Of a stretch of DNA of 64,000 nucleotides, positions 1 to 64,000 are shown in pieces. Location: NCBI RefSeq assembly GCF_032598905.1, contig NZ_CP122458.1:1054001-1118000 (forward strand), written 5' to 3'. A program made the translations under genes and the position numbers. Numbering within the stretch: position 1 is the first letter of the stretch; each line of letters starts with the position of its first letter. Source of the stretch: Streptomyces sp. 11x1. GTDB taxonomy: Bacteria; Actinomycetota; Actinomycetes; Streptomycetales; Streptomycetaceae. The notes beneath the pieces were generated by a model that saw nothing but the letters and a program-made list of their open reading frames with translations, did no database searches and had not been told where the DNA came from.

Positions 1-282
1 CTGGGCCGCGACAAGGAGGTGGCAGGCCGAAGGATGATTCGCCTCCTGTCCGGAAAGGGCATCCTGATCGGGACGGTCGAAACAGCAAAGCTGCCCGCAC
101 TCATGGCCGCCACGGACCCCGACGCCAAGCCCGGAGGTTTCTACGGTCCGCGGTGGCCTGGACGCGTCGGGGGGCCTCCCGCCGAGCAGAAGCTCTACTC
201 GCGACTGCGCAGCACGGACGAAGCCGCACGCGTCTGGGAAGTCTCCGAGCAGCTGACGAAGACGACTATCGGTGGCGTCTGA
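1..282 (+). CDS. C-terminal end of a short-chain dehydrogenase (partial at window edge)
   Basis: The reading frame is open from base 1 and stops with TGA at 280-282. It encodes about 93 residues with no plausible start, so the gene begins before the window or has lost its N-terminus. The segment contains PALMAATDPDAKPGGFYGP and ends RVWEVSEQLT, which resembles the substrate-side C-terminus of protochlorophyllide-reductase-like SDR oxidoreductases in Streptomyces. The Rossmann fold and the YxxxK catalytic motif would lie upstream and cannot be seen. It meets a decayed minus-strand oxygenase gene at about base 283, so this end may be a rearrangement junction. Family assignment is by recognition of the tail only. 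Confidence 0.55.
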   Translation: MGRDKEVAGRRMIRLLSGKGILIGTVETAKLPALMAATDPDAKPGGFYGPRWPGRVGGPPAEQKLYSRLRSTDEAARVWEVSEQLTKTTIGGV

Positions 283-735
283 GAGGGACGACGTAGAAGC
301 GTCGAACAGGGCCCCGACGAGAGCGCGGCTGCTCGCGTCCGGCGGGGCCGTAGTCGAGTCCGGCAGGTCGAGCAGCTCACCGGCGTGCGCATGGTCCTCG
401 ATGTCGAGGAACTGCTCGTCGAGGCCCAGCAGATGGCCCACGTACCACCAGTAACGGCACATGCGGGACTGCCTGGCTGATCGGCTCTCCGCACCGCCCG
501 GCGTCCCAGCCGTGCGACATGGCCGAGGCCCGCACACGTGCGTGCAACAGCCGGACCTGAAGGGTCTGCACGTAGCCGGACGCACCGTGCCGGAGGCCGC
601 CGGGAAGGATCGCGGAAGCGTTCCACAGCCCGCTCGCGGCGAGCCTGCGCGAAGCCGTCGAGGCCAATCGGCCCGTGCCCACGAGCAGTCGTGCGATGCC
701 GGGGACCTGTAGGTGTGCGCCAGCGAACCACCGGA
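283..735 (-). pseudogene. Remnant of DUF2236/MpaB-type oxygenase
   Basis: Two minus-strand frames together give a recognisable part of a DUF2236 (MpaB/latex-clearing-like) protein. From about 735 to 473 one frame reads a stretch with QVPGIARLLVGTGRL and, later, GYVQTLQVRLLHARVR and CGEPISQA. From about 462 to 290 another frame reads RYWWYVGHLLGLDEQFL followed by PPDASSRALVGALFDA. In family members these two blocks lie in one frame with roughly 30 residues between them. Here that linker is missing and the frame changes near 470. The N-terminal third is absent too. It is non-functional as it stands, and it abuts the SDR tail at 282. Confidence 0.5.
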
Positions 736-813
736 GAAGGCCAGGCTGCGCCAGTGCGCAGCTCCGACGACACCCAGTGAGGCATGGTCTCGGCGTGGAC
801 GAGCGTTCACCGA

Positions 814-3075
814 TCACAGGTACTCGATCAGCTTGTCGAGGGTGATGGGCACGTTGCGCACCCGGATCCCGGTGGCGTTGTGGACGGCGTTCCCGATCGC
901 GGCCGCCGAGCCCACCGTGCCGATCTCCCCGAGACCGCGGGCGCCGAGGCTCCTGGTCCCGACGTCCTCGCTGCCGTCGCCCAGCGGGCCGGTGAGGACA
1001 GGGTCGGGCCGGCCGAGCAGGTGCACGTCGATGTCGGGGACGTCGGCGTTCACGGGCACGAGATAGTCGGCCAGCGTGCTGGACGCCAGGCGCCCGGTGT
1101 CGAGTTCCAACGGGTTCTCCTCCAGCAGGGCGTGCCCCATGCCGAAGATGACGCCGCCGACGAGCTGGCTCCGGGCGGCCCGGGAGTTGATGACACGGCC
1201 GACGTCCGCGACGGTGGTGAACCGGGTGACGCGGGTCTCGCCGGTGAACCGGTTGACCCGCACCTCGCAGAAGTGAGCGCCGAAGCTGTGGTGCACGTAC
1301 CCCGGGGCGGCGTCGCCGGATGACTCGGCGAGGGCAGTGATGCCTGGTGAGTCGACAGCGGCCAGCAGGCGGCCGAAGGTCATCGACCGGCCCTGGCCGT
1401 GCAGGATGCCGCGCTCGTAGCGCAGGTCGTCGGCGCTCGCGCCGTGCCACGGCGACCTGTCGTCGGTGACGGCGAGCAACTTGAGCTCGTTGATCGCGTC
1501 GCGCGCGGCGTTCACGATCAACGGCACGGTGGCGTGCGTGGCGCTGGACCCGGCGGCGGGCGCGCCCTGCGGCAGCAGGGTGTCGCCGATCTCAGCCGTC
1601 ACTCGCGTCAACGGGATCCCCAGGGCGTCGGCGCCGGAGATCCCCACCATGGTCGCCCCGCCGGTGCCGAAGTCCGAGATCCCGGTCGAGACCACGGCGG
1701 TGTCGTCGTCGATCAACCGGACCCGCACGCTCGCCGCCCGGCGGTGCGCCGGGTAGATGGCGGTGGCCATGCCGGTGCCGTACAGCCACTGCCCGTCGAC
1801 GCGTGAGCGGGGCGTGGCGCTGCGGGCCGACCAGCCGAATCGCCGCGCGCCGACGCGGTAGCACTCCTCGAGGTGTTTGCTCGACCACGGCAGGCCCGTG
1901 GAAGGGCTGGTGGTGGCGTAGTTGCGTAGCCTCAGCTCCACCGGGTCGACGCCGGTGGCGATGGCCAGCTCGTCCATCGCCGTCTCCAGGGCGAAGGCCC
2001 CGGGTGCCTCGTTGGGGCCGCGCATCGCCCGGCTCCCGGGGATGTCGAGGACGGCCAGCTGTGCGTCGACATGCAGGTTCGGCGTGCGGTAGAGCGCGTC
2101 GGTGGTGGCGTGCGCCGGAGTCATGGGGAAGGTGACGGTGGTCGGGCGCTCGGAGACGCTCTGGTGGCTGACGGCGTTGAGGACACCGTCGCGGGAGGCG
2201 CCCAGCCGGACGGTCTGCGTGAGCTGGGGCCGGTGGCCGGTGAGGGTGAACATCTGCTCGCGGGTGAGGACGAGCCGGACCGGGCGGCCGATCTCCCGGG
2301 CCGCGGCGGCGGCGAGCGGGGTGTCGCTCCACAGGATGACGCGGGCGCCGAAGGCGCCGCCCACGTACTTCGTGATCAGCCGGACGTTCTGGGGCGGGAC
2401 ACCGAGACGCTGGGCCATCCCGAGTGCGTACGCCGAGGGGACCTGCGCACCGGCGTGGAGGGTGACCCGGTCACCTTTCCAGACGGCGAGCATGGCGTGG
2501 GGCTCCATCGCCACGTGGTGTTGCATGTGCTGGTGGAACTCGGCCTCCACGACGACGTCGCTGGCGGCGAGCGCGGCGTCGATCGAGGCGACGCCGGGCG
2601 CCAGGACAGTGAGGCTGCTCGGTGACCCACTGATGGTGGGGCCGGCCGGAACGTGGGGCTCGTCCGCGATCGAGGTGCGCGGTGGCTGGGTGTCGTAGGT
2701 CGCGGTGACCCTCGCGGCGGCGTCGCGTGCCTGCTCGGGGGTCTCGGCGACGACCATCGCGATGGCCTGGCCGTGGAAGCGGACCTCCGTGTCGCGCAGC
2801 GGGACGTAGTTCTCGACGAAGCCGGCGAGCGGGCCGGTGATGGGATGCAGGCCCAGGCGGGGGTCCGGCGCGGCGTACACGCGCAGGACACCGGGTGAGG
2901 CCAGCGCGGCCGCGGTGTCGATCCCGGTGAGAGTGCCTCGCGCGACGGTGCTGGTGACGAGATGCGCGTGTGCGAGGTCGGCGGCGCGATAGTCACCGGA
3001 GTACTCGGCCGCGCCGGTGGCTTTCAGCCTGCCGTCGACGCGCTCGGTCTCGCGTCCGACTGGGGAACGAAGCAT
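814..3075 (-). CDS. paoC: Xanthine dehydrogenase/aldehyde oxidase family molybdopterin-binding subunit
   Basis: The 753-residue product is the large catalytic subunit of a molybdenum hydroxylase, closest in layout to the PaoABC/YagTSR aldehyde oxidoreductases. The N-terminus carries the GRLKATGAAEYSGD substrate-channel motif. VGGAFGAR and MRGPNEAPGAFALE follow as cofactor-contact motifs, and near the C-terminus GLGEIGTVG contains the glutamate that acts as base in this family. The start at 3075 is chosen because AAGGA lies just upstream and xdhC stops 10 bases before; an in-frame start at 3123 would overlap xdhC and adds no conserved residues. It is the last gene of a four-gene operon with the Fe-S, FAD and XdhC genes. 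The substrate cannot be told from sequence; aromatic aldehydes or N-heterocycles are typical. Confidence 0.9.
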   Translation of the reverse strand: MLRSPVGRETERVDGRLKATGAAEYSGDYRAADLAHAHLVTSTVARGTLTGIDTAAALASPGVLRVYAAPDPRLGLHPITGPLAGFVENYVPLRDTEVRFHGQAIAMVVAETPEQARDAAARVTATYDTQPPRTSIADEPHVPAGPTISGSPSSLTVLAPGVASIDAALAASDVVVEAEFHQHMQHHVAMEPHAMLAVWKGDRVTLHAGAQVPSAYALGMAQRLGVPPQNVRLITKYVGGAFGARVILWSDTPLAAAAAREIGRPVRLVLTREQMFTLTGHRPQLTQTVRLGASRDGVLNAVSHQSVSERPTTVTFPMTPAHATTDALYRTPNLHVDAQLAVLDIPGSRAMRGPNEAPGAFALETAMDELAIATGVDPVELRLRNYATTSPSTGLPWSSKHLEECYRVGARRFGWSARSATPRSRVDGQWLYGTGMATAIYPAHRRAASVRVRLIDDDTAVVSTGISDFGTGGATMVGISGADALGIPLTRVTAEIGDTLLPQGAPAAGSSATHATVPLIVNAARDAINELKLLAVTDDRSPWHGASADDLRYERGILHGQGRSMTFGRLLAAVDSPGITALAESSGDAAPGYVHHSFGAHFCEVRVNRFTGETRVTRFTTVADVGRVINSRAARSQLVGGVIFGMGHALLEENPLELDTGRLASSTLADYLVPVNADVPDIDVHLLGRPDPVLTGPLGDGSEDVGTRSLGARGLGEIGTVGSAAAIGNAVHNATGIRVRNVPITLDKLIEYL

Positions 3076-3085
3076 CGTGAATCCT

Positions 3086-4231
3086 TCAGCTGCTGGATGC
3101 GAGTGCGCCGGTCGACGGGGCACTGCGGTGGATGGGGACGCCGGTGCTCAGGGGTGCCCCCGAGCCGCCGTGCCGGTGGGCGACGATCTCCGCGGCGATC
3201 GACAGCGCGATCTCCTGCGGGGTACGTGCCCCGAGATCGAGGCCGATGGGCGAGTGCAGGCGATCGAGCTCGCCGCTGGTGAGACCGGCGTGGCGGAGCC
3301 GGGCCAGGCGTTCCTCGTGGGTGCGGCGGGACCCCATGGCCCCCACATACGCAACCGGCATGCGCAGCGCGGCGGTCAGGAGCGGCAGGTCGAACTTGGG
3401 GTCGTGGGTGAGCACGCACACGACGGTGCGCTGGTCGAGCAGCCCGGCCTCGGCCTGGGACCCGAGATGACGGTGCGGCCATTCGACGACGACCTCCGCG
3501 TCCGGGAATCGTTCCGGGGTGGCGAACGTGGCCCTGGCGTCGCAGACAGTCACCCGGTACCCGAGGAAGGAGCCGAGCCGGGCCAGCGCGGCGGCGTGGT
3601 CGATGGCGCCGAAGACCAGCATCCGGGGCGGTGGGGAACTGGACTCCACCAGCAGGGTCATGGGCTCCCGGCAGTAGCTGTCGGCCACCCCGAGCTCGAG
3701 CGTGCCCGTTTGCCCGGCGTGCAGGGCGCCGGTGGTCTGTGCCTCGGCGACCTGGTCGAGCAGTTCGTCCCCGAGCGTTCCCGCGATGGGCCGCCCGGGC
3801 CGCACGGCGATCGTTCGGCCGAGGTGGGTCTGCGGACCGCGCACGATCCTGGCCACGGCCACCGCCCGGCCGCTCGCGGCATCGGCCAGAACCGTTTCGA
3901 GCCATGGTTCGGCGCCCGGGTCGTGGTGGCGCAGGAGGAGCTCGATGGTGCCGCCGCAGGTCAGACCTACGTCCAGCGCGTCGGCGTCGCTGTATCCGAA
4001 CCGCAGGGCCCTGGGTCGGTGGTCCCCGGCCAGCATCTCCCGACACGCGTCGTGGACAGCGGCGTCGACGCACCCGCCCGACACGTTGCCCAGCACGGTG
4101 CCGTCCGCGTTCACGACCAGGGACGAGCCGGGCTGCCGCGGAGCGCTGCCGGCCACGCTCGTGACGGTGGCGGCCACGAACGGCGTCTCACGGCGGACAC
4201 GTTCGACAAGGTCAGCGGCGATTTCAAGCAT
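3086..4231 (-). CDS. xdhC: XdhC family molybdenum-cofactor maturation protein
   Basis: The 381-residue protein has the two XdhC halves. The N-terminal XdhC/CoxI domain shows VAGSAPRQPGSSLVV, GNVSGGCVDAAV and GLTCGGTIELLL. The C-terminal Rossmann-like domain shows RMLVFGAIDHAAALARLGS and later YVGAMGSRRTHEERLARL. XdhC proteins bind sulfurated molybdenum cofactor and load it into the large subunit of xanthine dehydrogenase-like enzymes in the cytoplasm. It sits between the FAD and Mo subunit genes, with a 66-base gap upstream and 10 bases downstream. In E. coli paoABCD the equivalent gene is last, so this order is different. The glutamine/glycine-rich C-terminal 20 residues are poorly conserved. 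Confidence 0.9.
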   Translation of the reverse strand: MLEIAADLVERVRRETPFVAATVTSVAGSAPRQPGSSLVVNADGTVLGNVSGGCVDAAVHDACREMLAGDHRPRALRFGYSDADALDVGLTCGGTIELLLRHHDPGAEPWLETVLADAASGRAVAVARIVRGPQTHLGRTIAVRPGRPIAGTLGDELLDQVAEAQTTGALHAGQTGTLELGVADSYCREPMTLLVESSSPPPRMLVFGAIDHAAALARLGSFLGYRVTVCDARATFATPERFPDAEVVVEWPHRHLGSQAEAGLLDQRTVVCVLTHDPKFDLPLLTAALRMPVAYVGAMGSRRTHEERLARLRHAGLTSGELDRLHSPIGLDLGARTPQEIALSIAAEIVAHRHGGSGAPLSTGVPIHRSAPSTGALASSS

Positions 4232-4297
4232 GCTCGCCGCCAGATCGGGGACCGTCTGCCTCGACGGCGTCAGGCCGGGCAGGGGTACGCCGGCCGC

Positions 4298-5274
4298 TCA
4301 CCGGTTCTCGTGCAGTTCGGTCAGCGCGCGTACCAGGGTGCGACGCAGCAGCGCGGGCTTGAACCGGTTGTGCTCCCGTGGTCGGGCGCCCTCGGCGGCA
4401 CCGGCGACGGCCGCCTCGAATGTCGCGGAGGTGGCGGGCCTGCCCGCCAGGGCCCGTTCGACGGCCGTCAGTCTCCATGGCCTGGTCCCCACTCCGCCGA
4501 CGGCGATCCGGGCGTTCACGATGGTGCGCCCGCGCAGTTGGAGGGCGACGGCGGCGGAGGTGAGCGCGAACTCGTACGACTGCCGGTCGCGGATCTTCAC
4601 GTACAGCGAGTGCGCCGCCCAGGGCGAGCGGGGCACGGTGATCCCGGTGATGAGCTCGTTCGGCCGCAGCACGTTCTCGATGTCGGGGGTGGCACCGGGC
4701 AGGGTGTAGAACGTGTCCAGGGGTACGGAGCGCGCGCCGCGTGCCGAGGCCAGGTGCACGGTCGTGCTCAACGCCACCAGCGGGACAGCGAGGTCGCTGG
4801 GATGGGTGGCGATGCACGCGTGGCTGGTGCCCAGGACGGCGTGGTTGCGGTTGATCCCATTCAGTGCTGAGCAGCCGCTGCCCGGCTCGCGCTTGTTGCA
4901 CGGGGTCGTGACGTCGCGGAAATAGCCGCACCGCGTGCGCTGCAGCAGGTTGCCGCCGATGCTCGCCATGTTGCGCAGTTGGGCCGAGGCACTCAGCTCC
5001 AGCGCCTGCGCGACCATCGGGTAGTGCCGTCGCACAGCGGGTGCGGCGGCCACGTCACTCATTCGTTCGAGCGCGCCGACGTGCAGACCCTTGTGGTCCA
5101 GAGTGAGGCCGTCCAGTGGCAGCCGGTTGATGTCCACGACACGGTCGGGCGACATCACCTCGAGTTTCATGAGGTCCACGAGGGTGGTGCCACCGGCCAG
5201 GAACGCGGTGTCCGGCCCGGCGCCCCGCACGGCCTCACGGACCGTCCGTGCCTGGGCGTAGATGTAGGGCCGCA

Positions 5275-5275
<1 letters not shown>
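4298..5275 (-). CDS. paoB: FAD-binding subunit of molybdenum hydroxylase
   Basis: This 325-residue protein is the flavin subunit that passes electrons from the Fe-S clusters to the acceptor. FAD-binding motifs of the CO dehydrogenase/xanthine dehydrogenase flavoprotein family are visible: FLAGGTTLVDLMKLEV near residue 25, and NMASIGGNLLQRTRCGYFRD near residue 105 with the pyrophosphate-binding GGN. A cysteine pair around residues 113-128 (RCGYFRD and PCNKREPGSGC) fits the extra 4Fe-4S site known in PaoB. The ATG overlaps the stop of paoA by one base (TGATG), which indicates translational coupling. A longer in-frame start exists at 5335 but lies inside paoA. Confidence 0.9.
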
Positions 5276-5898
<623 letters not shown>

Positions 5899-6100
5899 CA
5901 AGTGCCTCCTGGCTGGTCGCAAGTCGGGGCAGGGGCAGGCCGACGTCGCGCGACCATCCATGTGGCCGCCGGGTCAAGCGCTGCTCCAAGGCTGGCCGTC
6001 GGGAGCAGGATCATCCAGGCTCTGCCGATCCCAGGCTGAGATCGAGCTGAAGGGGCTGGAGCGGGCGCCGATCCGGGTCCGCGGCATGATGCGGGATCGG

Positions 6101-6145
6101 CCTCATGTGACACGACCTCATATGACACGGCCTCATGTGACGCAC
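6101..6145. repeat. Three tandem 15-bp repeats upstream of the molybdenum hydroxylase operon
   Basis: Three head-to-tail copies occur at 6101-6115 (CCTCATGTGACACGA), 6116-6130 (CCTCATATGACACGG) and 6131-6145 (CCTCATGTGACGCAC). The unit is exactly 15 bases. Each core contains the self-complementary hexamer CATATG or its near match CATGTG. The array lies about 200 bases before paoA and about 60 bases after the end of the XRE regulator gene. It looks like a regulatory array, but the binding protein is unknown. The rest of 5899-6205 holds no gene that I can support. Confidence 0.7.
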
Positions 6146-6205
6146 CGCGCGTCGGGACGGCAGAAACGGTCCGGTTCAGGTTCACTTAACTACGCGGCAT
6201 TGCCT

Positions 6206-7060
6206 TCAGGGCCGAGTAGTTGACTGCAGCGTCTGTGCGCCGATCACAGTCAGAACCTGCAGCTTCTCGTAGCTCTCCGTGCCGGGGACGGCGGTGTAGA
6301 CCATCAGGGAGTGGGCCTGGTCCGGGTCGATCAGGCGCTGGCAGTTCAGCTCCAGGGCACCGACCTCGGGGTGAACGAAGTGCTTGACCTCGCGCGGGCG
6401 GATCCCGATCTCGTGGTCGTCCCACACCCGCCGGAACTCTTCGTTGGAGTCCAGGAGCAGATCCGCCAGATACGCGGCTCGGGAGCCGGGACCCCGGAGG
6501 GCGACGATCCCGCGCAGGCCTGCGGCGTACATCCGGGTCATGAACGCGTGCTGCTCCGGAGCGTACAGATCGCGGGCGCTCGGGTCGGTGAACCACCGGT
6601 AGCCCATGCTGCGGGCAGGACCGGTGTACTGCGTCGTGTCGCCGGTGAGGGCGACGCCCATCGGTGTCTGCCGCAAGGTCTCGCCGAGTTCGGTGACGAT
6701 CTCCGCGGGCGTGTCCTGCAGTCGGTCGAGAACGCGCAGCAGCCCGGGACTGATGTGCTCGCTGGAGCTGCCACGGGGCGGTGGGTTGTGCCCGGCCAGC
6801 CGGAACAGATGGTCACGCTCGTCCATGGACAGATGGAGCCCCTGAGCGATCGAGGCGAGCACCTGCGGTGACGGCTGCGGACCACGCTCGCGCTCCAGAC
6901 GGGAGTAGTAGTCGGCCGACATGCTGCACAGCGTCGCGACCTCCTCGCGCCGTAGCCCGCTGGTTCTGCGGCGCCGTCCCCGAGGCATGCCAACGTCCTC
7001 CGGCTGCAGTGCCTCGCGACGGTTGCGGAGAAAGCCGGCCAGCCCTGTGCGATCGATCAC
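6206..7060 (-). CDS. XRE-family regulator with MmyB-like ligand-binding domain
   Basis: The 284-residue protein begins with an XRE helix-turn-helix (about residues 10-80) containing RRTSGLRREEVATLCSMSA and YYSRLERERGPQPSPQVL. The remainder (about 105-275) is the MmyB-type PAS-like ligand domain, shown by NPPPRGSSSEHISPGLLRVL, NEEFRRVWDDHEIGIR and the late KHFVHPEVGALELN. This architecture is very common in Streptomyces, where such regulators usually control an adjacent oxidoreductase gene. The neighbour downstream on the same strand is the molybdenum hydroxylase operon, so it is a candidate regulator of that operon. Ligand and binding site are unknown. Confidence 0.88.
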   Translation of the reverse strand: MIDRTGLAGFLRNRREALQPEDVGMPRGRRRRTSGLRREEVATLCSMSADYYSRLERERGPQPSPQVLASIAQGLHLSMDERDHLFRLAGHNPPPRGSSSEHISPGLLRVLDRLQDTPAEIVTELGETLRQTPMGVALTGDTTQYTGPARSMGYRWFTDPSARDLYAPEQHAFMTRMYAAGLRGIVALRGPGSRAAYLADLLLDSNEEFRRVWDDHEIGIRPREVKHFVHPEVGALELNCQRLIDPDQAHSLMVYTAVPGTESYEKLQVLTVIGAQTLQSTTRP

Positions 7061-7159
7061 GACGCTCCCCCTTCTGAGAGTTGCTCGATTCTCCGTGCTG
7101 CTTCACTTTCTATCGCCCGCGCATGCGCGTATCCACGGCCTGTCGATCCCCCCTTACGA

Positions 7160-7741
7160 CGCGCGTCGCCGCGTCAGGGCGGCGGTCGACGGGCCTCCTA
7201 CCTCGCGACGATCTCCAAGGGCGCCGTCACCAAGATCAAACCGGTCGCGGACATCGAGGAGAACGCCGTCCTTCGTGCCGCCTTCGCGGGCCGGGCCATG
7301 GAGGGCACCATCGGTGTCCGCACCCGACAGGGTGACTACGCCTCCGACGCGACCCTCCCCATCCGCATCGCATTCGCCAAGTCACCGGTAGACGGGGAAC
7401 TGACCGGCAAGATCACCAACGCGACCAGGGCCGTCCGAAGCGCCAAGGGCTCCTGCTTCGCCCCGCTCAACCGCACCAAGGCCAATCCTCTTGTCGGAAA
7501 GTTCACCGCCAGGATCACCCTCGAGCGGTTCTCCTCCATGCACGCGGCGTTCGACGACGAACTCCTCCTCAGGTGGTCCAGCAGCGTGAGCAACATGGGC
7601 CACGCGTACTACCCGAGCATCGCGACCCTGCTCGGCGGGGATCCGCTCGGCCGGACCTGGGAGACAACGCTCCACGGGACACCGTCGGCCGGCCCGTCCG
7701 TCACCCTCCGCCTCGTCAGCGGCGGCGGCGGGACCTGCTGA
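7160..7741 (+). CDS. Uncharacterised protein, apparently lacking a start
   Basis: A frame with normal Streptomyces codon use is open from about 7160 to the TGA at 7739-7741. Its C-terminal 147 residues follow an ATG at 7298, but a coding-like stretch (ATISKGAVTKIKPVADIEEN) continues upstream without a credible start codon or ribosome site. The gene may therefore have lost its N-terminus when joined to the promoter region of the XRE gene. Visible features are a mixed alpha/beta composition, HAAFDDELLLRWSSSVSNMG, and no signal peptide or membrane segment. I do not recognise the family. The SIMPL-domain gene begins 5 bases after the stop, so the two were probably cotranscribed. Confidence 0.5.
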   Translation, partial: RASPRQGGGRRASYLATISKGAVTKIKPVADIEENAVLRAAFAGRAMEGTIGVRTRQGDYASDATLPIRIAFAKSPVDGELTGKITNATRAVRSAKGSCFAPLNRTKANPLVGKFTARITLERFSSMHAAFDDELLLRWSSSVSNMGHAYYPSIATLLGGDPLGRTWETTLHGTPSAGPSVTLRLVSGGGGTC

Positions 7742-7745
7742 CAAC

Positions 7746-8438
7746 ATGACCGGACAACCGTCCCGCCCCTACGGCACCCCCACCGCACCCCGTGTGGCCG
7801 TCCGCGGCGAAGCCCACCTCGAAGTCGACCCCGACCTCGCCCGTATCGGCATCACCGTCACCGCCCGCGGCACCGATCGAGGCGGCACCCTCAGCGACCT
7901 CACCCACCGGAGCACCGCCGCCCTCGACCTCGTCAGAAACTACGGCGACGTTGTCGAACGCCTGGAGACCGGCACGCTCTCCGTCAGTCCCCAACTCACC
8001 GAACGCGGCCGCCTCGAACGCGTCCGCGCCTACCAGGGCCACGTCCGCATCACCGCCGAACTCACCGACTTCACCGCCCTCGGCGAACTCACCACCCGCC
8101 TCGCCGAGCTCGACCTCACCAGCGTCGACGGTCCCTGGTGGGCCCTGCGCCCCGACTCCCCCGTCCACCGCGCAGCACATCGCACCGCCGTCCACGACGC
8201 CGTCCGCCGCGCCCGCGCATACGCCGAAGCCCTGGACGCCACACTTGTCGCCCTCGTCGAACTCTCCGACAGCAGCCTCAACGCCCCGGTGTCAGCCGAT
8301 CACGGCCCGTACGGCGCTGTCGGCACCGAGGGCCTCGACGGAGCCGAACCGCCAGACGCCATACACCTGCAGCCCGCACGACAGATCGTCACCGCCCAAG
8401 TCGAAGCCCATTTCGTCATGACCCCACCGCGACTGTGA
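7746..8438 (+). CDS. SIMPL domain-containing protein (DUF541)
   Basis: The 230-residue protein matches the SIMPL/DUF541 fold through most of its length: RVAVRGEAHLEVDPDLARIGITVTARG at the start, a repeated beta-alpha arrangement, YQGHVRITAELTDFTALGEL in the middle and AVHDAVRRARAYAEAL before the C-terminal strand. No signal peptide is visible, unlike the periplasmic E. coli YggE type, so this is probably a cytoplasmic actinobacterial version. The molecular function of SIMPL proteins is not established; links to oxidative stress and signalling are reported. It follows the preceding gene by 4 bases. Confidence 0.85.
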   Translation: MTGQPSRPYGTPTAPRVAVRGEAHLEVDPDLARIGITVTARGTDRGGTLSDLTHRSTAALDLVRNYGDVVERLETGTLSVSPQLTERGRLERVRAYQGHVRITAELTDFTALGELTTRLAELDLTSVDGPWWALRPDSPVHRAAHRTAVHDAVRRARAYAEALDATLVALVELSDSSLNAPVSADHGPYGAVGTEGLDGAEPPDAIHLQPARQIVTAQVEAHFVMTPPRL

Positions 8439-8659
8439 CCGAAGGCGCTCCGCTCTCCTGCGCACACAAGAGGGCCCGCACTGTACAAGGCCACGCGGGA
8501 AGCACTCACGCCCCCGGTCAGATGGTCGAAATGGGCAAGCACCGTACGTCCCGTACGACCGGCACGGCATCGCGGTGAACCACCCGGGTACGGCGGCGGC
8601 CGCGGACTTCATGGCGTCAGCCCTTCCTGCCTTTGTTGCCGTGTACAGGCCCTCGAGCC

Positions 8660-8892
8660 CTTTACCTGAGCAGTTGGTGCGGTTCGCCGTGCCCCCGTGC
8701 TCCACGTCGGCGGCCTTGCCGCTGTGCCGCACGAAGCCGATGGCCAGGGCGGGCCATTCGGCCACCGTGAGGGTCTGGTTGCCGGCCCAGGTGCCGGAGG
8801 CTACCTGGGTGCAGTTCGTGCCGTCGGTGCTGGTGGAGATGAGAAGGCGTCCGGGCATCTCGGTGCCGGGGTGGAGCGAGGGGGCGTCCCAC
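8660..8892 (-). pseudogene. Fragment of an F5/8 type C (CBM32-like) domain
   Basis: Minus-strand translation from about 8858 gives STSTDGTNCTQVASGTWAGN, then QTLTVAEWPA, which closely resembles the core of discoidin/CBM32 domains found at the ends of secreted Streptomyces glycosidases. The usual tryptophan after DGTN is a cysteine here, the domain is incomplete on both sides, and the following residues drift out of any known pattern. It lies immediately downstream of the membrane acyltransferase gene, with no catalytic domain nearby. I read it as debris of a deleted secreted enzyme. The rest of 8439-8904 contains nothing I can support. Confidence 0.4.
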
Positions 8893-8904
8893 CCCGGCCG
8901 GGTC

Positions 8905-10173
8905 TCATCGGATGTGCTTCGCCGGCTTGGTGGCGGCGTTGAGGAGGTATTCCAGGGGGCCTCGGCGGAAGAAGCGGGACCAGATCGCGGCGAACACGAT
9001 CGCCCCGAGGACGAACATGATCAGCGGCACCCATGACTGCTGGGAGCCGGTCCCGGCGGGCACGGACAGCGCGGACTGGCCGAGGAAGTGGCCGACGTAG
9101 GCGGTCAGGGACATGGTGCCCACGGCGATGACCGGCTTCGCCAGGCGGCGCAGTCGAGGCAGGCGGTCCATCAGCACGGTCGCGCCCACGATCACGAGGA
9201 TCGCGACGCCCACGCTGCCGATGATGTCGAACGTCGTCCCGCTGTGCGGCCCGGCCGCCAGGAGCGACGACGCCGGCATATCGGGGAACGACCCCCCGTC
9301 CGGGGGCATCGAACCGCCGGGGGGAGGCATCGAACCGGAGCTGCCGGACGACGACCCGTCTTCCGCCATGCTCCTCAACGCGCCCGATCCGGCGAGCAGC
9401 AGGGACATGCCGTACGCGGCCACGGTCAAGGAGGCGCCGAGCGCGGCAAGGCGCTTCTGGACGGCGCGGGAGGACAGGTCGAGGCGGCCCAGGGCCATGC
9501 CCGCGATCACGAACGACATCCAGGTGAGCGCCGGGTAGAAGCCGGTGAGCAGCAGGTCGAGCACTCCCACCTCGCTGAGGCGGCGGAGCGGGTCGTAGGC
9601 GTTGATGCTCTCCTGGACCGAGGACGTCAACAGCGAGTTCAGCAGGAACGCCAACTGCGGTGTGACGAGGGCGCACGCGGCCGCGATGATCGCGAGGGTC
9701 CTGGCACGCAGTCGCACCAGGGGCAGGGCCAGGAGGAAGTAGACCCCGTAGAAGCCGAGGATGATCACTCCCCCGTACTCCATCGCCAGCACGGTGCCCA
9801 GTGCCAGCAGGACCACGGCCCGGATCGCGATCCGGGCCTTCGCCTGGCGGCCCGCCAGGCCCGTCTTCGGCTCGCGGCGGCCGGCGATCAGCATCAGCGA
9901 GAACCCGGCGAGAGTGGCGAACAGGACCGACGAGTGGCCGTCCGCCAGGTAGCGGATCCAGCTCGCCACGCCGGTCGTGGCGGACAGCGGGGGGCCGATG
10001 TGCACGATGTACATGCCGAACACCGCCAGCGCGCGGGCCAGGTCCACCCCGACGAGGCGTCCCATCGAGGGACCGGCCGAGGCCGGCACGGCGGACTCGG
10101 AGGAGGTTCGGGGCGGCGGAGGTGAGTTCTCCGGGAGAGCTGACGTCTCCTGCGGCGGCTGTGTCTGTGTCAT
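8905..10173 (-). CDS. Integral membrane acyltransferase-like protein (DUF418/heparan-alpha-glucosaminide N-acetyltransferase type)
   Basis: The 422-residue protein starts with a Pro/Ser-rich cytoplasmic tail (about 35 residues), then MGRLVGVDLARALAVFGMYIVHIGP, the typical opening of DUF418/DUF1624-type membrane proteins. About ten hydrophobic helices follow. A Gly/Ser/Pro/Met-rich loop (about residues 265-300, with SSSGSSGSMPPPGGSMPPDGG) splits the helices. The C-terminus has GTMSLTAYVGHFLG, a conserved DUF418 motif. It probably transfers or flips an acyl-modified substrate at the membrane, but the substrate is unknown. It is divergent from the small membrane protein at 10387. Confidence 0.8.
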   Translation of the reverse strand: MTQTQPPQETSALPENSPPPPRTSSESAVPASAGPSMGRLVGVDLARALAVFGMYIVHIGPPLSATTGVASWIRYLADGHSSVLFATLAGFSLMLIAGRREPKTGLAGRQAKARIAIRAVVLLALGTVLAMEYGGVIILGFYGVYFLLALPLVRLRARTLAIIAAACALVTPQLAFLLNSLLTSSVQESINAYDPLRRLSEVGVLDLLLTGFYPALTWMSFVIAGMALGRLDLSSRAVQKRLAALGASLTVAAYGMSLLLAGSGALRSMAEDGSSSGSSGSMPPPGGSMPPDGGSFPDMPASSLLAAGPHSGTTFDIIGSVGVAILVIVGATVLMDRLPRLRRLAKPVIAVGTMSLTAYVGHFLGQSALSVPAGTGSQQSWVPLIMFVLGAIVFAAIWSRFFRRGPLEYLLNAATKPAKHIR

Positions 10174-10234
10174 ACGGCAAACCTCGCGGGGAGCTCAGGG
10201 GGCGGGCCATCCGGCAGGCTTCGGTATCGCCCCC

Positions 10235-10268
10235 GCCGACCGGCGGGTACCGCCCTGCCGACCGGCGG
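10235..10268. repeat. Direct repeat of GCCGACCGGCGG in divergent promoter region
   Basis: The 12-mer GCCGACCGGCGG occurs at 10235-10246 and again at 10257-10268, a 22-base period equal to about two helical turns. Each copy is itself partly palindromic (CCGACCGG). It lies 60-95 bases upstream of the membrane acyltransferase start at 10173. It could be a regulator site for either divergent gene; no binding protein can be assigned. Confidence 0.4.
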
Positions 10269-10306
10269 AACCCATCCCCGACCCGGTCCGATGCGACCGG
10301 GCGGTG

Positions 10307-10341
10307 GTCTTGTCCAGCCACTCGGCGGGGGTGGACAAGAC
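10307..10341. promoter_or_regulatory. Perfect 10-bp inverted repeat between divergent genes
   Basis: GTCTTGTCCA at 10307-10316 is perfectly inverted as TGGACAAGAC at 10332-10341, with a 15-base spacer. The centres of the arms are 25 bases apart. It is 46 bases before the small membrane protein start at 10387 and about 135 bases before the acyltransferase start on the other strand. The position and AT-richer arms suggest a dimeric operator rather than a terminator. Confidence 0.5.
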
Positions 10342-10386
10342 GGTTGCCGGATGGGTGCGAGGCGGCCGGGCTTCCAGGGTGGAGGC

Positions 10387-10602
10387 ATGACACACCGTGC
10401 GCGGCACAAGGAGCTCGGCACCTCCCTCGCCTCACCAGCCGACGAACCGGGGCATGACGTGGTCCCTCGCAGGGGCGATTTCCTGGAGTTCCTCGGCCTG
10501 GTGCTGGCTGCGGGCGCCCTCGTCCTGGTCGTCGTACGCCCTGAGGCAGCGGAAGCGTTGGTGCGCGCCCTTTCCTCGAGCACAGCCGGACTCGTCCGCT
10601 GA
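10387..10602 (+). CDS. Small single-pass membrane protein
   Basis: The 71-residue product starts at the ATG at 10387, which is preceded directly by GGTGGAGG. Earlier in-frame starts lack a ribosome site and would read through the inverted repeat. The first 35 residues are polar (ELGTSLASPADEPGHDVVPR). One hydrophobic segment follows (LGLVLAAGALVLVVV), then an amphipathic tail (PEAAEALVRAL). No family recognised. A strong hairpin 20 bases after the stop would end its transcript ahead of the decayed ABC exporter gene. Confidence 0.55.
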   Translation: MTHRARHKELGTSLASPADEPGHDVVPRRGDFLEFLGLVLAAGALVLVVVRPEAAEALVRALSSSTAGLVR

Positions 10603-10621
10603 GCCGGCACACCATCACGCC

Positions 10622-10662
10622 CGGTCCGCCCGGCACCGTCCATGCGGGTGCCGGGCGGACCG
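10622..10662. terminator. 16-bp perfect hairpin between small protein and ABC exporter gene
   Basis: CGGTCCGCCCGGCACC (10622-10637) pairs perfectly with GGTGCCGGGCGGACCG (10647-10662) around a 9-base loop. There is no T-run, as is usual in Streptomyces terminators. The hairpin starts 20 bases after the stop of the small membrane protein and ends 17 bases before the TTG start of the ABC gene, so it may alternatively act as an attenuator of that gene. Confidence 0.65.
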
Positions 10663-10678
10663 CAGAAGGAAGGAATGC

Positions 10679-12474
10679 TTGAACACCGCATCCGCTCCGA
10701 CGACGGAGGAGTCCCCCGAGACGTCCCTGTCCGCCCGGGAGACGGTCAGGGCGCTGTACGCGTATGTCCGGCCCCATCGGTGGGCCGTCGCCCTCGGCCT
10801 GCTGTGTGCCCTGGTGGGGGCCGCGGGGGCGCTGTTGCAGCCGCTGGCCACGAAGGCGTTGGTGGACCGGATGGCCTCTGGTGGGACGATCACCGGGATC
10901 CTGATCGGGCTCACCGTGCTCGCGGTGGTGGGCACGGCGGTCGAGGCGTTCGGCGCATACGTGCTGGGGCGGACGGCGGAGTCGGTGGTCCTGGCCGCTC
11001 GACGCACCGTGGTGGGGCGGCTGTTGCGGCTGCGGATCGCGGAGTTCGAGCGGATCCCGCCGGGTGATCTGATGTCCCGCGTCACCTCGGACACGACGCT
11101 GCTGCGGGCGGTCAGCACGTAGGCGGTCGTCTCCGCGGCCACGGGCGCGGTCGCGTTCGTCGCGGCGATCGTGATGATGGCGTTCCTGGACGCGGTGCTG
11201 CTGGGTGTGACGCTCGGTGTGGCCGTGCTGGTCGGCGGGGCCGTCGCGCTGGTGATGCCGAGGATCGCCCGGGCCACCGAACGGTCGCAGCAGGCGGTCG
11301 GGGAGATCTCCGTCGCGCTGGAGCGGGCCTTCGGGGCGTTCCGTACGGTGAAGGCGTCCGGCGCCGAGGGCCGGGAGACCGCGCGGGTGGAGGCGGCGGC
11401 GCGGCGGGCCTGGCGGCACGGTGTGAAGAGCGCGAAGTGGGAGGCCGCGGCGGGCTCGGCCGACGAACTCGCCGTACAGCTGGCCTTCCTCGCGGTGCTC
11501 GCCGTCGGCGGGGCGCGCGTGGCGTCCGGGCAGATCCCGGTCTCCGCCCTCATCGCCTTCCTGCTGTACCTCTTCCATCTGATGGAGCCGGTGTCCCGGC
11601 TGGTCGACGCCGCGTCCTCCTACCAGGAGGGGTCGGCCGCCCTCTCCCGGATCGCGGCAGTGGAACGTCTGGCGACGGAGCCGGTCATCGGGCGGCAGGA
11701 CACCCCGCCCCGCCAGGAGGCGGCGGTGCCGGGCCCGGCGTCGGTCCGCTTCGAGGAGGTGTCCTGCCACCACCGAGCCGGTCTGCCGTACGTCCACCAC
11801 CAGGTCAGCTTCGAGGTGCCGGGCGCCGGGACGACCGCCTTCGTAGGGCCCTCCGGTGCGGGCAGGTCGACGGTGTTCGTGCTCATCGAGCGGTTCCACG
11901 AGGTCGCCGGCGGCCGGGTCCTCGTCGACGGAGAGGACGTACGGCACTGGTCGCTGCGCCGGCTGCGGGCCACGATCGGTTATGTCGAGCAGGACGCCCC
12001 GGTGCCGGCCGGCACGCTCCGCGAGAACCTGGTCTTCGCGCGCCCGGCGCGAGTGACGACGACATCCGTGACGTCCTGGCCCGGACGAGGCTCGACGCCC
12101 TGGTCGAGCGCCTGCCTCACGGCCTCGACACCCCGGTCGGACACCGCGGTTCGAAGCTGTCGGGCGGTGAGCGGCAGCGCATCGCCATCGCCCGCGCCCT
12201 GCTGCGCAGGCCCCGCCTGCTGCTCCTGGACGAGGCAACCTCACAGCTCGACGCCGTCAACGAGCCGGCGCTGCGGGACGTCCTCACGGAGGTGGCACGG
12301 GAGACCACCGTGCTGGTGGTGGCCCACCGCCTGTCGACGGTGACCGGCGCCGACCGGATCGTCGTCATGGACGCCGGCCGGTTCCGCGCCGTCGGCACCC
12401 ATGACGAGCTGGTGGCCGAGGACCCGCTGTGCGCACAACTGGCGGCCACCCAGCTCCTGACCCCCGCCCGGTGA
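10679..12474 (+). pseudogene. ABC multidrug-type exporter (fused permease-ATPase), broken by amber codon and frameshift
   Basis: The gene would encode about 597 residues of an MsbA/LmrA-type half exporter. The likely start is TTG at 10679 behind AGAAGGA. The permease half runs through SLSARETVRALYAYVRPHRW and [15 protein letters not shown], where a TAG at 11120-11122 interrupts the frame. The frame continues at once with [20 protein letters not shown], so a CAG-to-TAG change is the simplest cause. The ATPase has Walker [13 protein letters not shown]. Near 12047 a base is missing (ARPA then [11 protein letters not shown] in the next frame), after which [16 protein letters not shown], Walker [13 protein letters not shown] and the H-loop VVAHRLS are intact. 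Two lesions make it a pseudogene unless they are sequence errors. Confidence 0.85.
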
Positions 12475-12570
12475 CCCCACCACATGCGAGGTAGTCCGGT
12501 CGGCCACTGCCCCACGCCAGACCGGACAACCACCCACACCCACGCAGACCAAGACCGCGAAAGGCCCCCC

Positions 12571-12907
12571 ATGCACACCGAGTCCGCCATCGGTCACAGA
12601 CGTGCGGTGTGGAGCCGGCTGGCGCAGCCGACCGCGCTGTTCGGCGGCGTGTACGGGCCGTCCTGTTCACCGCCCTCGTCTCGGCCCTGGCCCATGGTTA
12701 CGCACTGCTGCTGGGGGCGGGCCTTGGCTGGTAGCGCTCGGCACGCATCGAGTACGTCCCCTTCGGCATCAACGCCGTCCTGCTGCTGGGCTGGGGCGTG
12801 CCGGCTTCCCGGGCCGCGGGCAGCACATGGGACGAGCTCTCAGGATCGGCTGTGCCGACGCGATCCTGGGAGTGGCCGTCGCCTTGGTCAGCACGCTGCT
12901 GAAGTGA
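12571..12907 (+). pseudogene. Decayed small membrane protein gene
   Basis: Coding-like pieces appear in three frames in order. The first runs from an ATG at 12571 (MHTESAIGHRRAVWSRLAQP). The second gives VLFTALVSALAHGYALLLGA and ends in TAG. The last gives ADAILGVAVALVSTLLK before the TGA at 12905-12907. Each piece is hydrophobic and plausible, and together they would form a protein of about 110 residues with two or three membrane segments. At least two frameshifts are required. The family is not recognised. It follows the broken ABC exporter by about 100 bases. Confidence 0.4.
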
Positions 12908-12978
12908 CGCGGCAACTTGTCGCAATGGCCTGACGCCTGCGCCCCCGCATCCGGCGGATACCTGCCCTGAGCAACAAC

Positions 12979-14088
12979 TCACTCCGCGCTGAGCGGGATC
13001 CGCAGCCGCACCCGGTAGCCGCCTTCCGTGGTCGGGCCCGCGTCCAGGGTGCCGTGCAGGATGTCGGCGCGCTCGCGCAGTCCGACGAGGCCTTGCTGGG
13101 AGCCGGGGAGGGACAGGGAAGGACGCGTGGACGGGGTGTTGGTGACGGTCACTCCGATACCGTCGCCGTCCTGCCACAATTCGACGCTGGCCGTGGCGCC
13201 AGGTGCGTGTTTGCGGACGTTGGTCAGCGCTTCCTGAACCGTGCGGTAGAGGGCGCGTTGGGTGGGTGTGCTCACCGTGGGCGGCAGTTCCCCCGTCAGC
13301 TGTACGTGAGTGCCGCTCGATTCCACGAGTTTACGCAGGTCGGCAAGGGTGGGCTGAGGCGTCAGCTCGGTGGCGTCGCCGCCGGAGGCCCGCAGCAGGG
13401 TGACCATGGTGCGCAGTTCGTCGAGCGTGGTGACGCTCAGCGAACGGATCGTGTGAGCGGCCTCCTTGGCGTCCACGTCCCGGGTGGCGACCTGCAACGC
13501 CCCGGCCCGTACGGCGATCAGACTGACCTGATGGGAGACCACGTCGTGCATCTCCCGGGCCAGCTGAGCGCGTTCGCGAGCGAGGACGGCCTGGGCGTGC
13601 AGGGTCCGCTCGTGTTCCCTTGCCTCCTCGATCTCGGCCAACCGCCGCGCCAGGTCCCGCTGTGCCTGGAGAAGCTGGCCGAAGAGGACCGGTGCCGCGG
13701 CCGTGGCCAGGCCGTACACGAAGAAGACCGCTGTCATGGTCCGGTCGACCTCGGCCAGGGGCCACGGAGTGCTGCTCGCGACGGCGGCCAGGGCGACGCA
13801 CACGGCGAGGAGACGGCGGTTGCGGGAGCGTTCGGCCAGGGTGAACAGCGCCGCGAGCACGGCGACGGCGACATCCTGCATCAGCGCGACGGGCAGGGTG
13901 AGCAGGAACACGACGAGCGGGAACCGGCGCCGGAAGGCCAGCGCGGTGCACCCGACAGCCGCCAGCGCGACCTCGAGGCGCGTGGGCTCCCAGTTGTTCA
14001 GCCGCACGTCCACGGCCGCCGCGGCCACCAGGGCGAGGTCGATGACCGGCGCGGGAACCCGCTGCCACAGGGCGCGTGCACGGCTCAT
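12979..14088 (-). CDS. Two-component sensor histidine kinase (NarL/HisKA_3 type)
   Basis: The 369-residue protein has about five N-terminal membrane helices (residues 10-150), a short coiled linker (LLQAQRDLARRLAEIEEAREHE), and the HisKA_3 dimerisation domain with the phospho-acceptor histidine in AREMHDVVSHQVSLIAVRAG. The ATP-binding domain shows YRTVQEALTNVRKHAPGA (N box) and QGLVGLRERADILHGTLDAG (G box). The start codon overlaps the response regulator stop by four bases (ATGA), giving a coupled pair with the regulator first. The stimulus is unknown. Similar DesK-like pairs often control a neighbouring ABC exporter, which here is the broken one at 10.7-12.5 kb. Confidence 0.92.
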   Translation of the reverse strand: MSRARALWQRVPAPVIDLALVAAAAVDVRLNNWEPTRLEVALAAVGCTALAFRRRFPLVVFLLTLPVALMQDVAVAVLAALFTLAERSRNRRLLAVCVALAAVASSTPWPLAEVDRTMTAVFFVYGLATAAAPVLFGQLLQAQRDLARRLAEIEEAREHERTLHAQAVLARERAQLAREMHDVVSHQVSLIAVRAGALQVATRDVDAKEAAHTIRSLSVTTLDELRTMVTLLRASGGDATELTPQPTLADLRKLVESSGTHVQLTGELPPTVSTPTQRALYRTVQEALTNVRKHAPGATASVELWQDGDGIGVTVTNTPSTRPSLSLPGSQQGLVGLRERADILHGTLDAGPTTEGGYRVRLRIPLSAE

Positions 14089-14756
14089 CCGCCGAGCTCC
14101 GACCGCAGGCGCTCGTCGAGGAGCCCGGCCCGCTGCGCCAGCAGGGCGGCCTGCACGCGGCTCGCCACGCGAAGCTTCGTCAGGATGGCGCTGACGTGGT
14201 CCTTCACCGTGCCCGCCCCCAGGTGAATACGCGCCCCGATGTCGGCGTTCGACAGCCCCTCCGCCACCAGGACGAGGACGTCGCGCTCCCGCGCGGTGAG
14301 CAGCCGGACCCGGGCGGCCTCCTCGTCGACGGCCGTCCCGGTGCCGGGGTGGCTGTGCAGCAGCGTCCGCGACGCCTTGGGGGACAGCACCACACCGCCC
14401 GCGGCCAGGGTGCGCACCAGGTGGGCGAGCTGCTCGGGCTCGGTGTCCTTGAGCAGGAATCCGGCCGCGCCGGAGTGCAGGGCGGTGAGGATGTACTCGT
14501 CGGCGTCGAACGTGGTCAGCATCGCCACCACCGGCGGGTCCGGCATCGTGCGCAGCTCTCGGAGCACGGTGAGCCCGTCGACGTCCGGCATCCGGATGTC
14601 CAGCAGCACCACGTCGGGACGCTCCCGGCTGACCGTGGCGACCGCCTCGCCGCCACTCGCGGTCGCGACGACCTCGATGTCCTCGGACGCGCCCAGAATC
14701 AGCTGGAAGCCCGAGCGGACCAGAGCCTCGTCGTCGACCACCACTACCCGGATCAC
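14085..14756 (-). CDS. LuxR/NarL-family response regulator
   Basis: The 223-residue protein opens with RVVVVDDEALVRSGFQLIL. The receiver domain has acidic residues DD at 8-9, the phosphorylated aspartate in VLLDIRMPDVDGL (about residue 54) and a conserved lysine in GFLLKDTEP. The C-terminal LuxR helix-turn-helix (about 148-210) reads LTARERDVLVLVAEGLSNAD and later TVKDHVSAILTKL. It is the first gene of the pair with the downstream kinase. Bases 14757-15055 upstream hold no gene I can support. Confidence 0.93.
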   Translation of the reverse strand: MIRVVVVDDEALVRSGFQLILGASEDIEVVATASGGEAVATVSRERPDVVLLDIRMPDVDGLTVLRELRTMPDPPVVAMLTTFDADEYILTALHSGAAGFLLKDTEPEQLAHLVRTLAAGGVVLSPKASRTLLHSHPGTGTAVDEEAARVRLLTARERDVLVLVAEGLSNADIGARIHLGAGTVKDHVSAILTKLRVASRVQAALLAQRAGLLDERLRSELGG

Positions 14757-15057
14757 GCGATCCCCCTACCCTTCGTTCATACCGTCCGGCCCATGCCGAC
14801 TCGACCCTAAAGCCCCGATCGGTCCCGGCGGCCCGCTGAGCTGCAGCTCCAGCCACACGGCGGGGTAGCACCCACCACTCGGCAGGGCCACGGCAGCCTT
14901 CTGCCGGTCGGGCCGTGATCGGCCCGGCCTCCAGTCTGAGGGCCATGCCCCATCACCCGGACTCCGCGCTGCTCCCGGCCGACACCCCGTCTTCGGGTAG
15001 GCCCACGCACACGGTGGAGGGACCGCTTGCGCCGCCCAGCCCGCCGCCCCAACACCA

Positions 15058-15443
15058 TGCACTCCGCGCAGGTCGCGGGCGGCCCCGGCTGCGCCTTCCC
15101 GGCGGCGATCGGCGGCGCGGTCGCCGACCCCACCCAGCCGGTCCTCGCGGTCTCCGGCGACGGCGGCGCACTGTGCTCCATCGCCGAATTGGCCACCGCC
15201 AGGCAGCACGACCTGAAGCCGTAACCGCCGTCCGTGACCTTGCTCATCGTCGACGGCGGCGGTTACGGCATCCTGCGCGAGTACATGACGGACGCCTTCG
15301 GCCGGTCCATGGCGACCGAGCTGTCCCGCCCGGACTTCGTGGCGCTCGCGGAGTCCTTCGGCGTCCCCGGCGTACGCATGGACCAAGGCGGTGAGGCGGC
15401 CCGCGCACCTCGGCCGAAGCCGGCTCGCCCCGGCCGGACATGA
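15058..15443 (+). pseudogene. C-terminal remnant of a thiamine-diphosphate enzyme with a 15-base insertion
   Basis: Only the last quarter of an acetolactate synthase-like TPP enzyme remains. GCAFPAAIGGAVADPTQPVL is followed by SGDGGALCSIAELATARQHD, which holds the start of the TPP/Mg motif (GDG). Then a TAA at 15222-15224 interrupts, and the same frame resumes with VTLLIVDGGGYGILREYMTD and DFVALAESFGVPGVRMD. The interruption is an insertion of 15 bases (15219-15233) between codons that are adjacent in relatives (DLK and VTLL). Twelve of the inserted bases are the exact inverse complement of 15257-15268 just downstream. The N-terminal three quarters are missing. Confidence 0.65.
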
Positions 15444-15497
15444 CGGTGGGGCGGCACCGGGCCGCCCCACCGAACCCCCGTTGCCCGATCGGCTCGC

Positions 15498-15765
15498 TCA
15501 GCGCAGGAGCGCGCCGAAGCGGGCGCCCGTGGCGGGCGCCGAGAGGTCGCCGGCGCCGAACGCGAGGGACGACGTGGCCGTGAGACCGGTCGCCGTGCCG
15601 CGCAGCACCCAGACCGCGCCGTTCCAGCTGTTCTCGGCCAGGGAACCGGCCGCGAGGTCGGCGTGGCCGTCACCGTCGACGTCCAGCAGCGCGCTGCTCG
15701 CGCCGAACTGGTCGTCGTTCTCGGCGACTCCGGGTACCCCGGCGCGGTGCCGCGGCCGTGGCCAG
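15498..15765 (-). pseudogene. C-terminal fragment of an FG-GAP repeat (integrin alpha-like) protein
   Basis: Minus-strand translation gives AGVPGVAENDDQFGASSALL, then DVDGDGHADLAAG, then NGAVWVLRGTATGL and ends GARFGALLR before a TGA at 15498-15500. This is one and a half FG-GAP repeats with the calcium-binding DxDGDGxxDL loop, typical of secreted Streptomyces beta-propeller proteins. The fragment starts abruptly at about 15765, exactly where the IS256-type transposase sequence ends, so the rest of the gene was lost or displaced at that junction. Confidence 0.6.
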
Positions 15766-16015
15766 GCCGATTTCGCCCTCCAGGGCGGACTCCAGAACCG
15801 TCTTGGTCAGCTGCTGCAGCAGCCCGCCCACGCCGGTCAGCTGCAGACCCTTGCTCCGGGCCTGCGCGACGAGCTGCTCGATGAGCTTCTGCTCGACCGC
15901 CGCACTCTCCAGCGACGGTTCCGCCTGGTCATCGGCGGTCGCGGACTCGGTCACGGTGTCAGTCACTTGATGTCTCTTCCATGATCATCAATTACACCGG
16001 TGAGCGTACAGACCC
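15766..16015 (-). mobile_element. Truncated IS256-family element: one end plus transposase N-terminus
   Basis: From the GTG at 15966 the minus strand encodes 66 residues (including VEQKLIEQLVAQARSKGLQL and LTKTVLESALEGEI) that match the N-terminus of mutator/IS256 transposases. After EGEI the similarity stops and FG-GAP sequence begins. Upstream of the GTG, 15967-16015 looks like an IS256-type end: GGGTCTGTACGCTCACCGG, the terminal inverted repeat, begins at about 16015. The other end and most of the transposase are absent. The IS end interrupts the secreted protein gene to its right. Confidence 0.65.
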
Positions 16016-17013
16016 CGTCTCGAGAGCATCTCCGCGTCCGGGATCATCGTGAGCGCGTCGTCGGAGACCTTCACATGCATGGTGGTGACGGTGTCCCCCG
16101 CCCCGGATTCCGCGCCCTCCACGGAGGCCGCGCCCGTCTCTGCGGGATCCGAGCCCTCGTCCTCGGTGGCACCCGCCGAGGCTGCCGTCAGGGACATGGC
16201 CTGCGCGCCGGATGCCGCGCCGGCGGAGTCCCACATCTGGGCGGGCGGGGCCCGGAAGACCCGGTTGCCGTCGTCGTCGATCGCGGTGAGGTTGCCCGCC
16301 TTGCCCTTGAGCAGGCTCAGGCCGGCCGTCTTCAGCGTGTAGTCGATCTCCTTGAGTTCCTCCTGCGCGGCGGCCTCGGGGGACTTGACCACCAGCACGT
16401 GGCGGAAGCCCTCCACGGACGCAGTGATCCTCAGGTCGACGCCCGGAATCACTTCCGGATACACCGCGTTGGCCCCGTCCAGCTCCGGTTCGGGAAGTTC
16501 GCCCGGCCAGCCGATCCGGAGCGAGCGTCCGGTGTCGGAGATCTTCACCAGCGGATCTTTCGCCCCGCCGCCCGAGAACTCCATTTCCACCGCCGCCGCC
16601 TCGGGAACCACCGTTCCGTCCGCCCGGACCTCCAAGGTGGCATCCGGCGCCTGCCAGCCTCCGTCGGCCGCGGGCACCCGTACGGGGACTGCGGACTCCT
16701 CAAGCGTGAAGGTGAAGCCGTCCGGGTTGGCGAAGACCGTCGTACGCTCCGAACGCTCCCCTACGACCTCGACCCGCTTGCCCGACTCCTGGGCCTCTGC
16801 CAGCGCCCTCCGCCCCTCCGACAGCGGGTGGTCCGCCTCGTCCGCCACTGCTGGAGAACTCGGCATCGCTCCTGCGGACAGTGCCGCAAGGACCGCCACA
16901 GCGGTCACAGCGGACCCCAGGGTCCGCGTCCGTCTTCCGTGCACGCCGACAACGCGGCGCCCCCGTCTCCAACTCACGATCCAGCCCCCGTACTCACGAC
17001 CAAGCCATGACAA
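16016..17013 (-). pseudogene. Secreted protein N-terminus, truncated by the IS256-type element
   Basis: About 330 residues remain of a large secreted protein of the type that carries LamG or RHS/HINT domains further on. A signal peptide is visible (LGSAVTAVAVLAALSAGAMP, cleavage likely near AVADEAD), with either the start at 17013 or a GTG nearer the signal peptide. RTTVFANPDGFTFTLEESAV and NAVYPEVIPGVDLRITASVE belong to the conserved N-terminal region. The frame reads to ...DDALTMIPDAEML and then into the IS terminal repeat, ending after 11 foreign residues at 15988. The C-terminal majority is missing. 17014-17302 upstream holds nothing recognisable. Confidence 0.6.
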
Positions 17014-17302
17014 TTGCTTGGCGCAAGTTTCGCCATGAGCAAGGAACGAAAACGTCTCGTGATGAAAATATGACTGAAGGGGCCGTGGTTCCCCGAGGCT
17101 GCGTCAGACGGCAGTGCCCCGAAAGCCGCACGCTGCGAAAAGCGCGCCGGTATCAGCTCCTGAAACCTCCCTGACGCGTGACACGCGACGACTCACCTCC
17201 ACGACCGCGACAACTGCGTACACCGTTCCACTCCGCCGATACCGAAGTCCCGCAAAGTGGGCAGGATCGCGCCGAGGCCGTCGACCAGGGTCAGGGTCAG
17301 GG

Positions 17303-17656
17303 TCACAGGCGTCCGCCGGCGCCTTCAGTCCGGTCTACCGTCTGTGCTTGCACGGCCCGCCGGTAGAACCACTCGCCCAGCTGCGAGCCGGCCACCAGCC
17401 CTCCCGCGAACACGAGGAGTCCGCCCTGCACCACGGATGCGAGAAGACTTGCGTCCGCTGAGTCCAGGTCGCTCCACCGCAGCAACGGGCCCGTCAGCCC
17501 GCCGAGCCAGATCACCAGCAGTGCGACGCCCCGGACGCGGATGGCCCAGGGGCTCGTACGCCTGCGGACTCGCTTCGGCGCCCAGCCCCGGAGCGAGGCG
17601 ACGGCCACGGGGAGAGCGAATGCCGACCAGCCGATCAGCCAGAGCCACAGAAACAT
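17303..17656 (-). CDS. Small integral membrane protein of unknown function
   Basis: The 117-residue protein begins at the ATG at 17656 (MFLWLWLIGWSAFALPVAV). Three hydrophobic segments are clear: residues 2-20, GVALLVIWLGGLTGPLL near 45-60, and LASVVQGGLLVFAGGLVAG near 75-95. Basic residues sit in the first loop (APKRVRRRT), which favours that loop in the cytoplasm. A longer start at 17746 would add a poorly hydrophobic segment, and a GGGGGA stretch lies 7 bases before 17656. Family not recognised. Confidence 0.6.
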   Translation of the reverse strand: MFLWLWLIGWSAFALPVAVASLRGWAPKRVRRRTSPWAIRVRGVALLVIWLGGLTGPLLRWSDLDSADASLLASVVQGGLLVFAGGLVAGSQLGEWFYRRAVQAQTVDRTEGAGGRL

Positions 17657-17800
17657 CACTCGTTCCCCCGTACGGAAAGTCGCGCCGACTGCGAAGAATC
17701 CATGCTCCGGTGCGATTCCGGACAGCTGCGGCGCCTTCTCGCACAAGCCCGGGCGGTTGGTCGCAGGGCCGCCCGGGCCTTTCTCGCTTCGATGCCGGCG

Positions 17801-19234
17801 TCAGCCGGTGATCTCGACCTTCCCGTTGGCCTCAGCGGGCGCCGTCGGCGCGGGTTGGGCGCCACCGACACGCCCGGTGATGCCCTTCAGCAGCTCGGCG
17901 ATGTCGACTCCGGTGGTGGAACCGAGCAGTTCGAGGCCCTGGGCCACGTTGTCCGCCACCGTACGGGACAGCTGGCTGGCGCCGTCGGTGGAGATCACCG
18001 TCATCTTGTCGATGGCGCTGAGCGGCTCCGACGCCTTGGCGACCACCTGCGGCAGCACCTCCACCAGCATCTGTAGAACGGCCGCGTCGCCGTACTGAGC
18101 GAACGCGTCGGCCTTCTTCTGCATCGCCTCGGCCTCGGCGGCCCCCTTCGCACCGATGGCGGCGGCCTCCGCCTCACCCTCGATGCGTACTGCCGCGGCG
18201 AGCGCGGCGCGCTGCGCCTTCTCGCCCTCACCCGTCAGCCGGGCCCGCTCAGCAGTGGCCTCGGCCTCCTTGACCAGCGCGACACGGCGCGCCTCGGCCT
18301 CCTGCTCGGCCTGATAGCGGGCGGCGTCGGCGGGCTTGCGGACCTTGGTGTCCAGCTCTCGGTCGGTCAGCGCGGACTGACGTGCGGCGACCTTTTCCTG
18401 CTCGCTGAGCACCTCCTGCTGACGGGCCGCCTCGGCCAGCGGGCCGGCGGCTGCCGCACGGGCTGCGGCCTCGTCGGTCTCCGCCTTGATCTCGGCCTGC
18501 TTGAGGTAGAAGGTCCGCTGGGCGATCGCGATCTCCTCCTCCGCCTTCAGCCGGGCCTGCTCGGCGGCACGGCGGGCGACGGCCTCGGCGATGTCCGCCT
18601 CCTGCTTGGCCCGCGCGGCCTCCGGACGGCCCAGGTCCTCCAGATAGGAGCCCTCGGTGGAGATGTCCTGGATCTGGAAGGCGTCCAGGACCAGGCCCTG
18701 CCCCGACAGGCTGGCCTCCGCCTCCTCCGCGACCTGACCGGCGAACGCCGCCCGGTCGCGGATGATGTCCTCCACCGACATCCGGCCCACTATGGCCCGC
18801 AACGCGCCCGAGAGCACCTCCTGCGTGAAGCCGACGATGCCGTCCTGCTGCATCAAGAACCGCTGCGCGGCAGCCCTGATCGAGTCCTCGGTCCCGCCCA
18901 CCTTGACGATGGCGACACCCTCCAGGTGCGCCTTGACACCCCGCAGCGTGACCGCGCCCCGGACCGCGATCGGGATGTGCCGGGAGGACAGGTCGAGGGT
19001 GAACTTCTGCTGCACGAACGGCACGACGAACACCCCGCCGCCGACCACGACCTTCTGCCCGCTGTTGTCGGTGAACACCCGCCCGGTCTCCGGATCGGTG
19101 GACTGCTTGCCACGTCGCCCGGTGACGATGAATGCCTCGCTGGGACCCGCCACCTTGTAGCGGGTGACCACGACGAGGCCGAGCAGGACAAGGAGTACGA
19201 CGACTCCTGTCACGGCGATGACTACTTGACTCAT
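17801..19234 (-). CDS. floT: Flotillin-like SPFH domain protein
   Basis: The 477-residue protein has an N-terminal membrane anchor (VVIAVTGVVVLLVLLGLVVV), an SPFH domain (about 30-200, with GPSEAFIVTGRRGKQ and SSRHIPIAVRGAVTLRGVKA) and a long Ala/Glu-rich coiled coil (about 200-400, including the EAARAKQEADIAEAVARRAA block). It ends in a hydrophobic-poor tail. Flotillins scaffold membrane microdomains. The companion NfeD-like gene lies 119 bases upstream on the same strand, the arrangement known from Bacillus yuaF-floT. A second NfeD-flotillin pair occurs at 44.1-45.9 kb. Confidence 0.92.
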   Translation of the reverse strand: MSQVVIAVTGVVVLLVLLGLVVVTRYKVAGPSEAFIVTGRRGKQSTDPETGRVFTDNSGQKVVVGGGVFVVPFVQQKFTLDLSSRHIPIAVRGAVTLRGVKAHLEGVAIVKVGGTEDSIRAAAQRFLMQQDGIVGFTQEVLSGALRAIVGRMSVEDIIRDRAAFAGQVAEEAEASLSGQGLVLDAFQIQDISTEGSYLEDLGRPEAARAKQEADIAEAVARRAAEQARLKAEEEIAIAQRTFYLKQAEIKAETDEAAARAAAAGPLAEAARQQEVLSEQEKVAARQSALTDRELDTKVRKPADAARYQAEQEAEARRVALVKEAEATAERARLTGEGEKAQRAALAAAVRIEGEAEAAAIGAKGAAEAEAMQKKADAFAQYGDAAVLQMLVEVLPQVVAKASEPLSAIDKMTVISTDGASQLSRTVADNVAQGLELLGSTTGVDIAELLKGITGRVGGAQPAPTAPAEANGKVEITG

Positions 19235-19353
19235 GATGTCTTTCCCCTCAGCCCTCCCAGGGGACGGCAGATCGATATGGGTTCATGTGGTGGATGCAAG
19301 CGCGCCGATGTCTCGGCTGTTTCGGTGCCCGGTGTGCGGCGCGGGGCGGTGGG

Positions 19354-19869
19354 TCAGCGTTCGACCGGGCGTACGGAGACCGCCGTCTGCGACAGCGCCT
19401 CCTCCACCCAGATCTCGGCGCCTCGCGCCACCGGGGCCGGACTCTTGGCCGCGAGCTTCACCGGTTGCCCGGCCCGGTGGACCAGCACCTCGCCGTAGCC
19501 GCCCGCCGGAATGGCCGTCACCACGGAGCCCGCCGCACCGATCAGGTCGTCGTCGCGCGGTGCGGCACCGGCCCGGTCGTTCAGCAGTGCGCGGCTGAGG
19601 CGGTACGCGAGCCAGCCCGTGGCGACCCCGGCGGGCACGCCGATCGCGGTGGCACCGACGGCGCCGAGTCCGGTGGCGCCCATGACGATCGCGCCGGAGA
19701 AGCCGAGCATGGATACAAAACCGGCGATGACCGGGAGCGACAACCAGCCGTCGAAGATGCCGTCCATCGCGTCGACGCCGCCGAAGAGGCCCTCAAGGAC
19801 ACCGTCGAAAACGAGGGACAGGACGAGGAGTACGACTCCTGCGATGCCGAGACCCAGAAACCAGGTCAT
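19354..19869 (-). CDS. NfeD-like membrane protein
   Basis: The 171-residue protein has two or three membrane segments. The first is LGLGIAGVVLLVLSLVFDGV. The others are LPVIAGFVSMLGFSGAIVMG and GLGAVGATAIGVPAGVATGW. An acidic loop (VDAMDGIFDGW) separates them. The C-terminal 60 residues form the OB-fold typical of NfeD C-termini: DDLIGAAGSVVTAIPAGGYG followed by VLVHRAGQPVKLAAKSP. NfeD proteins of this class partner flotillins, and the flotillin gene is directly downstream. Intergenic 19870-20075 to the TrkA gene shows nothing beyond a short AT-rich promoter-like stretch around 19960. Confidence 0.85.
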   Translation of the reverse strand: MTWFLGLGIAGVVLLVLSLVFDGVLEGLFGGVDAMDGIFDGWLSLPVIAGFVSMLGFSGAIVMGATGLGAVGATAIGVPAGVATGWLAYRLSRALLNDRAGAAPRDDDLIGAAGSVVTAIPAGGYGEVLVHRAGQPVKLAAKSPAPVARGAEIWVEEALSQTAVSVRPVER

Positions 19870-20075
19870 CCGCGCTCACCGCCTCTCCCCCACTGTCAAC
19901 GCGCCGGCGACCGCATCCTCACATACAGGCGACGGCAAAACACTGCCAGGTTCCGGCAATTTTTACGCTCCCTTGATGCCGGTGCCACGCACCGCCCTCG
20001 CGCGGCGCGATAGTTGCCCCGGGGTCAGGGCGCTCGGCTCACGGGAGCGGGTCGGCGGTGTGGGGCGACCGGTTT

Positions 20076-22025
20076 CTAGGGTGCGGCGGGATCGGCCGAC
20101 CGGGGATGGCGGCCGAGGAGCTCGGCCAGACCCTGCCGGGTGGCCGCCAGGACGACACGGTCCTCGGGCCGCAGGACATATCCGGGGTGCAGTTCCCAGA
20201 CCAACCCGGGAGGCCTGTCGTCGCCGTCGGCCGGATGTGCCGCGGCAAGGTCGGGGCGCCGGTCGGCGGGAGCGGCGGCGTCCAGGGCCAGGACGCGCCA
20301 GGCACCAGGACGGAAGGCTCCGGCGACCGTGCGGCCCTCCAGCTGCGGGTGCCCGGCGACGACGAGGGCGGCGAACAGCAGCACCTTGCGTTCGACGGGG
20401 ATGGCGCCGAGGATCTGGCGGCCCATCATCGCACCGGCGAACGCGGGGGCCGCGAGGCTGGAGACGCTGCGGCTGCGGGTGAGGGCTTGCGGGTGGGCGG
20501 CCCGCAGGGTGCGGTAGACGGCGGTGGCGAAGTCGTCGTCGTACAGCCGCAGCGCGACCCGCAGGTCGGACTTGACGGAGCGGGCATACAGGGCGGCTTC
20601 GAGGTTGATGGTGTCGGAGCTGGTCAGGGCGAGCAGGGCGTGCGCGCGGTGGACCTTGGCGGACTCCAGGACGCCCTCCTCGGTGACGTCTCCGATGACG
20701 GTGGGGATGCGCAGGCGGCGGGCGAGCGGGATGCCGCGCGCCTCGGGGTCCGATTCCACGCAGACGACCGGGATGTCGAGTTCCTTCAGCCGGGCCAGCA
20801 CACGGGTCCCGATCTTGCCGAGGCCCAACAGGACGACATGCCCGGCCAGACCGCGCGGTGGGCGGCGTAGGGCGGACGCGCCACGGAAGGTGCCCAGGCC
20901 CTCCAGCACGGCCGCGGTCATCACCGGCAGCAGCAACAACCCGGCCAAGCCGGACAGAAGTTGGATGATCTGGCGGCTCAGCGGCTCACCCAGCGCCGGG
21001 TCGTCGATGGCGAACAGGTCCAGAAGGGTGAGGTAGGTGGCGTGCACGAGATCGTCATCGGTGGTCAGCCAGGAGGCGACGGCGAGTCCGAGGACGCAGG
21101 CGATCAGGCCGAACAGCGACCAGCGCAGCCGGCGCGAGAACAACTGTCCGAGTGAGGGACCCCGGCCGGCCAGACGACCGGCGGGCAGTACCGGTCCGCT
21201 GTACGAAACCGCTTCCAGCACCACCGTGCCGTGCCCGGTCGCCGCGGTCACCGCCTCCTCGTCCGGCAGGAGCCGGGGAGCCTCGGTCCCGCTGCGATCG
21301 GAACCCTCCGCCCCCGCAGGGTCGTTGGCGGTCGCCGACAGCACAGCCAAGGTGCACAGGCCGGGGTCGGCGACCTCACCGCGGCGCGGTGGAGTGCGTT
21401 CCACCGCGCGCAGCAGCAGCCCGTCCGCCTGGACGACCTTGCTGGTGCCCGCGACGGCGGTGGCGGCCAGTGCCGGTGCAGCGGTGTCCGCGTCGGACAG
21501 GACGGTGGTGGAGGTGTCCAGAGCCACCGGGTCCAGCCCCGGCGAGGCGACCACGGCGGCCTGGTCCAACAGCTCCTCCAGCTGCTGGCCGAGCTTGCGG
21601 TTGTAGAGCCGGATCACCAGCCGCACCTGCGGGTTGAGCCGCCGGGCGATCAAGGCCGCGCGGATGTTCACCTCATCGTCCTCGTGCACCAGGGCGACCG
21701 CGACGGCTCCTGCCACACCGGCCGCGGCCAGCACCTCGTCGGTGAGCTCCGACGCCTCAAGCCTCTGCACGTCCTCGGCGGCGTCCGGCCCGGTGCCCGC
21801 GGCCCACGTCATCGCCCAGGACACCCGCCCGAAGAGCGCCGTGGCCCGTTCCCGGCCGGTGGGCGACGCGCCCGGAGCAACACCGGCGTGGGCGGGAGCG
21901 ACGAGCGTGACCTGCTCGCGGTAGACCTCGCGCAGTTCGCCGGACAGCCGGTGAGCCAGTCCGTCATCACCGCAGACGATCATGTGCCCGCTGCGGGGCC
22001 GCAGTTGGCGCGGGAGGGAAGACAT
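20076..22025 (-). CDS. TrkA/RCK-domain ion channel-like membrane protein
   Basis: The 649-residue protein has an N-terminal Rossmann/RCK region (GHMIVCGDDGLAHRLSGELR; residues 10-260). Two hydrophobic helices flank a pore-like region around 290-375: LRWSLFGLIACVLGLAVASW and LLSGLAGLLLLPVMTAAVLE. A second RCK region follows (GHVVLLGLGKIGTRVLARLK, with the GxGxxG nucleotide site, then DPEARGIPLARRL). The C-terminus ends with WELHPGYVLRPEDRVVLAAT, an RCK_C-like segment. This double-RCK layout resembles CASTOR/POLLUX-type and other TrkA-N ion channels. The pore between the helices (DLFAIDDPALGEP) lacks the canonical TVGYGD filter, so potassium selectivity is doubtful. Confidence 0.82.
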   Translation of the reverse strand: MSSLPRQLRPRSGHMIVCGDDGLAHRLSGELREVYREQVTLVAPAHAGVAPGASPTGRERATALFGRVSWAMTWAAGTGPDAAEDVQRLEASELTDEVLAAAGVAGAVAVALVHEDDEVNIRAALIARRLNPQVRLVIRLYNRKLGQQLEELLDQAAVVASPGLDPVALDTSTTVLSDADTAAPALAATAVAGTSKVVQADGLLLRAVERTPPRRGEVADPGLCTLAVLSATANDPAGAEGSDRSGTEAPRLLPDEEAVTAATGHGTVVLEAVSYSGPVLPAGRLAGRGPSLGQLFSRRLRWSLFGLIACVLGLAVASWLTTDDDLVHATYLTLLDLFAIDDPALGEPLSRQIIQLLSGLAGLLLLPVMTAAVLEGLGTFRGASALRRPPRGLAGHVVLLGLGKIGTRVLARLKELDIPVVCVESDPEARGIPLARRLRIPTVIGDVTEEGVLESAKVHRAHALLALTSSDTINLEAALYARSVKSDLRVALRLYDDDFATAVYRTLRAAHPQALTRSRSVSSLAAPAFAGAMMGRQILGAIPVERKVLLFAALVVAGHPQLEGRTVAGAFRPGAWRVLALDAAAPADRRPDLAAAHPADGDDRPPGLVWELHPGYVLRPEDRVVLAATRQGLAELLGRHPRSADPAAP

Positions 22026-22102
22026 GAAAGATCATTTTGCCGCAGCCCGGCAGCAGTTTCCATGCCCGCGTTCGAGGTGAGGAGGGCGATGGGACCGGGC
22101 CC

Positions 22103-22309
22103 TCACACGGATTGCTCCGCCGCCCGGCACACCGGACAGGTCAGCTGACGGGCTGCCCGGTCGTGCGTCACTTTCCCGGGACTGGCAGGCCCGCGCAGCA
22201 CCTGGCTCTCGGAACGCACGTGATCGGCGCACACAGCCGCTCCGCACACGCAGCACACAGCGACGGCGGCCGCCGTACGGCCTTGCTGAGCACACTCGTA
22301 ACAGTTCAT
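22103..22309 (-). CDS. DUF2180 zinc-ribbon protein
   Basis: The 68-residue protein contains three Cys pairs: MNCYECAQQG at the start, VCCVCGAAVCADH in the middle and TCPVCRAAEQ near the end, with the GRTAAAVAVC linker typical of DUF2180 proteins. Such proteins are common in Streptomyces and probably bind zinc. It follows the same strand as the TrkA-like gene 77 bases downstream. No further function is known. Confidence 0.75.
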   Translation of the reverse strand: MNCYECAQQGRTAAAVAVCCVCGAAVCADHVRSESQVLRGPASPGKVTHDRAARQLTCPVCRAAEQSV

Positions 22310-22499
22310 GACCAGAGCCCTTCAGCCGAAACCCGCGTCACACGTCCCCGGCTCCGCTCCCCAGGTCCCCTCGCGGCCGCGACCCAAACACCTCACCAGG
22401 CGCCTCGGCCGACGGCGAGGCGGGCGAAATGCCTCGTTTCTCGCAGCCCCCGCCCACGCGCGTCCTGCCCGTGGGCCATCCACTTCGACTTCCTGACTC

Positions 22500-22770
22500 A
22501 CCCGACGGGACGCGAGAAGCTGAGAGCACATGCCTGCGTATCTGCTGACTCGTGGACCACCTGGACGGTGGGGACTCCGTCGGCGAAGCCACCGAATCCG
22601 GTCAGTCGCGCAACGCACACAGCCGCCAGGCAGATCGCCCCGGTCAGAAGAGCGGGGGCCGGGGCCTGGAAGCACCCACATCACCGCGCCGATGAGGGTG
22701 AGCGGCACACCGGCGGTCGTGAGCGCGTGCAGTGTTGCCTGCGCTCTTCCGCATCTGGACATGGCCGGCG
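22500..22770 (-). pseudogene. Possible decayed small membrane protein
   Basis: Minus-strand translation gives LHALTTAGVPLTLIGAVMWV followed by LPGP in one frame. About 10 bases later a second frame gives APALLTGAICLAAVCVARLT and then GFGGFADGVPTVQVVHESAD. The two hydrophobic pieces would make a two-helix protein if joined by one frameshift. No start with a ribosome site is seen, and the family is not recognised. The remaining bases between 22310 and 22830 show nothing else. Confidence 0.25.
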
Positions 22771-22830
22771 AGTGCCGCGAGGAGGGCAGCCCGCACGGGG
22801 GCCTGTGACCCGGTGGCGGGTGCGTGGCTG

Positions 22831-23034
22831 TCAACGCCTCCGCGGGTGGTCGCCGGGCTCCGGCTCCGCCATGTACTCGGAACAGTGGGGGTTGTGGCAG
22901 GGGGCCGGGCCCCACACGGGGACGAACACTCCCAAGGTCTTGTGCCGTCTCGTGACGGTCATGTTCAGGGGCTGCCGACAGGCCGGGCACACCGGCATCC
23001 TCTGAGGGCCAGTCTCATGCTCGGTTTTACTCAT
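22831..23034 (-). CDS. Small zinc-ribbon-like protein
   Basis: The 67-residue protein has a CPACRQPL knuckle at residues 15-22 and a second pair in PAPCHNPHCSEY, so a single zinc site is likely. The rest is basic (TVTRRHKTLGV). The ATG at 23034 is preceded by TTAAAGG; a second ATG 12 codons in, following CAGAGG, is an alternative start just before the first cysteine. Other Streptomyces small proteins have this look. Function unknown. Confidence 0.55.
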   Translation of the reverse strand: MSKTEHETGPQRMPVCPACRQPLNMTVTRRHKTLGVFVPVWGPAPCHNPHCSEYMAEPEPGDHPRRR

Positions 23035-23082
23035 CCTTTAACCATAGAGCGCCTGGTCACAGAAAGCAGACCGGCCGCGTAC

Positions 23083-24189
23083 TCAGCCATCGTCCGCGCG
23101 CCCTGCGGACCCTTCCGGGCGGACAGGCCGATCCGCTTCCCCATGCCGAGAACCGGTCGGCCCCGGGTCATCGGCAGCCGTGTCCGACGGTGTCGCCGCG
23201 TCCGCCTGCGCTTCAGGAGCCTGAGAGGGCGCGGCGGGCCGTAGCAGGCTGAGAACGACGGATCCGGCCAACACAACGACGACGACCGCGAGGCTGATCG
23301 GCGAAGGGATCTCCGGGACGCTGGGACTGATCGTCTTGTGAGCCGCCTGAAAGACCAGCTTGACGCCGATGAAGCCGAGGATCACCGCCAGGCCCATGTT
23401 CAGGTAGTGGAAACGGTCGAGCAGCCCCGCGAGCAGGAAATACAAGGCGCGCAGACCCAGAATGGCGAACGCGTTGCTGGTGTAGACGATGAAGAGGTCG
23501 TCGCTCACTGCGAGAACTGCGGGCACGCTGTCGACCGCGAACACCAGGTCGGCCGCCTCGATGGCGGCCACGACCGCGAGCAGCGGGGTGGCCACGCGCT
23601 TCCCGGCCTCCTTGACGGTGAACCTCATGCCCGCGTACTCGTCCCGAACCGGGATGACCTTGCGCAGCACCCGCAGCGTGAAGCTCTTGCCGGGGTCGAA
23701 GCCCTCCTCGTCGCCCTTGAGGAGTTTGTAGGTGCTGTAGAAGAGCACCGCGGCGAAGGCGAACAGCACCGCGGTGAAGCGGCTGACGACGGCCACGCCG
23801 AGGGTGAGGAAGATCCCGCGGAAGACCAGGGCGCCCATCACGCCGAAGAACAGGACACGGTGCTGGTAGGCGCGGGGCACGCGAAAGTAGGCGAAGATCA
23901 CGGCGAAGACGAAAAGATTGTCGACCGACAGACTCTTCTCCAGCAGCCACGCGGTGGTGTACTCGGTGCCGGCCGTCGTACCGAGGACCAGGAAGACGAG
24001 ACCGCCGAAGACGAGAGCGAGGCCCACCCATAGTGCACTCCAGGAGGCCGCCTCCTTGAAGCCGATGACGTGCGCGGCACGATGGGCCAGCAGATCCACC
24101 GCCAGCGACACCACCACCGTCGCGGCGAACACCACCCAAAGCCAGAGCGGGACCTCCAGCACGCCGGTCACCCTCTCCGTGGCCTGCAC
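23083..24189 (-). CDS. TerC family integral membrane protein
   Basis: The 368-residue protein has about nine transmembrane helices with the TerC core: EKSLSVDNLFVFAVIFAYFR near residue 85, AAIEAADLVFAVDSVPAVLA near residue 205, and TSNAFAILGLRALYFLLAGL near residue 240. The acidic DN and DS residues in the first two are the proposed metal-coordinating positions of the TerC/Alx superfamily, which exports manganese or confers tellurite tolerance. The C-terminal 60 residues form a low-complexity polar tail. The usual ter operon (terB, terD) is absent, so this is a stand-alone Alx-like protein. Confidence 0.9.
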   Translation of the reverse strand: MQATERVTGVLEVPLWLWVVFAATVVVSLAVDLLAHRAAHVIGFKEAASWSALWVGLALVFGGLVFLVLGTTAGTEYTTAWLLEKSLSVDNLFVFAVIFAYFRVPRAYQHRVLFFGVMGALVFRGIFLTLGVAVVSRFTAVLFAFAAVLFYSTYKLLKGDEEGFDPGKSFTLRVLRKVIPVRDEYAGMRFTVKEAGKRVATPLLAVVAAIEAADLVFAVDSVPAVLAVSDDLFIVYTSNAFAILGLRALYFLLAGLLDRFHYLNMGLAVILGFIGVKLVFQAAHKTISPSVPEIPSPISLAVVVVVLAGSVVLSLLRPAAPSQAPEAQADAATPSDTAADDPGPTGSRHGEADRPVRPEGSAGRADDG

Positions 24190-24884
24190 CGACGCAGGCC
24201 CTCCTACTGAGTTTGTGGCATCTCACCGCGGAGAGCTACCCAGAGGCCGCGCCGTCCGCCCGGTGACCGGCCGAAGCACCTGTGCCACAACGGGCCGGCC
24301 TGAAGTGCCCCGGTTACCGTGGCGGCCGACGTGTGTGTTTGGTTGCCTGCCTCTCGCCGTGCGGGGGAGACGCGCTCGGTCAGTCGGCGCTTGTCGGTCA
24401 GCAAGTGGAACTCGGTCAGTTCTTACCGAGAGAGCGCCGTGGCCGGCCAGGGGGGCGCAGTGCGGGACGGCGAGTGGCCAAGGTCGGGGAACACGCCGAG
24501 CGGGATCGGTGCCCTCTGCCGCCCGCGTCACCGAGGTCGGCTGCATGGCCACAGGCTGCTGACAACGACATGCGCGCGGTGAACGGGCGTGCCGCCTCCG
24601 GTCGGTCCTCGCCGCAGAGAGGGGGTGTCGATCAAGGAGTCGTGCTCAAGCTGCCTGCCGACCGCTTCGTTGACCGATACGACCAAGACCCTGGTCCCCA
24701 TTCCGTCTTCAGCCGGAGACGTGGCAATGGCGAAGCGGCGCGAGCCGTGGCACTCAGCACGGATCCTCGTCCCGATAGCAGGGTCCCCCTGCGTATCTGT
24801 GGAGGAAACGTCGGCGCGCAGGCGCCACGGCCGAGTGGAGGTCCAGCTGCGCTCCCAGATCGCGTCCCGCCCTTGCCGAGCGGC
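24190..24884. other. Gene-free stretch
   Basis: I find no frame with Streptomyces-like codon bias and a recognisable product on either strand in these 695 bases, nor any strong hairpin. The inverted pair TGTGGCA/TGCCACA lies at its TerC-proximal end, with widely spaced arms. It probably contains the TerC promoter, with the remainder being decayed sequence. Confidence 0.4.
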
Positions 24885-26120
24885 TCATCGCCGACCACGC
24901 CCGGCGCGGCCCGCTTCGTCCGTGCCCTCTTGCTGCGGGGGCCGGGCAGTCCGTGACCGGTCGAGTCGGGCCACCACCGGTCCCGCCGTGACACCGTGCA
25001 GCACGACCGAAGTCAGCACGGTGAACGTCACCACCGCCCACAGTGCCCGGTCCGGCACCGGGAAGTCGTGCTGTCCCAGCGCGTAGGCGAGGTAGTACAA
25101 CGAACCGATGCCCCGAATGCCGTAGGCGGCGACCACCCGGCGCTCCTGGCCCCGCGAGCGGCCCCCGAGCAGCCCCACCCACCCGGACAGCGGCCGGATC
25201 ACCACCAGCAACACCAGCGCGATGAAGGCCCCCAACAGGAACAGCACCGCTGCGGTCAACAGGCGCTCGATCTGCTCCACGAAGTCGTGCAGGACGTTGT
25301 GGAATCCGTGAGCGCGCTCAGCTGCCCGGATCGCGCACGCGGTGGTGAACACGGCGAGAAAGCCGTAGCCCCCCAGCAGTTCGGTCAGCCCGTACGACAG
25401 GAAGGTGGCGCCCAGCGCGACGAAGCCCTCGCGGTGTTCGGACAGCCGCAGAACGGGCGATCGGGCCTGGAAGAACAGTCGGCCCAGCAGTCGGCCGACG
25501 AGCAACCCGCCCAGTACACCGACCGTGCACCTGAACGCGAGGTCCTCCACGACCCACGCGCCGACCCAGTCGGTCGACCAGTCACTGCCCGCGGCAGCAG
25601 CCAGCGCCACAGCCGCGTACGGGAAAGGAAATGCGAGCCCGTCGTTGAGGCCCGCCTCACTGGTGAGGGCGAACCGCACCTCGTCCTCGTCGTGGGGGTC
25701 CTCGGTGGGCTCCCCCACCCGCACCTCCGAGGCGAGCACCGGATCGGTCGGCGCCAGCACCGCGGCCAGCAGCAGCGCGGCGGCCGGCGGCCAGTCCAGC
25801 AGCCACCACGCCACGAGAGCGGTGACCACGACGGTCAACGGCATCGTGACGCCCAGCAACCGCGATGTCGTGGCCCAGCGACGTCGGCCGACGGGTCGGT
25901 TGAGCGCCAGTCCCGCGCCCATCAGCGCGATGATCACGCAGATCTCGGTGACGTGCTCCGCCAGCAGCCGGTCGTCCACCGGATCGATCACAGGCAGCGG
26001 CAAGGGCAGCAGATACACGCCGATGCCGGCCACCAGGAACACCAGAGGCAGCGACAGTGGCCGTCCAGCCACCAACCGGGGCAGCACCGCCGCCAGCAGC
26101 GCTCCCACACACGCGAACAC
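24885..26120 (-). CDS. CPA1-type sodium/proton antiporter
   Basis: The 411-residue protein has about twelve membrane helices. The ion-binding helix shows PTDPVLASEVRVGEPTEDPH, and the second conserved motif is SEAGLNDGLAFPFPYAAVAL, both characteristic of NhaP/NHE-type antiporters (the ND pair in GLNDGLA). A late GIRGIGSLYYLAYALGQ matches the conserved arginine-containing helix. The gene starts with GTG at 26120. An alternative start further upstream cannot be excluded, because the first helix begins at once. It would exchange cytoplasmic sodium for protons. No regulatory domain is fused. Confidence 0.9.
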   Translation of the reverse strand: MFACVGALLAAVLPRLVAGRPLSLPLVFLVAGIGVYLLPLPLPVIDPVDDRLLAEHVTEICVIIALMGAGLALNRPVGRRRWATTSRLLGVTMPLTVVVTALVAWWLLDWPPAAALLLAAVLAPTDPVLASEVRVGEPTEDPHDEDEVRFALTSEAGLNDGLAFPFPYAAVALAAAAGSDWSTDWVGAWVVEDLAFRCTVGVLGGLLVGRLLGRLFFQARSPVLRLSEHREGFVALGATFLSYGLTELLGGYGFLAVFTTACAIRAAERAHGFHNVLHDFVEQIERLLTAAVLFLLGAFIALVLLVVIRPLSGWVGLLGGRSRGQERRVVAAYGIRGIGSLYYLAYALGQHDFPVPDRALWAVVTFTVLTSVVLHGVTAGPVVARLDRSRTARPPQQEGTDEAGRAGRGRR

Positions 26121-26733
26121 CGCGTCGGCGATCGTCGCTCGCTCCGCCTTCCTTCCGTCACATCACCGAACGAACCCGCGCACACCGTCCAAACCGCGGC
26201 CGACCTCGCTCCCCACCCCGCGCCACGCAGGAGGCCGATCCGACACCGGAACGGACGTCACGGGCCAACGCACTGCGGGCCGGCTCTGTCCCCCTCCTTT
26301 TGCAGGTCAGCAGGCGTGATACTCGGATCGGACGCAAGCGGCGCTGCCGGGAGACAGCGGCGACAACGGAATTTGTGGAACCTCAACAAGGAGGCAGCGT
26401 GAGCGACGCCGTCTCTCCACAACGCCTGACTCGACCGCCAGCCAGGTCAGCATCGGTCCGGACGCCACCGAACCTGCAAACGTCTCCGAAAGCCGCGCAC
26501 CTGGGAAAGGAGCCCCCCGCTCGGGCCTGACGGGGCGTCAGCAAAGTCAAGCATCAGGTCAGCAAACGTCCCGCCGCAGCCGCCCACAGACAGCCACACT
26601 GTGGAATCGTCCACCACCCAATACCACTTCCGAGACCCGCTTCGCCGCGCTCCCGCCAGCGATCCAAGAGCGGGAAGCAGGACCCGACCGCCTCACGCTC
26701 GTCAACCGCGCAACTTCAGACCATTCCTGCAGG
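26121..26733. other. Gene-poor stretch
   Basis: No recognised gene is present. A GTG at 26399 has a strong AAGGAGG four bases upstream and opens a 43-codon frame (SDAVSPQRLTRPPARSASVR) ending at 26530, but its composition is low in complexity and unlike any family I know. The stretch between 26531 and 26733 shows only the region downstream of the pirin gene. Confidence 0.35.
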
Positions 26734-27699
26734 TCAACGCACCCTTCCCCGCGGTTTCAACGGCACCGGCGGCAGTTCCGGTGCGGGCAGTGGCGCCCCG
26801 TCGTACCCCTTCACCTCTCCGAACCGCGTCCCTTCCATCCAGTCCCGGCGGGCCTGTTCGATCTCCTCCTGGGACCGTCCGATCCAGTTCCAGAACATGA
26901 TCAGCTCCTCCTCGAACGGCTCGCCGCCGAGGAGCATCAAAGAGGCGTGTGTGTCGGTGCGCAGGGGGAGTTCCGTGCGGCCGCAGCCGAGGTAGAGCAT
27001 CGAGCCGGGGAGGACGGGGACGCCGTCCACGTGGGCCTCGCCGGACATGGACAGGACCGCGTACTCGAAGTCGGGTTCGAGGGGCAGGCGCAGGTCGGCG
27101 CCCGGCGTGAGCGTGAGGTCGGCACCGACGATCGGCGTGAACGTCGTACCGGGCGAGGTCGCGCCGTCCAGGCTGCCGAGGATGAGGGTCGCGCTCAGGC
27201 CGGCCGCCGTGACGACGGGCAGTTCTGCGTGGTGCTCGAAGCGCGGGTCGGTGTGCCGGTGGCCGTCCGGCAGCGCCACCCAGAGCTGGGCGCCGTGCAG
27301 GAAGCGGGCGTGCGACTTCGGGCTCTCCTCCGAGTGACTGATCGCCCGGCCGGAGGTCATCAGGCCCAGCTCGCGGGGGCGGATGGTCTGGAGGCTGCCC
27401 GTGGAGTCGCGGTGCAGCACCTCGCCCTGGTGCAGCCAACTGACCGTCTGCAGACCCATGTGCGGATGCGGCGGCACCTGCATGCCGGGCTCGTCGGCGA
27501 TGTCGTCGGGGCCGTAGTGATCGACGAAGGCCCACGCGCCCACCATGCGGCGGCCCAGGTTCGGCAGCAGGCGCCGCACCTCGGTGGACTCGCCGAGCTT
27601 CACCCGGCGGGGGCTGAGGAGTTCACGAACCGGCTCGGCCACCACGAAGCCCCGGCCGCCGCACACCGCGGGCACCGCCTCGCGATCAAGATTGCTCAT
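26734..27699 (-). CDS. Pirin family protein
   Basis: The 321-residue bicupin contains the N-terminal pirin metal site: VDHYGPDD followed by VPPHPHMGLQTVSWLHQGEV, in which two His of HPHMG and the later His and Glu bind iron. DSTGSLQTIRPRELGLMTSG continues the domain. The C-terminal cupin holds EPFEEELIMFWNWIGRSQEE. Pirins are iron-dependent; some have quercetinase activity, others act as redox-sensing cofactors. It is divergent from a pair of MarR genes across a 155-base region that holds a palindromic site. Confidence 0.92.
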   Translation of the reverse strand: MSNLDREAVPAVCGGRGFVVAEPVRELLSPRRVKLGESTEVRRLLPNLGRRMVGAWAFVDHYGPDDIADEPGMQVPPHPHMGLQTVSWLHQGEVLHRDSTGSLQTIRPRELGLMTSGRAISHSEESPKSHARFLHGAQLWVALPDGHRHTDPRFEHHAELPVVTAAGLSATLILGSLDGATSPGTTFTPIVGADLTLTPGADLRLPLEPDFEYAVLSMSGEAHVDGVPVLPGSMLYLGCGRTELPLRTDTHASLMLLGGEPFEEELIMFWNWIGRSQEEIEQARRDWMEGTRFGEVKGYDGAPLPAPELPPVPLKPRGRVR

Positions 27700-27818
27700 G
27701 CCCCCAACCTAGCCCCGTCCGGCTCACGCCGTCAGTCGTCCCCCGGCACTCCATGGACGCGGGCAGGGCCGACCGCGGCGACCGTACGGCCGCCTCCCCG
27801 CAAGGCAGGCACATTTAC

Positions 27819-27830
27819 TAGCCATGGCTA
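27819..27830. promoter_or_regulatory. Palindrome between divergent pirin and MarR genes
   Basis: TAGCCATGGCTA is a perfect 12-base palindrome, 25 bases before the MarR start. The half-site TAGCC recurs at 27834-27838 (TAGTAGCCAAG). The spacing and AT-rich flanks (TTTACTAG and TATAGTAG) fit a MarR dimer operator overlapping a promoter, and either MarR protein is a candidate. Confidence 0.6.
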
Positions 27831-27854
27831 TAGTAGCCAAGTACAGTATCTGTC

Positions 27855-28370
27855 ATGAGTTCGGTCATCGAGGGCGCGACGCCCGGGTTTCTCGTCTGGC
27901 GGCTGTCCATGAAGTGGCGGGTCGCGGTCGACCGCGCGCTCACTCCGCTGGGGCTGACGCACGCGCAGTACGCGCTGGTGGCGTCGTTGTACGGCATGCA
28001 CCGGGACGGACTGCGGCCCAGTCAGCGGCAACTCGCGGACCACACCGGCCTGGAGGCCCTGTACGTCTCCAAGCTGGCCCGCGCCCTGGAGACCGCCGGA
28101 CTTCTCGGACGCACCCGGGACCCCCGCGATCCCCGCGCCGTGCAGCTCGCTCTCACCGAGCAGGGACGCGAGGTCACCCGGCGCGCGATCGAGGTCGTCC
28201 AGGCATTGATGGATCAGTTGCTGGAACCGCTCGGCGGGCTCGACGGCGCCCGGACCCGAGAGTTCACCCGCGAGCTGACCACCCTGCTCGACGTACCGCT
28301 CGACATACCAACGCTCGACGTATCGCTCGTCCCGTCCACCGCACAGAAACACGAGAAGGAGCAACCATGA
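27855..28370 (+). CDS. MarR family transcriptional regulator
   Basis: The 171-residue protein has the winged-helix core of MarR: ALTPLGLTHAQYALVASLYG, then LADHTGLEALYVSKLARALE (recognition helix) and the wing with RDPRDPRAVQLALTEQGREV. A polar tail follows (STAQKHEKEQP). It overlaps the second MarR gene by four bases (ATGA), so the two are translated as a unit and could heterodimerise. The palindrome at 27819 makes autoregulation and control of the divergent pirin likely. Confidence 0.9.
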   Translation: MSSVIEGATPGFLVWRLSMKWRVAVDRALTPLGLTHAQYALVASLYGMHRDGLRPSQRQLADHTGLEALYVSKLARALETAGLLGRTRDPRDPRAVQLALTEQGREVTRRAIEVVQALMDQLLEPLGGLDGARTREFTRELTTLLDVPLDIPTLDVSLVPSTAQKHEKEQP

Positions 28371-28816
28371 CCACCACCGCCCCCGTCCTCAACTCCCGGG
28401 TCGTCGGCCTCGCCCACTACGCCGCCCGCGGGGTGCTGGAGAAGGTCCTGGCCCGACACGGTCTGACGTTCCAGCAGTCGCTGGCCCTGCGGGCCGTCGC
28501 GGGCTCCGACGAACCCCTCGACCGCGAGGCCCTCGTGGACCAGGTCGTCGACTCGCTCAAGGCCGAGAAGGCCGAGATACGGGCCGTGGTCGAGGAGTTG
28601 GTCGCCGCGCGACTGCTGGAGGCGGACCCCACGCGGCCGTCCCGGCTCAGGATCACGGAGGCCGGGCAGGAGGCCCACAGCAGGTCCGTCGCCGAGACGG
28701 CACCCGTCTCCGCCCGGATCTACGCCGACATCCCGGCCGAGGAACTGGCCGCCGCCGGTCGCACGCTGGCCCTCATCACCGAACGCGCCAACGCCGAGCT
28801 GGCCGCGATGAAGTGA
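28367..28816 (+). CDS. MarR-like winged-helix protein, coupled to the preceding MarR gene
   Basis: The 149-residue protein is a degenerate MarR relative: LAHYAARGVLEKVLARHGLT, then QQSLALRAVAGSDEPLDREA and a wing with TRPSRLRITEAGQEAHSRSV. The start ATG lies in the last bases of the upstream gene. Similar paired short MarR proteins occur in Streptomyces, but the function of the second partner is not established. It ends 9 bases before the convergent PepSY gene. Confidence 0.8.
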   Translation: MTTTAPVLNSRVVGLAHYAARGVLEKVLARHGLTFQQSLALRAVAGSDEPLDREALVDQVVDSLKAEKAEIRAVVEELVAARLLEADPTRPSRLRITEAGQEAHSRSVAETAPVSARIYADIPAEELAAAGRTLALITERANAELAAMK

Positions 28817-28825
28817 GCCCGACCG

Positions 28826-30235
28826 CTACTTCGTCTCCACCCGGCCGCCGTACGACCGCTTGCCGCGCCGGTGGGCCACCTCGCCCAGGACGACGTCCAT
28901 CGCGATGAACGCCGCCAGCGGGATGCCGAGCAGGGGCACGAAGTAGCCGAGGACCGCGATGACGGCGAGGGCGGGGACGAGGATCTGGGGCGGTACGTGC
29001 TGCCAGGCGCCGCGCGGGAGCGGGCGCCCGAAGGACGAGGCACGGCCGCGCTGCCACCACATGCGGTAGCCCCAGACGATCAGCACGACCAGGGAGGCCG
29101 CGAGCGCGATCAGCAGGAGCTGGTTGGCGAGGCCGAACAGGACGCCGGTGTGGGCGTCGATGCCCCAGCGGGACAGCTTGGCGAGGATCGGGAAGTCGGC
29201 GAACCGAAGGGTGTCGGTGACCTCGGCGGTCGCCGGGTCCACGGCCACCGCGTCCTGCTTGGTGGGCCAGCTGCGCTGGACCTGCTTGACCACGTACGCC
29301 GAGGACGCGTCGGCGGGCGGCACGATCTCCACCGGGTCGCCGAGGCCCTCGGCACGCGCGGCGGCCAGGATCTTGTCCAGGTCGCCCTCCGCGGCCGTCC
29401 CTTCGCCCGTCGAACCGCCCCCGTGGTCGCCGTGGTCGCCCGCCGCGACGGACACGGCCGGCGTCGCCTGATGGAGTTCGGTACGCAGGACCTCGATGTT
29501 GGCGCCCGCGTACGTGGACCAGGTCAGGCCGGTCGCCGAGAGGAAGAAGAACCCGAGGGCCGCCCAGACGCCCACCGTGCCGTGCAGACCCAGGGCGCGA
29601 CGGCGGCCGGAGGTGCCGCGCACCTTGCGCTGGGCGCGGCTGCGGGCGAACCAGAGCACCAGGCCGCCGCCCGAGATGACCCACAGCCAACTGGCGGCCA
29701 GCTCGCTGTAGAGGCGGCCGGGCTCGCCGAGGTGGAGATTGGCGTGGAACTTGTCGATCCAGGTCCGCACCGGCAGCGCGCCCGTGGAGCCGTACTGCTC
29801 CAACGCCCCGCGCACCTGGGCCGTGTACGGATCGACGAACACCGCGAGGGTGTTGGCCTCGTCGATGCCCTCGACGCCCGTCAGCATCACCCTGGTCGTC
29901 GCGTCGTCCTCCGAGGACGGCCGTACGGCGGCGATCTCGCCCTCCGGGTGCGCCTCGCGGGCGGCGGTTACCTGCTCGGAGATCGGCAGCTTCTCCCCGC
30001 CCACCTTCGCGACGGTCGTCCGGTCCGCGTAGACGATGTCCTCGACGGAGAACGAGGCGGCGTACACCCCGCCGGTCAGGGCGGCGACCAGCAGGAACGG
30101 GGCGACGAGGACGCCCGCGTAGAAGTGCAGCCGCAGGACGAGCGGCCGGAGCGCGGCCCAGCCCCTCGGCGAGGGGTCCGGCTTGGCGAGGGGTTTCTGG
30201 CGCTCGTCCGTCTCGGTCGAGGGGGCGATGGTCAT
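28826..30235 (-). CDS. PepSY-associated transmembrane protein
   Basis: The 469-residue protein belongs to the PepSY_TM family. Four membrane helices are seen: LHFYAGVLVAPFLLVAALTG, LAASWLWVISGGGLVLWF, LHGTVGVWAALGFFFLSATG and LLIALAASLVVLIVWGYRMW, with a fifth near LAVIAVLGYFVPLLGIPLAA. Extracytoplasmic PepSY domains lie between them, the second including a His/Gly run (GDHGDHGGGST). The conserved H of FHANLHLGEPGR is typical. Relatives in siderophore and iron loci suggest ferric reductase activity, but no such gene is nearby. Confidence 0.88.
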   Translation of the reverse strand: MTIAPSTETDERQKPLAKPDPSPRGWAALRPLVLRLHFYAGVLVAPFLLVAALTGGVYAASFSVEDIVYADRTTVAKVGGEKLPISEQVTAAREAHPEGEIAAVRPSSEDDATTRVMLTGVEGIDEANTLAVFVDPYTAQVRGALEQYGSTGALPVRTWIDKFHANLHLGEPGRLYSELAASWLWVISGGGLVLWFARSRAQRKVRGTSGRRRALGLHGTVGVWAALGFFFLSATGLTWSTYAGANIEVLRTELHQATPAVSVAAGDHGDHGGGSTGEGTAAEGDLDKILAAARAEGLGDPVEIVPPADASSAYVVKQVQRSWPTKQDAVAVDPATAEVTDTLRFADFPILAKLSRWGIDAHTGVLFGLANQLLLIALAASLVVLIVWGYRMWWQRGRASSFGRPLPRGAWQHVPPQILVPALAVIAVLGYFVPLLGIPLAAFIAMDVVLGEVAHRRGKRSYGGRVETK

Positions 30236-30432
30236 CGGCGGATGCTCCGGGATGCGGGGACGTCGTGGCGGTTCAGTAGTCGGGGCGTGCGGGCTCCGAG
30301 TTCCCCGCCTCCTCTGTGACGTGGGTCACAAGGAGGGTGTCGGTGTCGGGCCGCCGCCGATCAGGGCGGTCGCGCGGGCAGCCGTGCGAGAGCCGCCTCG
30401 CGTCGCGCGCACCCGGTTGGCATCCTGGCCCG

Positions 30433-31092
30433 ATGGCTTCCGAACGTGACCGCCCCGAGTCCCGCCCCCTGAGCGACCGGGTCGAGGAACTCCTCGCCCA
30501 CGAGGGGCCGCTGCCGATCGTCGCCGCGGGCGACCCGGTGCTGCGCCGCACCGCCGAGCCCTTCGACGGCCAGCTGGACGCGGGTCTCCTCGCCCGCTTC
30601 GTCGCCGCCCTGCGCGCCACCATGCACGCGGCACCGGGCGTCGGCCTCGCCGCACCCCAGGTGGGTGTGTCCCTGCGCATCGCGGTGATCGAGGACCCCG
30701 CGCCGGTTCCGGAGGAGGTACGGCTGGCTCGGGGCAGGGTGCCGCAACCGTTCCGCGTCCTGGTCAATCCGGCGTACGAGGCCGTCGGGTCGTTCCGTGA
30801 CGCGTTCTACGAGGGCTGTCTGAGCGTGCCGGGCTGGCAGGCAGTGGTGGCCCGGCACGCCAAGGTGCGGCTACGGGCGCTCGACGAGCACGGGCGGGCG
30901 GTCGACGAGGAGTTCGCGGGGTGGCCCGCCCGGATCGTCCAGCACGAGACGGACCACCTCAACGGCACGCTCTACCTCGACCACGCCGAACTGCGTTCCC
31001 TCTCCTCGAACCAGACGATGGCCGACCGCTGGAACGACCCGACCCCGGCCAGGGCCGCACGCGAGCTGGGCTTCCTCCTGCCCGACCAGTAA
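30433..31092 (+). CDS. def: Peptide deformylase
   Basis: The 219-residue enzyme removes the formyl group from nascent proteins. All three motifs are intact: GVGLAAPQVG (about residue 75), EGCLSVPG (about 135) with the metal cysteine, and QHETDHLNG (about 178) with the HExxH metal-binding histidines and catalytic glutamate. The N-terminal 30 residues are an actinobacterial extension. The ATG at 30433 is preferred over a start at 30316, because the extra 39 residues are low in complexity. Streptomyces genomes carry several def copies, so this may be an accessory one; some are tied to antibiotic clusters, but none is seen here. Confidence 0.95.
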   Translation: MASERDRPESRPLSDRVEELLAHEGPLPIVAAGDPVLRRTAEPFDGQLDAGLLARFVAALRATMHAAPGVGLAAPQVGVSLRIAVIEDPAPVPEEVRLARGRVPQPFRVLVNPAYEAVGSFRDAFYEGCLSVPGWQAVVARHAKVRLRALDEHGRAVDEEFAGWPARIVQHETDHLNGTLYLDHAELRSLSSNQTMADRWNDPTPARAARELGFLLPDQ

Positions 31093-31191
31093 TGCTTCGT
31101 CAGGTCGTGGACCGTCTGCGGCGTCTCCGAGGGCTGGGCAGGGGGCGCCCGCAGGTGGCCAGGCCCGTACACACCTCCTTCCGGTGGAGGA

Positions 31192-31239
31192 GGGCAGCCC
31201 CCGCAGCGCGGCACGAGGCGCACTGCAGTGGGGCTGCCC
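31192..31239. terminator. Inverted repeat between convergent def and GH27 genes
   Basis: GGGCAGCCCC (31192-31201) pairs with GGGGCTGCCC (31230-31239) around a 28-base loop that could hold a second small stem. It sits between two convergent genes ending at 31092 and 31294, so it is placed to act in both directions. No T-run is present. Confidence 0.5.
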
Positions 31240-31293
31240 CCTTCCCGCCGGGTCTGCCCTGCCGGGAGGTCTCCCCGCGCACCCGGGGGCTGG

Positions 31294-32940
31294 TTACGCC
31301 AGAGACGTCCACTTCTGGTTGTTCTGGCCGTTGCAGGTCCACAGGATCAGTCGGGTCCCGTTCGCGGTGGCGGCCCCGTTGGCGTCGAGGCACAGCCCGG
31401 CGTTGACGTTGCGGATCGAGCCGTCGGCCTGCGTGGTCCACTTCTGATTGTTCTGGCCGTTGCAGGGCCAGATGATGACCTGGGTGCCGTTGGTGGTGCC
31501 CTGGTTGTTGGCATCCAGGCACTTGTCGCCGAAGACGCGGATCTCACCACCGGCCCAGGTGGTCCACAGTTGGTTGGCGGCGGTGTGGCAGTCCCAGATC
31601 AGCGTCGCTGTCCCGGCCGCGGTGCTCCCGCCTTCCACATCCAGACAGCGGCCGGATCCGGTACCGCGCAGGCGGGCGGTGGTGGAGGCCAGCGGGCTGC
31701 CGCCGCTCATCCTGAACACGGCGACACCGTGCGCCGGGACGCTCGCCGAGACCTGACCGGACGTGCTGGAAGTGCCGCCGGTCCACAGGTCGGTGAGGGT
31801 GAACGGCCCTCCGGTGAGGCCGACCTGTGCGGCGTTGGTGGTGATCGTGGCGGTGCTGTCACCCCGGTTGAACAGGCCCACGGCGACCGAGCCGTCGGAC
31901 AGGCGCTTGGCGAAGACCTCGGTGGCGCCGTCGTCGCGCACCCGGCGCCCGCCCGCGCCCAGCGAGTCCTGGTTCACCGCCAGCAGGCGGGGGTTGCGGA
32001 GGATCGCGCTCACGTCGGCGGACATGGTACGGATGTCATTGCCGGCCATGAGGGGAGCCGAGAGCAGCGACCACAGGGCGAAGTGGGAGCGGGCCTCGGT
32101 CAGCGACAGCCCGGGACGCCCGACGACCAGCATGTCCGGGTCGTTCCAGTGGCCTGGGCCCGACTGCGCGGCCAGCGGCGCGGTGATGTCCAGGACGTTC
32201 CCGACACCCATCGGATAGCTGTTGGTGTTGTTGTTCTGCCAGATGTCGAGCAGGTCCTCCGTCGTCCGCCACAGATCGGCGACCTGGCCCCAGTCGTAGG
32301 AGGCGCCGGTGGGGGCGTGGAAGCTGTTGGGGTTGATGCTGTAGACGATCGGACGTCCGGTGGCGCGCAGGGCGTCACGCATGGTGGTGAACTGTGCGAT
32401 CTGCTCGCTGAGGGTGCCGCTGCCGGAGCACCAGTCGTACTTGAGGTAGTCCACGCCCCATGAGGCGAACGAGGCGGCGTCCTGTGCCTCGTGCCCCTTG
32501 CTGCCGGTGGAGCCGGGGTAGGTGCCCACGCCCTGGGCGCACGTCTTCTCGTTGGGCGCCTGGTAGATGCCGAACTTCAGGCCCTTGCTGTGGATGTAGT
32601 CGCCCAGCGCCTTCATGCCGCTGGGGAACTTGGTCGGGTTGGCCCGGAGGTTGCCCGCGCTGTCACGCTGCGGGTCGAACCAGCAGTCGTCGACGACGAC
32701 GTACTGGTAGCCGGCGTCCTTCATACCGGAGGACACCATCGCGTCGGCGGCCTGGCGGACCTGCGCCTCGGTGATCCCGCATCCAAAGCTGTTCCAACTG
32801 TTCCAGCCCAGGGGCGGGGTGAGCGCGGGGCTGCCCGGTGCGGCCTCGGCGACCGAACCGGCGGAGGCGGTGACGCAGGCGGTGAGCGTCAGCGCGGCGG
32901 CTGTGAGGAGGCGTAGCAGTCGTGTGTGCAGGGGGGCCAT
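31294..32940 (-). CDS. Secreted GH27 alpha-galactosidase with C-terminal ricin-type lectin domain
   Basis: The 548-residue protein has a Sec signal peptide ([20 protein letters not shown]), then a GH27 catalytic domain: [39 protein letters not shown] with the nucleophile Asp, and [11 protein letters not shown] with the acid/base Asp. A beta-sandwich follows. The last 125 residues are a CBM13 ricin-B lectin with three QxW-like repeats (NQLWT, NQKWTT, NQKWTS). The repeats are nearly identical at DNA level near 31311 and 31439. The start at 32940 follows GGAAGGA; an upstream in-frame start at 33003 lacks one. Likely substrates are galactomannan or arabinogalactan side chains. Confidence 0.93.
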
Positions 32941-32956
32941 GAGGGGGGTCCTTCCT

Positions 32957-32987
32957 GGCCCGCACAGCGGAGGCCGCTGTGCGGGCC
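32957..32987. terminator. 14-bp perfect hairpin upstream of GH27
   Basis: GGCCCGCACAGCGG (32957-32970) and CCGCTGTGCGGGCC (32974-32987) form a perfect stem with a 3-base loop. It lies 17 bases before the GH27 start and about 245 bases past the end of GH127 on the same strand. It is placed to stop transcripts of the upstream gene, so GH27 may depend on its own promoter or on readthrough. Confidence 0.6.
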
Positions 32988-33049
32988 TTGGGGGCATGGT
33001 CACGAGCTCGGGATGACGCGCCCGGTCGGCGCTGCAGGGTGAGCAGGCC

Positions 33050-33232
33050 CTGCCGGTACGGCAGCTTCAGGTAGTCGGGGGGGGTGCTCACGCCGGTGTC
33101 CCGGCCCTGGTGGAGGAAGTGCAGGTTGCACGGGCCGATGGTCCTGGTCCGGTCGGCGTCGACGCGGATCTTCGGGGAATCGGGCAGCCGATGGGAGGCA
33201 GGGAGCGATGGGAACCCGGTTCCGCGGCGCAC
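33050..33232 (-). pseudogene. C-terminal remnant of a GH43-like glycosidase
   Basis: Just downstream of the GH127 stop, minus-strand translation from about 33190 reads [20 protein letters not shown], then [20 protein letters not shown] and RQGLLTLQR. The pattern NLxFLxQGxD and LPYxxGLLT is the usual C-terminus of GH43-type secreted glycosidases. No catalytic part is present nearby. It may be the displaced tail of the GH43/AbfB pseudogene at 36 kb or of a third enzyme. Confidence 0.35.
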
Positions 33233-35539
33233 TCAGTTCCGCACGATGCGCCACCGGTTGTCGGCGGTGCCGTCGTCCGCGTCCTGGACCGCGAACGCGC
33301 CCACGGCGGTGGAGTTGCCCGCGATGGCGAGCAGCTTGCCGCTGTTGGCGTTGCGGATCTTGTAGGTGCCGTCCCCTTGGTCGAGCAGGCTCCACCGGTG
33401 GTCGGCGGTGCCGTTGTCCGACCACTGCAGGACCGTCGCGCCGTCCGCGGTGGACATGTTCAGAACGCCGAGCACCTTGCCGCTGTGGGCGTTGCGGAAG
33501 CGGACCGCGCTCCCGTCGGTGATCATGTACCAGTCGTGGTCGGCGGTGCCGTTGTCCGACCACTGCAGAGCGCGGCCGCCGTCGGCCGTGGACATGTTCT
33601 GGATGCCCAGCAGCAGACCACTGGCCGCGTTGACCAGACGGACGCTGCCGGTGGTGTTCCAGTAGACGGTGTAGTTGTGGCCGTGCGCGTCGTGGAACGG
33701 GCCCAGGTTGACGGTGGAACCGTTGGCGGTGGCGGTGAAGGCGAGCGAACTGCTGCTGGTCCGCGTGATCGAGGACGTGTTCAGCGTCGGCAGCGAACTG
33801 AGCGCGGTGTCACCGTAGTTGCCCGACAGGACGACCGGGCCGTAGGTGATCGCGGCGACGTTCGCGTTGTCGTTCGCCGCTCGCATCACGACCCGCATGG
33901 GCAGGCGGACGGTGACCGTGTCGCCGGAGGTCCAGGAACGGCTCAGGGTGGCGTAGCTGCCGGGGTCGGTGGCGATGTTCTGCTTGACACCGTTGACGCT
34001 GACGGTGGCCCCGTTGGTCCAGCCGGGGATACGGATGCGCATCGCCCAGGTACCGCTGACACTTCCGGTGACCTGCAGGTTCGTGGTGTCGCTGGTCGGA
34101 TACGAGGTGGTCTGGGTGACCGTGATGCCGCGCTGGGTCCAGTTCAGTACCGAGGGCACGAACATGTTCACGATGAGGGTGGTGTCGGTGCGGAAGTAGA
34201 TGGAGTCCATCAGCCTCGTGTGCATCTCCAGGCCCGTGCCCTGGCAGCACCAGAAGGTTCCGTAGTCGGTGCTCCAGGTGCCGCCGCCCCACGCCGGGCC
34301 CACACCGCGCCGGCCGCCCGGCTTGAGCGGGGTGAAGTAGGTGACGTGACCGTGGTCGTCGGCCGGGTTCTGCTGGCCGATCATCTGGTTCAGCCACGCC
34401 CGCTCGTAGTAGTCGAAGAGCTCGGACCGGTTCGGGTCCAGCGTGAACAACTCACGGGTGAGGGTGAGCATGTTGAAGGTGTTGCAGCTCTCGCACGTGT
34501 CGTTGTTCAGGTAGCCGGCGATGGCGTTCGGGGCGCGGAAGTGCTCCGCCTGGCTGTTGCCGCCGATGGCATAGGTGTGCGCGTCCACGGTGAAGTTCCA
34601 GGCATTGGTGGCGATGTCCCGGTAACGGGTCGTGCCGGTGGCCTTGAACTCCCTCGCGGCCCCTGTCCACTTGGGTACCTGGGTGTTGGCGTGCAGTCCG
34701 CCCAGCTTGTCCTGGTTGGCCGCCAGCGGGTCGAACACCGCGGCGTGGTCGAACCTCTGGGCGACGGTGAGCCATCGCGCGTCATCGGTCTGCTGGTAGA
34801 GGTCGGTCAGCACGGTGTTCATGCCTCCGAACTCGGTCTGCAGCATGGCCTGCATCTGCTGGTCGGTCAGCCGGCCGGTGCGCAGGTCGACCCACCCCGC
34901 CAGGCCGAGCAGAACGTCACGGGCCTGGTTGCTGCCGATGAGGCGCCACACGTCCAGCAGGCCGGCGAGGGTCTTGTGGATGGTGTAGTACGGCACGTTG
35001 CCGTTGGTCAGGGTCCGCTGCTCAAGAGCGGTGAAGTCGGACTCGGGATAGCCGGAGAGGTACCCGGCGTTGAAACCGGCGGCACTGTTGTTGGCCTGGC
35101 ACTTGGCCAGCTCCGCCACCATGTACGTGGCCTTGTCCCGGCAGACGGTGTCCCCGGTCACGGCGTACAGCTGCGCCCATGCCGTGAGGAAGTGGCCCTG
35201 AACGTGGGTGCGGAAGGGGAAGTTGGGCGCCTCCCAGCCGCCGGTGGCGGCCGCGCCGTTGGTGGACAGCTTGTGGTTGGCGCGGAAGTTGTACAGCAGC
35301 CGGTCCACGTCGACGAACCGTAGGTAGTTCCGCGTACGGTCCTGGTTGTCCAGCCAGCGGCTCGCGGTCAGCCGGACCTGGCCGATCTCGAAGGGGTGGG
35401 CCGAGACCCCGATGTCGGCCCTGGCGGGAAGGACGACCGCACGGGCGGAGGATGCGCCGACGAGGGGCCCGGTGACAGAGGCGACGACGGTGACCCCGGC
35501 TGCTTGCAGGAGGCGCCGTCTACTGAGGGAGGAAGACAT
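33233..35539 (-). CDS. Tat-exported GH127 beta-L-arabinofuranosidase-type enzyme with lectin domain
   Basis: The 768-residue protein starts with a twin-arginine signal (SRRRLLQAAGVTVVASVTG). The DUF1680/GH127 alpha-barrel follows: GHFLTAWAQLYAVTGD, YPESDFTALEQ, and the metal site CESCNTFNM with TFWCCQGTGLEMH, whose cysteine pair supplies the nucleophile and zinc ligands in GH127. A beta-sandwich is next, then about 150 residues of ricin-B-like repeats (QWSDNGTADHDWYM, QWSDNGTADHRWSLL, DDGTADNRWRIV). The characterised GH127 HypBA1 is intracellular, so this exported, lectin-fused form suggests activity on polymeric arabinan or plant cell wall. The start at 35539 follows AAAGG. Confidence 0.92.
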   Translation of the reverse strand: MSSSLSRRRLLQAAGVTVVASVTGPLVGASSARAVVLPARADIGVSAHPFEIGQVRLTASRWLDNQDRTRNYLRFVDVDRLLYNFRANHKLSTNGAAATGGWEAPNFPFRTHVQGHFLTAWAQLYAVTGDTVCRDKATYMVAELAKCQANNSAAGFNAGYLSGYPESDFTALEQRTLTNGNVPYYTIHKTLAGLLDVWRLIGSNQARDVLLGLAGWVDLRTGRLTDQQMQAMLQTEFGGMNTVLTDLYQQTDDARWLTVAQRFDHAAVFDPLAANQDKLGGLHANTQVPKWTGAAREFKATGTTRYRDIATNAWNFTVDAHTYAIGGNSQAEHFRAPNAIAGYLNNDTCESCNTFNMLTLTRELFTLDPNRSELFDYYERAWLNQMIGQQNPADDHGHVTYFTPLKPGGRRGVGPAWGGGTWSTDYGTFWCCQGTGLEMHTRLMDSIYFRTDTTLIVNMFVPSVLNWTQRGITVTQTTSYPTSDTTNLQVTGSVSGTWAMRIRIPGWTNGATVSVNGVKQNIATDPGSYATLSRSWTSGDTVTVRLPMRVVMRAANDNANVAAITYGPVVLSGNYGDTALSSLPTLNTSSITRTSSSSLAFTATANGSTVNLGPFHDAHGHNYTVYWNTTGSVRLVNAASGLLLGIQNMSTADGGRALQWSDNGTADHDWYMITDGSAVRFRNAHSGKVLGVLNMSTADGATVLQWSDNGTADHRWSLLDQGDGTYKIRNANSGKLLAIAGNSTAVGAFAVQDADDGTADNRWRIVRN

Positions 35540-35559
35540 CTGAACCTTTCGGTGAGCGG

Positions 35560-36067
35560 AAGTGGCCAGGTCCAAGGGGTGACTACGGTGAAGGAACTGT
35601 CGGCGCGGAAGGTGTCGGTGTTCTGGAGGAACTCAGACGCAGCGCGTGGACGTGGTGGCGCAGGTAGCGGAGAGGGCGGGCGCAGGAGTCGCGGAAGGTG
35701 TAGCGGTTGGCGTCGGCGAGGCCGGGCACGACGGTGGGAGCGGCCCCCTGCTTGACGGCGGTGATGCTGGAGGCGCGCACCGGGTCGATGTGGCCGAGGC
35801 TGTCGGTGCGGACGGCGGCGTACCGGTCGGGGTGGTTGACCGAACGCAGCCACCTGGTGGGGTTCGTGGGCGGAGTGACACCGACGGGGACCGTCTTCTG
35901 TACGGGTTCGACTCACTGGAGTTGGTGAACGCGGTCATCGTGTGCCGCGTGACCTGCCCGGCCGGCGGGACGGCCGCGGCGGCGGTGCCGTGGAGGGCGG
36001 GGACGCAGAGCAGGACCAGCAGCAGCGGCCCCAGCAGGGCGAGCAGCGTTCTCACGGGTCTCTTCAA
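35560..36067 (-). pseudogene. GH43/AbfB-domain secreted enzyme, internal deletion
   Basis: A signal peptide starts at TTG 36067 behind GGAGGAAGAG (RTLLALLGPLLLVLLCVPAL). VTRHTMTAFTNSSESN follows, the beginning of a GH43 domain. The frame then breaks and joins directly to an AbfB (CBM42) domain: TRWLRSVNHPDRYAAVRTDS, then VVPGLADANRYTFRD, and finally DTFRADSSFTVVTPW. The GH43 catalytic residues and most of the beta-propeller are gone. At least two frame changes are needed. The gene was upstream of GH127 on the same strand, so the original cluster had three glycosidases. Confidence 0.55.
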
Positions 36068-36124
36068 CTCTTCCTCCGGCTTGGCCGGTCCGCTTGGCCG
36101 ATCGCTGTAGCGAGACCTCCCCTC

Positions 36125-36140
36125 GTTCGATATTGCGAAC
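36125..36140. promoter_or_regulatory. TTCG-N6-CGAA inverted repeat upstream of the GH43/AbfB remnant
   Basis: GTTCGATATTGCGAAC has 5-base inverted arms (GTTCG and CGAAC) around a 6-base spacer and lies 58 bases before the TTG start at 36067. The TTCGnnnnnnCGAA form matches sites described for IclR-family regulators, though no such gene is in the window. The flanks are AT-rich (ATAGATTTGGGGCGTGATG), as in a promoter. The remaining bases to 36703 contain a UUCG-loop hairpin at 36565-36596 and no gene. Confidence 0.4.
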
Positions 36141-36564
36141 AACGTGCGGTAGTTCGAGCAGAAAATAGATTTGGGGCGTGATGACGTCAATGTTTCTGAC
36201 GGGTATGCCTTCAGTTTCGTCAGACATGGCATGCCTGTTCGGGGGACAAGGGGGATATAGCCGCCCAGAGTGCTGAATCCGCTCTCGGTGGATTCGGCGG
36301 GCGAGGACGCCGAGAGTCGGTCGGCCGGCAGGATGTCCGGGGCCGGCAGAGGCTCGTGACCAGGTCGGCGACAGGGGCGAGCAGGCGCTCCTGGAGATCC
36401 AGGGCGAGGACATCGCGGCTGCGCAAGGTGCCGATCACGTCGTCCGGGCTGTCCCGATGGACCGCTCAGCGGTCAGCTAGGAGGAACAACAGGAACTCGG
36501 TCACCGTGCCACCCTCGTTCCCTCGTGGGCGTGGAGTTGGCAGGGCATGGCACCGCCGGTACTG

Positions 36565-36596
36565 GGAGACTCACCCGTTCGCGGGTGCGGGTCTCC
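36565..36596. terminator. UUCG-loop hairpin downstream of the disulfide reductase gene
   Basis: GGAGAC (36565-36570) pairs with GTCTCC (36591-36596), and CACCCG (36572-36577) pairs with CGGGTG (36582-36587) around a TTCG tetraloop, with one small internal loop between. UUCG loops are exceptionally stable. It is 108 bases past the stop of the minus-strand gene ending at 36704, a fitting position for its terminator. Confidence 0.55.
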
Positions 36597-36703
36597 TTCT
36601 CGGCCGGCCGACGCCGACGTCGGCGCGCCGACCGCGCGCCCCCACCGAACGGCGCCCGGCCGGCCGCGCGGCCCCGATCGTCCCGATCGCCCCGCTCCGC
36701 GTT

Positions 36704-38170
36704 TCAGCCTCGGTACGCCTCCAGCAGCCGCAGCCACACCTCGCTGATCGTCGGGTACGACGGCACCGCGTGCCAGAGGCGGTCGATCGGGACCTCTCCC
36801 GCGACCGCGATGGTGGCGGAGTGGATGAGCTCGCCGACGGCAGGGCCGACGAAGGTGACGCCGCGGAGGATCTCACGGTCCAGGTCGACGACCATGCGGG
36901 CGCGGCCCCGGTAGCCGTCGGCGTACAGGCCCGCGCCCGCGACGGAGGAGAACTCGACGTCGACCGCGCGGACGCGGTGGCCGGCCTGTTCGGCCTCGGC
37001 CAGCGAGAGGCCGACGGCGGCGGCCTCGGGGTCGGTGAAGACGACCTGGGGGACGGCCGCGTGGTCGGCGGTGGCCGCGTGGGCACCCCACGGATCGCTC
37101 TCCAGGAGCGGGACGCCGGCCGCACGGGCGGCGATGGTGGCCCCCGCGATCCGGGCCTGGTACTTGCCCTGGTGGGTGAGGAGCGCGCGGTGGTTGACGT
37201 CTCCGACCGCGTACAGCCAGTCGCTGCCCGTCACCCGCAGGCTGTCGTCGACGGGCAGCCAGGAGCCCGGTTCCAGGCCGATCGTGTCGAGGCCGATGTC
37301 GTCGGTGCGCGGGGCGCGACCGGTGGCGAAGAGGATCTCGTCGGCCTCCAGTCGGTCGCCTGTGTCGGTCAGGGCCACCACGGTCCCGTTCTCGCGGGAC
37401 ACCGCCTTCACCGACGTACCCGTGCGGACGTCCGCGCCCGCCTCGGTGAGCGCCTCGGCGACCAGTTCGCCGGCGAAGGGTTCCATCCGGGGCAGCAGTC
37501 CCTTGCCGCGGACGAGGACGGTGACCTCGGAGCCGAGGGAGCGCCAGGCGGTGGCCATCTCGACGGCCACGACACCGCCGCCGACGACGATCAGCCGGCC
37601 GGGCACCTGCTGCGCGCTGGTGGCCTCCCGGCTGGTCCAGGGCCGGACCTGCGCGATTCCCGGCAGGTCGGGCAGGAGGGCGCGGCTGCCGGTGGAGACG
37701 ACCACCGCGCGCCGGGCGGTGAGGACGTGGCGGCCGCCGTCGGGGGCGTCCACGACCACGCGGCGGGGTCCGGCCAGGCGCCCGTGCCCCCGGTAGAGGG
37801 TCGCTCCGACGCTCTCCAGCCAGCCCACCTGGCCGTCGTCCTTCCAGTGGGCCGTCTCGTAGTCGCGGTGGGCGAGCACGTCGGCGGCGTCCAGCGGGCC
37901 GTCGACCAGGTGACGCAGGCCGGGGACGCGGCGGGCGTCGGCGCGGGCGATCGCGGGGCGCAGCAGGGCCTTGCTGGGCATGCACGCCCAGTACGAGCAT
38001 TCGCCGCCGACCAGCTCGCTCTCCACGATCGCGGTGGACAGTCCGGCGGCGCGGGTGCGGTCGGCGACGTTCTCCCCCACGGGTCCGGCACCGAGCACCA
38101 CGACGTCGTACTCGATCGCCGTCGCTTCAGCCGCGCTCTCGGTGGTTCCGATGTTTTCCGTATCCGTCAT
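36704..38170 (-). CDS. Flavin disulfide reductase (dihydrolipoyl dehydrogenase/mercuric reductase-like)
   Basis: The 488-residue protein binds FAD through EYDVVVLGAGPVGENVADRT. It has the redox-active disulfide in GGECSYWACMPSKALLRP (two Cys separated by four residues) and an NAD(P) site VVGGGVVAVEMATAWRSLG. FAD is also contacted by YAVGDVNHRALLTHQGKY, and the dimerisation domain ends in HAVPSYPTISEVWLRLLEAY, with the HxxxxE-like histidine pair position occupied by H and E. The substrate is not clear: it lacks the lipoyl dehydrogenase context. The start at 38170 is preferred because upstream residues are shadow sequence. The adjacent divergent thioredoxin suggests a disulfide-related role. 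Confidence 0.88.
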   Translation of the reverse strand: MTDTENIGTTESAAEATAIEYDVVVLGAGPVGENVADRTRAAGLSTAIVESELVGGECSYWACMPSKALLRPAIARADARRVPGLRHLVDGPLDAADVLAHRDYETAHWKDDGQVGWLESVGATLYRGHGRLAGPRRVVVDAPDGGRHVLTARRAVVVSTGSRALLPDLPGIAQVRPWTSREATSAQQVPGRLIVVGGGVVAVEMATAWRSLGSEVTVLVRGKGLLPRMEPFAGELVAEALTEAGADVRTGTSVKAVSRENGTVVALTDTGDRLEADEILFATGRAPRTDDIGLDTIGLEPGSWLPVDDSLRVTGSDWLYAVGDVNHRALLTHQGKYQARIAGATIAARAAGVPLLESDPWGAHAATADHAAVPQVVFTDPEAAAVGLSLAEAEQAGHRVRAVDVEFSSVAGAGLYADGYRGRARMVVDLDREILRGVTFVGPAVGELIHSATIAVAGEVPIDRLWHAVPSYPTISEVWLRLLEAYRG

Positions 38171-38300
38171 GGGGCCAGTCTGGTTGGTGGTGTGCGCCGT
38201 GGCCACACGGGTACGCGCGCGGAATACGCCACCGCGGGGTGGCGTTGTCGAGAGCGGCTCGCCCGAGCACCTAGAGAGACCAGGAAGAGGGATGCACGCC

Positions 38301-38687
<387 letters not shown>

Positions 38688-38723
38688 CCGGACCCGTCGC
38701 CCGGATTCGTCACCCGGGCGCGT

Positions 38724-39758
38724 TCAGCTCGACTCACGGTGGACGATCCTCGCGGCCAGTACGTCGTGCGTCGTGGGGATCGTGGTGGGGTCGCGCACCA
38801 CGCGGTCGACCAGTTCGGCGAGGTCGCGCCCGGACGGCAGTTCCAGGTGGACGGTGCTGAGGCGCGGCCGCAGCAGCCGTCCGATCATCAGGTCGTCGGC
38901 CCCGACCACGGCCGTCTCGTCGGGGATGCCGATGCCCTCGTCCTGCAGGGCCCGCATCAGCAGCATCGCGTACTCGTCGTTGTAGGCGAACACCGCGTCC
39001 AGCCCGCGGGACCGCCAGTCACGGGCGAGCCGTGCGGCGGCCGCCTCGTCGTACGCGAGCGGCAGCTCGGTGACCGTCGCCTCCGTGCCCTGCACGGCGC
39101 GTCGTACGCCGGCGAGGCGGGGCTGGGAGAAGGCCCCGAAGCCGGGCTCCTCGGGAACGACGACCCCGATCCGGCGGCGGCCGCGCTCGACCAGGTGCCG
39201 TCCCGCGCTGTGGCCGACGCCCGTGTGGTCCAGGATCAACGCGTGGGCGCCCTCGACGGGTTCGGGGGTGAGGGTGACGACGGCCTTGGCTCCGGAGCGC
39301 TTGAGGACGGCCACGCCCTGCGGGCCGATACCGACACCGGGCACGATCACGGCGACCGGGCGCAGTTCGGCCCAGGCGCGGGCGGCGTCGTCACCGCGCA
39401 GGCCGATGCCGCCGTGCTGTACGACGGTGTAGTCGAGCCGACTCAGGGCCCACTGGATCTCGTTGATGAACTGGCTGTAGAGCGGGCCGATGGGCACGTT
39501 CGGGGTGGGCATGAGGACCAGGCGGCTGTGGCCGGCGCGCAGGCTGCGGGCCGCCGCGTGGGGTACGTAGCCGAGTTCCTTGGCCGCCTCGTGGACCCGA
39601 CGGCGGGTGGGTTCGCTGATCCGGACCGCGCTGGTGTTGTTCAGGACGTAGCTGACCGTCGCGCGTGAGACACCCGCGAGTCGAGCCACGTCGGAGCTGG
39701 TCGGCACGGATCGCTGCAGGGGCGAGGGCGGGGCGGGCTCTTTCGGTATCTGCACCAT
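38724..39758 (-). CDS. LacI family transcriptional regulator
   Basis: The 344-residue protein has the LacI helix-turn-helix and hinge: SSDVARLAGVSRATVSYVLN, then TRRRVHEAAKELGYVPHAAA. A periplasmic-binding-protein-like sensor follows, with TVVQHGGIGLRGDDAARAWA and VFAYNDEYAMLLMRALQDEG. Such regulators normally respond to a sugar or other carbon source. It is divergent from the esterase at 40293 and also close to the secreted glycosidases, either of which could be its target. Upstream 39759-40292 is gene-free, and I see no clear LacI palindrome there. Confidence 0.9.
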   Translation of the reverse strand: MVQIPKEPAPPSPLQRSVPTSSDVARLAGVSRATVSYVLNNTSAVRISEPTRRRVHEAAKELGYVPHAAARSLRAGHSRLVLMPTPNVPIGPLYSQFINEIQWALSRLDYTVVQHGGIGLRGDDAARAWAELRPVAVIVPGVGIGPQGVAVLKRSGAKAVVTLTPEPVEGAHALILDHTGVGHSAGRHLVERGRRRIGVVVPEEPGFGAFSQPRLAGVRRAVQGTEATVTELPLAYDEAAAARLARDWRSRGLDAVFAYNDEYAMLLMRALQDEGIGIPDETAVVGADDLMIGRLLRPRLSTVHLELPSGRDLAELVDRVVRDPTTIPTTHDVLAARIVHRESS

Positions 39759-40292
39759 GAGGACGGCATCCTTGCAGAAGCGGTGAAGGTCGTTCCGGCC
39801 GGGGGCGTGCCGGCCATGCGGGAGCTCGGGTTCGGGCCACCGATCTTTGTGGCAGGGCAGTTTGGCGAATCTGTTCGAAATCTGTGCAACCCGGCAGCCA
39901 TTTCGCGCCATCTCCACCTGGGCGGGCCGAGGGCCACCCCGCATACACGTACGACCTGTCGGCCCGCGCGCCCGACGGGTGACGCCGTGCCTGGCCAAAG
40001 GCGTATGACCGGTGCGCGGCAGTGCGGTTGGGCGCCTCTTGCCCGTCCACTCTTCGGTCACCCGTGTGGGTGTCCTGTGGCGATGAAGCCCGAAAGCTAT
40101 GGCGTGAACTATGTGTTGGCCATGGGTGCGACGCCGCTCCGGACCCCCCACGGCCACCCGCCGATCGGCGGGCAAGCTCCGCCGTACGACGGCGTCCAAG
40201 TGCCCCGCCGCGACGCCCATCATCACGGTACGAACCGCCCGCGCGCGTCGCGGTACGCACCGTGGCCGCGGTACCCGCACGAGGAGAAGCCC

Positions 40293-41269
40293 ATGACCAT
40301 GATCCCGCCCCCCCCTTCGACCCGGAGCTCGCCGCGGCTCTGGAGGCGTTGAAGGACATGGTTCCGCGCGAGCTGAGCATCGAGGACATCCCCCTGATGC
40401 GCCAGGGGCCGGGCATCGAGATGCTCGCCCGGCTGGACCTCACCATGGACGGGTTCTTCGAGGTCGAGGACCGGCTGGTGCCGGGGCCCGAGGGCGCGCC
40501 GGAGATCTCGTTGCTCATCTGCCGCCCCGCCGCCCCCGCGAAGCCGGGTCCGCTGCCGGTCATCTACCACGTCCACGGCGGCGGCATGGTCGTCGGCACC
40601 AACCGGGTCGGGGTCGACGAACCACTGACCTGGGCCCGGGAGCTGGGCGCGGTCGTGGTGTCGGTGGAGTATCGGCTGGCACCCGAGCATCCGCACCCGG
40701 CGCCTGTGGAGGACGTCTACACGGGGCTGCTGTGGACGGCCGAGCACGCGGACGAGTTCGGCGGCGACGCCGGGCGGATCGTGATCGCGGGAGCGAGCGC
40801 GGGCGGTGGGCTGACCGCCGCGCTCGCGCTGCTCGCGCGGGACCGGAAGGGGCCCCGGCCGCTCGGGCAGGTGCTGATGTGCCCGATGCTCGACGACCGC
40901 AACGACACGCCGTCCGTGCACCAGATGGCGGGGCTGGGGGTGTGGGACCGGACGGCCAACGAGACGGGATGGACGGCGCTGCTGGGGGCGCGGCGGGGTG
41001 GGCCGGAGGTGTCCGCGTACGCGGCGCCGGCGCGGGCGGAGGATCTGTCGGGGTTGCCTCCGGCGTTTCTGGACGTGGGGTCGGCGGAGACGTTCCGGGA
41101 CGAGGTGGTGGCCTATGCGTCTCGGTTGTGGCAGGCGGGTGGGGTGGCGGAGCTGCACGTCTGGGCGGGGGGATTTCATGGGTTCGACGGGTTGGCTCCG
41201 CAGGCGGCGGTGTCTCGGGACTGTCGGGAGGCGCATGTGCGGTGGTTGCGGCGGCTGATCGGGGAGTAG
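40293..41269 (+). CDS. HSL-type alpha/beta hydrolase (esterase) with a start-proximal frame problem
   Basis: The protein has the HGG oxyanion motif (IYHVHGGGMVVG), the nucleophile elbow GASAGG, the catalytic Asp region (FLDVGSAETFRDEVVAY) and the His in WAGGFHGFDGL, all of the hormone-sensitive-lipase family, about 325 residues. The best start is ATG 40293 behind GAGGAGAAG. It reads MTMIPPP and enters a run of eight C at 40308-40315, after which the frame is wrong; the conserved FDPELAAALEAL lies in another frame. Nine or six C would restore it. So the gene is either frameshifted, variable in this C-run, or uses an upstream in-frame GTG at 40262 with no ribosome site. Confidence 0.7.
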
Positions 41270-41359
41270 CTTTCTCGCCCCCGCCGCCCCTACCCGTCCC
41301 ATCCACGCGAGGGGCTGCGCCCCTTCGACCCCCAGGCGTCCGTCCGGTGGGGGCGGGCC

Positions 41360-41406
41360 GCGCAGTTCCCCGCGCCCCTTGAGGGCCTGCGGCCACTCGG
41401 CCGCAG
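41360..41406. repeat. GCGCAGTTCCCCGCGCC repeat followed by hairpin
   Basis: The core GCGCAGTTCCCCGCGCCCC lies at 41360-41378. It is followed by the perfect hairpin CTGCGGCC (41387-41394), ACTC, GGCCGCAG (41399-41406), and preceded by the small stem AGGGGC/GCCCCT at 41310-41324. The unit is directly behind the esterase stop and probably ends its transcript. The same core occurs in three other intergenic places in this window. Confidence 0.6.
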
Positions 41407-41452
41407 TCGGACGAGCCGGTCCACCGGCGGAGCCATGCCGCACTATGGGCTC

Positions 41453-42490
41453 ATGAAAGAGCTCGCTGGGCGGTTGACCGCGGTGGATCCGGATGCGGGG
41501 GCGGCCGTGCGGGTCATCGCCTACTTCGACACGCTGGCCGAGGCGCGGGCCGGGCTGGAGGCGCTGGTGCGCGGGGCCGCCGTACTGGCGGGGTGTCCCG
41601 CGCGGCTGGTCGACGCCGAGCGGCGCGTACGGGTCCGGGTGGAGCCCGACGGGCGGCGCCAGGACAGTGATCTGCCGCCGGACCCGGCCTGGCCGTCCGC
41701 CGCGGTCGTCCCCGGCGGCGCGCCCGCGCTCTGGCTGGAGCGGGCCGGGGGCGCCGAGCCGAGCGTGGTGGACGCGGTGATCCTGGAGCGGGCGGCCGGC
41801 GCCCTGCGGCTGGTGCTGGACCGGACCCGGGGGCGCGCTCCCGTCTCCCCCACCGACGACCCGGCGCTCGTCGAGACCGTCCTCGATCCCACCGTCACCG
41901 AGCGGGACCGTCTCCACGCCGCCCGACGCCTCTGCCTCGATCCCGACGACCCCACGGCCCTGGCCCGCGCCGTCGCTCCCCTCGGGGGCCGTCCCCGCAT
42001 CCTGCGCGTACGCGGGGACGCGCGGGACGCGGGGGCGGCCGGTGGGGCCGGGCTGCCCGACGGACGGGTGGGGGTCGGGCCCGCGGTGCCGGTGCTCGGG
42101 CTGCCCGGGTCCTGGGACGGCGCGCGGACCGCGTTGCGGTTCACGGCCGAGGGCTCCGCGCGGGATCCCGGTGAGCGGGTGGTGCGCGCCGACGACCTCG
42201 GCGGCATCGCCCTTCTCGCCGAACTGATCGTCCCCGGAGCCGAACCCCCGCCCGACGTACGGGACTTGGAGCGGGCGGCAGCGGACTCGCCCTGGATGCT
42301 GGCGACACTCCACGCGGTCGCCTCGACGGCCAGCCTGCGGTCCGCGGCCACCGCCGTCAACGTCCACCACTCCACCCTCCAGGACCGCCTGATCCACGCC
42401 GAGGCCCTCCTCGGCTGGCCGGTCCGCACCCCCCAGGGCCGCCTCCGCCTCCATCTGGCCCTCACCATGCGCCACTTGGCCCGCGGCTGA
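41453..42490 (+). CDS. PucR/CdaR-like helix-turn-helix regulator
   Basis: The 345-residue protein has a poorly conserved N-terminal part (IAYFDTLAEARAGLEALVRG), a central GGDEF-like region without the signature, and the C-terminal PucR helix-turn-helix: MLATLHAVASTASLRSAATA, then VNVHHSTLQDRLIHAEALLG. Proteins of this class regulate adjacent catabolic genes, and the next gene is an amidase on the same strand. An ATG at 41435 could add six residues; no clear ribosome site separates the two choices. Confidence 0.8.
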   Translation: MKELAGRLTAVDPDAGAAVRVIAYFDTLAEARAGLEALVRGAAVLAGCPARLVDAERRVRVRVEPDGRRQDSDLPPDPAWPSAAVVPGGAPALWLERAGGAEPSVVDAVILERAAGALRLVLDRTRGRAPVSPTDDPALVETVLDPTVTERDRLHAARRLCLDPDDPTALARAVAPLGGRPRILRVRGDARDAGAAGGAGLPDGRVGVGPAVPVLGLPGSWDGARTALRFTAEGSARDPGERVVRADDLGGIALLAELIVPGAEPPPDVRDLERAAADSPWMLATLHAVASTASLRSAATAVNVHHSTLQDRLIHAEALLGWPVRTPQGRLRLHLALTMRHLARG

Positions 42491-42641
42491 GCGACCCCCG
42501 GGGCGGCGGCAGCGACAGCGCGGCACCTCGCCGCCTCCCCGAGAATCGCGGCCCCCGCCGCTCATCGCGTGTTCCCCGTACCGCCGTGGCCGACTGGACG
42601 TTACCGTTCGGTAGAAAATCCTGCTTCCGGAGGTGTTCCGT

Positions 42642-44066
42642 ATGGGTGTGGACCGTGCGCCGGGTCTCGTGGAGTGTGCTCGGGCGCTGGCCGCCGGGGA
42701 GGTGACGTCGCGGGCGCTGGTGGAGGTGGCGCTGGCGCGGATCGAGGCGAGTCAGGGGACCGTGAACGCGTTCCGGCGGGTGCGTGCCGAGGCGGCGCTC
42801 GTGGAGGCGGAGGCGGCGGACAAGGAGCTGGCGGAGGGCGGGCGGCGGCCGTTGCTCGGTGTCCCGGTGGCCGTGAAGGACGACATGGACGTGGCCGGGG
42901 AGCCGACCGCGTTCGGCTGCCAGGGCGAGTTCCCCTCGCTGCCGGAGGACGGCGAGGCCGTACGGCGGCTGCGCGCGGCCGGGGCGATCGTCGTCGGCAA
43001 GACCAACACCTGCGAGCTGGGCCAGTGGCCGTTCACCGAGGGGCCGGCCTTCGGCGCCACCCGGAACCCCTGGCACCCGGACCACACCCCGGGCGGCTCC
43101 TCCGGCGGCTCGGCGGCGGCCGTCGCCGCCGGGCTGGTACCGGCCGCGCTGGGCTCGGACGGCGCCGGCTCGGTCCGTATCCCGGCCTCCTGGACCCATC
43201 TCGTCGGCATCAAGCCGCAGCGCGGCCGCATCTCGACCTGGCCGCTCGCGGAGTCCTTCCAGGGCATCACCGTCAACGGCACCCTCGCCCGCACCGTCGC
43301 CGACGCCGCACTCCTCCTCGACGCGGCGAGCGGCAACCACCAGGGCGACCTGCACCGGCCGGACGCGATCGACGCCTCCGCGGCCGTCGGGAGGGATCCG
43401 GGCCGGCTCCGGATCGCTCTGTCGCTGAAGCCGCCGTTCACCGCGCTGCCCGCACGGCTCGACGCTCGCGTGGAGAAGCGGGTGCGGGCGGTGGCGGAGC
43501 GCCTCGCCGCGCTCGGGCACGTGGTGGAGGAGGCGGAGCCCCGGTACGGGCAGATCGGGCTGACGTTCGTCCCGCGCGCCACCGCCGGTATCGCCGAACG
43601 GGTCGGCGCCATCACCGAGCAGGGCCTCCTCGACCGGCGCACCCTCGACGCCGCCCGCCTCGGCCGGCTGCTCGGCGGAGCGCCGCTGCGGCTGGCCCGC
43701 CGCGCGGAGGTCGCGCTGCACCGCCGGATCGGCGCGCTCTTCTCGTCGTACGACGTGCTGCTGGCCCCGACGACCGCCGCTCCCCCACCCCGCGTCGGCG
43801 CCATGCTGAACCTCGGCGGGCTCGGCACCGACCGGGCGATGATCGCGGCCTGCCCGTTCGCCTGGCCGTGGAACGTGCTGGGCTGGCCCGGGGTGAACGT
43901 GCCGGCGGGGTTCGTGGAGGGAGGGCTGCCGGTGGGCGCGCAGTTGCTGGGGCCGGCGGACAGTGAGCCCCTCCTGCTGTCGCTGGCCGCGCAGTTGGAG
44001 GCGGACCAGCGCTGGCACGAACTGTGGCCGCCGGAGCACACAGCCGCGAACTCGCCCGCCGTCTGA
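42642..44066 (+). CDS. Amidase signature family hydrolase
   Basis: The 474-residue enzyme has the full Ser-cisSer-Lys triad: Lys in VPVAVKDDMDVAGEPTA, the Gly/Ser-rich GGSSGGSAAAVAAGLVPAAL and SDGAGSVRIPASWTHLVGIK. It hydrolyses an amide, of a substrate that cannot be deduced. The start at 42642 follows GGAGGTGTT; a GTG nine bases earlier is too close to that site. A TACCG-TT-CGGTA inverted repeat lies at 42602-42613, about 30 bases upstream, and may be a regulator site. Confidence 0.92.
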   Translation: MGVDRAPGLVECARALAAGEVTSRALVEVALARIEASQGTVNAFRRVRAEAALVEAEAADKELAEGGRRPLLGVPVAVKDDMDVAGEPTAFGCQGEFPSLPEDGEAVRRLRAAGAIVVGKTNTCELGQWPFTEGPAFGATRNPWHPDHTPGGSSGGSAAAVAAGLVPAALGSDGAGSVRIPASWTHLVGIKPQRGRISTWPLAESFQGITVNGTLARTVADAALLLDAASGNHQGDLHRPDAIDASAAVGRDPGRLRIALSLKPPFTALPARLDARVEKRVRAVAERLAALGHVVEEAEPRYGQIGLTFVPRATAGIAERVGAITEQGLLDRRTLDAARLGRLLGGAPLRLARRAEVALHRRIGALFSSYDVLLAPTTAAPPPRVGAMLNLGGLGTDRAMIAACPFAWPWNVLGWPGVNVPAGFVEGGLPVGAQLLGPADSEPLLLSLAAQLEADQRWHELWPPEHTAANSPAV

Positions 44067-44106
44067 GCGGGTTCGGAGCCCGGGACATGCCCCGTAGGCT
44101 GTGACC

Positions 44107-44325
44107 ATGGACGAAGCGTCGATGGTCGGGTTGATGGGACGGGTGACCGGTGCGGTCGGTCCCGGGCTCGTCGGCGAGGTGATCGTCCGGGTGCGGGGCG
44201 GCGCCGAGCATTTCCTCGCCTACCCCGCCTCCGCGAAGGACCGGATCGAACCGGGGACCCTGGTGACGGTGATGGAGTATCTGCCGCCGCGCACCGTGTA
44301 TGTGTCGGCGGCGTACGACAGTTGA
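44107..44325 (+). CDS. Small NfeD-like OB-fold protein
   Basis: The 72-residue protein consists of an OB-fold: GRVTGAVGPGLVGEVIVRVR, then EHFLAYPASAKDRIEPGTLV and VMEYLPPRTVYVSAAYDS. It has no membrane segment, so it is the soluble counterpart of the NfeD C-terminal domain. The flotillin gene follows 160 bases later on the same strand. This repeats the NfeD-flotillin pairing seen at 17.8-19.9 kb, here with a minimal NfeD. Confidence 0.75.
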   Translation: MDEASMVGLMGRVTGAVGPGLVGEVIVRVRGGAEHFLAYPASAKDRIEPGTLVTVMEYLPPRTVYVSAAYDS

Positions 44326-44485
44326 CGGTCCGTGAGGTGCTCGGACCGTGCTCTGTCGGCTTTCGGGAACCGGTTGGCATCAGGACTGCAACAACGGTCT
44401 CCCGGTACCTGTACCCCCGCTGAACCACGCGGGACACTCCCGACGTTCGGTGCCGAAAGGGCACCAGGCCGAGGGGGGTGCGCCG

Positions 44486-45898
44486 ATGTTCGTCGGCATC
44501 ATCGCGGGGGCGACCGCAGCGGTGGCTCTGGTACTGATCGCTCTGTTCAAACTCATGTGGCGTGTCGCCGAACCGAACGAGGCCCTGATCATCTCCGGCT
44601 CCAAGCACAAGATGGAGGGCCTGACGGAGGGCATGAACTTCCGTATCGTCACCGGGCGCGGCACGCTCGTGCTGCCCGGGATGCAGGCGGTGCGCAAGCT
44701 GTCGCTCGACCTCAACCAGACCGAGCTGGCCGTGGAGTGTGTGACCTTCCAGGGCATTCCGCTGAAGATCCGGGGCGTGGTCATCTTCAAGGTGGGCGAC
44801 GACTTCGTGTCCATCGCCAACGCCGCACGCCGATTCCTCGGCCAGCAGAAACGGGTCTCGGAGCGGGTGCACAACGTGTTCGCCGGTCATCTCCGGTCCA
44901 TCGTGGGCGGGTTGACGGTCGAGGACATGATCCGTGACCGCGAGAAGCTGACCGGTCAGACGCGGGCCGCGTGCGGTACGGAGATGGAGAAACTGGGTCT
45001 GATCGTCGACTCGTTGCAGATCCACGAGATCGAGGATCCGACCGGCTACATCAAGAACCTGGCCATGCCGCACGCGGCGGCCGTCCAGCGGGACGCCCGT
45101 ATCGCGCAGGCCGAGGCCAACCGGCTCGCCACCGAGGCCGAGCAGCAGGCCGCCGCGCGCATGGCGGAGGCCACCCGGGACAGCGAGATCCTCCAGGCCG
45201 GCTACCAGGCCGAGCGGGACAACGCCTCGGCCAAGGCCAAGCAGGCCGGCCCCCTGGCCGAGGCCGCCGCCCGGCAGGAGGTCGTCGTCCAGGAGACCCG
45301 GGTCGCGGAGCTGGAGGCGTCCCGGCGCGAGCAGCAGCTCCAGGCGGACGTCCGCAAGCCGGCCGACGCCAAGGCCTACGAGAAGCGGACCCTCGCCGAG
45401 GCCGAGCGCGACGCCCGTATCTCCGCCGCGCAGGCGAAGGCCAAGGAGACCGAACTGGCGGCCGCCGCCGAGGCGACCGCGACGCAGGTCACCGGTGAGG
45501 CCGAGGCCGCCGCCCGGCAGGCCAAGGGGCTCGCGGTCGCCGAGGCCACACGGGCGAAGGGGCTCGCTGAGGCCGAGGGCATCAAGGCGCGGAGCGCCGC
45601 GCTGGCGGAGAACCAGGAAGCGGTGATTGCGCAGCAACTGGCCGAGCGGTGGCCGGAGATCGTGCAGGCGGGGGCGTCCGCGTTCGGGAACGTCGACAAC
45701 ATGGTGCTGCTCAACGGGGCCGACGGGATGGCGGACATGTTCGCCAAGGCGCTCACGATGGGCGGGACGGGGTTGGGGCTGGCGCGGCAGTTGCTGGCCT
45801 CGATGAACCAGAACGGGGTGCCTGCCGGCGGCTCGGCCGGGGTCAGTGGTGTGCCGGTGGAGAAGGTGGAGAAGGTGCAGGTCGACAAGGATGCGTAG
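44486..45898 (+). CDS. Flotillin-like SPFH domain protein (second copy)
   Basis: The 470-residue protein has an N-terminal anchor (IIAGATAAVALVLIALFKLM), an SPFH domain with AEPNEALIISGSKHKMEGLT and LAVECVTFQGIPLKIRGVVI, and a long Ala/Glu coiled coil (EAEQQAAARMAEATRDSEIL onward). The Gly-rich tail ends VEKVEKVQVDKDA. It resembles the flotillin at 17.8 kb in layout but not in sequence detail, so the two are distant paralogues rather than a recent duplication. The start at 44486 is taken from the anchor and the upstream GAGGGG. Confidence 0.9.
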   Translation: MFVGIIAGATAAVALVLIALFKLMWRVAEPNEALIISGSKHKMEGLTEGMNFRIVTGRGTLVLPGMQAVRKLSLDLNQTELAVECVTFQGIPLKIRGVVIFKVGDDFVSIANAARRFLGQQKRVSERVHNVFAGHLRSIVGGLTVEDMIRDREKLTGQTRAACGTEMEKLGLIVDSLQIHEIEDPTGYIKNLAMPHAAAVQRDARIAQAEANRLATEAEQQAAARMAEATRDSEILQAGYQAERDNASAKAKQAGPLAEAAARQEVVVQETRVAELEASRREQQLQADVRKPADAKAYEKRTLAEAERDARISAAQAKAKETELAAAAEATATQVTGEAEAAARQAKGLAVAEATRAKGLAEAEGIKARSAALAENQEAVIAQQLAERWPEIVQAGASAFGNVDNMVLLNGADGMADMFAKALTMGGTGLGLARQLLASMNQNGVPAGGSAGVSGVPVEKVEKVQVDKDA

Positions 45899-46031
45899 CG
45901 CCGTGGCCTCGACTGCAGTGGTCGACTGCGGGTGGTAGGGGGTTGATCGCGCCCACGCGGCGGAGCCGCAGATCGACACGGACCCACACCCCTGACGAGG
46001 CGCGGGTCCACGCTACGGCTAGCGTGAGGGC

Positions 46032-46478
46032 GTGACTTCCTTTGCCGAGCAGGACGTACCAGGGCGATACGGGCCCACCGCCACCACCGAAGCCGATCCC
46101 CGTGAGGTCGGGCGGGTGCGGACCGAGTATTCGCCCGCGTACGACGGGGACCCGGATCCCGGGGAGATCGTCTGGACGTGGGTGCCCTTCGAGGAGAACG
46201 ACGGGCGGGGGAAGGACCGGCCCGTGCTGGTCGTGGCCCGGGAGCCCGGAGGGACCCTGCTCGCCGTGCAGTTGTCGAGCAAGCGGCACGTCGGGGACCG
46301 GGAGTGGGTGCCGATCGGGAGCGGGCCGTGGGACCGGTCGGGACGTGACTCGTGGGTGGACGTGGACCGGGTGCTGCGGCTGCACGAGGCGGGCATGCGG
46401 CGGGAGGCGTGCGCGCTGGACCGGATGCGGTTCAACTCCGTAGTGCAGCGGTTGCGGGAGCGGTACGGGTGGCGTTAG
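46032..46478 (+). CDS. PemK/MazF-like protein without visible antitoxin
   Basis: The 148-residue protein shows the PemK-fold opening GEIVWTWVPFEENDGRGKDR followed by PVLVVAREPG, and a late AGMRREACALDRMRFNSVVQ. PemK/MazF toxins are mRNA interferases. No antitoxin-like gene precedes or follows it: upstream is a flotillin gene and downstream the convergent PARG-like gene overlaps its last bases. It may be a solitary type II toxin relative or a domesticated protein with another role. Confidence 0.8.
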   Translation: MTSFAEQDVPGRYGPTATTEADPREVGRVRTEYSPAYDGDPDPGEIVWTWVPFEENDGRGKDRPVLVVAREPGGTLLAVQLSSKRHVGDREWVPIGSGPWDRSGRDSWVDVDRVLRLHEAGMRREACALDRMRFNSVVQRLRERYGWR

Positions 46479-47368
46479 GTCGTAGGCCGGGTGCGGGTCG
46501 TGCGTGGCTGGTCGCGCAGTTCCCCGCGCCCCAGGCGGGGCGCGACTATTGCGAACTCTCGTTCGAAGGCGACTCGGGTTGACGTTCCCCTCGTGCGGTC
46601 CAGGACGGCGAACACGACATGCGCGAAAGCACCGACGAAACGACCGCCGCCGTCCATGAGCAGCGCACGAAAGGCTGTCGCCACTTGCGTGGGGTCGTTG
46701 CCGAAGACGCCGCAGCCCCAGGCGCCCAGGACCAGGCGGCGGTAGCCGTGCGCCGCCGCCGTCTCCAGGACGCGCTCGGCGCGTACCGCGAGCGCGCGCG
46801 GGAGTTCGGGGGCGCGCTCCGGCGTCGTACGGTGGACGACCGACGCGTTCGGGGCGGCCGAGGTCAGGAAGCCGGTCGTGTACGGGGTGTCGAGGAGGGT
46901 TCCCCGGTCGTCCCGGAAGACGGGGACGGCGGGTGAGTGGATGACACGGTCCGTGTAGAACGGATCGCGGTGGGTGCGGTGGTGGTCGTAGAAGGCACGG
47001 GCCTCGCGGACGCAGGTGTAGAGGGCGGAGGCCCGACAGAGGGCTTCCTCCTGGGCCTGGGCGCCGTTGAGATAGCCACCGCCGGGGTTGCGCGCGGAGG
47101 AGAAGTTGAGGACGGCCACGGGAGTGGTGCCGGTGGCCGTCAGGCGGTGGGCGGCCTCCAGGCTGCTCTCGCCCGTGACCTCGACGGTCGACGGCACGGG
47201 ATCGACCGCCGGGACCGGCACCGGGGCCGGGCCGTACAGGCGGGTGGCGGACCGCGCGGCCTCGATCTCCGCCGCGAGGGAGACCTCGTGGCCGGCGGGG
47301 GCGCGGTAGCCGCCCGCCTCGACGATCCGCTCGGTCTCCTGCGCGATTCCCCGCAGGCGGGCGCTCAT
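46475..47368 (-). CDS. TIGR02452 family protein (PARG/macrodomain-like)
   Basis: The 297-residue protein belongs to the microbial PARG-like TIGR02452 family, shown by VAVLNFSSARNPGGGYLNGA followed by QAQEEALCRAS, the catalytic GGG and EE motif of ADP-ribose glycohydrolases, and by RRLVLGAWGCGVFGNDPTQV. It probably removes ADP-ribose from proteins. The last 18 residues (LGRGELRDQPRTTRTRPTT) are encoded by an interspersed GCGCAGTTCCCCGCG repeat, so the natural C-terminus was extended. A 20-codon frame (47365-47427) ends in the ATGA of its start and could couple its translation. It is divergent from egtA. Confidence 0.85.
   Translation of the reverse strand: MSARLRGIAQETERIVEAGGYRAPAGHEVSLAAEIEAARSATRLYGPAPVPVPAVDPVPSTVEVTGESSLEAAHRLTATGTTPVAVLNFSSARNPGGGYLNGAQAQEEALCRASALYTCVREARAFYDHHRTHRDPFYTDRVIHSPAVPVFRDDRGTLLDTPYTTGFLTSAAPNASVVHRTTPERAPELPRALAVRAERVLETAAAHGYRRLVLGAWGCGVFGNDPTQVATAFRALLMDGGGRFVGAFAHVVFAVLDRTRGTSTRVAFEREFAIVAPRLGRGELRDQPRTTRTRPTT
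46506..46542. repeat. GCGCAGTTCCCCGCGCC repeat inside a coding end
   Basis: The core GCGCAGTTCCCCGCGCCCC occupies 46514-46532, preceded by GGCTGGTC and followed by the inverted tail AGGCGGGGCGCG. It lies at the 3' end of the minus-strand PARG-like gene and encodes part of its C-terminal tail, a rare case in this window where the repeat is inside an open frame rather than between genes. Confidence 0.6.
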
Positions 47369-47676
47369 CGCGTCACCCCCGTGTGTTGCGCGAGCGCCGC
47401 CCGCGCGTACTCCCCCGTCGTGCTCATGGGCGCATCCTGGGCGATGCTGGGGAGTGTCCGCAACGGAGTTTCCTCGTGTGAATAACCCGCTACGGGTACG
47501 GGAAGAGGTGCCAGGAGTCCCCGAAGACGGAGATCGCCGATCCGCATTGCCACGATGTGCCCCCTTGTGCGAAAGCGGCGCGAGGGTTTTGGGTGGGACG
47601 AGCGCTGTCGGTCCGGCCCCACCGGGCGGCGATCGGCGGCTTGGCTGACGAGATGGCATCTCAGGAGGATCCCGAC

Positions 47677-48951
47677 ATGTCAGATTCGACGAGTGGCTGT
47701 ACGGAGCACCGCTCCCCGGTCACCGAGGCGGAGGTCGAGGCCCTGGTCCGGGGCATCTGCTTCAAGACCGGTCCACCCCGCACCCTCGGTGTCGAGCTGG
47801 AATGGCACGTCCACGAGCTGAGTGACCCACGGCTCCCGGCAACACCCGCACGACTCGAAGCGGCCTACGCCGCAGTGCGGACCCTGACCCTGAACTCGCC
47901 CCTGACCGTCGAACCCGGCGGCCAGCTGGAGCTCAGCTCGGCACCGGCCGCCTCCCTGATGGAGTGCGTCGGGTCCGTCTCGGCCGACCTCACCGCCGTC
48001 CGCGCGACGCTGCGGGAGCTGGATCTCGGCATCAGCGGCTTCGGCCACGAACCCTGGAACCCCCCGACCCGCTACCTCCACGAACCCCGCTACGACGCGA
48101 TGGAGATCTATCTCGACCGCTTCGGACCCGAGGGGCGGGCCATGATGTGCTCCTCCGCGTCGGTGCAGGTGTGTCTCGACGCCGGGTACGAGGAGCCGGG
48201 CCCCCTCGGTCACCAGCGGCGCTGGTGGTTGTCGCACCAGCTCGGCGCCGTCCTGGTGGCGGCGTTCGCGCACTCCCCGCTGGCACGCGGCCGGGTCACC
48301 GGCTGGCGCTCGACCCGGCAGGCACTGTGGGCCGCCATGGACCCCGGCCGCACGGACGCGCCGTCGCTGGACGGCGACCCGCGCGAGGCGTGGGCCCGGC
48401 TGGTGCTGGACGCGCCCGTGATGTGCGTACGCGCCGACGAGGGCCCCTGGGGTGTCCCCGGAGCGATGACGTTCCGGGAGTGGACACGGTCCGACACCCC
48501 GCCGAGCCGGGCCGACCTCGACTACCACCTGACGACACTGTTCCCGCCGGTGCGCCCGCGTGGCCACCTGGAGTTCCGGATGATCGACGCGCAGCCGGGC
48601 GAGGACGGGTGGATCGTGCCGCTCGCCGTGACGGCGGCGCTGTTCGAGGACCCGGCGGCCGCCGAGACCGCCTACCGGACCGTCAAGCCCCTCGCGGAGC
48701 GGGCCGGTTCGCAACCGCCACCGCGCAATCCGCTGTGGGAGGCGGCCGCCCGGGACGGGCTGACCGATCCGGAACTGCGGGAGGCGGCGGTCATCTGCTT
48801 CGCCGCGGCCGCGGAGGCGTTGCCCAGACTCGGGGCGAGCTCCGAGGTGCTGGACGCGGTCGTGGCGTACACCGACCGCCATGTGGCCCGGGGCCGCTGC
48901 CCCGCCGACGATCTGCTGGACCTGTTCCACGGGAAGGACCTCCCCGCATGA
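47677..48951 (+). CDS. egtA: Glutamate-cysteine ligase EgtA
   Basis: The 424-residue protein makes gamma-glutamylcysteine, the first step of ergothioneine biosynthesis. The GCS fold is shown by PPRTLGVELEWHVHELSDPR, SLMECVGSVSADLTAVRATL and LEFRMIDAQPGEDGWIVPLA. The start at 47677 has AGGAGG eight bases upstream; earlier in-frame starts read through non-coding sequence. It overlaps egtB by four bases and heads a complete egtABCD operon, but it lies downstream of the divergent PARG-like gene with 300 bases between. Confidence 0.92.
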   Translation: MSDSTSGCTEHRSPVTEAEVEALVRGICFKTGPPRTLGVELEWHVHELSDPRLPATPARLEAAYAAVRTLTLNSPLTVEPGGQLELSSAPAASLMECVGSVSADLTAVRATLRELDLGISGFGHEPWNPPTRYLHEPRYDAMEIYLDRFGPEGRAMMCSSASVQVCLDAGYEEPGPLGHQRRWWLSHQLGAVLVAAFAHSPLARGRVTGWRSTRQALWAAMDPGRTDAPSLDGDPREAWARLVLDAPVMCVRADEGPWGVPGAMTFREWTRSDTPPSRADLDYHLTTLFPPVRPRGHLEFRMIDAQPGEDGWIVPLAVTAALFEDPAAAETAYRTVKPLAERAGSQPPPRNPLWEAAARDGLTDPELREAAVICFAAAAEALPRLGASSEVLDAVVAYTDRHVARGRCPADDLLDLFHGKDLPA

Positions 48952-50294
48952 CCGCACCCGAGACGCCGGCTCCGACGGCCGACGCCGACCCGGACATACT
49001 CCGGGAGCGCGCGCTGGCGGCGCTGACCACGGCCCGGGCCCGCACCGCGCTCCTCACCACCGCCGTCGACGAACCCGATCTCACCGCGCAGCACTCGCCG
49101 CTGATGTCGCCCCTGGTCTGGGACCTCGCCCACATCGGCAACCAGGAGGAGCTGTGGCTCCTGCGGAACGTCGCCGGACGGGAGGCGATGCGGCCCGAGA
49201 TCGACGGGCTGTACGACGCCTTCGAGCACCCGCGCGCCGAGCGGCCCTCGCTGCCGCTGCTGCCGCCCGAGGAGGCCCGGCAGTATCTGCACGAGGTACG
49301 CGGCCGGGCGCTGGACGTGCTGGAGAGCATCGACTTCCACGGCACCCGGCTCACCGACGCGGGCTTCGCCTTCGGCATGATCGCCCAGCACGAACAGCAG
49401 CACGACGAGACGATGCTGATCACCCATCAGCTCCGCAAGGGGCCCGCCGTGCTCTCGGCGCCGGATCCCGAGCCGGTCCCACTGCACACCGGACCGCCCG
49501 AAGTCCTGGTGCCTGGCGGGGAGTTCGTGATGGGCACCTCGACCGAGCCGTGGGCGCTGGACAACGAGCGGCCGGCGCACCGGCGGGTCGTCCCGGCGTT
49601 CCACATCGACACCACGCCGGTGACGAACGGCGCCTACCAGGCGTTCATCGAGGACGGCGGCTACGACGACGAGCGCTGGTGGACGGCCGAGGGCTGGGAC
49701 CACATCCGCGCGCACGGCATCCACGCGCCGCTGTTCTGGCGGCGTGACGGCCGGCAGTGGCTGCGGCGGCGCTTCGGGGTCACCGAGGTCGTACCGGCCG
49801 ACGAACCGGTGTTGCACGTGTGCTGGTACGAGGCCGACGCGTATGCCCGCTGGGCGGGGCGGCGGCTGCCGACGGAGGCCGAGTGGGAGAAGGCCGCCCG
49901 GCACGACCCGGTCACCGGCCGCTCCCGCCGTTACCCGTGGGGCGACGTCGATCCGGGGCCCGAGCACGCCAACCTGGGGCAGCGGCATCTGCGCCCGGCG
50001 CCGGCCGGCAGCTATCCGGCGGGCGCATCACCGCTGGGTGTACGGCAGTTGATCGGTGACGTGTGGGAGTGGACGTCGAGCGACTTCCTGCCCTACCCGG
50101 GGTTCACGGCGTTCCCGTACAAGGAGTACTCGGAGGTGTTCTTCGGCCCGGAGTACAAGGTGCTGCGCGGTGGCGCGTTCGCCGTGGACCCGGTGGCGTG
50201 CCGGGGGACGTTCCGCAACTGGGACTACCCGATCCGGCGGCAGATCTTCAGCGGCTTCCGAACGGCGCGTGACGCCTCCCCGGAGGTCGTCTGA
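48948..50294 (+). CDS. egtB: Ergothioneine biosynthesis sulfoxide synthase EgtB
   Basis: The 448-residue protein has the DinB-like domain with the iron ligands in HIGNQEELWLLRNVAG and MIAQHEQQHDETMLITHQLR, and a C-terminal formylglycine-generating-enzyme-like domain (GRRLPTEAEWEKAARHDPVT, then RDASPEVV end). It oxidatively couples gamma-glutamylcysteine to hercynine. Stop and start of egtA and egtB overlap as ATGA, and it overlaps egtC by one base. Confidence 0.95.
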   Translation: MTAPETPAPTADADPDILRERALAALTTARARTALLTTAVDEPDLTAQHSPLMSPLVWDLAHIGNQEELWLLRNVAGREAMRPEIDGLYDAFEHPRAERPSLPLLPPEEARQYLHEVRGRALDVLESIDFHGTRLTDAGFAFGMIAQHEQQHDETMLITHQLRKGPAVLSAPDPEPVPLHTGPPEVLVPGGEFVMGTSTEPWALDNERPAHRRVVPAFHIDTTPVTNGAYQAFIEDGGYDDERWWTAEGWDHIRAHGIHAPLFWRRDGRQWLRRRFGVTEVVPADEPVLHVCWYEADAYARWAGRRLPTEAEWEKAARHDPVTGRSRRYPWGDVDPGPEHANLGQRHLRPAPAGSYPAGASPLGVRQLIGDVWEWTSSDFLPYPGFTAFPYKEYSEVFFGPEYKVLRGGAFAVDPVACRGTFRNWDYPIRRQIFSGFRTARDASPEVV

Positions 50295-51103
50295 TGTGTC
50301 GTCATCTCGCTTATCTCGGGCCGGAGTCGGCGCTGGGCAGGGTGCTGGTGGATCCGCCGCACAGCCTGTTCCGGCAGTCGTGGGCACCCCGGCGGCAGCG
50401 GCACGGGACGGTCAACGCCGATGGTTTCGGAGTCGGTTGGTACGCGGAAGGCGACCCGGTGCCGGGACGGTACCGCCGGTCGGGTCCCATCTGGGGGGAC
50501 CTGTCCTTCACCGACCTCGCCCGGGTGGTCCGCTCCGGGGCGCTGCTGGCCGCCGTACGGGACGCCACGGTGCCCGGGGCGGACAACGAGGCCGCCGCGG
50601 CGCCGTACGCCGCCGGGCCCTGGCTGTTCAGCCACAACGGGGCGGTCGCCGGGTGGCCCCGGTCGCTCGGGCACCTCGCGGACGGTCTGCCCGCCGTGGA
50701 ACTGCTGTCGATGGAGGCCCGCAACGACTCCGCGCTCGTGTGGGCGCTGATCCTGAACCGGTTGCGCGCGGGCGACGAGGAGGGGCAGGCGCTGGCCGAC
50801 ACGGTCCTCGACGTCGCCCGGGCGGCGCCCGGCTCGCGGCTCAACCTGCTGCTGACCAACGGGGAGGCGATCGCCGCGACCGCCTGGGGCGACACGCTCT
50901 GGTACCTCTCCGAGCCCGGCCGCAGCGCGGTCGTGGCGTCCGAGCCCTACGACGACGATCCGCACTGGGTGGAGGTTCCGGACCGCACGCTGCTGGCGGC
51001 GAGCCGTACGGACGTCCTGCTCACTCCGCTCAAGGAACTGGACGAACCCAGCAGTCCACACGACGAGTCCGCCTCCGCCGCACCGAAGGAGCCTTCCGCG
51101 TGA
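50294..51103 (+). CDS. egtC: Ergothioneine amidohydrolase EgtC
   Basis: The 269-residue protein begins MCRHLAYLGPES, and Cys2 becomes the N-terminal nucleophile of class II glutamine amidotransferases. RQRHGTVNADGFGVGWYAEG and WLFSHNGAVAGWPRSLGHLA follow the family pattern. It removes the glutamyl group from the EgtB product. The ATG shares a base with the stop of egtB (TGATG). Confidence 0.95.
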   Translation: MCRHLAYLGPESALGRVLVDPPHSLFRQSWAPRRQRHGTVNADGFGVGWYAEGDPVPGRYRRSGPIWGDLSFTDLARVVRSGALLAAVRDATVPGADNEAAAAPYAAGPWLFSHNGAVAGWPRSLGHLADGLPAVELLSMEARNDSALVWALILNRLRAGDEEGQALADTVLDVARAAPGSRLNLLLTNGEAIAATAWGDTLWYLSEPGRSAVVASEPYDDDPHWVEVPDRTLLAASRTDVLLTPLKELDEPSSPHDESASAAPKEPSA

Positions 51104-52062
51104 GCCCGTTCCTTCTCACCCGCACCCTGCCCGAGGACGCCACCGACGCGGCCCTGCGCGCCGATGTCCTCCAGGGCCTGACCCGCACCCCGAAGACGCT
51201 GCCGCCGAAGTGGTTCTACGACGCGCGCGGCAGTGAACTGTTCGAGCGGATCACCGAGTTGCCGGAGTACTACCCGACCCGTGCCGAGCGGGAGATCCTC
51301 GTCGGCCGGGCCGGTGAGATCGCGGCGGCGAGCGGGGCGCGCACCCTCGTCGAGCTGGGCTCCGGCTCCTCCGACAAGACCCGGCATCTGCTGGACGCGA
51401 TGCCGGGCCTGCACACGTACGTGCCGGTCGACGTGAGCGAGAGCGCGCTGCGGCAGGCCGGCGAGGCGCTGGTCGCCGAGCGGCCGGGGCTGAACGTGCA
51501 CGCCCTGATCGCCGACTTCACCGCCGGGCTCGAACTGCCCCCGACGCCGGGGCCGCGTCTGGTGGCGTTCCTGGGCGGCACGATCGGCAATCTGGTGCCC
51601 GTGGAGCGCGTGGCGTTCCTGGCCGCCGTACGGGCCCTGCTGGCGCCGGGGGACACGCTGCTGCTGGGTACGGACCTGGTCAAGGACGAGGCGGTGCTGG
51701 TCGCCGCGTACGACGACGCGGCCGGGGTGACGGCCGAGTTCAACAAGAACGTGCTCAACGTGGTGGACCGGGAGCTGGGGGCGGACTTCGACCCCGACGC
51801 GTTCGACCATGTCGCCCTCTGGAACGCGGAGTGCGAGTGGATCGAGATGCGGCTGCGGTCCCGGACGGCGCAGACGGTGAAGATCCCTGCGCTGGACCTC
51901 GCGGTGGATTTCGAGGCCGGGGAGGAGCTGCGGACGGAGGTGTCCGCGAAGTTCAGGAGGGACGGGGTGCGGGCTGAACTGGCTTCTGTCGGACTGGAGT
52001 TGACGCTGTGGTGGACGGATGAGGAGGGTCGGTTCGCGCTGTCGTTGAGTCGAGCGGGGTAG
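51100..52062 (+). CDS. egtD: Histidine N-alpha-methyltransferase EgtD
   Basis: The 320-residue protein makes hercynine from histidine. Motifs are TPKTLPPKWFYDARGSELFE, the SAM-binding LVELGSGSSDKTRHLLDAMP, FLGGTIGNLVPVERVAFLAA and AECEWIEMRLRSRTAQTVKI. It starts with GTG at 51100 overlapping the egtC stop (GTGA). The C-S lyase EgtE is not in the window, so the last step must be encoded elsewhere or done by another lyase. The remaining steps are complete here. Confidence 0.95.
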   Translation: MSPFLLTRTLPEDATDAALRADVLQGLTRTPKTLPPKWFYDARGSELFERITELPEYYPTRAEREILVGRAGEIAAASGARTLVELGSGSSDKTRHLLDAMPGLHTYVPVDVSESALRQAGEALVAERPGLNVHALIADFTAGLELPPTPGPRLVAFLGGTIGNLVPVERVAFLAAVRALLAPGDTLLLGTDLVKDEAVLVAAYDDAAGVTAEFNKNVLNVVDRELGADFDPDAFDHVALWNAECEWIEMRLRSRTAQTVKIPALDLAVDFEAGEELRTEVSAKFRRDGVRAELASVGLELTLWWTDEEGRFALSLSRAG

Positions 52063-52077
52063 CGGGCGGCCGGGGGG

Positions 52078-52200
52078 GTGCGTTGTCGGGTGCGGGTGAG
52101 TGGGGCTTCTCGCGCCCCTAAAAGATCCAGCCCCTGCTTTTCTGGGGCGCGGGGAACTGCGCGACCAGCCCCGCCCACCCGCACCCCACAGCGCTCCCTT
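52078..52200. repeat. Long imperfect inverted repeat after egtD, with GCGCAGTTCCCCGCGCC core
   Basis: The left arm (GGTGCGTTGTCGGGTGCGGG and GTGGGGCTTCTCGCGCCCCT, 52079-52125) pairs with a right arm around 52135-52195 that carries GGGGCGCGGGGAACTGCGCG and CCAGCCCCGCCCACCCGCAC. The right arm contains the repeat core in reverse. The left arm lacks the GCAGTTCCCC part. It is placed to terminate the egt operon before dodecin. Confidence 0.6.
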
Positions 52201-52298
52201 CCCCACTCCGCCTGCCTCGCGAACCGGCGGAGCCTGAGGCACCGTGGAGGGATGTGGCGCATCGGCCACCGGTGGAGCACGCGACAAGGAGAACCCGC

Positions 52299-52514
52299 AT
52301 GACCGACCACGTGTACCGGGTCACCGAGATCGTCGGCAGTTCGGGCGAGAGCGTCGACCACGCCATCCGCAACGGCGTCGCCCGCGCCGCCCAGACCCTG
52401 CGCAACCTCGACTGGTTCGAGGTGACACAGGTCCGGGGGCACATCGAGGACGGGCAGATCGCGCACTACCAGGTCGGCCTCAAGGTCGGCTTCCGGCTGG
52501 ACGACACCGACTGA
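52299..52514 (+). CDS. Dodecin (flavin-binding)
   Basis: The 71-residue protein matches the dodecin fold throughout: VYRVTEIVGSSGESVDHAIR, ARAAQTLRNLDWFEVTQVRG and HYQVGLKVGFRLDD. Dodecins form hollow dodecamers that bind riboflavin, FMN or FAD pairs and buffer flavin; the W in LDWFEV stacks on the flavin. The ATG at 52299 follows AAGGAGAAC. Location next to egtD is by position only. Confidence 0.93.
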   Translation: MTDHVYRVTEIVGSSGESVDHAIRNGVARAAQTLRNLDWFEVTQVRGHIEDGQIAHYQVGLKVGFRLDDTD

Positions 52515-52535
52515 CCGACCGGGCCGGCCGGGCCC

Positions 52536-53024
52536 TCAGGTCCGGCCCTCCCGCTCCTGCGCCACCTTCAGCGCGGCGGAGGCCGCGGCCCAGCGCGCCC
52601 GTACGACCGTGAAGCCCGCCCGCTCCGCGTCCTCGCAGACCAGCTCGTCGTCGTCGACGAGGACGCGGATCTCACGGGTCCGGGCGAGTTCGCGGAGGAT
52701 CTCCAGTTTGGTGCGGCGGGCGGGCCTGCGGTCGTTGTTGCGGCGCATCCAGATCCGCCCTTCCGGCAGCCCCTGCGCGGCCAGCCAGTCGACGGTGTCA
52801 CGGCGGCAGCGTTCGGGCCGCCCGGTCAGGTACACCACCTCGCACTCCTCCGCGCTCTCCCGCGCGAGCGCGACGCCCTCGGCCAGGGGCGGGTCCTGCG
52901 GGGCGGCGGCGAAGAACCTGTCCCAGTCGCGCGGGCCGCGCTCCAGGAACCGCTGCCGGTGCGCGGTGTCGGCGAGGGTGTTGTCCAGGTCGAAGACGGC
53001 GAGGGGCCGGTCGTTGTCGGTCAC
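52536..53024 (-). CDS. HAD-superfamily phosphatase (polynucleotide kinase-like)
   Basis: The 162-residue protein shows HAD motif I as LAVFDLDNTLADTAHRQRFL with the nucleophile and acid/base aspartates, motif II in EVVYLTGRPERCRRDTVDWL, a conserved lysine in RTKLEILRELA, and motif III/IV acidic residues in IRVLVDDDELVCEDAER. This arrangement matches the phosphatase half of bacterial polynucleotide kinases and related small HAD proteins. The kinase half is absent, so the substrate is unknown. It is convergent with dodecin. Confidence 0.85.
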   Translation of the reverse strand: MTDNDRPLAVFDLDNTLADTAHRQRFLERGPRDWDRFFAAAPQDPPLAEGVALARESAEECEVVYLTGRPERCRRDTVDWLAAQGLPEGRIWMRRNNDRRPARRTKLEILRELARTREIRVLVDDDELVCEDAERAGFTVVRARWAAASAALKVAQEREGRT

Positions 53025-53161
53025 GGCACCAGCCTAGGCAGCCGCTGACTCGTGTCGTCCGCTGTCGCTTCACACAACAACCACGAACCCCGCCAGTAGC
53101 TTGAGGTTTCAAACGTTAAGGTCGTCATCTCTCTCCCCCCCCACAGCACAGGAGAATCGGC

Positions 53162-54259
53162 GTGCCTGACGGCGAAGTGATCGTGATCGGCGGCGGATAC
53201 GGCGGCATCCGCCTCGCCAAACAGCTGGACGAGATAGCCCGGGTCACCCTCGTGGACCGCAAGGAGGTCTTCTTCCACCGCATCGCCGCGCTGCGCGCGG
53301 GCGTGCACGAGGCATGGACGACCACCCCCTTCATCCCCTACGACCGACTGCTGCGCCACGGCCGTGTGGTCGTGGGCAAAGCGGTCGACATCGACACCGG
53401 CGAGCGACAGGTGCAACTCGCCACGGGTGAGCGGTTGCCGTACGACGTGGTGGTGATCGCGACCGGTGCGGACTATCCCGAGCCGGCGCGTTTCCTGGGC
53501 ACCACCACCGAGGAGGCGGGCAAGACGTTCGCCGCGCACCAGGGGAGCGTGGCCGCCGCCGAGCACGTCCTGATCGTCGGCGGCGGGCCCGGCGGCGTGG
53601 AGCTCGCCGCCGAGATCCGGCTGGCCCGGCCGGACGCGCGGGTCACCCTCGCGCATGCGGGACCGGAACTGCTCAGCTCCACCGGCAGCAAGTGGGCGGG
53701 ACGACGGGCTCTGTCCTGGCTGGAGTCGCACGACGTCGAGGTGCGCCTCGACTCGTTCGTCTCCCAGGGACCCGACTTCGGCACCTATCGGGACGGCCGG
53801 GGTGGGCTCATCGAGGCGGACCTGTCGTTCTGGGCCAATGGCACCACCCCGAACACGCTCTGGCTGCGGCTGGCCGGGCACGGGGCGTGGCTGGACGCGG
53901 ACGGGCACGTCAAGGTCGACCGGATGCTGCGGGTCGACGGGCGGCTCGACGTGTTCGCGGTCGGTGACGTGAACGATGTGAGCGAGTTGAAGGTCTCGCC
54001 CGTCGCGTTCGCCCAGGCGGACCTCGCCGCGCACAACATCCGCGCCTACCTGGAGAGTTCGGGCAGGCACCGCAAGGAACCGCGACTGTACCGGCCGATC
54101 CGCCGGACCCCGCTGATCATTCCCTTCGGTCCGGCCGACGGGGTCACGCTGCTGCCGGTGCCGGGGGGTGAGACGGCGGTGCTGGGGGCTCGGACGTCGA
54201 CGCTGGCGAAGGCGAAGACGTTGATGACGCCGTACGTGCGGAAGCAGTTGGGGTACTGA
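53162..54259 (+). CDS. NAD(P)/FAD-dependent oxidoreductase (FSP1/NDH-2-like)
   Basis: The 365-residue protein has two Rossmann folds: VIVIGGGYGGIRLAKQLDEI near the start and VLIVGGGPGGVELAAEIRLA in the middle, with VFAVGDVNDVSELKVSPVAF in the C-terminal FAD site. Length and pattern resemble AIFM2/FSP1 and small type II NADH dehydrogenases, which reduce quinones at the membrane. It starts with GTG at 53162. A large inverted repeat follows its stop. Confidence 0.9.
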   Translation: MPDGEVIVIGGGYGGIRLAKQLDEIARVTLVDRKEVFFHRIAALRAGVHEAWTTTPFIPYDRLLRHGRVVVGKAVDIDTGERQVQLATGERLPYDVVVIATGADYPEPARFLGTTTEEAGKTFAAHQGSVAAAEHVLIVGGGPGGVELAAEIRLARPDARVTLAHAGPELLSSTGSKWAGRRALSWLESHDVEVRLDSFVSQGPDFGTYRDGRGGLIEADLSFWANGTTPNTLWLRLAGHGAWLDADGHVKVDRMLRVDGRLDVFAVGDVNDVSELKVSPVAFAQADLAAHNIRAYLESSGRHRKEPRLYRPIRRTPLIIPFGPADGVTLLPVPGGETAVLGARTSTLAKAKTLMTPYVRKQLGY

Positions 54260-54271
54260 GGGGGTCGGGGC

Positions 54272-54459
54272 GGATTGGGGTGCGTGGTCGGGCGCGGGCC
54301 CGGTGGGGGCTTTTCGCGCAGTTCCCCGCGCCCCTGAAAGACAGAGACCAGGCCCTGCGGGCCTGAGAAGCATGGGGTGCAGCCCCTGCTTCTCAGGGGC
54401 GCGGGGAACTGCGCGACCAGCCCCCACCGGGCCCGCGCCCGACAACGCACCCCACTCCG
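54272..54459. terminator. Long near-perfect inverted repeat between convergent genes
   Basis: A left arm at 54272-54340 and a right arm at 54391-54459 match over about 68 bases with only a few mismatches. The left arm contains TGGGGTGCGTGGTCGGGCGC and the core GCGCAGTTCCCCGCGCCCCT. The right arm carries the reverse core AGGGGCGCGGGGAACTGCGC. A 50-base loop separates them. Its position between the convergent genes ending at 54259 and 54470 makes it a bidirectional terminator, and it is the best example here of the interspersed repeat forming both arms of a palindrome. Confidence 0.8.
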
Positions 54460-54469
54460 CACCCCCGCC

Positions 54470-54979
54470 TCACTCGGCCCGCGCCGCCTCCTGGCCCACC
54501 AGGTCGTTCGCGTGGGCGAGGAAGTCGTCGACCATCCGGTGGAAGAGGCCCGCGAGCTGCCGCAGTTCCTCCGGGGACCACTCGGACAGCGCCACCTGCA
54601 TACCGCGGACGCCGGCCTCGCGGATGCGGCCCATGGCGTCCTGGCCGGCCGCCGTCAGCTCGATGCGCTGGGCCCGGCGGTCGTCCGGGTCCGGGACGCG
54701 GGTGACGTAGCCGCTCCTCTGGAGCTGCTGGACCTGGCGGGTGACGTGGGAGGCCTCGACGCCGAGCCGGTTGGCCAACTCCCCCGGGCGCAACGGCTCG
54801 GAGTCGGCGATCTGCCGCAGCAGGGCCACGGCGGCACGGTCCAGCGGCACCCCGGCCAGGCTCATCAGGCGCTCGTGGGCCCGCGCCCGGGTGCTGAGGT
54901 AGGTGATGCGGGTGAGTGCTCGCTCGATCTCGATCACTTCCGCCGAGGCGGGGTCGGAGGGTGGCGGTGATGGGGACAT
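54470..54979 (-). CDS. MarR family transcriptional regulator
   Basis: The 169-residue protein has the MarR core: VPLDRAAVALLRQIADSEPL, LANRLGVEASHVTRQVQQLQ with the recognition helix, and the wing RVPDPDDRRAQRIELTAAGQ. It is divergent from an esterase gene over 84 bases containing an inverted AT-rich motif (TTTACCATCTTG and CAAGTAAA), a probable shared operator. It may repress the esterase. Confidence 0.92.
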   Translation of the reverse strand: MSPSPPPSDPASAEVIEIERALTRITYLSTRARAHERLMSLAGVPLDRAAVALLRQIADSEPLRPGELANRLGVEASHVTRQVQQLQRSGYVTRVPDPDDRRAQRIELTAAGQDAMGRIREAGVRGMQVALSEWSPEELRQLAGLFHRMVDDFLAHANDLVGQEAARAE

Positions 54980-54987
54980 GGGAGCTA

Positions 54988-55017
54988 CTTTACCATCTTG
55001 TTGCCTGACTCAAGTAA
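54988..55017. promoter_or_regulatory. Candidate MarR operator between divergent genes
   Basis: TTTACCATCTTG at one side and CAAGTAAA on the other form an interrupted inverted repeat (CTTG/CAAG and TTTA/TAAA). It is AT-rich in a GC-rich context and lies between the MarR start at 54979 and the esterase start at 55064, so it could overlap both promoters. Confidence 0.5.
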
Positions 55018-55063
55018 ATTCATCGCACGAGTAGCCCCCGCTCCCACGTCCGAACGGAGCCCC

Positions 55064-56020
55064 ATGTCCCTTCTCGCCCGCCCGGCGGTGGCCGCCTTCG
55101 CGGCCAAGGCGATGCAGCGTATCTCGGCGGCGGCCAGCCGCCGGGCCGGTGGGCGGGGCTCCGCCGCCGAGTGGCGCGCCCGCCTTCCCGAGTACGCCTG
55201 CGTCTCCCGCGAGTTGACGGTCCCCACCGCGTACGGCCCGGCCCGTGCCGTGCTGTACCTGCCGACCGGTGAGGGCACCTCTCCCCCGCCGGTCCACGTC
55301 AACTTCCACGGCGGCGGCTACGTCCTGCCCCAGATCGAGCTGGACGACGCGCTGTGCCGGTGCATAGCCGTCGAGGCGGGCTCGGCCGTGCTCAACGTGG
55401 ACTACGTGGTCGCCCCGCAGCACCCGTTCCCGGCACCGCCCCGGCAGGCGTACGAGATCGTGCGCTGGGTGGCCGGACATGGGGGCGAGCACGGCTGGGA
55501 CGGCGACCGGCTCTCGGTGGGCGGCCAGAGCGCGGGCGGCGGCCTCGCGGCGGCGGTGGCCCGTCAGGCCCTGGAGGAGAAAGGCCCCTCGATCGCGCTC
55601 CAGGTCCTGCACTATCCGCCGCTGGACCTCGCCACCGCCGCCCGCGACAAGCGGGCCGCGATCGCCCGGCCGATGCTGCGGCCGTGGATGGCGGACGTCT
55701 TCGACAGCGCGTACATCCCGGACCCGGAGCGGCGGGCCGACCGCCTTGCCTCTCCGGCGCACCCCTCGGACACGGCCGACCTCAGGGGCATCGCCCCGGC
55801 CTTCGTCGTCACCGCCGAGTTCGACCTGCTCAAGGCCGAGGCCGTCGCCTACGCCGACCGGCTCCGCACGGCCGGGTCGCTGGTCGGTCACCACGACGTG
55901 GTCGGCGCCGACCACGGCTACGACACCGGCGACGAGGCCCGGGCCCGTGAGGTGTACCCGCTGATCGCCGCCCGCGTACGACAGGCCTTCGCCACGGGGG
56001 CGGGCGAGGAGATGGTGTAG
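55064..56020 (+). CDS. Alpha/beta hydrolase of the HSL/Est family
   Basis: The 318-residue protein has HGG in VHVNFHGGGYVLPQIELDDA, the nucleophile in LSVGGQSAGGGLAAAVARQA, the acidic residue in TAEFDLLKAEAVAYADRL and His in VVGADHGYDTGDEA. The start at 55064 has CGGAG eight bases before it; an upstream in-frame ATG at 54998 falls in the operator. An N-terminal amphipathic part (VAAFAAKAMQRISAAASRRA) precedes the fold. The neighbouring MarR gene is a likely regulator. The catabolic cluster begins directly after it on the other strand. Confidence 0.9.
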   Translation: MSLLARPAVAAFAAKAMQRISAAASRRAGGRGSAAEWRARLPEYACVSRELTVPTAYGPARAVLYLPTGEGTSPPPVHVNFHGGGYVLPQIELDDALCRCIAVEAGSAVLNVDYVVAPQHPFPAPPRQAYEIVRWVAGHGGEHGWDGDRLSVGGQSAGGGLAAAVARQALEEKGPSIALQVLHYPPLDLATAARDKRAAIARPMLRPWMADVFDSAYIPDPERRADRLASPAHPSDTADLRGIAPAFVVTAEFDLLKAEAVAYADRLRTAGSLVGHHDVVGADHGYDTGDEARAREVYPLIAARVRQAFATGAGEEMV

Positions 56021-56127
56021 GGCCGGGCCGACGGGTCCTCCGGGTGGGAGCCCGCCCTCCGCGGGCCGGGCTTCGGCCTGCCGGCGCGTGTCCGGCTCGG
56101 CGCAGGCCCCCCAGGGGGACGAACTCG

Positions 56128-57078
56128 TCAGTCGACCGGCGGGGTGCCGTGCGTGTGGAACGACTCGATGGTCCGCAGACCCCATGCCTGGCCCTTGGCG
56201 CGCTCCGCCTGGGTCCAGGTGACGAGCGGCCAGTCGGGGGCGAGGACGAGCCGGGTGAGCGGGTTGCACAGCTCGATCCGGTTGCCGCCCGGCTCGTAGA
56301 CGTAGAGGAAGAACGTCTGCTGGATGGCGTGCTTGTGCGGGCCCGTCTCGATGAACACGCCCTGGTCGAGGCAGAGATCGGCGGCCCGCAGGATGTCCTC
56401 GCGGGTGTCCGTGGCGAACGCGATGTGGTGCAGTCGGCCGCGTGAGCCGGTCCAGTCCTCGGTGTAGACGACGTCGTACGACTTGTTGGTGAAGGTGAGC
56501 CACTGGGCGGCGACCTTCCCGGTGTCGAGGACGATCTGCTCCGTGGCGCGGGCGCCGAGGACGTCGCGGGTGAAGGCGGCGTTGGCCCCGACGGCGGAGG
56601 CGAGGAAGTTGACGTGGTCGAGGCGGCGTACGCCGACCCCGTGCCCGGGTTTGGCCTGGGGCTGGTTCTTCAGGCCGGGCCGGAGGTCGGCCGGCGCGTC
56701 GTACCACTCGCTCTCCCAGTACAGGGCGAGTTCGTGGCCGTCGGGGTCCGTGGTGACGTACAGCGGGCCGATGCCCGGTTCGTCCTCGACCCAGCGGCCC
56801 GCGCGGCCGGTGCTCTCCAGTTCCCCGACCCGACGCCGCAGGGCCTCCTCGCTGGAGGTCCGCAGCGCGGTGCGGCGGATGCCGCTCGTGGAGTGGGCGG
56901 TGAGGGTGAGGCTGTGGTGTTCGTAGTCGTCCCAGGTCCGCAGGTGGACCGAGCCGCCGGAGCGGCCGTTCTCCGTCAGGCCCAGGATCTCGGTGAAGAA
57001 CCAGAGGCTGCGGTCGAGGTCGGGGGTGAGCAGTTCGACATGGCCGAGATGGGCGATGTCGCCGAGCGGCGGGGCCAT
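56128..57078 (-). CDS. VOC-type extradiol ring-cleavage dioxygenase
   Basis: The 316-residue protein has two VOC modules as in type I catechol 2,3-dioxygenases: DIAHLGHVELLTPDLDRSLW (first metal-like His but in the inactive N-terminal module), then HGVGVRRLDHVNFLASAVGA with one metal His, GRLHHIAFATDTREDILRAA with a second His, and the terminal YEPGGNRIELCNPLTRL with the metal Glu. All three iron ligands of the C-terminal module are present. It is the last gene of a cluster with PrpF, RraA and PIG-L family genes whose products match the gallate route. Known gallate dioxygenases are LigB-type, not VOC, so the substrate is open. Confidence 0.88.
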   Translation of the reverse strand: MAPPLGDIAHLGHVELLTPDLDRSLWFFTEILGLTENGRSGGSVHLRTWDDYEHHSLTLTAHSTSGIRRTALRTSSEEALRRRVGELESTGRAGRWVEDEPGIGPLYVTTDPDGHELALYWESEWYDAPADLRPGLKNQPQAKPGHGVGVRRLDHVNFLASAVGANAAFTRDVLGARATEQIVLDTGKVAAQWLTFTNKSYDVVYTEDWTGSRGRLHHIAFATDTREDILRAADLCLDQGVFIETGPHKHAIQQTFFLYVYEPGGNRIELCNPLTRLVLAPDWPLVTWTQAERAKGQAWGLRTIESFHTHGTPPVD

Positions 57079-57114
57079 CGGTGACTCCTTAGTGGGCGAG
57101 GGGACGGCCGCGGG

Positions 57115-58203
57115 TCAGGGGCGGGCGGCGGGGCCTGCGGGCCGGGGGAACACCGTGCCGTCGAAGATCTTTCGGGCGGTGCGGACGACGGCCGTGCGGC
57201 GCGCCGAGGGAGCGCCGTCGGGGCCGTGGGTCACCCGGGTCTCCATGTCGAGGAAGCCCGTCGGGTGTTCGATGCGCAATCGGTCGCCCGTAGCAGGGAG
57301 TTGGGCGATTCCTTCGCCCACTCCTCCGGCGACGCGCAGGCCGGCGGCCACGCTCGCGGCGCCGAGCACCCCGATGGAGGGGTGGCAGCGGACCGGGATG
57401 AAGGTACGGGTGGTGACCGCGCCGCCGCACCGGGGCGGGGCGAGCAGACTGAGTTTGGGCACGGTGGTGCGTTCGACGTCGCCGAGTCCCATCAGCGGCC
57501 CGGCCGCGCGTCTGATCTCGTGCAGCCGGCCGGTCAGGGCGACCTCGCTCTCCAGGGCCTCGGGCGTCTCGTGACCGGTGACGCCGAGGGCGGCGGCGGG
57601 TATCAGCACGGTGGGCATGCCGTTGTCCACGCAGGTCACCTCGGTGCCGGCGACCAGGTCACGGGCGTTGCCGGTGGGCAACAGCGGCCTGCCGCCCGGC
57701 GGGAACTCGATCACCACCGGCGCGGCCGTCCCCGGCACCCCGGAGATCTCCGCGTCCCCGGTGACCGCGACGCGGCCGCCGGGGGTGGGGAAGGTGGCGA
57801 CAGCGAGGTCACCGGTGTTGAGCATGCGGACCCGGACGGAGGTCTCCGGCTCGCCGACGGTCACCAGTCCACGTTCGACGGCGAACGGGCCGACGCCCGC
57901 GAGCAGATTGCCGCAGTTCTGACGATCACTCACCTCGTTTGCGTCGACGCCGACTTGGAGGAACAGATAGTCGACGTCGGCCTCGGGGTCGGCCGACACG
58001 GACACCATGGCCACCTTGCTGGTCAGAGGGTGGGCCCCGCCCAGGCCGTCGATCTGGCGCGGGTCCGGGCTGCCCATGACGCGCAGCAGGAGTTCATCCC
58101 GGTCGGCCGCGCGGGCGGGGAGGTCCCCGGCGAGGAAGTAGGCGCCCTTGGAGGTGCCGCCGCGCATCAGCATGCAGCGGACCCCGTCGGACCACCCGGT
58201 CAC
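57115..58203 (-). CDS. PrpF-family 4-oxalomesaconate tautomerase-like protein
   Basis: The 362-residue protein is PrpF-like: VRCMLMRGGTSKGAYFLAGD, DGLGGAHPLTSKVAMVSVSA, RQNCGNLLAGVGPFAVERGL with the catalytic Cys, and VTCVDNGMPTVLIPAAALGV with the second Asn/Asp motif. Family members such as GalD of Pseudomonas interconvert 4-oxalomesaconate tautomers. It lies between the VOC dioxygenase (36 bases downstream) and the RraA-type gene (37 bases upstream). Confidence 0.88.
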   Translation of the reverse strand: MTGWSDGVRCMLMRGGTSKGAYFLAGDLPARAADRDELLLRVMGSPDPRQIDGLGGAHPLTSKVAMVSVSADPEADVDYLFLQVGVDANEVSDRQNCGNLLAGVGPFAVERGLVTVGEPETSVRVRMLNTGDLAVATFPTPGGRVAVTGDAEISGVPGTAAPVVIEFPPGGRPLLPTGNARDLVAGTEVTCVDNGMPTVLIPAAALGVTGHETPEALESEVALTGRLHEIRRAAGPLMGLGDVERTTVPKLSLLAPPRCGGAVTTRTFIPVRCHPSIGVLGAASVAAGLRVAGGVGEGIAQLPATGDRLRIEHPTGFLDMETRVTHGPDGAPSARRTAVVRTARKIFDGTVFPRPAGPAARP

Positions 58204-58240
58204 CGCCGGGCCCTTCCGCCGACGTACAGGGGGCTCGGCG

Positions 58241-58951
58241 TCACGACTCGGCGCTCTCGTTCTCGTGGTCCTCGTACGACCGGTAGGTCACCCCGAGGCC
58301 TGCGAGCGTCTCGCGCAACCCGTAGCGGTCCAGGCCCAGTTGGCCGTCGAGGAAGGCGGCGCGAGAGGCGGCCTCCCTGCGTTCGCGGGCCGCGGAGGCC
58401 TCGGCCGTCCGGCGGGCCCGTGACCGGGGGACGACGACCACGCCGTCGTCGTCGGCGAGGATCACGTCACCGGGGTGGACGGGCCGGCCTCCTACGGCCA
58501 CGGGCACGTTGACGGACCCGCCGGTGGCCTTCACCGTGCCCTGGGCGCTGACGGCGGCGGCCCAGACGGGGAAGTCCATCGCGCGGAGCTCCGCGGTGTC
58601 CCGCACACCGGCGTCGATGACCAGGCCGCGTACGCCACGCCGCCTGAGGGCGGTGGCGAAGAGTTCGCCGAACATGCCGTCCGTGGAGGGCGAGGTGGTG
58701 GTGACGACGAGGATGTCGCCCTCGCCGCACTGCTCGACCGCCGCGTGGATCATGAGGTTGTCGCCGGGCCAGGAGAGGACGGTGACGGCGGTGCCGACGA
58801 TCCGGGTGTCCCGCTGGATCGGACGGAGGTGGGTGCCGAGCAGGCCGGTGCGGCCCATCGCCTCGTGGACGGTGGCGACGCCGTACCGGCCGATCGCCTC
58901 GACGTCCGCGGGGTCCGCCTTCGGCGGGTTGGTGACGATCACGCCGCCCAT
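58241..58951 (-). CDS. RraA/HMG-CHA aldolase family protein (GalC-like)
   Basis: The 236-residue protein shows RYGVATVHEAMGRTGLLGTH, VQ-type metal motif VEQCGEGDILVVTTTSPSTD, RGLVIDAGVRDTAELRAMDF with the catalytic Arg and Asp, and HPGDVILADDDGVVVVPRSR. This set identifies the 4-carboxy-4-hydroxy-2-oxoadipate aldolase/oxaloacetate decarboxylase group (LigK/GalC). Products would be pyruvate and oxaloacetate. The start codon shares one base with the stop of the upstream PIG-L gene (TGATG). Confidence 0.9.
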   Translation of the reverse strand: MGGVIVTNPPKADPADVEAIGRYGVATVHEAMGRTGLLGTHLRPIQRDTRIVGTAVTVLSWPGDNLMIHAAVEQCGEGDILVVTTTSPSTDGMFGELFATALRRRGVRGLVIDAGVRDTAELRAMDFPVWAAAVSAQGTVKATGGSVNVPVAVGGRPVHPGDVILADDDGVVVVPRSRARRTAEASAARERREAASRAAFLDGQLGLDRYGLRETLAGLGVTYRSYEDHENESAES

Positions 58952-59706
58952 CAGTCCAGCACCCCCGTGACCTGCGGGTAGGGGCGCATGTAGGCCTCGG
59001 CCATGGTCCGGTGCGCGAGGCCCAGGTTGGGGCCCGCATTGCGCTTGAGCTGGACGCCCCGGCGTACGGCGAGGTCGGTGTAGTAGTCCCACAGGTGCCG
59101 TTGTGCGCCCAGGCACTCCATGGCCATGCGCTTGGTCTCCCAGACCTCGGTGATGTCGAGCAGGACCTGGGGCTTGAAGCCGCACATCTCGGGCTGGTGC
59201 GGCTCGAAGAAGAACACCGGCGGGGCTCCGATGATCTCGCCCTCGGCCGGGTAGCCGATGGCCTGGGCGAGGACCCGGGCATCCATGGCCATGCGGGAGG
59301 CGGCCGGGTGGTCGCCGTTGTAGGGGTCCTCCAGGGGGTGGGTGAGGACGACGTCCGGCTGGGCCGCGCGGTAGACGGTGACCAGCCGGTCGGTGAGCTC
59401 CGGGGTGCCGGTCAGCGGGTAGTCGCCGGCGTCGAAGAAGACGATCCCGGCGCCGAGGGTCGCGGCGGCCTTCTCGGCCTCCTCGCGGCGGATCGCCTTG
59501 ATCTCGTCGAGGGTCCGGCCCTCGCGCCAGGCCTTGGCGGACTCGCCGCGCTCACCGAAGGTGAGGCAGGCGATGGTGACCCGCTCCCCGCGCGAGGCCG
59601 CGAGGGCGATGGCGCCGCCGGCCCTCCACACGAAGTCCCCCGCGTGCGCGGTGATGACGAGTGTCGATCGTGGTGGGGCGGCGTCGGACGTCGTGCCGTC
59701 GGTCAT
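58951..59706 (-). CDS. PIG-L family hydrolase, 4-oxalomesaconate hydratase-like (GalB)
   Basis: The 251-residue protein has the LmbE/PIG-L zinc site: LVITAHAGDFVWRAGGAIAL (His and Asp near residue 20) and the third ligand in LTHPLEDPYNGDHPAASRMA. A glutamate-rich central helix follows. Although the fold suggests deacetylases, GalB of Pseudomonas belongs to it and hydrates 4-oxalomesaconate. The adjacent GalC and GalD homologues support that role here. It is the first structural gene after the GntR regulator, with an 80-base gap. Confidence 0.85.
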   Translation of the reverse strand: MTDGTTSDAAPPRSTLVITAHAGDFVWRAGGAIALAASRGERVTIACLTFGERGESAKAWREGRTLDEIKAIRREEAEKAAATLGAGIVFFDAGDYPLTGTPELTDRLVTVYRAAQPDVVLTHPLEDPYNGDHPAASRMAMDARVLAQAIGYPAEGEIIGAPPVFFFEPHQPEMCGFKPQVLLDITEVWETKRMAMECLGAQRHLWDYYTDLAVRRGVQLKRNAGPNLGLAHRTMAEAYMRPYPQVTGVLD

Positions 59707-59786
59707 CTGATGGTCTCCCTGGTGGACGGAACGGACAGGCCGATCAGGCCTGTCGGCCCACCCCGGAGCGCACGGGAGGCGGCGCG

Positions 59787-60437
59787 CTATTCGCGCAGCG
59801 CGGCGATCACGCTCGTGAGGTGGACGCGGACGGCCTCCTCGGCCGCCCGCGGGTCCCTCGCCGTGATCGTCTCGATCATGGCCAGGTGTTCACCCAGGGA
59901 GTGCTGGGGCCGTCCCGGCCGCAGCGCGAGCTGGAAGCGGTGGCGGACCAGCTGGGCGTTGAGCCGTTCCAGCAGTTCCACGGCCACCCGCTGGCCGGAG
60001 ATCTCCCGGATGCGGGCATGCAGCCGCTGGTTCAGCTCGGAGTACGTCACCGGCTCTCCGTCGGCCACGGCTTTGGTCATCGCCGTGCCGATGTCGGCCA
60101 GTTCGGCCAGCTCGTCGTCGGTGGCCACAGTGGCCGCCTTCGCCGCGCACAGCCCTTCCAGCACCATGCGGCACTCGCTGATGGCGACCGCTTCCTCCAC
60201 GGTCACCACCCGCACCCGCGAGCCGCGGTTGCGGATGCGCTCGACCAGCCCTTCGGCCTCCAGATCGATCAGTGCCGCGCGGATGCTGGCCCGTGTCACA
60301 CCGAACTGCTCGGCGAGTTCGTTCTCCACCAGCCGTTGGGCCGGTGCCATCTCGCCTCGCAGGATCGCCTGCCGCAGCTTCGCCAGCGCGAGCTGTTTGG
60401 CCTGCTCCCCGGTGCCCGGACGGGCTTCCTCCTGCAT
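59787..60437 (-). CDS. GntR family regulator (FadR/FCD subfamily)
   Basis: The 216-residue protein has the GntR winged helix (LAKLRQAILRGEMAPAQRLV, ELAEQFGVTRASIRAALIDL) and an all-helical FCD domain (ECRMVLEGLCAAKAATVATD, with the metal-binding His-type residues in YSELNQRLHARIREISGQRV and HLAMIETITARD). Such regulators sense organic acids. It is directly upstream of the galB-like gene and probably controls the cluster. A 24-base near-palindrome sits 45 bases before its start. Confidence 0.9.
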   Translation of the reverse strand: MQEEARPGTGEQAKQLALAKLRQAILRGEMAPAQRLVENELAEQFGVTRASIRAALIDLEAEGLVERIRNRGSRVRVVTVEEAVAISECRMVLEGLCAAKAATVATDDELAELADIGTAMTKAVADGEPVTYSELNQRLHARIREISGQRVAVELLERLNAQLVRHRFQLALRPGRPQHSLGEHLAMIETITARDPRAAEEAVRVHLTSVIAALRE

Positions 60438-60481
60438 CGTGCCCTCCCTGAGTGAGTGCCTGTCGAACGTAAATCTAGGCC

Positions 60482-60505
60482 AACAAAATTGTCAACAATT
60501 CTGTT
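60482..60505. promoter_or_regulatory. 24-base near-palindrome upstream of the GntR gene
   Basis: AACAAAATTGT (60482-60492) and ACAATTCTGTT (60495-60505) are inverted copies with one mismatch and a 2-base centre (CA). In the direction of the minus-strand gene it lies at about -45 to -68 from its start. GntR/FCD proteins bind such TTGT-ACAA sites, so autoregulation is likely. I do not see a second copy before the BVMO gene. Confidence 0.75.
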
Positions 60506-60524
60506 CTCACGGGGTTTCCACGGG

Positions 60525-60850
60525 TCAGTGGGCCTGCGCGGCAGCCCGCACCGGCAGCAGCACGGCCGAGGGGTGCTCCGGGCGGCCGGAGACCTGGACC
60601 CTGATGCGCCGGCCGCGCCGGAAGCGGTGGGCGATCGACCACAACCGGACGGCTTCGATGCACGGGGAGCGCCGCCCGGTGGCCGCGAGATCGGCGTCGG
60701 CGAGCGGCAGGGTGTCGAGGGCACGGCGGACGCGCTTCAGCTCGAAGGGCTGACGGACCATCGCGAACGGGCGTTCCTGCTTGGCCATCATCGCGCCCCA
60801 GCCGAACGTCGTCTGCAGACATCGCGTCCGCGCGCAGGAACTCCAGGGTC
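60525..60850 (-). pseudogene. Remnant of a CocE/NonD-type hydrolase with internal deletion
   Basis: Minus-strand translation from about 60810 gives QTTFGWGAMMAKQERPFAMV and RALDTLPLADADLAATGRR, characteristic of the cap region of CocE/NonD esterases. About 15 bases later the frame continues with EAVRLWSIAHRFRRGRRIRV and QVSGRPEHPS, which is the jelly-roll C-terminus of the same family. The middle (about 200 residues) and the catalytic N-terminus are missing. It is a degraded neighbour of the aromatic cluster. Confidence 0.5.
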
Positions 60851-60889
60851 AGCGCCGACTCCGTCATGCGCGGAATCATCGCCCGGCAT

Positions 60890-61110
60890 TCAGCGGCGCG
60901 GTACGAGCATGCTGAGGGCGTTCGCCGCGACGACCGCGCCGATCGCCGTCCACTCGATCCCGCCCAGGTGCTGACCGAGCATGAACCAGCCCGCGAGCGC
61001 GGCCAGGACGGGGTTGACGCCCATGAAGAGCCCGAACACCTGGGCGGGTACGCGGCGCAGGGTGAAGACGTCCGCGAGGTACGGCACGGCCGAGGCGAGA
61101 ACCGGCCGCG
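60890..61110 (-). pseudogene. C-terminal remnant of an EamA (DMT) transporter
   Basis: Minus-strand translation from about 61110 gives VLASAVPYLADVFTLRRVPA, then QVFGLFMGVNPVLAALAGWF and LGGIEWTAIGAVVAANALSM before the stop at 60890. The pattern is the last two or three helices of an RhtA-type EamA transporter. The N-terminal eight helices are missing, and 61111-61284 contains only a short untranslated-looking stretch. It sits next to the decayed hydrolase and just after the BVMO stop. Confidence 0.5.
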
Positions 61111-61284
61111 ATCGCGTAACCGACGGCCCCCGTGGTGGGCGGGAACCCCACAGCGGGTTGGGCGGGTTGAGCCGCCGCGTCTCCCAACGGGCGCTGGTGG
61201 TACGGAGTTCGCAGCTCGCGTCGTACCGGTTGGGCCGCTCGCCCCCGTCCTCTCCCGGGCTGGCCATGCCTCCTCCCGCCCGCG

Positions 61285-63132
61285 TCACTCGGCGCCCACG
61301 AGCACGTCGTCGAAGCCGCCGTCCGCACGCCATCGCCGGAGCAGTTCGTGGAAGGCGACGGGTCCGTCGCCGTACGACTCGCTGCGCTCCCTGGGCCGGC
61401 CCTCGTTGTTGTAGTAGCCGGGGGTGCACTCCGCCTGGAACTTGTACAGGTCGGCAGCCTTCTCGCGGATGGTGGCGACCCAGGAGTCCTGGGCCTCGGC
61501 GCTCGGCTCCACGTACCGGGCTCGGCGCCTGCGGGCCTCGGCGACGACCTCGCCCACATGGATCGACTGCTGGTCGAGGATGTGGACGTAGTTGACGGCG
61601 CTGGCGTTCTGCAGCGGGCCGAGCTGGAAGAGGTTGGGGAAGCCATGGCTGTAGAAGCCGTGGAGGGTCTTCGGGCCGGTCGCCATCCAGGTCTCCAGCA
61701 AGCCGACGCCGTCCCGGCCGTACGCGGGGAGGCGGCCGGAGAGCAGACCCGAGACACCGACCTCGAAGCCGGTGGCGAAGATGACGCAGTCCACCTCGTA
61801 CTCGACCCCGCCGACCACCACGGCCTTCTCGGTGATCCGCTCGACGCCGTGTGTGTCGGCCGTGTCGACGAGGGTGACGTTGGGCCGGTTGAAGGTCTGG
61901 AGGTAGTGGTCGCTGAAGGTGGGCCGCTTGCACATGTAGCGGTACCAGGGCTTCAGCTTCTCGGCGGTCTCCGGGTCCTCGACGATCGTCGCCACGCGGT
62001 CGCGCAGCTCGTTCATCTTCTGGAAGTCGGCGATCTCGTAGGCCCGTTCCCGCTCGTCCGGCGGGACGTCGTCGTACGCGTCGGTCGGGATCAGCTTCTC
62101 CTGGAGACGGGCGCTGCTGGTCCAGGCGTCGTTCACCAGGTCCGTCCCGGCCCGGACGCCGGTGACGGTCTTCAGGAAGTTGTCCATGCGCGCGGCCTGC
62201 CAGCCGGGGGCCAGCGTCCTCGCCCACTCCGGGTCGGTGGGCCCGTTGCCGCGGACGTCCACCGTGGAGGGGGTGCGCTGGAAGACGTAGAGGTGGGCCG
62301 CGTCGGCCCCCAGGTGGGGGACGACCTGGATGGCGGTGGCGCCGGTGCCGATGACGGCCACGCGCTTGTCGGCGAGGCCGGTGAGACCGCCGTTCGCGTC
62401 GCCGCCGGTGTAGTCGTAGTCCCAGCGGCTGGTGTGGAAAGTGTGGCCCTTGAAGGTCTCGATGCCGGGGATGCCGGGGAGTTTGGGCCGGCTGAGTGCG
62501 CCGCTGGAGACGACCACATACCGGGCGCGCATGCGGTCGCCCCGGTCGGTGGAGACGATCCACTCCAACTCGGTCTCGTCCCAGCGCAGTTCGGTGGCGA
62601 CCGTCTGGAAGGCGGCGTCCCGGTAGAGGTCGAAGTGGCGGCCGATCGCCCGGGAGTGCTGCCGGATCTCCTCGCCCGGGGCGTACTTCCACCGCGGGAC
62701 GTAGCCCAGCTCTTCGAGCAGCGGCAGATAGATGTACGACTCGATGTCGCAGTGGATGCCCGGGTAGCGGTTCCAGTACCAGGTGCCGCCGAAGTCGCTG
62801 CCCTTCTCGATCACCCGGATCGACTCGACGCCCGCCTGGCGCAGTCTGGCCCCGGCGAGCAGCCCGCCGAAGCCGCCGCCGACGACGACCGCCTCGACCC
62901 GGTCGGTCAGCGGCTCGCGGGTGAACTCCCCGTCGGCGTAAGGGTCGTCGTCGTAGTGCCCGAACTCGCCGGCGATCCGCTGGTACTGCTGGCCGCCGTC
63001 CGGACGGATCCGGCGTTCACGCTCGGCGCGGTAGCGGGCGCGGAGGGCGTCCGGGTCGAAGCCGAGCGCCTCGAAGCCGAGTTCCTCGGGGTCGAGGAAC
63101 GGGGGGCCGGAGGAAGTGTGGGGGGTGGACAT
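61285..63132 (-). CDS. Baeyer-Villiger monooxygenase
   Basis: The 615-residue flavoprotein has an N-terminal extension of about 80 residues typical of the CPDMO/OTEMO-size class, then FAD site EAVVVGGGFGGLLAGARLRQ, the BVMO fingerprint in ETFKGHTFHTSRWDYDYTGG (FxGxxxHxxxW, here with D after W) and the NADPH site RVAVIGTGATAIQVVPHLGA. CVIFATGFEVGVSGLLSGRL completes the pattern. It inserts oxygen next to a ketone, giving an ester or lactone. The immediately upstream SDR could supply the ketone. Whether it serves the galB-D cluster is unclear, because decayed genes lie between. Confidence 0.93.
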   Translation of the reverse strand: MSTPHTSSGPPFLDPEELGFEALGFDPDALRARYRAERERRIRPDGGQQYQRIAGEFGHYDDDPYADGEFTREPLTDRVEAVVVGGGFGGLLAGARLRQAGVESIRVIEKGSDFGGTWYWNRYPGIHCDIESYIYLPLLEELGYVPRWKYAPGEEIRQHSRAIGRHFDLYRDAAFQTVATELRWDETELEWIVSTDRGDRMRARYVVVSSGALSRPKLPGIPGIETFKGHTFHTSRWDYDYTGGDANGGLTGLADKRVAVIGTGATAIQVVPHLGADAAHLYVFQRTPSTVDVRGNGPTDPEWARTLAPGWQAARMDNFLKTVTGVRAGTDLVNDAWTSSARLQEKLIPTDAYDDVPPDERERAYEIADFQKMNELRDRVATIVEDPETAEKLKPWYRYMCKRPTFSDHYLQTFNRPNVTLVDTADTHGVERITEKAVVVGGVEYEVDCVIFATGFEVGVSGLLSGRLPAYGRDGVGLLETWMATGPKTLHGFYSHGFPNLFQLGPLQNASAVNYVHILDQQSIHVGEVVAEARRRRARYVEPSAEAQDSWVATIREKAADLYKFQAECTPGYYNNEGRPRERSESYGDGPVAFHELLRRWRADGGFDDVLVGAE

Positions 63133-63254
63133 CGGGGTCCTCTCTGCGGTCCGTGGACGTGTGTGGTGGTGCGGTCGCAGCGCACGCTGCCGTCGTGAAG
63201 CCTGTGGTGCGGACGTCGTCGTGACGTGTGCGGTGACGTGCGTGAGCCGTGGTG

Positions 63255-64000
63255 TCAGGCCTGCCGGTGGTGTCGCAGCCAGGCGGCCTGGCCGCCGTCG
63301 ACGAGCAGGTCCGTGCCGGTGATGTAACGCGCTTCGGGGCCGATGAGGAAGGCCACGGCGTCCGCTATCTCCGTCGGGGTGCCGGTACGGCCGGCTCCGC
63401 TCGCCTCCAGCATGGACAGCATGTGCGCGCCGCTCGGGCCCTCGGCCTCCGCCTTCGCCATGGCGGTGGCGACGACCCCGGGGCTGACGCTGTTGATCCG
63501 GGCGCCGCGCCGGCTCCAGGCGAGCGCGGCGGCCTCGACGCGCACCTGGTTGGCCCGCTTGGAGACGATGTACGCCCGCGTCGCGCTGTCCCCGACGGCC
63601 TTCACCGCTGCCAGGCCAAGGAGGTGCTCCGCCGGGGCCGTGGCGAGGGCGGCCTCGTCCTCGCGGCCGAGGGCGGCGACATGGCCGGCCATGCTGGAGA
63701 CGCAGACCATGGCCGCCCCCGGTCCGGCCACCGCCTCGAAGGCGTCGACCACGTGGGCGGTGCCCAGCAGGTTGACCTTCAGGATCGTCTCGGCGGACCC
63801 CTGGGCGGCGGAGACTCCGGCGGTGTGCACGACGACGGCCACCCGGCCCTCGGCGGCGGCCTCCGCCACGAGCCCGTCGACGGACCCGCGGTCGGACACA
63901 TCGGTCGGGACGCCCCTCACCGCATAGCCCTCATCGCTCAACACGCCGACCGCACGGTCGAGTTGACCGCGCGAGGCATCGGCGAGCAGGACCGTGCGTC
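63255..64000 (-). CDS. Short-chain dehydrogenase, N-terminus outside the window
   Basis: About 248 residues are visible. The remaining N-terminus with the TGxxxGxG site lies beyond base 64000. The visible part has SDR features: VVVHTAGVSAAQGSAETILK, CVSSMAGHVAALGREDEAAL with the catalytic Ser, and RAYIVSKRANQVRVEAAALA with the Tyr and Lys of YxxxK. ITGTDLLVDGGQAAWLRHHR ends it. It resembles steroid- or alcohol-type SDRs. Its stop is 122 bases before the BVMO start on the same strand, so an alcohol-to-ketone-to-ester sequence is plausible. Confidence 0.85.
   Translation of the reverse strand, partial: RTVLLADASRGQLDRAVGVLSDEGYAVRGVPTDVSDRGSVDGLVAEAAAEGRVAVVVHTAGVSAAQGSAETILKVNLLGTAHVVDAFEAVAGPGAAMVCVSSMAGHVAALGREDEAALATAPAEHLLGLAAVKAVGDSATRAYIVSKRANQVRVEAAALAWSRRGARINSVSPGVVATAMAKAEAEGPSGAHMLSMLEASGAGRTGTPTEIADAVAFLIGPEARYITGTDLLVDGGQAAWLRHHRQA

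Follow-up and report, generated by a model that had tools for sequence, protein, structure and literature searches.

It appears that Streptomyces sp. 11x1 carries a self-contained operon for gallate catabolism, in which a type I dioxygenase of the VOC fold would act as a non-homologous replacement of the LigB-fold enzyme GalA/DesB, a reading to which we assign a probability of about 0.75. The operon lies on the minus strand of the window (the whole stretch of 64,000 nucleotides that was analysed) and encodes, in order, a GntR regulator, GalB, GalC, GalD and a two-domain VOC (type I) dioxygenase (Table 1). Gallic acid is a product of plant tannins and lignin, and plants offer a major source of carbon in the gallate that stems from tannins and syringyl lignin. 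In the proposed pathway the VOC enzyme would cut the gallate ring between two hydroxylated carbons to yield 4-oxalomesaconate (OMA), after which GalD would convert OMA to its enol form, GalB would hydrate this form, and GalC would cleave the hydrated product to pyruvate plus oxaloacetate. The putative regulator of the operon is the GntR/FCD protein. In most relatives gallate uptake would run through an MFS transporter encoded just downstream, a gene that is absent at this locus. From the gene content we strongly infer that OMA is the product, and with good grounds that gallate, the simplest candidate, is the substrate.

Table 1. Genes of the operon and neighbouring genes discussed in the text, in window positions
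Feature	Position	Strand	Characteristics
Alpha/beta hydrolase	54998-56020		
VOC (type I) ring-cleaving dioxygenase, proposed gallate dioxygenase	56128..57078	-	ligands H155/H218/E269; Tyr201 at HPCD His200 position
GalD, 4-oxalomesaconate tautomerase (PrpF fold)	57115..58203	-	NF033377; PDB 6p3j
GalC, 4-carboxy-4-hydroxy-2-oxoadipate aldolase (RraA fold), 236 aa	58241..58951	-	NF006731; PDB 3noj
GalB, 4-oxalomesaconate hydratase (PIG-L fold)	58951..59706	-	PF02585; PDB 5cgz
GntR/FCD regulator, first gene of the conserved block	59787..60437	-	PF00392 + PF07729
BVMO	61285-63132		

The original prediction had placed homologues of GalB, GalC and GalD next to the VOC dioxygenase, and both the family scores and the best PDB chains agree with it. 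GalD scores 471.5 bits with its NCBIfam model (cut-off 440), its best chain being an oxalomesaconate delta-isomerase (363 bits), and GalC scores 325 bits (cut-off 179), with a CHA aldolase as best chain (252 bits). GalB is matched by its Pfam family and by the chain of a 4-oxalomesaconate hydratase (275 bits); in NCBIfam only thiol-deacetylase models respond, all below their cut-offs. GalC and GalB are each the sole match of their kind in the genome (at E<=1e-45 and E<=1e-30, respectively). Orthologues of all three enzymes, which together mark the gal-type OMA pathway, are thus present side by side. The start of GalC was placed at the ATG sharing bases with the GalB stop (TGATG), in preference to the GTG further upstream given by the mechanical ORF.

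In 76 of the 80 named loci the GntR/FCD gene precedes the block in the same orientation. The BVMO and an upstream SDR, each present in 4/80 loci, were rejected as parts of the core operon. The aromatic-acid transporter that is a feature of gal-type clusters has no counterpart among the window neighbours tested for an MFS protein. In 58/80 relatives an MFS transporter is clustered with the operon, a count obtained with an ORF caller that placed the VOC gene itself in its own cluster in only 72/80 loci, so that the other cluster counts from this caller are probably low. The MFS protein of one relative was tested and gave its best match with the aromatic acid/H+ symport model, below its cut-off (285 against 418.55 bits).

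The VOC protein belongs to the catechol 2,3-dioxygenase group of type I extradiol enzymes (TIGR03211, 330.8 bits, cut-off 320.2; PF00903), and databases annotate the family as catechol 2,3- (or 1,2-) dioxygenase. It lacks the LigB fold by which members of the GalA/DesB family are recognised; we propose that it works like GalA without being a member of that family. Its structure model draws on relatives of 73% identity or more and is informative for the fold only; it matches type I enzymes, with pLDDT <50 at residues 134-142, 250-254, 275-279 and 296-316. As had been predicted, all three iron ligands (H155, H218 and E269; 2-His-1-Glu) reside in the C-terminal module. The second-shell residues His248 and Tyr257 of HPCD are retained as H250 and Y259, whereas the His200 position is occupied by Tyr201, and the protein is therefore filed as a type I variant; the His200/His248/Tyr257 set is common to the three characterised enzymes in the comparison and is no part of the TIGR03211 profile. 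The exchange of this second-shell His of characterised relatives for Tyr in the gal-linked VOC enzymes is new here: Tyr stands at the position in all 97 gal-linked rows. It had been overlooked in the original prediction.

The gal-linked rows form one clade (support 100/98), with AphC outside it, which gives the placement among VOC extradiol enzymes that had been asked for. The tree comprises rows from 16 of the 80 named loci together with every row of L110-L137 and L143-L152, and carries a long-branch warning for HPCD and XylE. His200 of HPCD helps to set the choice between extradiol and intradiol cleavage. Since the cut from gallate to OMA lies between two hydroxylated carbons, this choice would leave the product unchanged. 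An effect of Tyr201 on cleavage is a speculative matter. We give about even odds to a wider proposal, namely that these proteins constitute a VOC-fold gallate dioxygenase clade (Actinomycetota, Alpha- and Gammaproteobacteria, Thermus) of separate origin from the LigB fold, in which His could give way to Tyr because both cleavage outcomes coincide on the symmetric gallate.

Two features of the active site count against this reading. To our knowledge, active extradiol enzymes rarely lack the second-shell His; and the positions of Arg243 and Arg293 of HPCD, which bind the carboxylate in that enzyme, are T245 and G296 in the window protein. The presence of Tyr in place of His could also mean that the protein is no dioxygenase at all but a VOC protein that, for instance, binds OMA or acts as an isomerase, the ring being opened by an unlinked enzyme. 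We regard this as very improbable, as the iron ligands, H250 and Y259 are identical in 34/34 further Streptomyces proteins, the block holds no other ring-cleaving candidate, and a genome-wide search found no LigB-type gallate dioxygenase.

The linkage of the VOC gene to the OMA enzymes is widespread. GalB, GalC and GalD all lie within 3.5 kb of it in 67/80 named loci, which argues that the linkage is not due to chance, and GalC and GalD without GalB in 8 further loci of the 80; in this count matches of <200 aligned residues were dropped, and each of the 118 loci remained represented by one row or more. Outside the 80-locus set, 20/24 loci with a VOC protein of at least about 52% identity have GalB, GalC or GalD within the same distance. 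The comparison of neighbourhoods across Streptomyces, also called for earlier, found the VOC gene in 35/150 genomes, and in all 35 of them GalD is its immediate same-strand neighbour. One Streptomyces copy (L030) has no gal genes nearby, and the full operon is present in the same species at L057. Four in-clade relatives (L110, L111, L114 and L145) lack gal genes within 3.5 kb, as do all 17 rows at 29.8-43.6% identity. Clustering with an unrelated meta pathway, which had been named as evidence against the prediction, was encountered in distant relatives only, such as the VOC gene of Thermus thermophilus pTT27 (among the latter rows) beside classical meta-pathway genes, and in part at L110, where the VOC gene adjoins a LigAB-type dioxygenase.

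Two neighbourhoods bear on the substrate. A Pantoea plasmid has the order DUF1932-GalD-GalC-GalB, followed by LysR, an aromatic-acid/H+ symporter and VOC, a layout that matches the P. putida gal set except that galA has given way to VOC. In Agrobacterium pAt (walnut) the order is GalB-VOC-GalC-GalD-tannase; the tannase linkage represents one lineage of 19 near-identical plasmids, and the tannase call rests on PF07519, which includes feruloyl esterases too. Of the original view of an enzyme with unassigned substrate that enters at OMA, the entry point stands, and the substrate can be narrowed to gallate as the best bet in view of the tannase neighbour and the Pantoea layout.

The operons without GalB point to the same product. 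LigJ is encoded elsewhere in 11/11 distinct genomes tested with such operons (L010 and L030, also without GalB, were outside the tested set), and in two of these the sole GalC adjoins LigJ. Since VOC operons that lack GalB sit in genomes with LigJ, the product of the VOC enzyme is most likely OMA. LigJ is also present in 8/30 GalB-positive VOC genomes. The association has p=0.004 in a Fisher test that ignores kinship, and p=0.5 in phylogeny-aware pairs, which are without power because only 3-4 independent changes are available; in this test the G419 row, in the wrong frame, made a false long branch, and its residues were recounted separately.

Searches of the whole genome revealed three LigB-fold genes, all far from the operon: one is MhpB-like (482 bits, cut-off 291), and the other two, which stay below their cut-offs, are DODA-like and HpaD-like. 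With the gallate dioxygenase model the MhpB-like gene scores 48 bits (cut-off 412), and the other two are unmatched at E<=1e-10. A LigB-type gallate dioxygenase in the same operon beyond the window, the second result named earlier as evidence against the prediction, was accordingly not found. At E<=1e-15 neither LigJ-type nor LigI-type queries hit anything in the genome; a pyrone route in Streptomyces sp. 11x1 was accordingly rejected, the combination of LigI with a LigB-type protocatechuate or gallate dioxygenase that marks protocatechuate 4,5-cleavage not being found. This bears out the earlier statement that neither known feeder is present, now also beyond the window, and together with the cross-phylum synteny and the LigJ/GalB exchange it supports the predicted type I enzyme feeding OMA.

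A substrate other than gallate has to be weighed. By its PDB title, the structure of AphC, the nearest relative whose ligand is known, was determined with 4-ethylcatechol, and TIGR03211 bears the name catechol 2,3-dioxygenase; the VOC enzyme might thus cleave another catechol (protocatechuate, or an alkylcatechol as in AphC), with GalB, GalC and GalD serving a different feed. We consider this quite unlikely, given the tight linkage to the OMA enzymes, a block without semialdehyde dehydrogenase, hydrolase or LigI, and the position of AphC outside the gal-linked clade with a different residue at 201. Moreover, the genome encodes PcaH (346.8 bits, cut-off 296.4), so that protocatechuate has a separate route. 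Somewhat less improbable, though still unlikely, is cleavage of 3-O-methylgallate derived from syringate, the ring-opened methyl ester being hydrolysed to OMA by an esterase outside the operon. According to the available part of PMC9867520, a Streptomyces VanAB yields a mixture of 3-O-methylgallate and gallate from syringate, which speaks for gallate as well, a linear route of this type is described for Pseudomonas NGC7 in the accessible text of PMC12314914, and relatives of the window alpha/beta hydrolase occur in 16/80 loci. The operon, however, encodes neither an MgaC-like hydrolase nor an MgaD-like isomerase, and two Streptomyces with the VOC operon (G396 and G393) have a second cluster in which gal genes accompany a LigB-type dioxygenase, an alpha/beta hydrolase, a Rieske oxygenase and a reductase (with family assignments checked at L213 alone), a content that would itself suit a methylgallate route.

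The operon, which many Streptomyces carry and which very probably serves gallate breakdown, would represent a known pathway with the ring-opening step taken from a different protein family and one catalytic residue exchanged. Gallate dioxygenases named in the part of PMC4250580 available to us are LigB-fold proteins. No VOC-type gallate dioxygenase was described among the matches listed for open PMC titles and abstract starts (subscription journals and preprints were outside the scope). If the reading is correct, there would be two unrelated families of gallate ring cleavers, the second of which would account for gallate use where a genome seemingly lacks the pathway, lignin conversion would gain a second gallate-opening enzyme, and nature would have provided a test of the role of His200 in extradiol enzymes.

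Among the known systems, AphC of Rhodococcus RHA1 (PDB 7q2a, 3lm4) keeps the His of HPCD position 200, in contrast to Tyr201 here, and groups with unlinked rows. PDB 9wgj, known to us only by its depositors' name Catechol 1,2-dioxygenase, falls within the gal-linked clade and has Tyr at this position; it was not among the PDB fold-search matches for the window model, an absence that excludes nothing. The LigI/LigJ/LigK/LigU (2-pyrone-4,6-dicarboxylate) route has the OMA steps in common with the window operon, whereas its entry is via the pyrone. The Streptomyces operons of this type that were read showed no ring-cleaving gene, and it is the LigJ-type operon that supplies LigJ where the VOC operon lacks GalB. 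A further known system is the gal set of P. putida KT2440 (galTAP, galBCD and galR, as given in the accessible portions of PMC12314914 and PMC9942251). It shares the GalB, GalC and GalD reactions with the window operon, the adjoining MFS transporter with the 58 relatives, and its LysR-centred layout with the Pantoea relative, but it uses a LysR regulator where Streptomyces has GntR/FCD, and opens the ring with the LigB-fold GalA where the window operon encodes a VOC (type I) protein.

The dioxygenase gene of the VOC type (two-domain, type I) closes a compact operon, and the contiguity of GalB, GalC and GalD with it that had been read from the sequence was borne out by the gene calls: over 56128-59706 all four lie on the minus strand, the GalB stop overlaps the GalC start (TGATG), and 37 and 36 bases separate GalC from GalD and GalD from the VOC gene, respectively. 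No MFS transporter gene adjoins the operon in the window. A Baeyer-Villiger-type monooxygenase and an SDR are encoded upstream, as they are in three other loci (L006, L024 and L047). Because the monooxygenase lies about 0.8 kb from the GntR gene in the window versus about 3.7 kb, with further genes, in L006, the shorter spacing suggests a deletion in the window. Judged from their sequence starts, the ORFs at 814-5961 presumably form a molybdenum hydroxylase operon, including an XdhC-like gene.

Genes of the operon and other features, in order along the operon and then beyond it. The window is G000:C1:1054001-1118000 of the 10.67 Mb host genome (G000), a Streptomyces to judge from the relatives of its VOC protein; positions without prefix are those of the window.
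Feature	Position	Strand	Remark
GntR/FCD regulator	59787-60437	-	first in operon order
GalB	58951-59706	-	after GntR/FCD
GalC	58241-58951	-	after GalB
GalD	57115-58203	-	after GalC
VOC dioxygenase	56128-57078	-	after GalD
Baeyer-Villiger-type monooxygenase	61285-63132		NF045818, 747.5 bits, under cut-off 1100
SDR	63255-64199		end past window edge
Second PrpF-family protein	G000:C1:1051036-1052106		about 1.9 kb left of window; 251.6 bits, under OMA tautomerase cut-off
Separate cluster L213	G396:C1:10500000-10516000
Separate cluster L214	G393

A LigB-type gallate dioxygenase and LigI, called absent in the original prediction, were not found in the whole host genome either. Three LigB-fold genes were found, all remote (1.59, 2.05 and 6.14 Mb), which encode an MhpB-like protein (over its cut-off) and HpaD-like and DODA-like proteins (under theirs). 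The gallate dioxygenase model gave 48 bits on the MhpB-like protein, against a cut-off of 412, and did not list the others at E<=1e-10; LigJ-type and LigI-type queries had no match in the genome at E<=1e-15. The genome does encode the beta subunit of a protocatechuate 3,4-dioxygenase (346.8 bits, cut-off 296.4), and protocatechuate is therefore served by its own route.

Of 150 evenly drawn Streptomyces genomes, 35 contain the VOC protein (E<=1e-90) and 42 a GalD that scores over its cut-off. The neighbourhood comparison placed VOC and GalD side by side in all 35, on one strand and 15-164 bases apart. Five of the seven GalD-positive genomes without VOC have another kind of operon, in which LigJ, GalC and a GalD with 42-47% identity to that of the window are flanked by LigI-like and MFS-like frames (LigI, MFS and LigJ confirmed for L155); the other two look like decayed copies of the VOC operon. 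Streptomyces operons with LigJ, LigI and MFS, some also with GalC and GalD, were seen at L155, L157, L154, L159, L160 and L207-L212. No ring-cleaving enzyme was noticed in the stretches read around them, and they possibly serve to import and metabolise 2-pyrone-4,6-dicarboxylate itself.

Among the 80 named loci (the best 80 of 583 confirmed matches to the VOC protein), 67 have GalB, GalC and GalD, each no further than 3.5 kb from the VOC gene; eight have GalC and GalD only, one GalD only, one GalB and GalC only, and three none, two of these at contig ends (L027, L035) and one (L030) the extra copy of a species whose locus L057 is complete. An MFS transporter is present in 58 of the 80, usually directly downstream; for the one tested, the nearest model was aromatic acid/H+ symport (285 bits, under the cut-off of 418.55). 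A scan of 296 Actinomycetota genomes (VOC match in 20 at E<=1e-40) gave six loci from outside Streptomyces with 54-56% identity; each had GalB and GalC, and in none was GalD detected. In these clusters (L118-L123), from a non-Streptomyces family, tautomerisation of 4-oxalomesaconate (OMA) may be spontaneous or due to another protein.

GalB (E<=1e-60) is missing in five of the 35 VOC-positive Streptomyces genomes (G308, G346, G347, G349 and G246). A LigJ-type hydratase (E<=1e-90) is present in all five, versus 8/30 GalB-positive VOC genomes and 17/115 VOC-negative ones, and, with the genomes reached from eight named loci added, in 11 of 11 distinct GalB-less VOC genomes tested (G440 and G444, repeats of G347 and G246, not counted twice). 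Fisher's test, ignoring kinship, gave p=0.004; a kinship-aware test, with 3-4 independent changes only and hence no power, gave a median p of 0.5, none opposite in direction. In G308 and G346 the VOC operon lacks GalC as well and the sole GalC (E<=1e-45) adjoins LigJ (in G308 without LigI in the 11.5 kb read around it); in G349, G347 and G246 GalC and GalD have matches nowhere but in the VOC operon, and the LigJ stretch carries LigI and MFS. From these layouts, GalC and GalD are each present once per genome with the steps divided between two loci, an arrangement most simply explained by VOC and LigJ routes that converge at OMA.

The position of His200 in HPCD, also His in AphC and XylE, aligns with Tyr201 in the window protein and with Tyr in 9wgj, a PDB entry named Catechol 1,2-dioxygenase by its depositors. 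Second-shell Tyr257, His200 and His248 are described, in a passage of PMC6308299, as favouring extradiol over intradiol cleavage. In a survey of 121 VOC rows from 118 fetched loci, many of them near relatives, Tyr was found in 97/97 rows with GalB, GalC or GalD within 3.5 kb and in seven unlinked ones, and His in all 17 rows of 29.8-43.6% identity, every one unlinked; further Streptomyces VOC proteins, from species partly overlapping the first set, had Tyr in 34/34. Phylogenetic placement among the extradiol enzymes, in a 62-row tree, put all the Tyr rows it included, the window protein and 9wgj in one clade (support 100/98), one member of which thus already has a structure entry; AphC falls outside, and the branch that places its group next to the clade is weakly supported (80/23). 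HPCD was reportedly converted to an intradiol enzyme in one study, by a change at His200. Gallate has its hydroxyls at C3, C4 and C5, and the cut that yields OMA would fall at C4-C5 (by symmetry C3-C4), an extradiol cut with respect to one pair of hydroxyls and an intradiol cut with respect to the other; because this cut would be both at once, the choice between the two modes would leave the gallate product unchanged.

The order GalB-VOC-GalC-GalD is found on plasmids of Agrobacterium, Rhizobium, Thioclava and a Paracoccaceae strain. VOC comes first in the Roseibium plasmid version, another Agrobacterium has GalC-GalD-transporter protein-VOC with no GalB in the stretch read, and Thermus oshimai has VOC, GntR, GalB and GalC. 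On pAt of a walnut Agrobacterium the cluster is followed by a gene of the tannase/feruloyl esterase family (PF07519, 437.9 bits; 19 near-identical pAt records counted as one case), and three Thioclava strains have a tannase-family gene on a different plasmid from the VOC gene (one tannase locus read). The clusters of Proteobacteria and Thermus repeatedly have an NAD(P)-dependent oxidoreductase of the DUF1932 type beside them (PF09130 tested for L111, L112 and L115; annotated as DUF1932 in L110, L116, L144, L147 and L148, and as NAD(P)-dependent oxidoreductase in L146 and L149). Four clade members lack any gal gene within 3.5 kb of VOC. The Roseomonas gene (L110) has a LigB-type dioxygenase, a hydrolase, a Rieske oxygenase and a PDR/VanB reductase as neighbours, possibly a cluster for syringate or vanillate; in Methylobacterium (L111) ligK begins about 7 kb away, on a Pantoea plasmid (L114) GalD lies at about 6 kb, and Chimaeribacter (L145) shows no annotated pathway gene in the stretch read.

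The simplest compound to yield OMA in one ring cleavage is gallate, which is the likely substrate in view of the adjoining tannase, the symporter, the distinct route for protocatechuate and a Streptomyces VanAB that, according to PMC9867520, makes gallate from syringate. The main rival, 3-O-methylgallate, would require additional enzymes; a separate cluster seemingly fit for that compound is found in two Streptomyces that also carry the VOC operon (L213 and L214). Both clusters contain LigA, LigB, a muconolactone-isomerase-like protein, an alpha/beta hydrolase, a VanA-type Rieske oxygenase, a Fer2 reductase-like protein and a second GalB, and L213, where the families were tested, also GalC and GntR-like genes; this looks like a syringate/3-O-methylgallate route via a LigB-type dioxygenase. 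No report of a VOC-type gallate dioxygenase was found among the open-access (PMC) matches listed. A passage of PMC4250580 gives the substrates of type I enzymes without gallate and assigns gallate dioxygenases to the LigB family. In Pantoea piersonii, DUF1932-GalD-GalC-GalB is divergent from LysR-aromatic-acid symporter-VOC: this is the known gal gene set, but with VOC standing where galA would.
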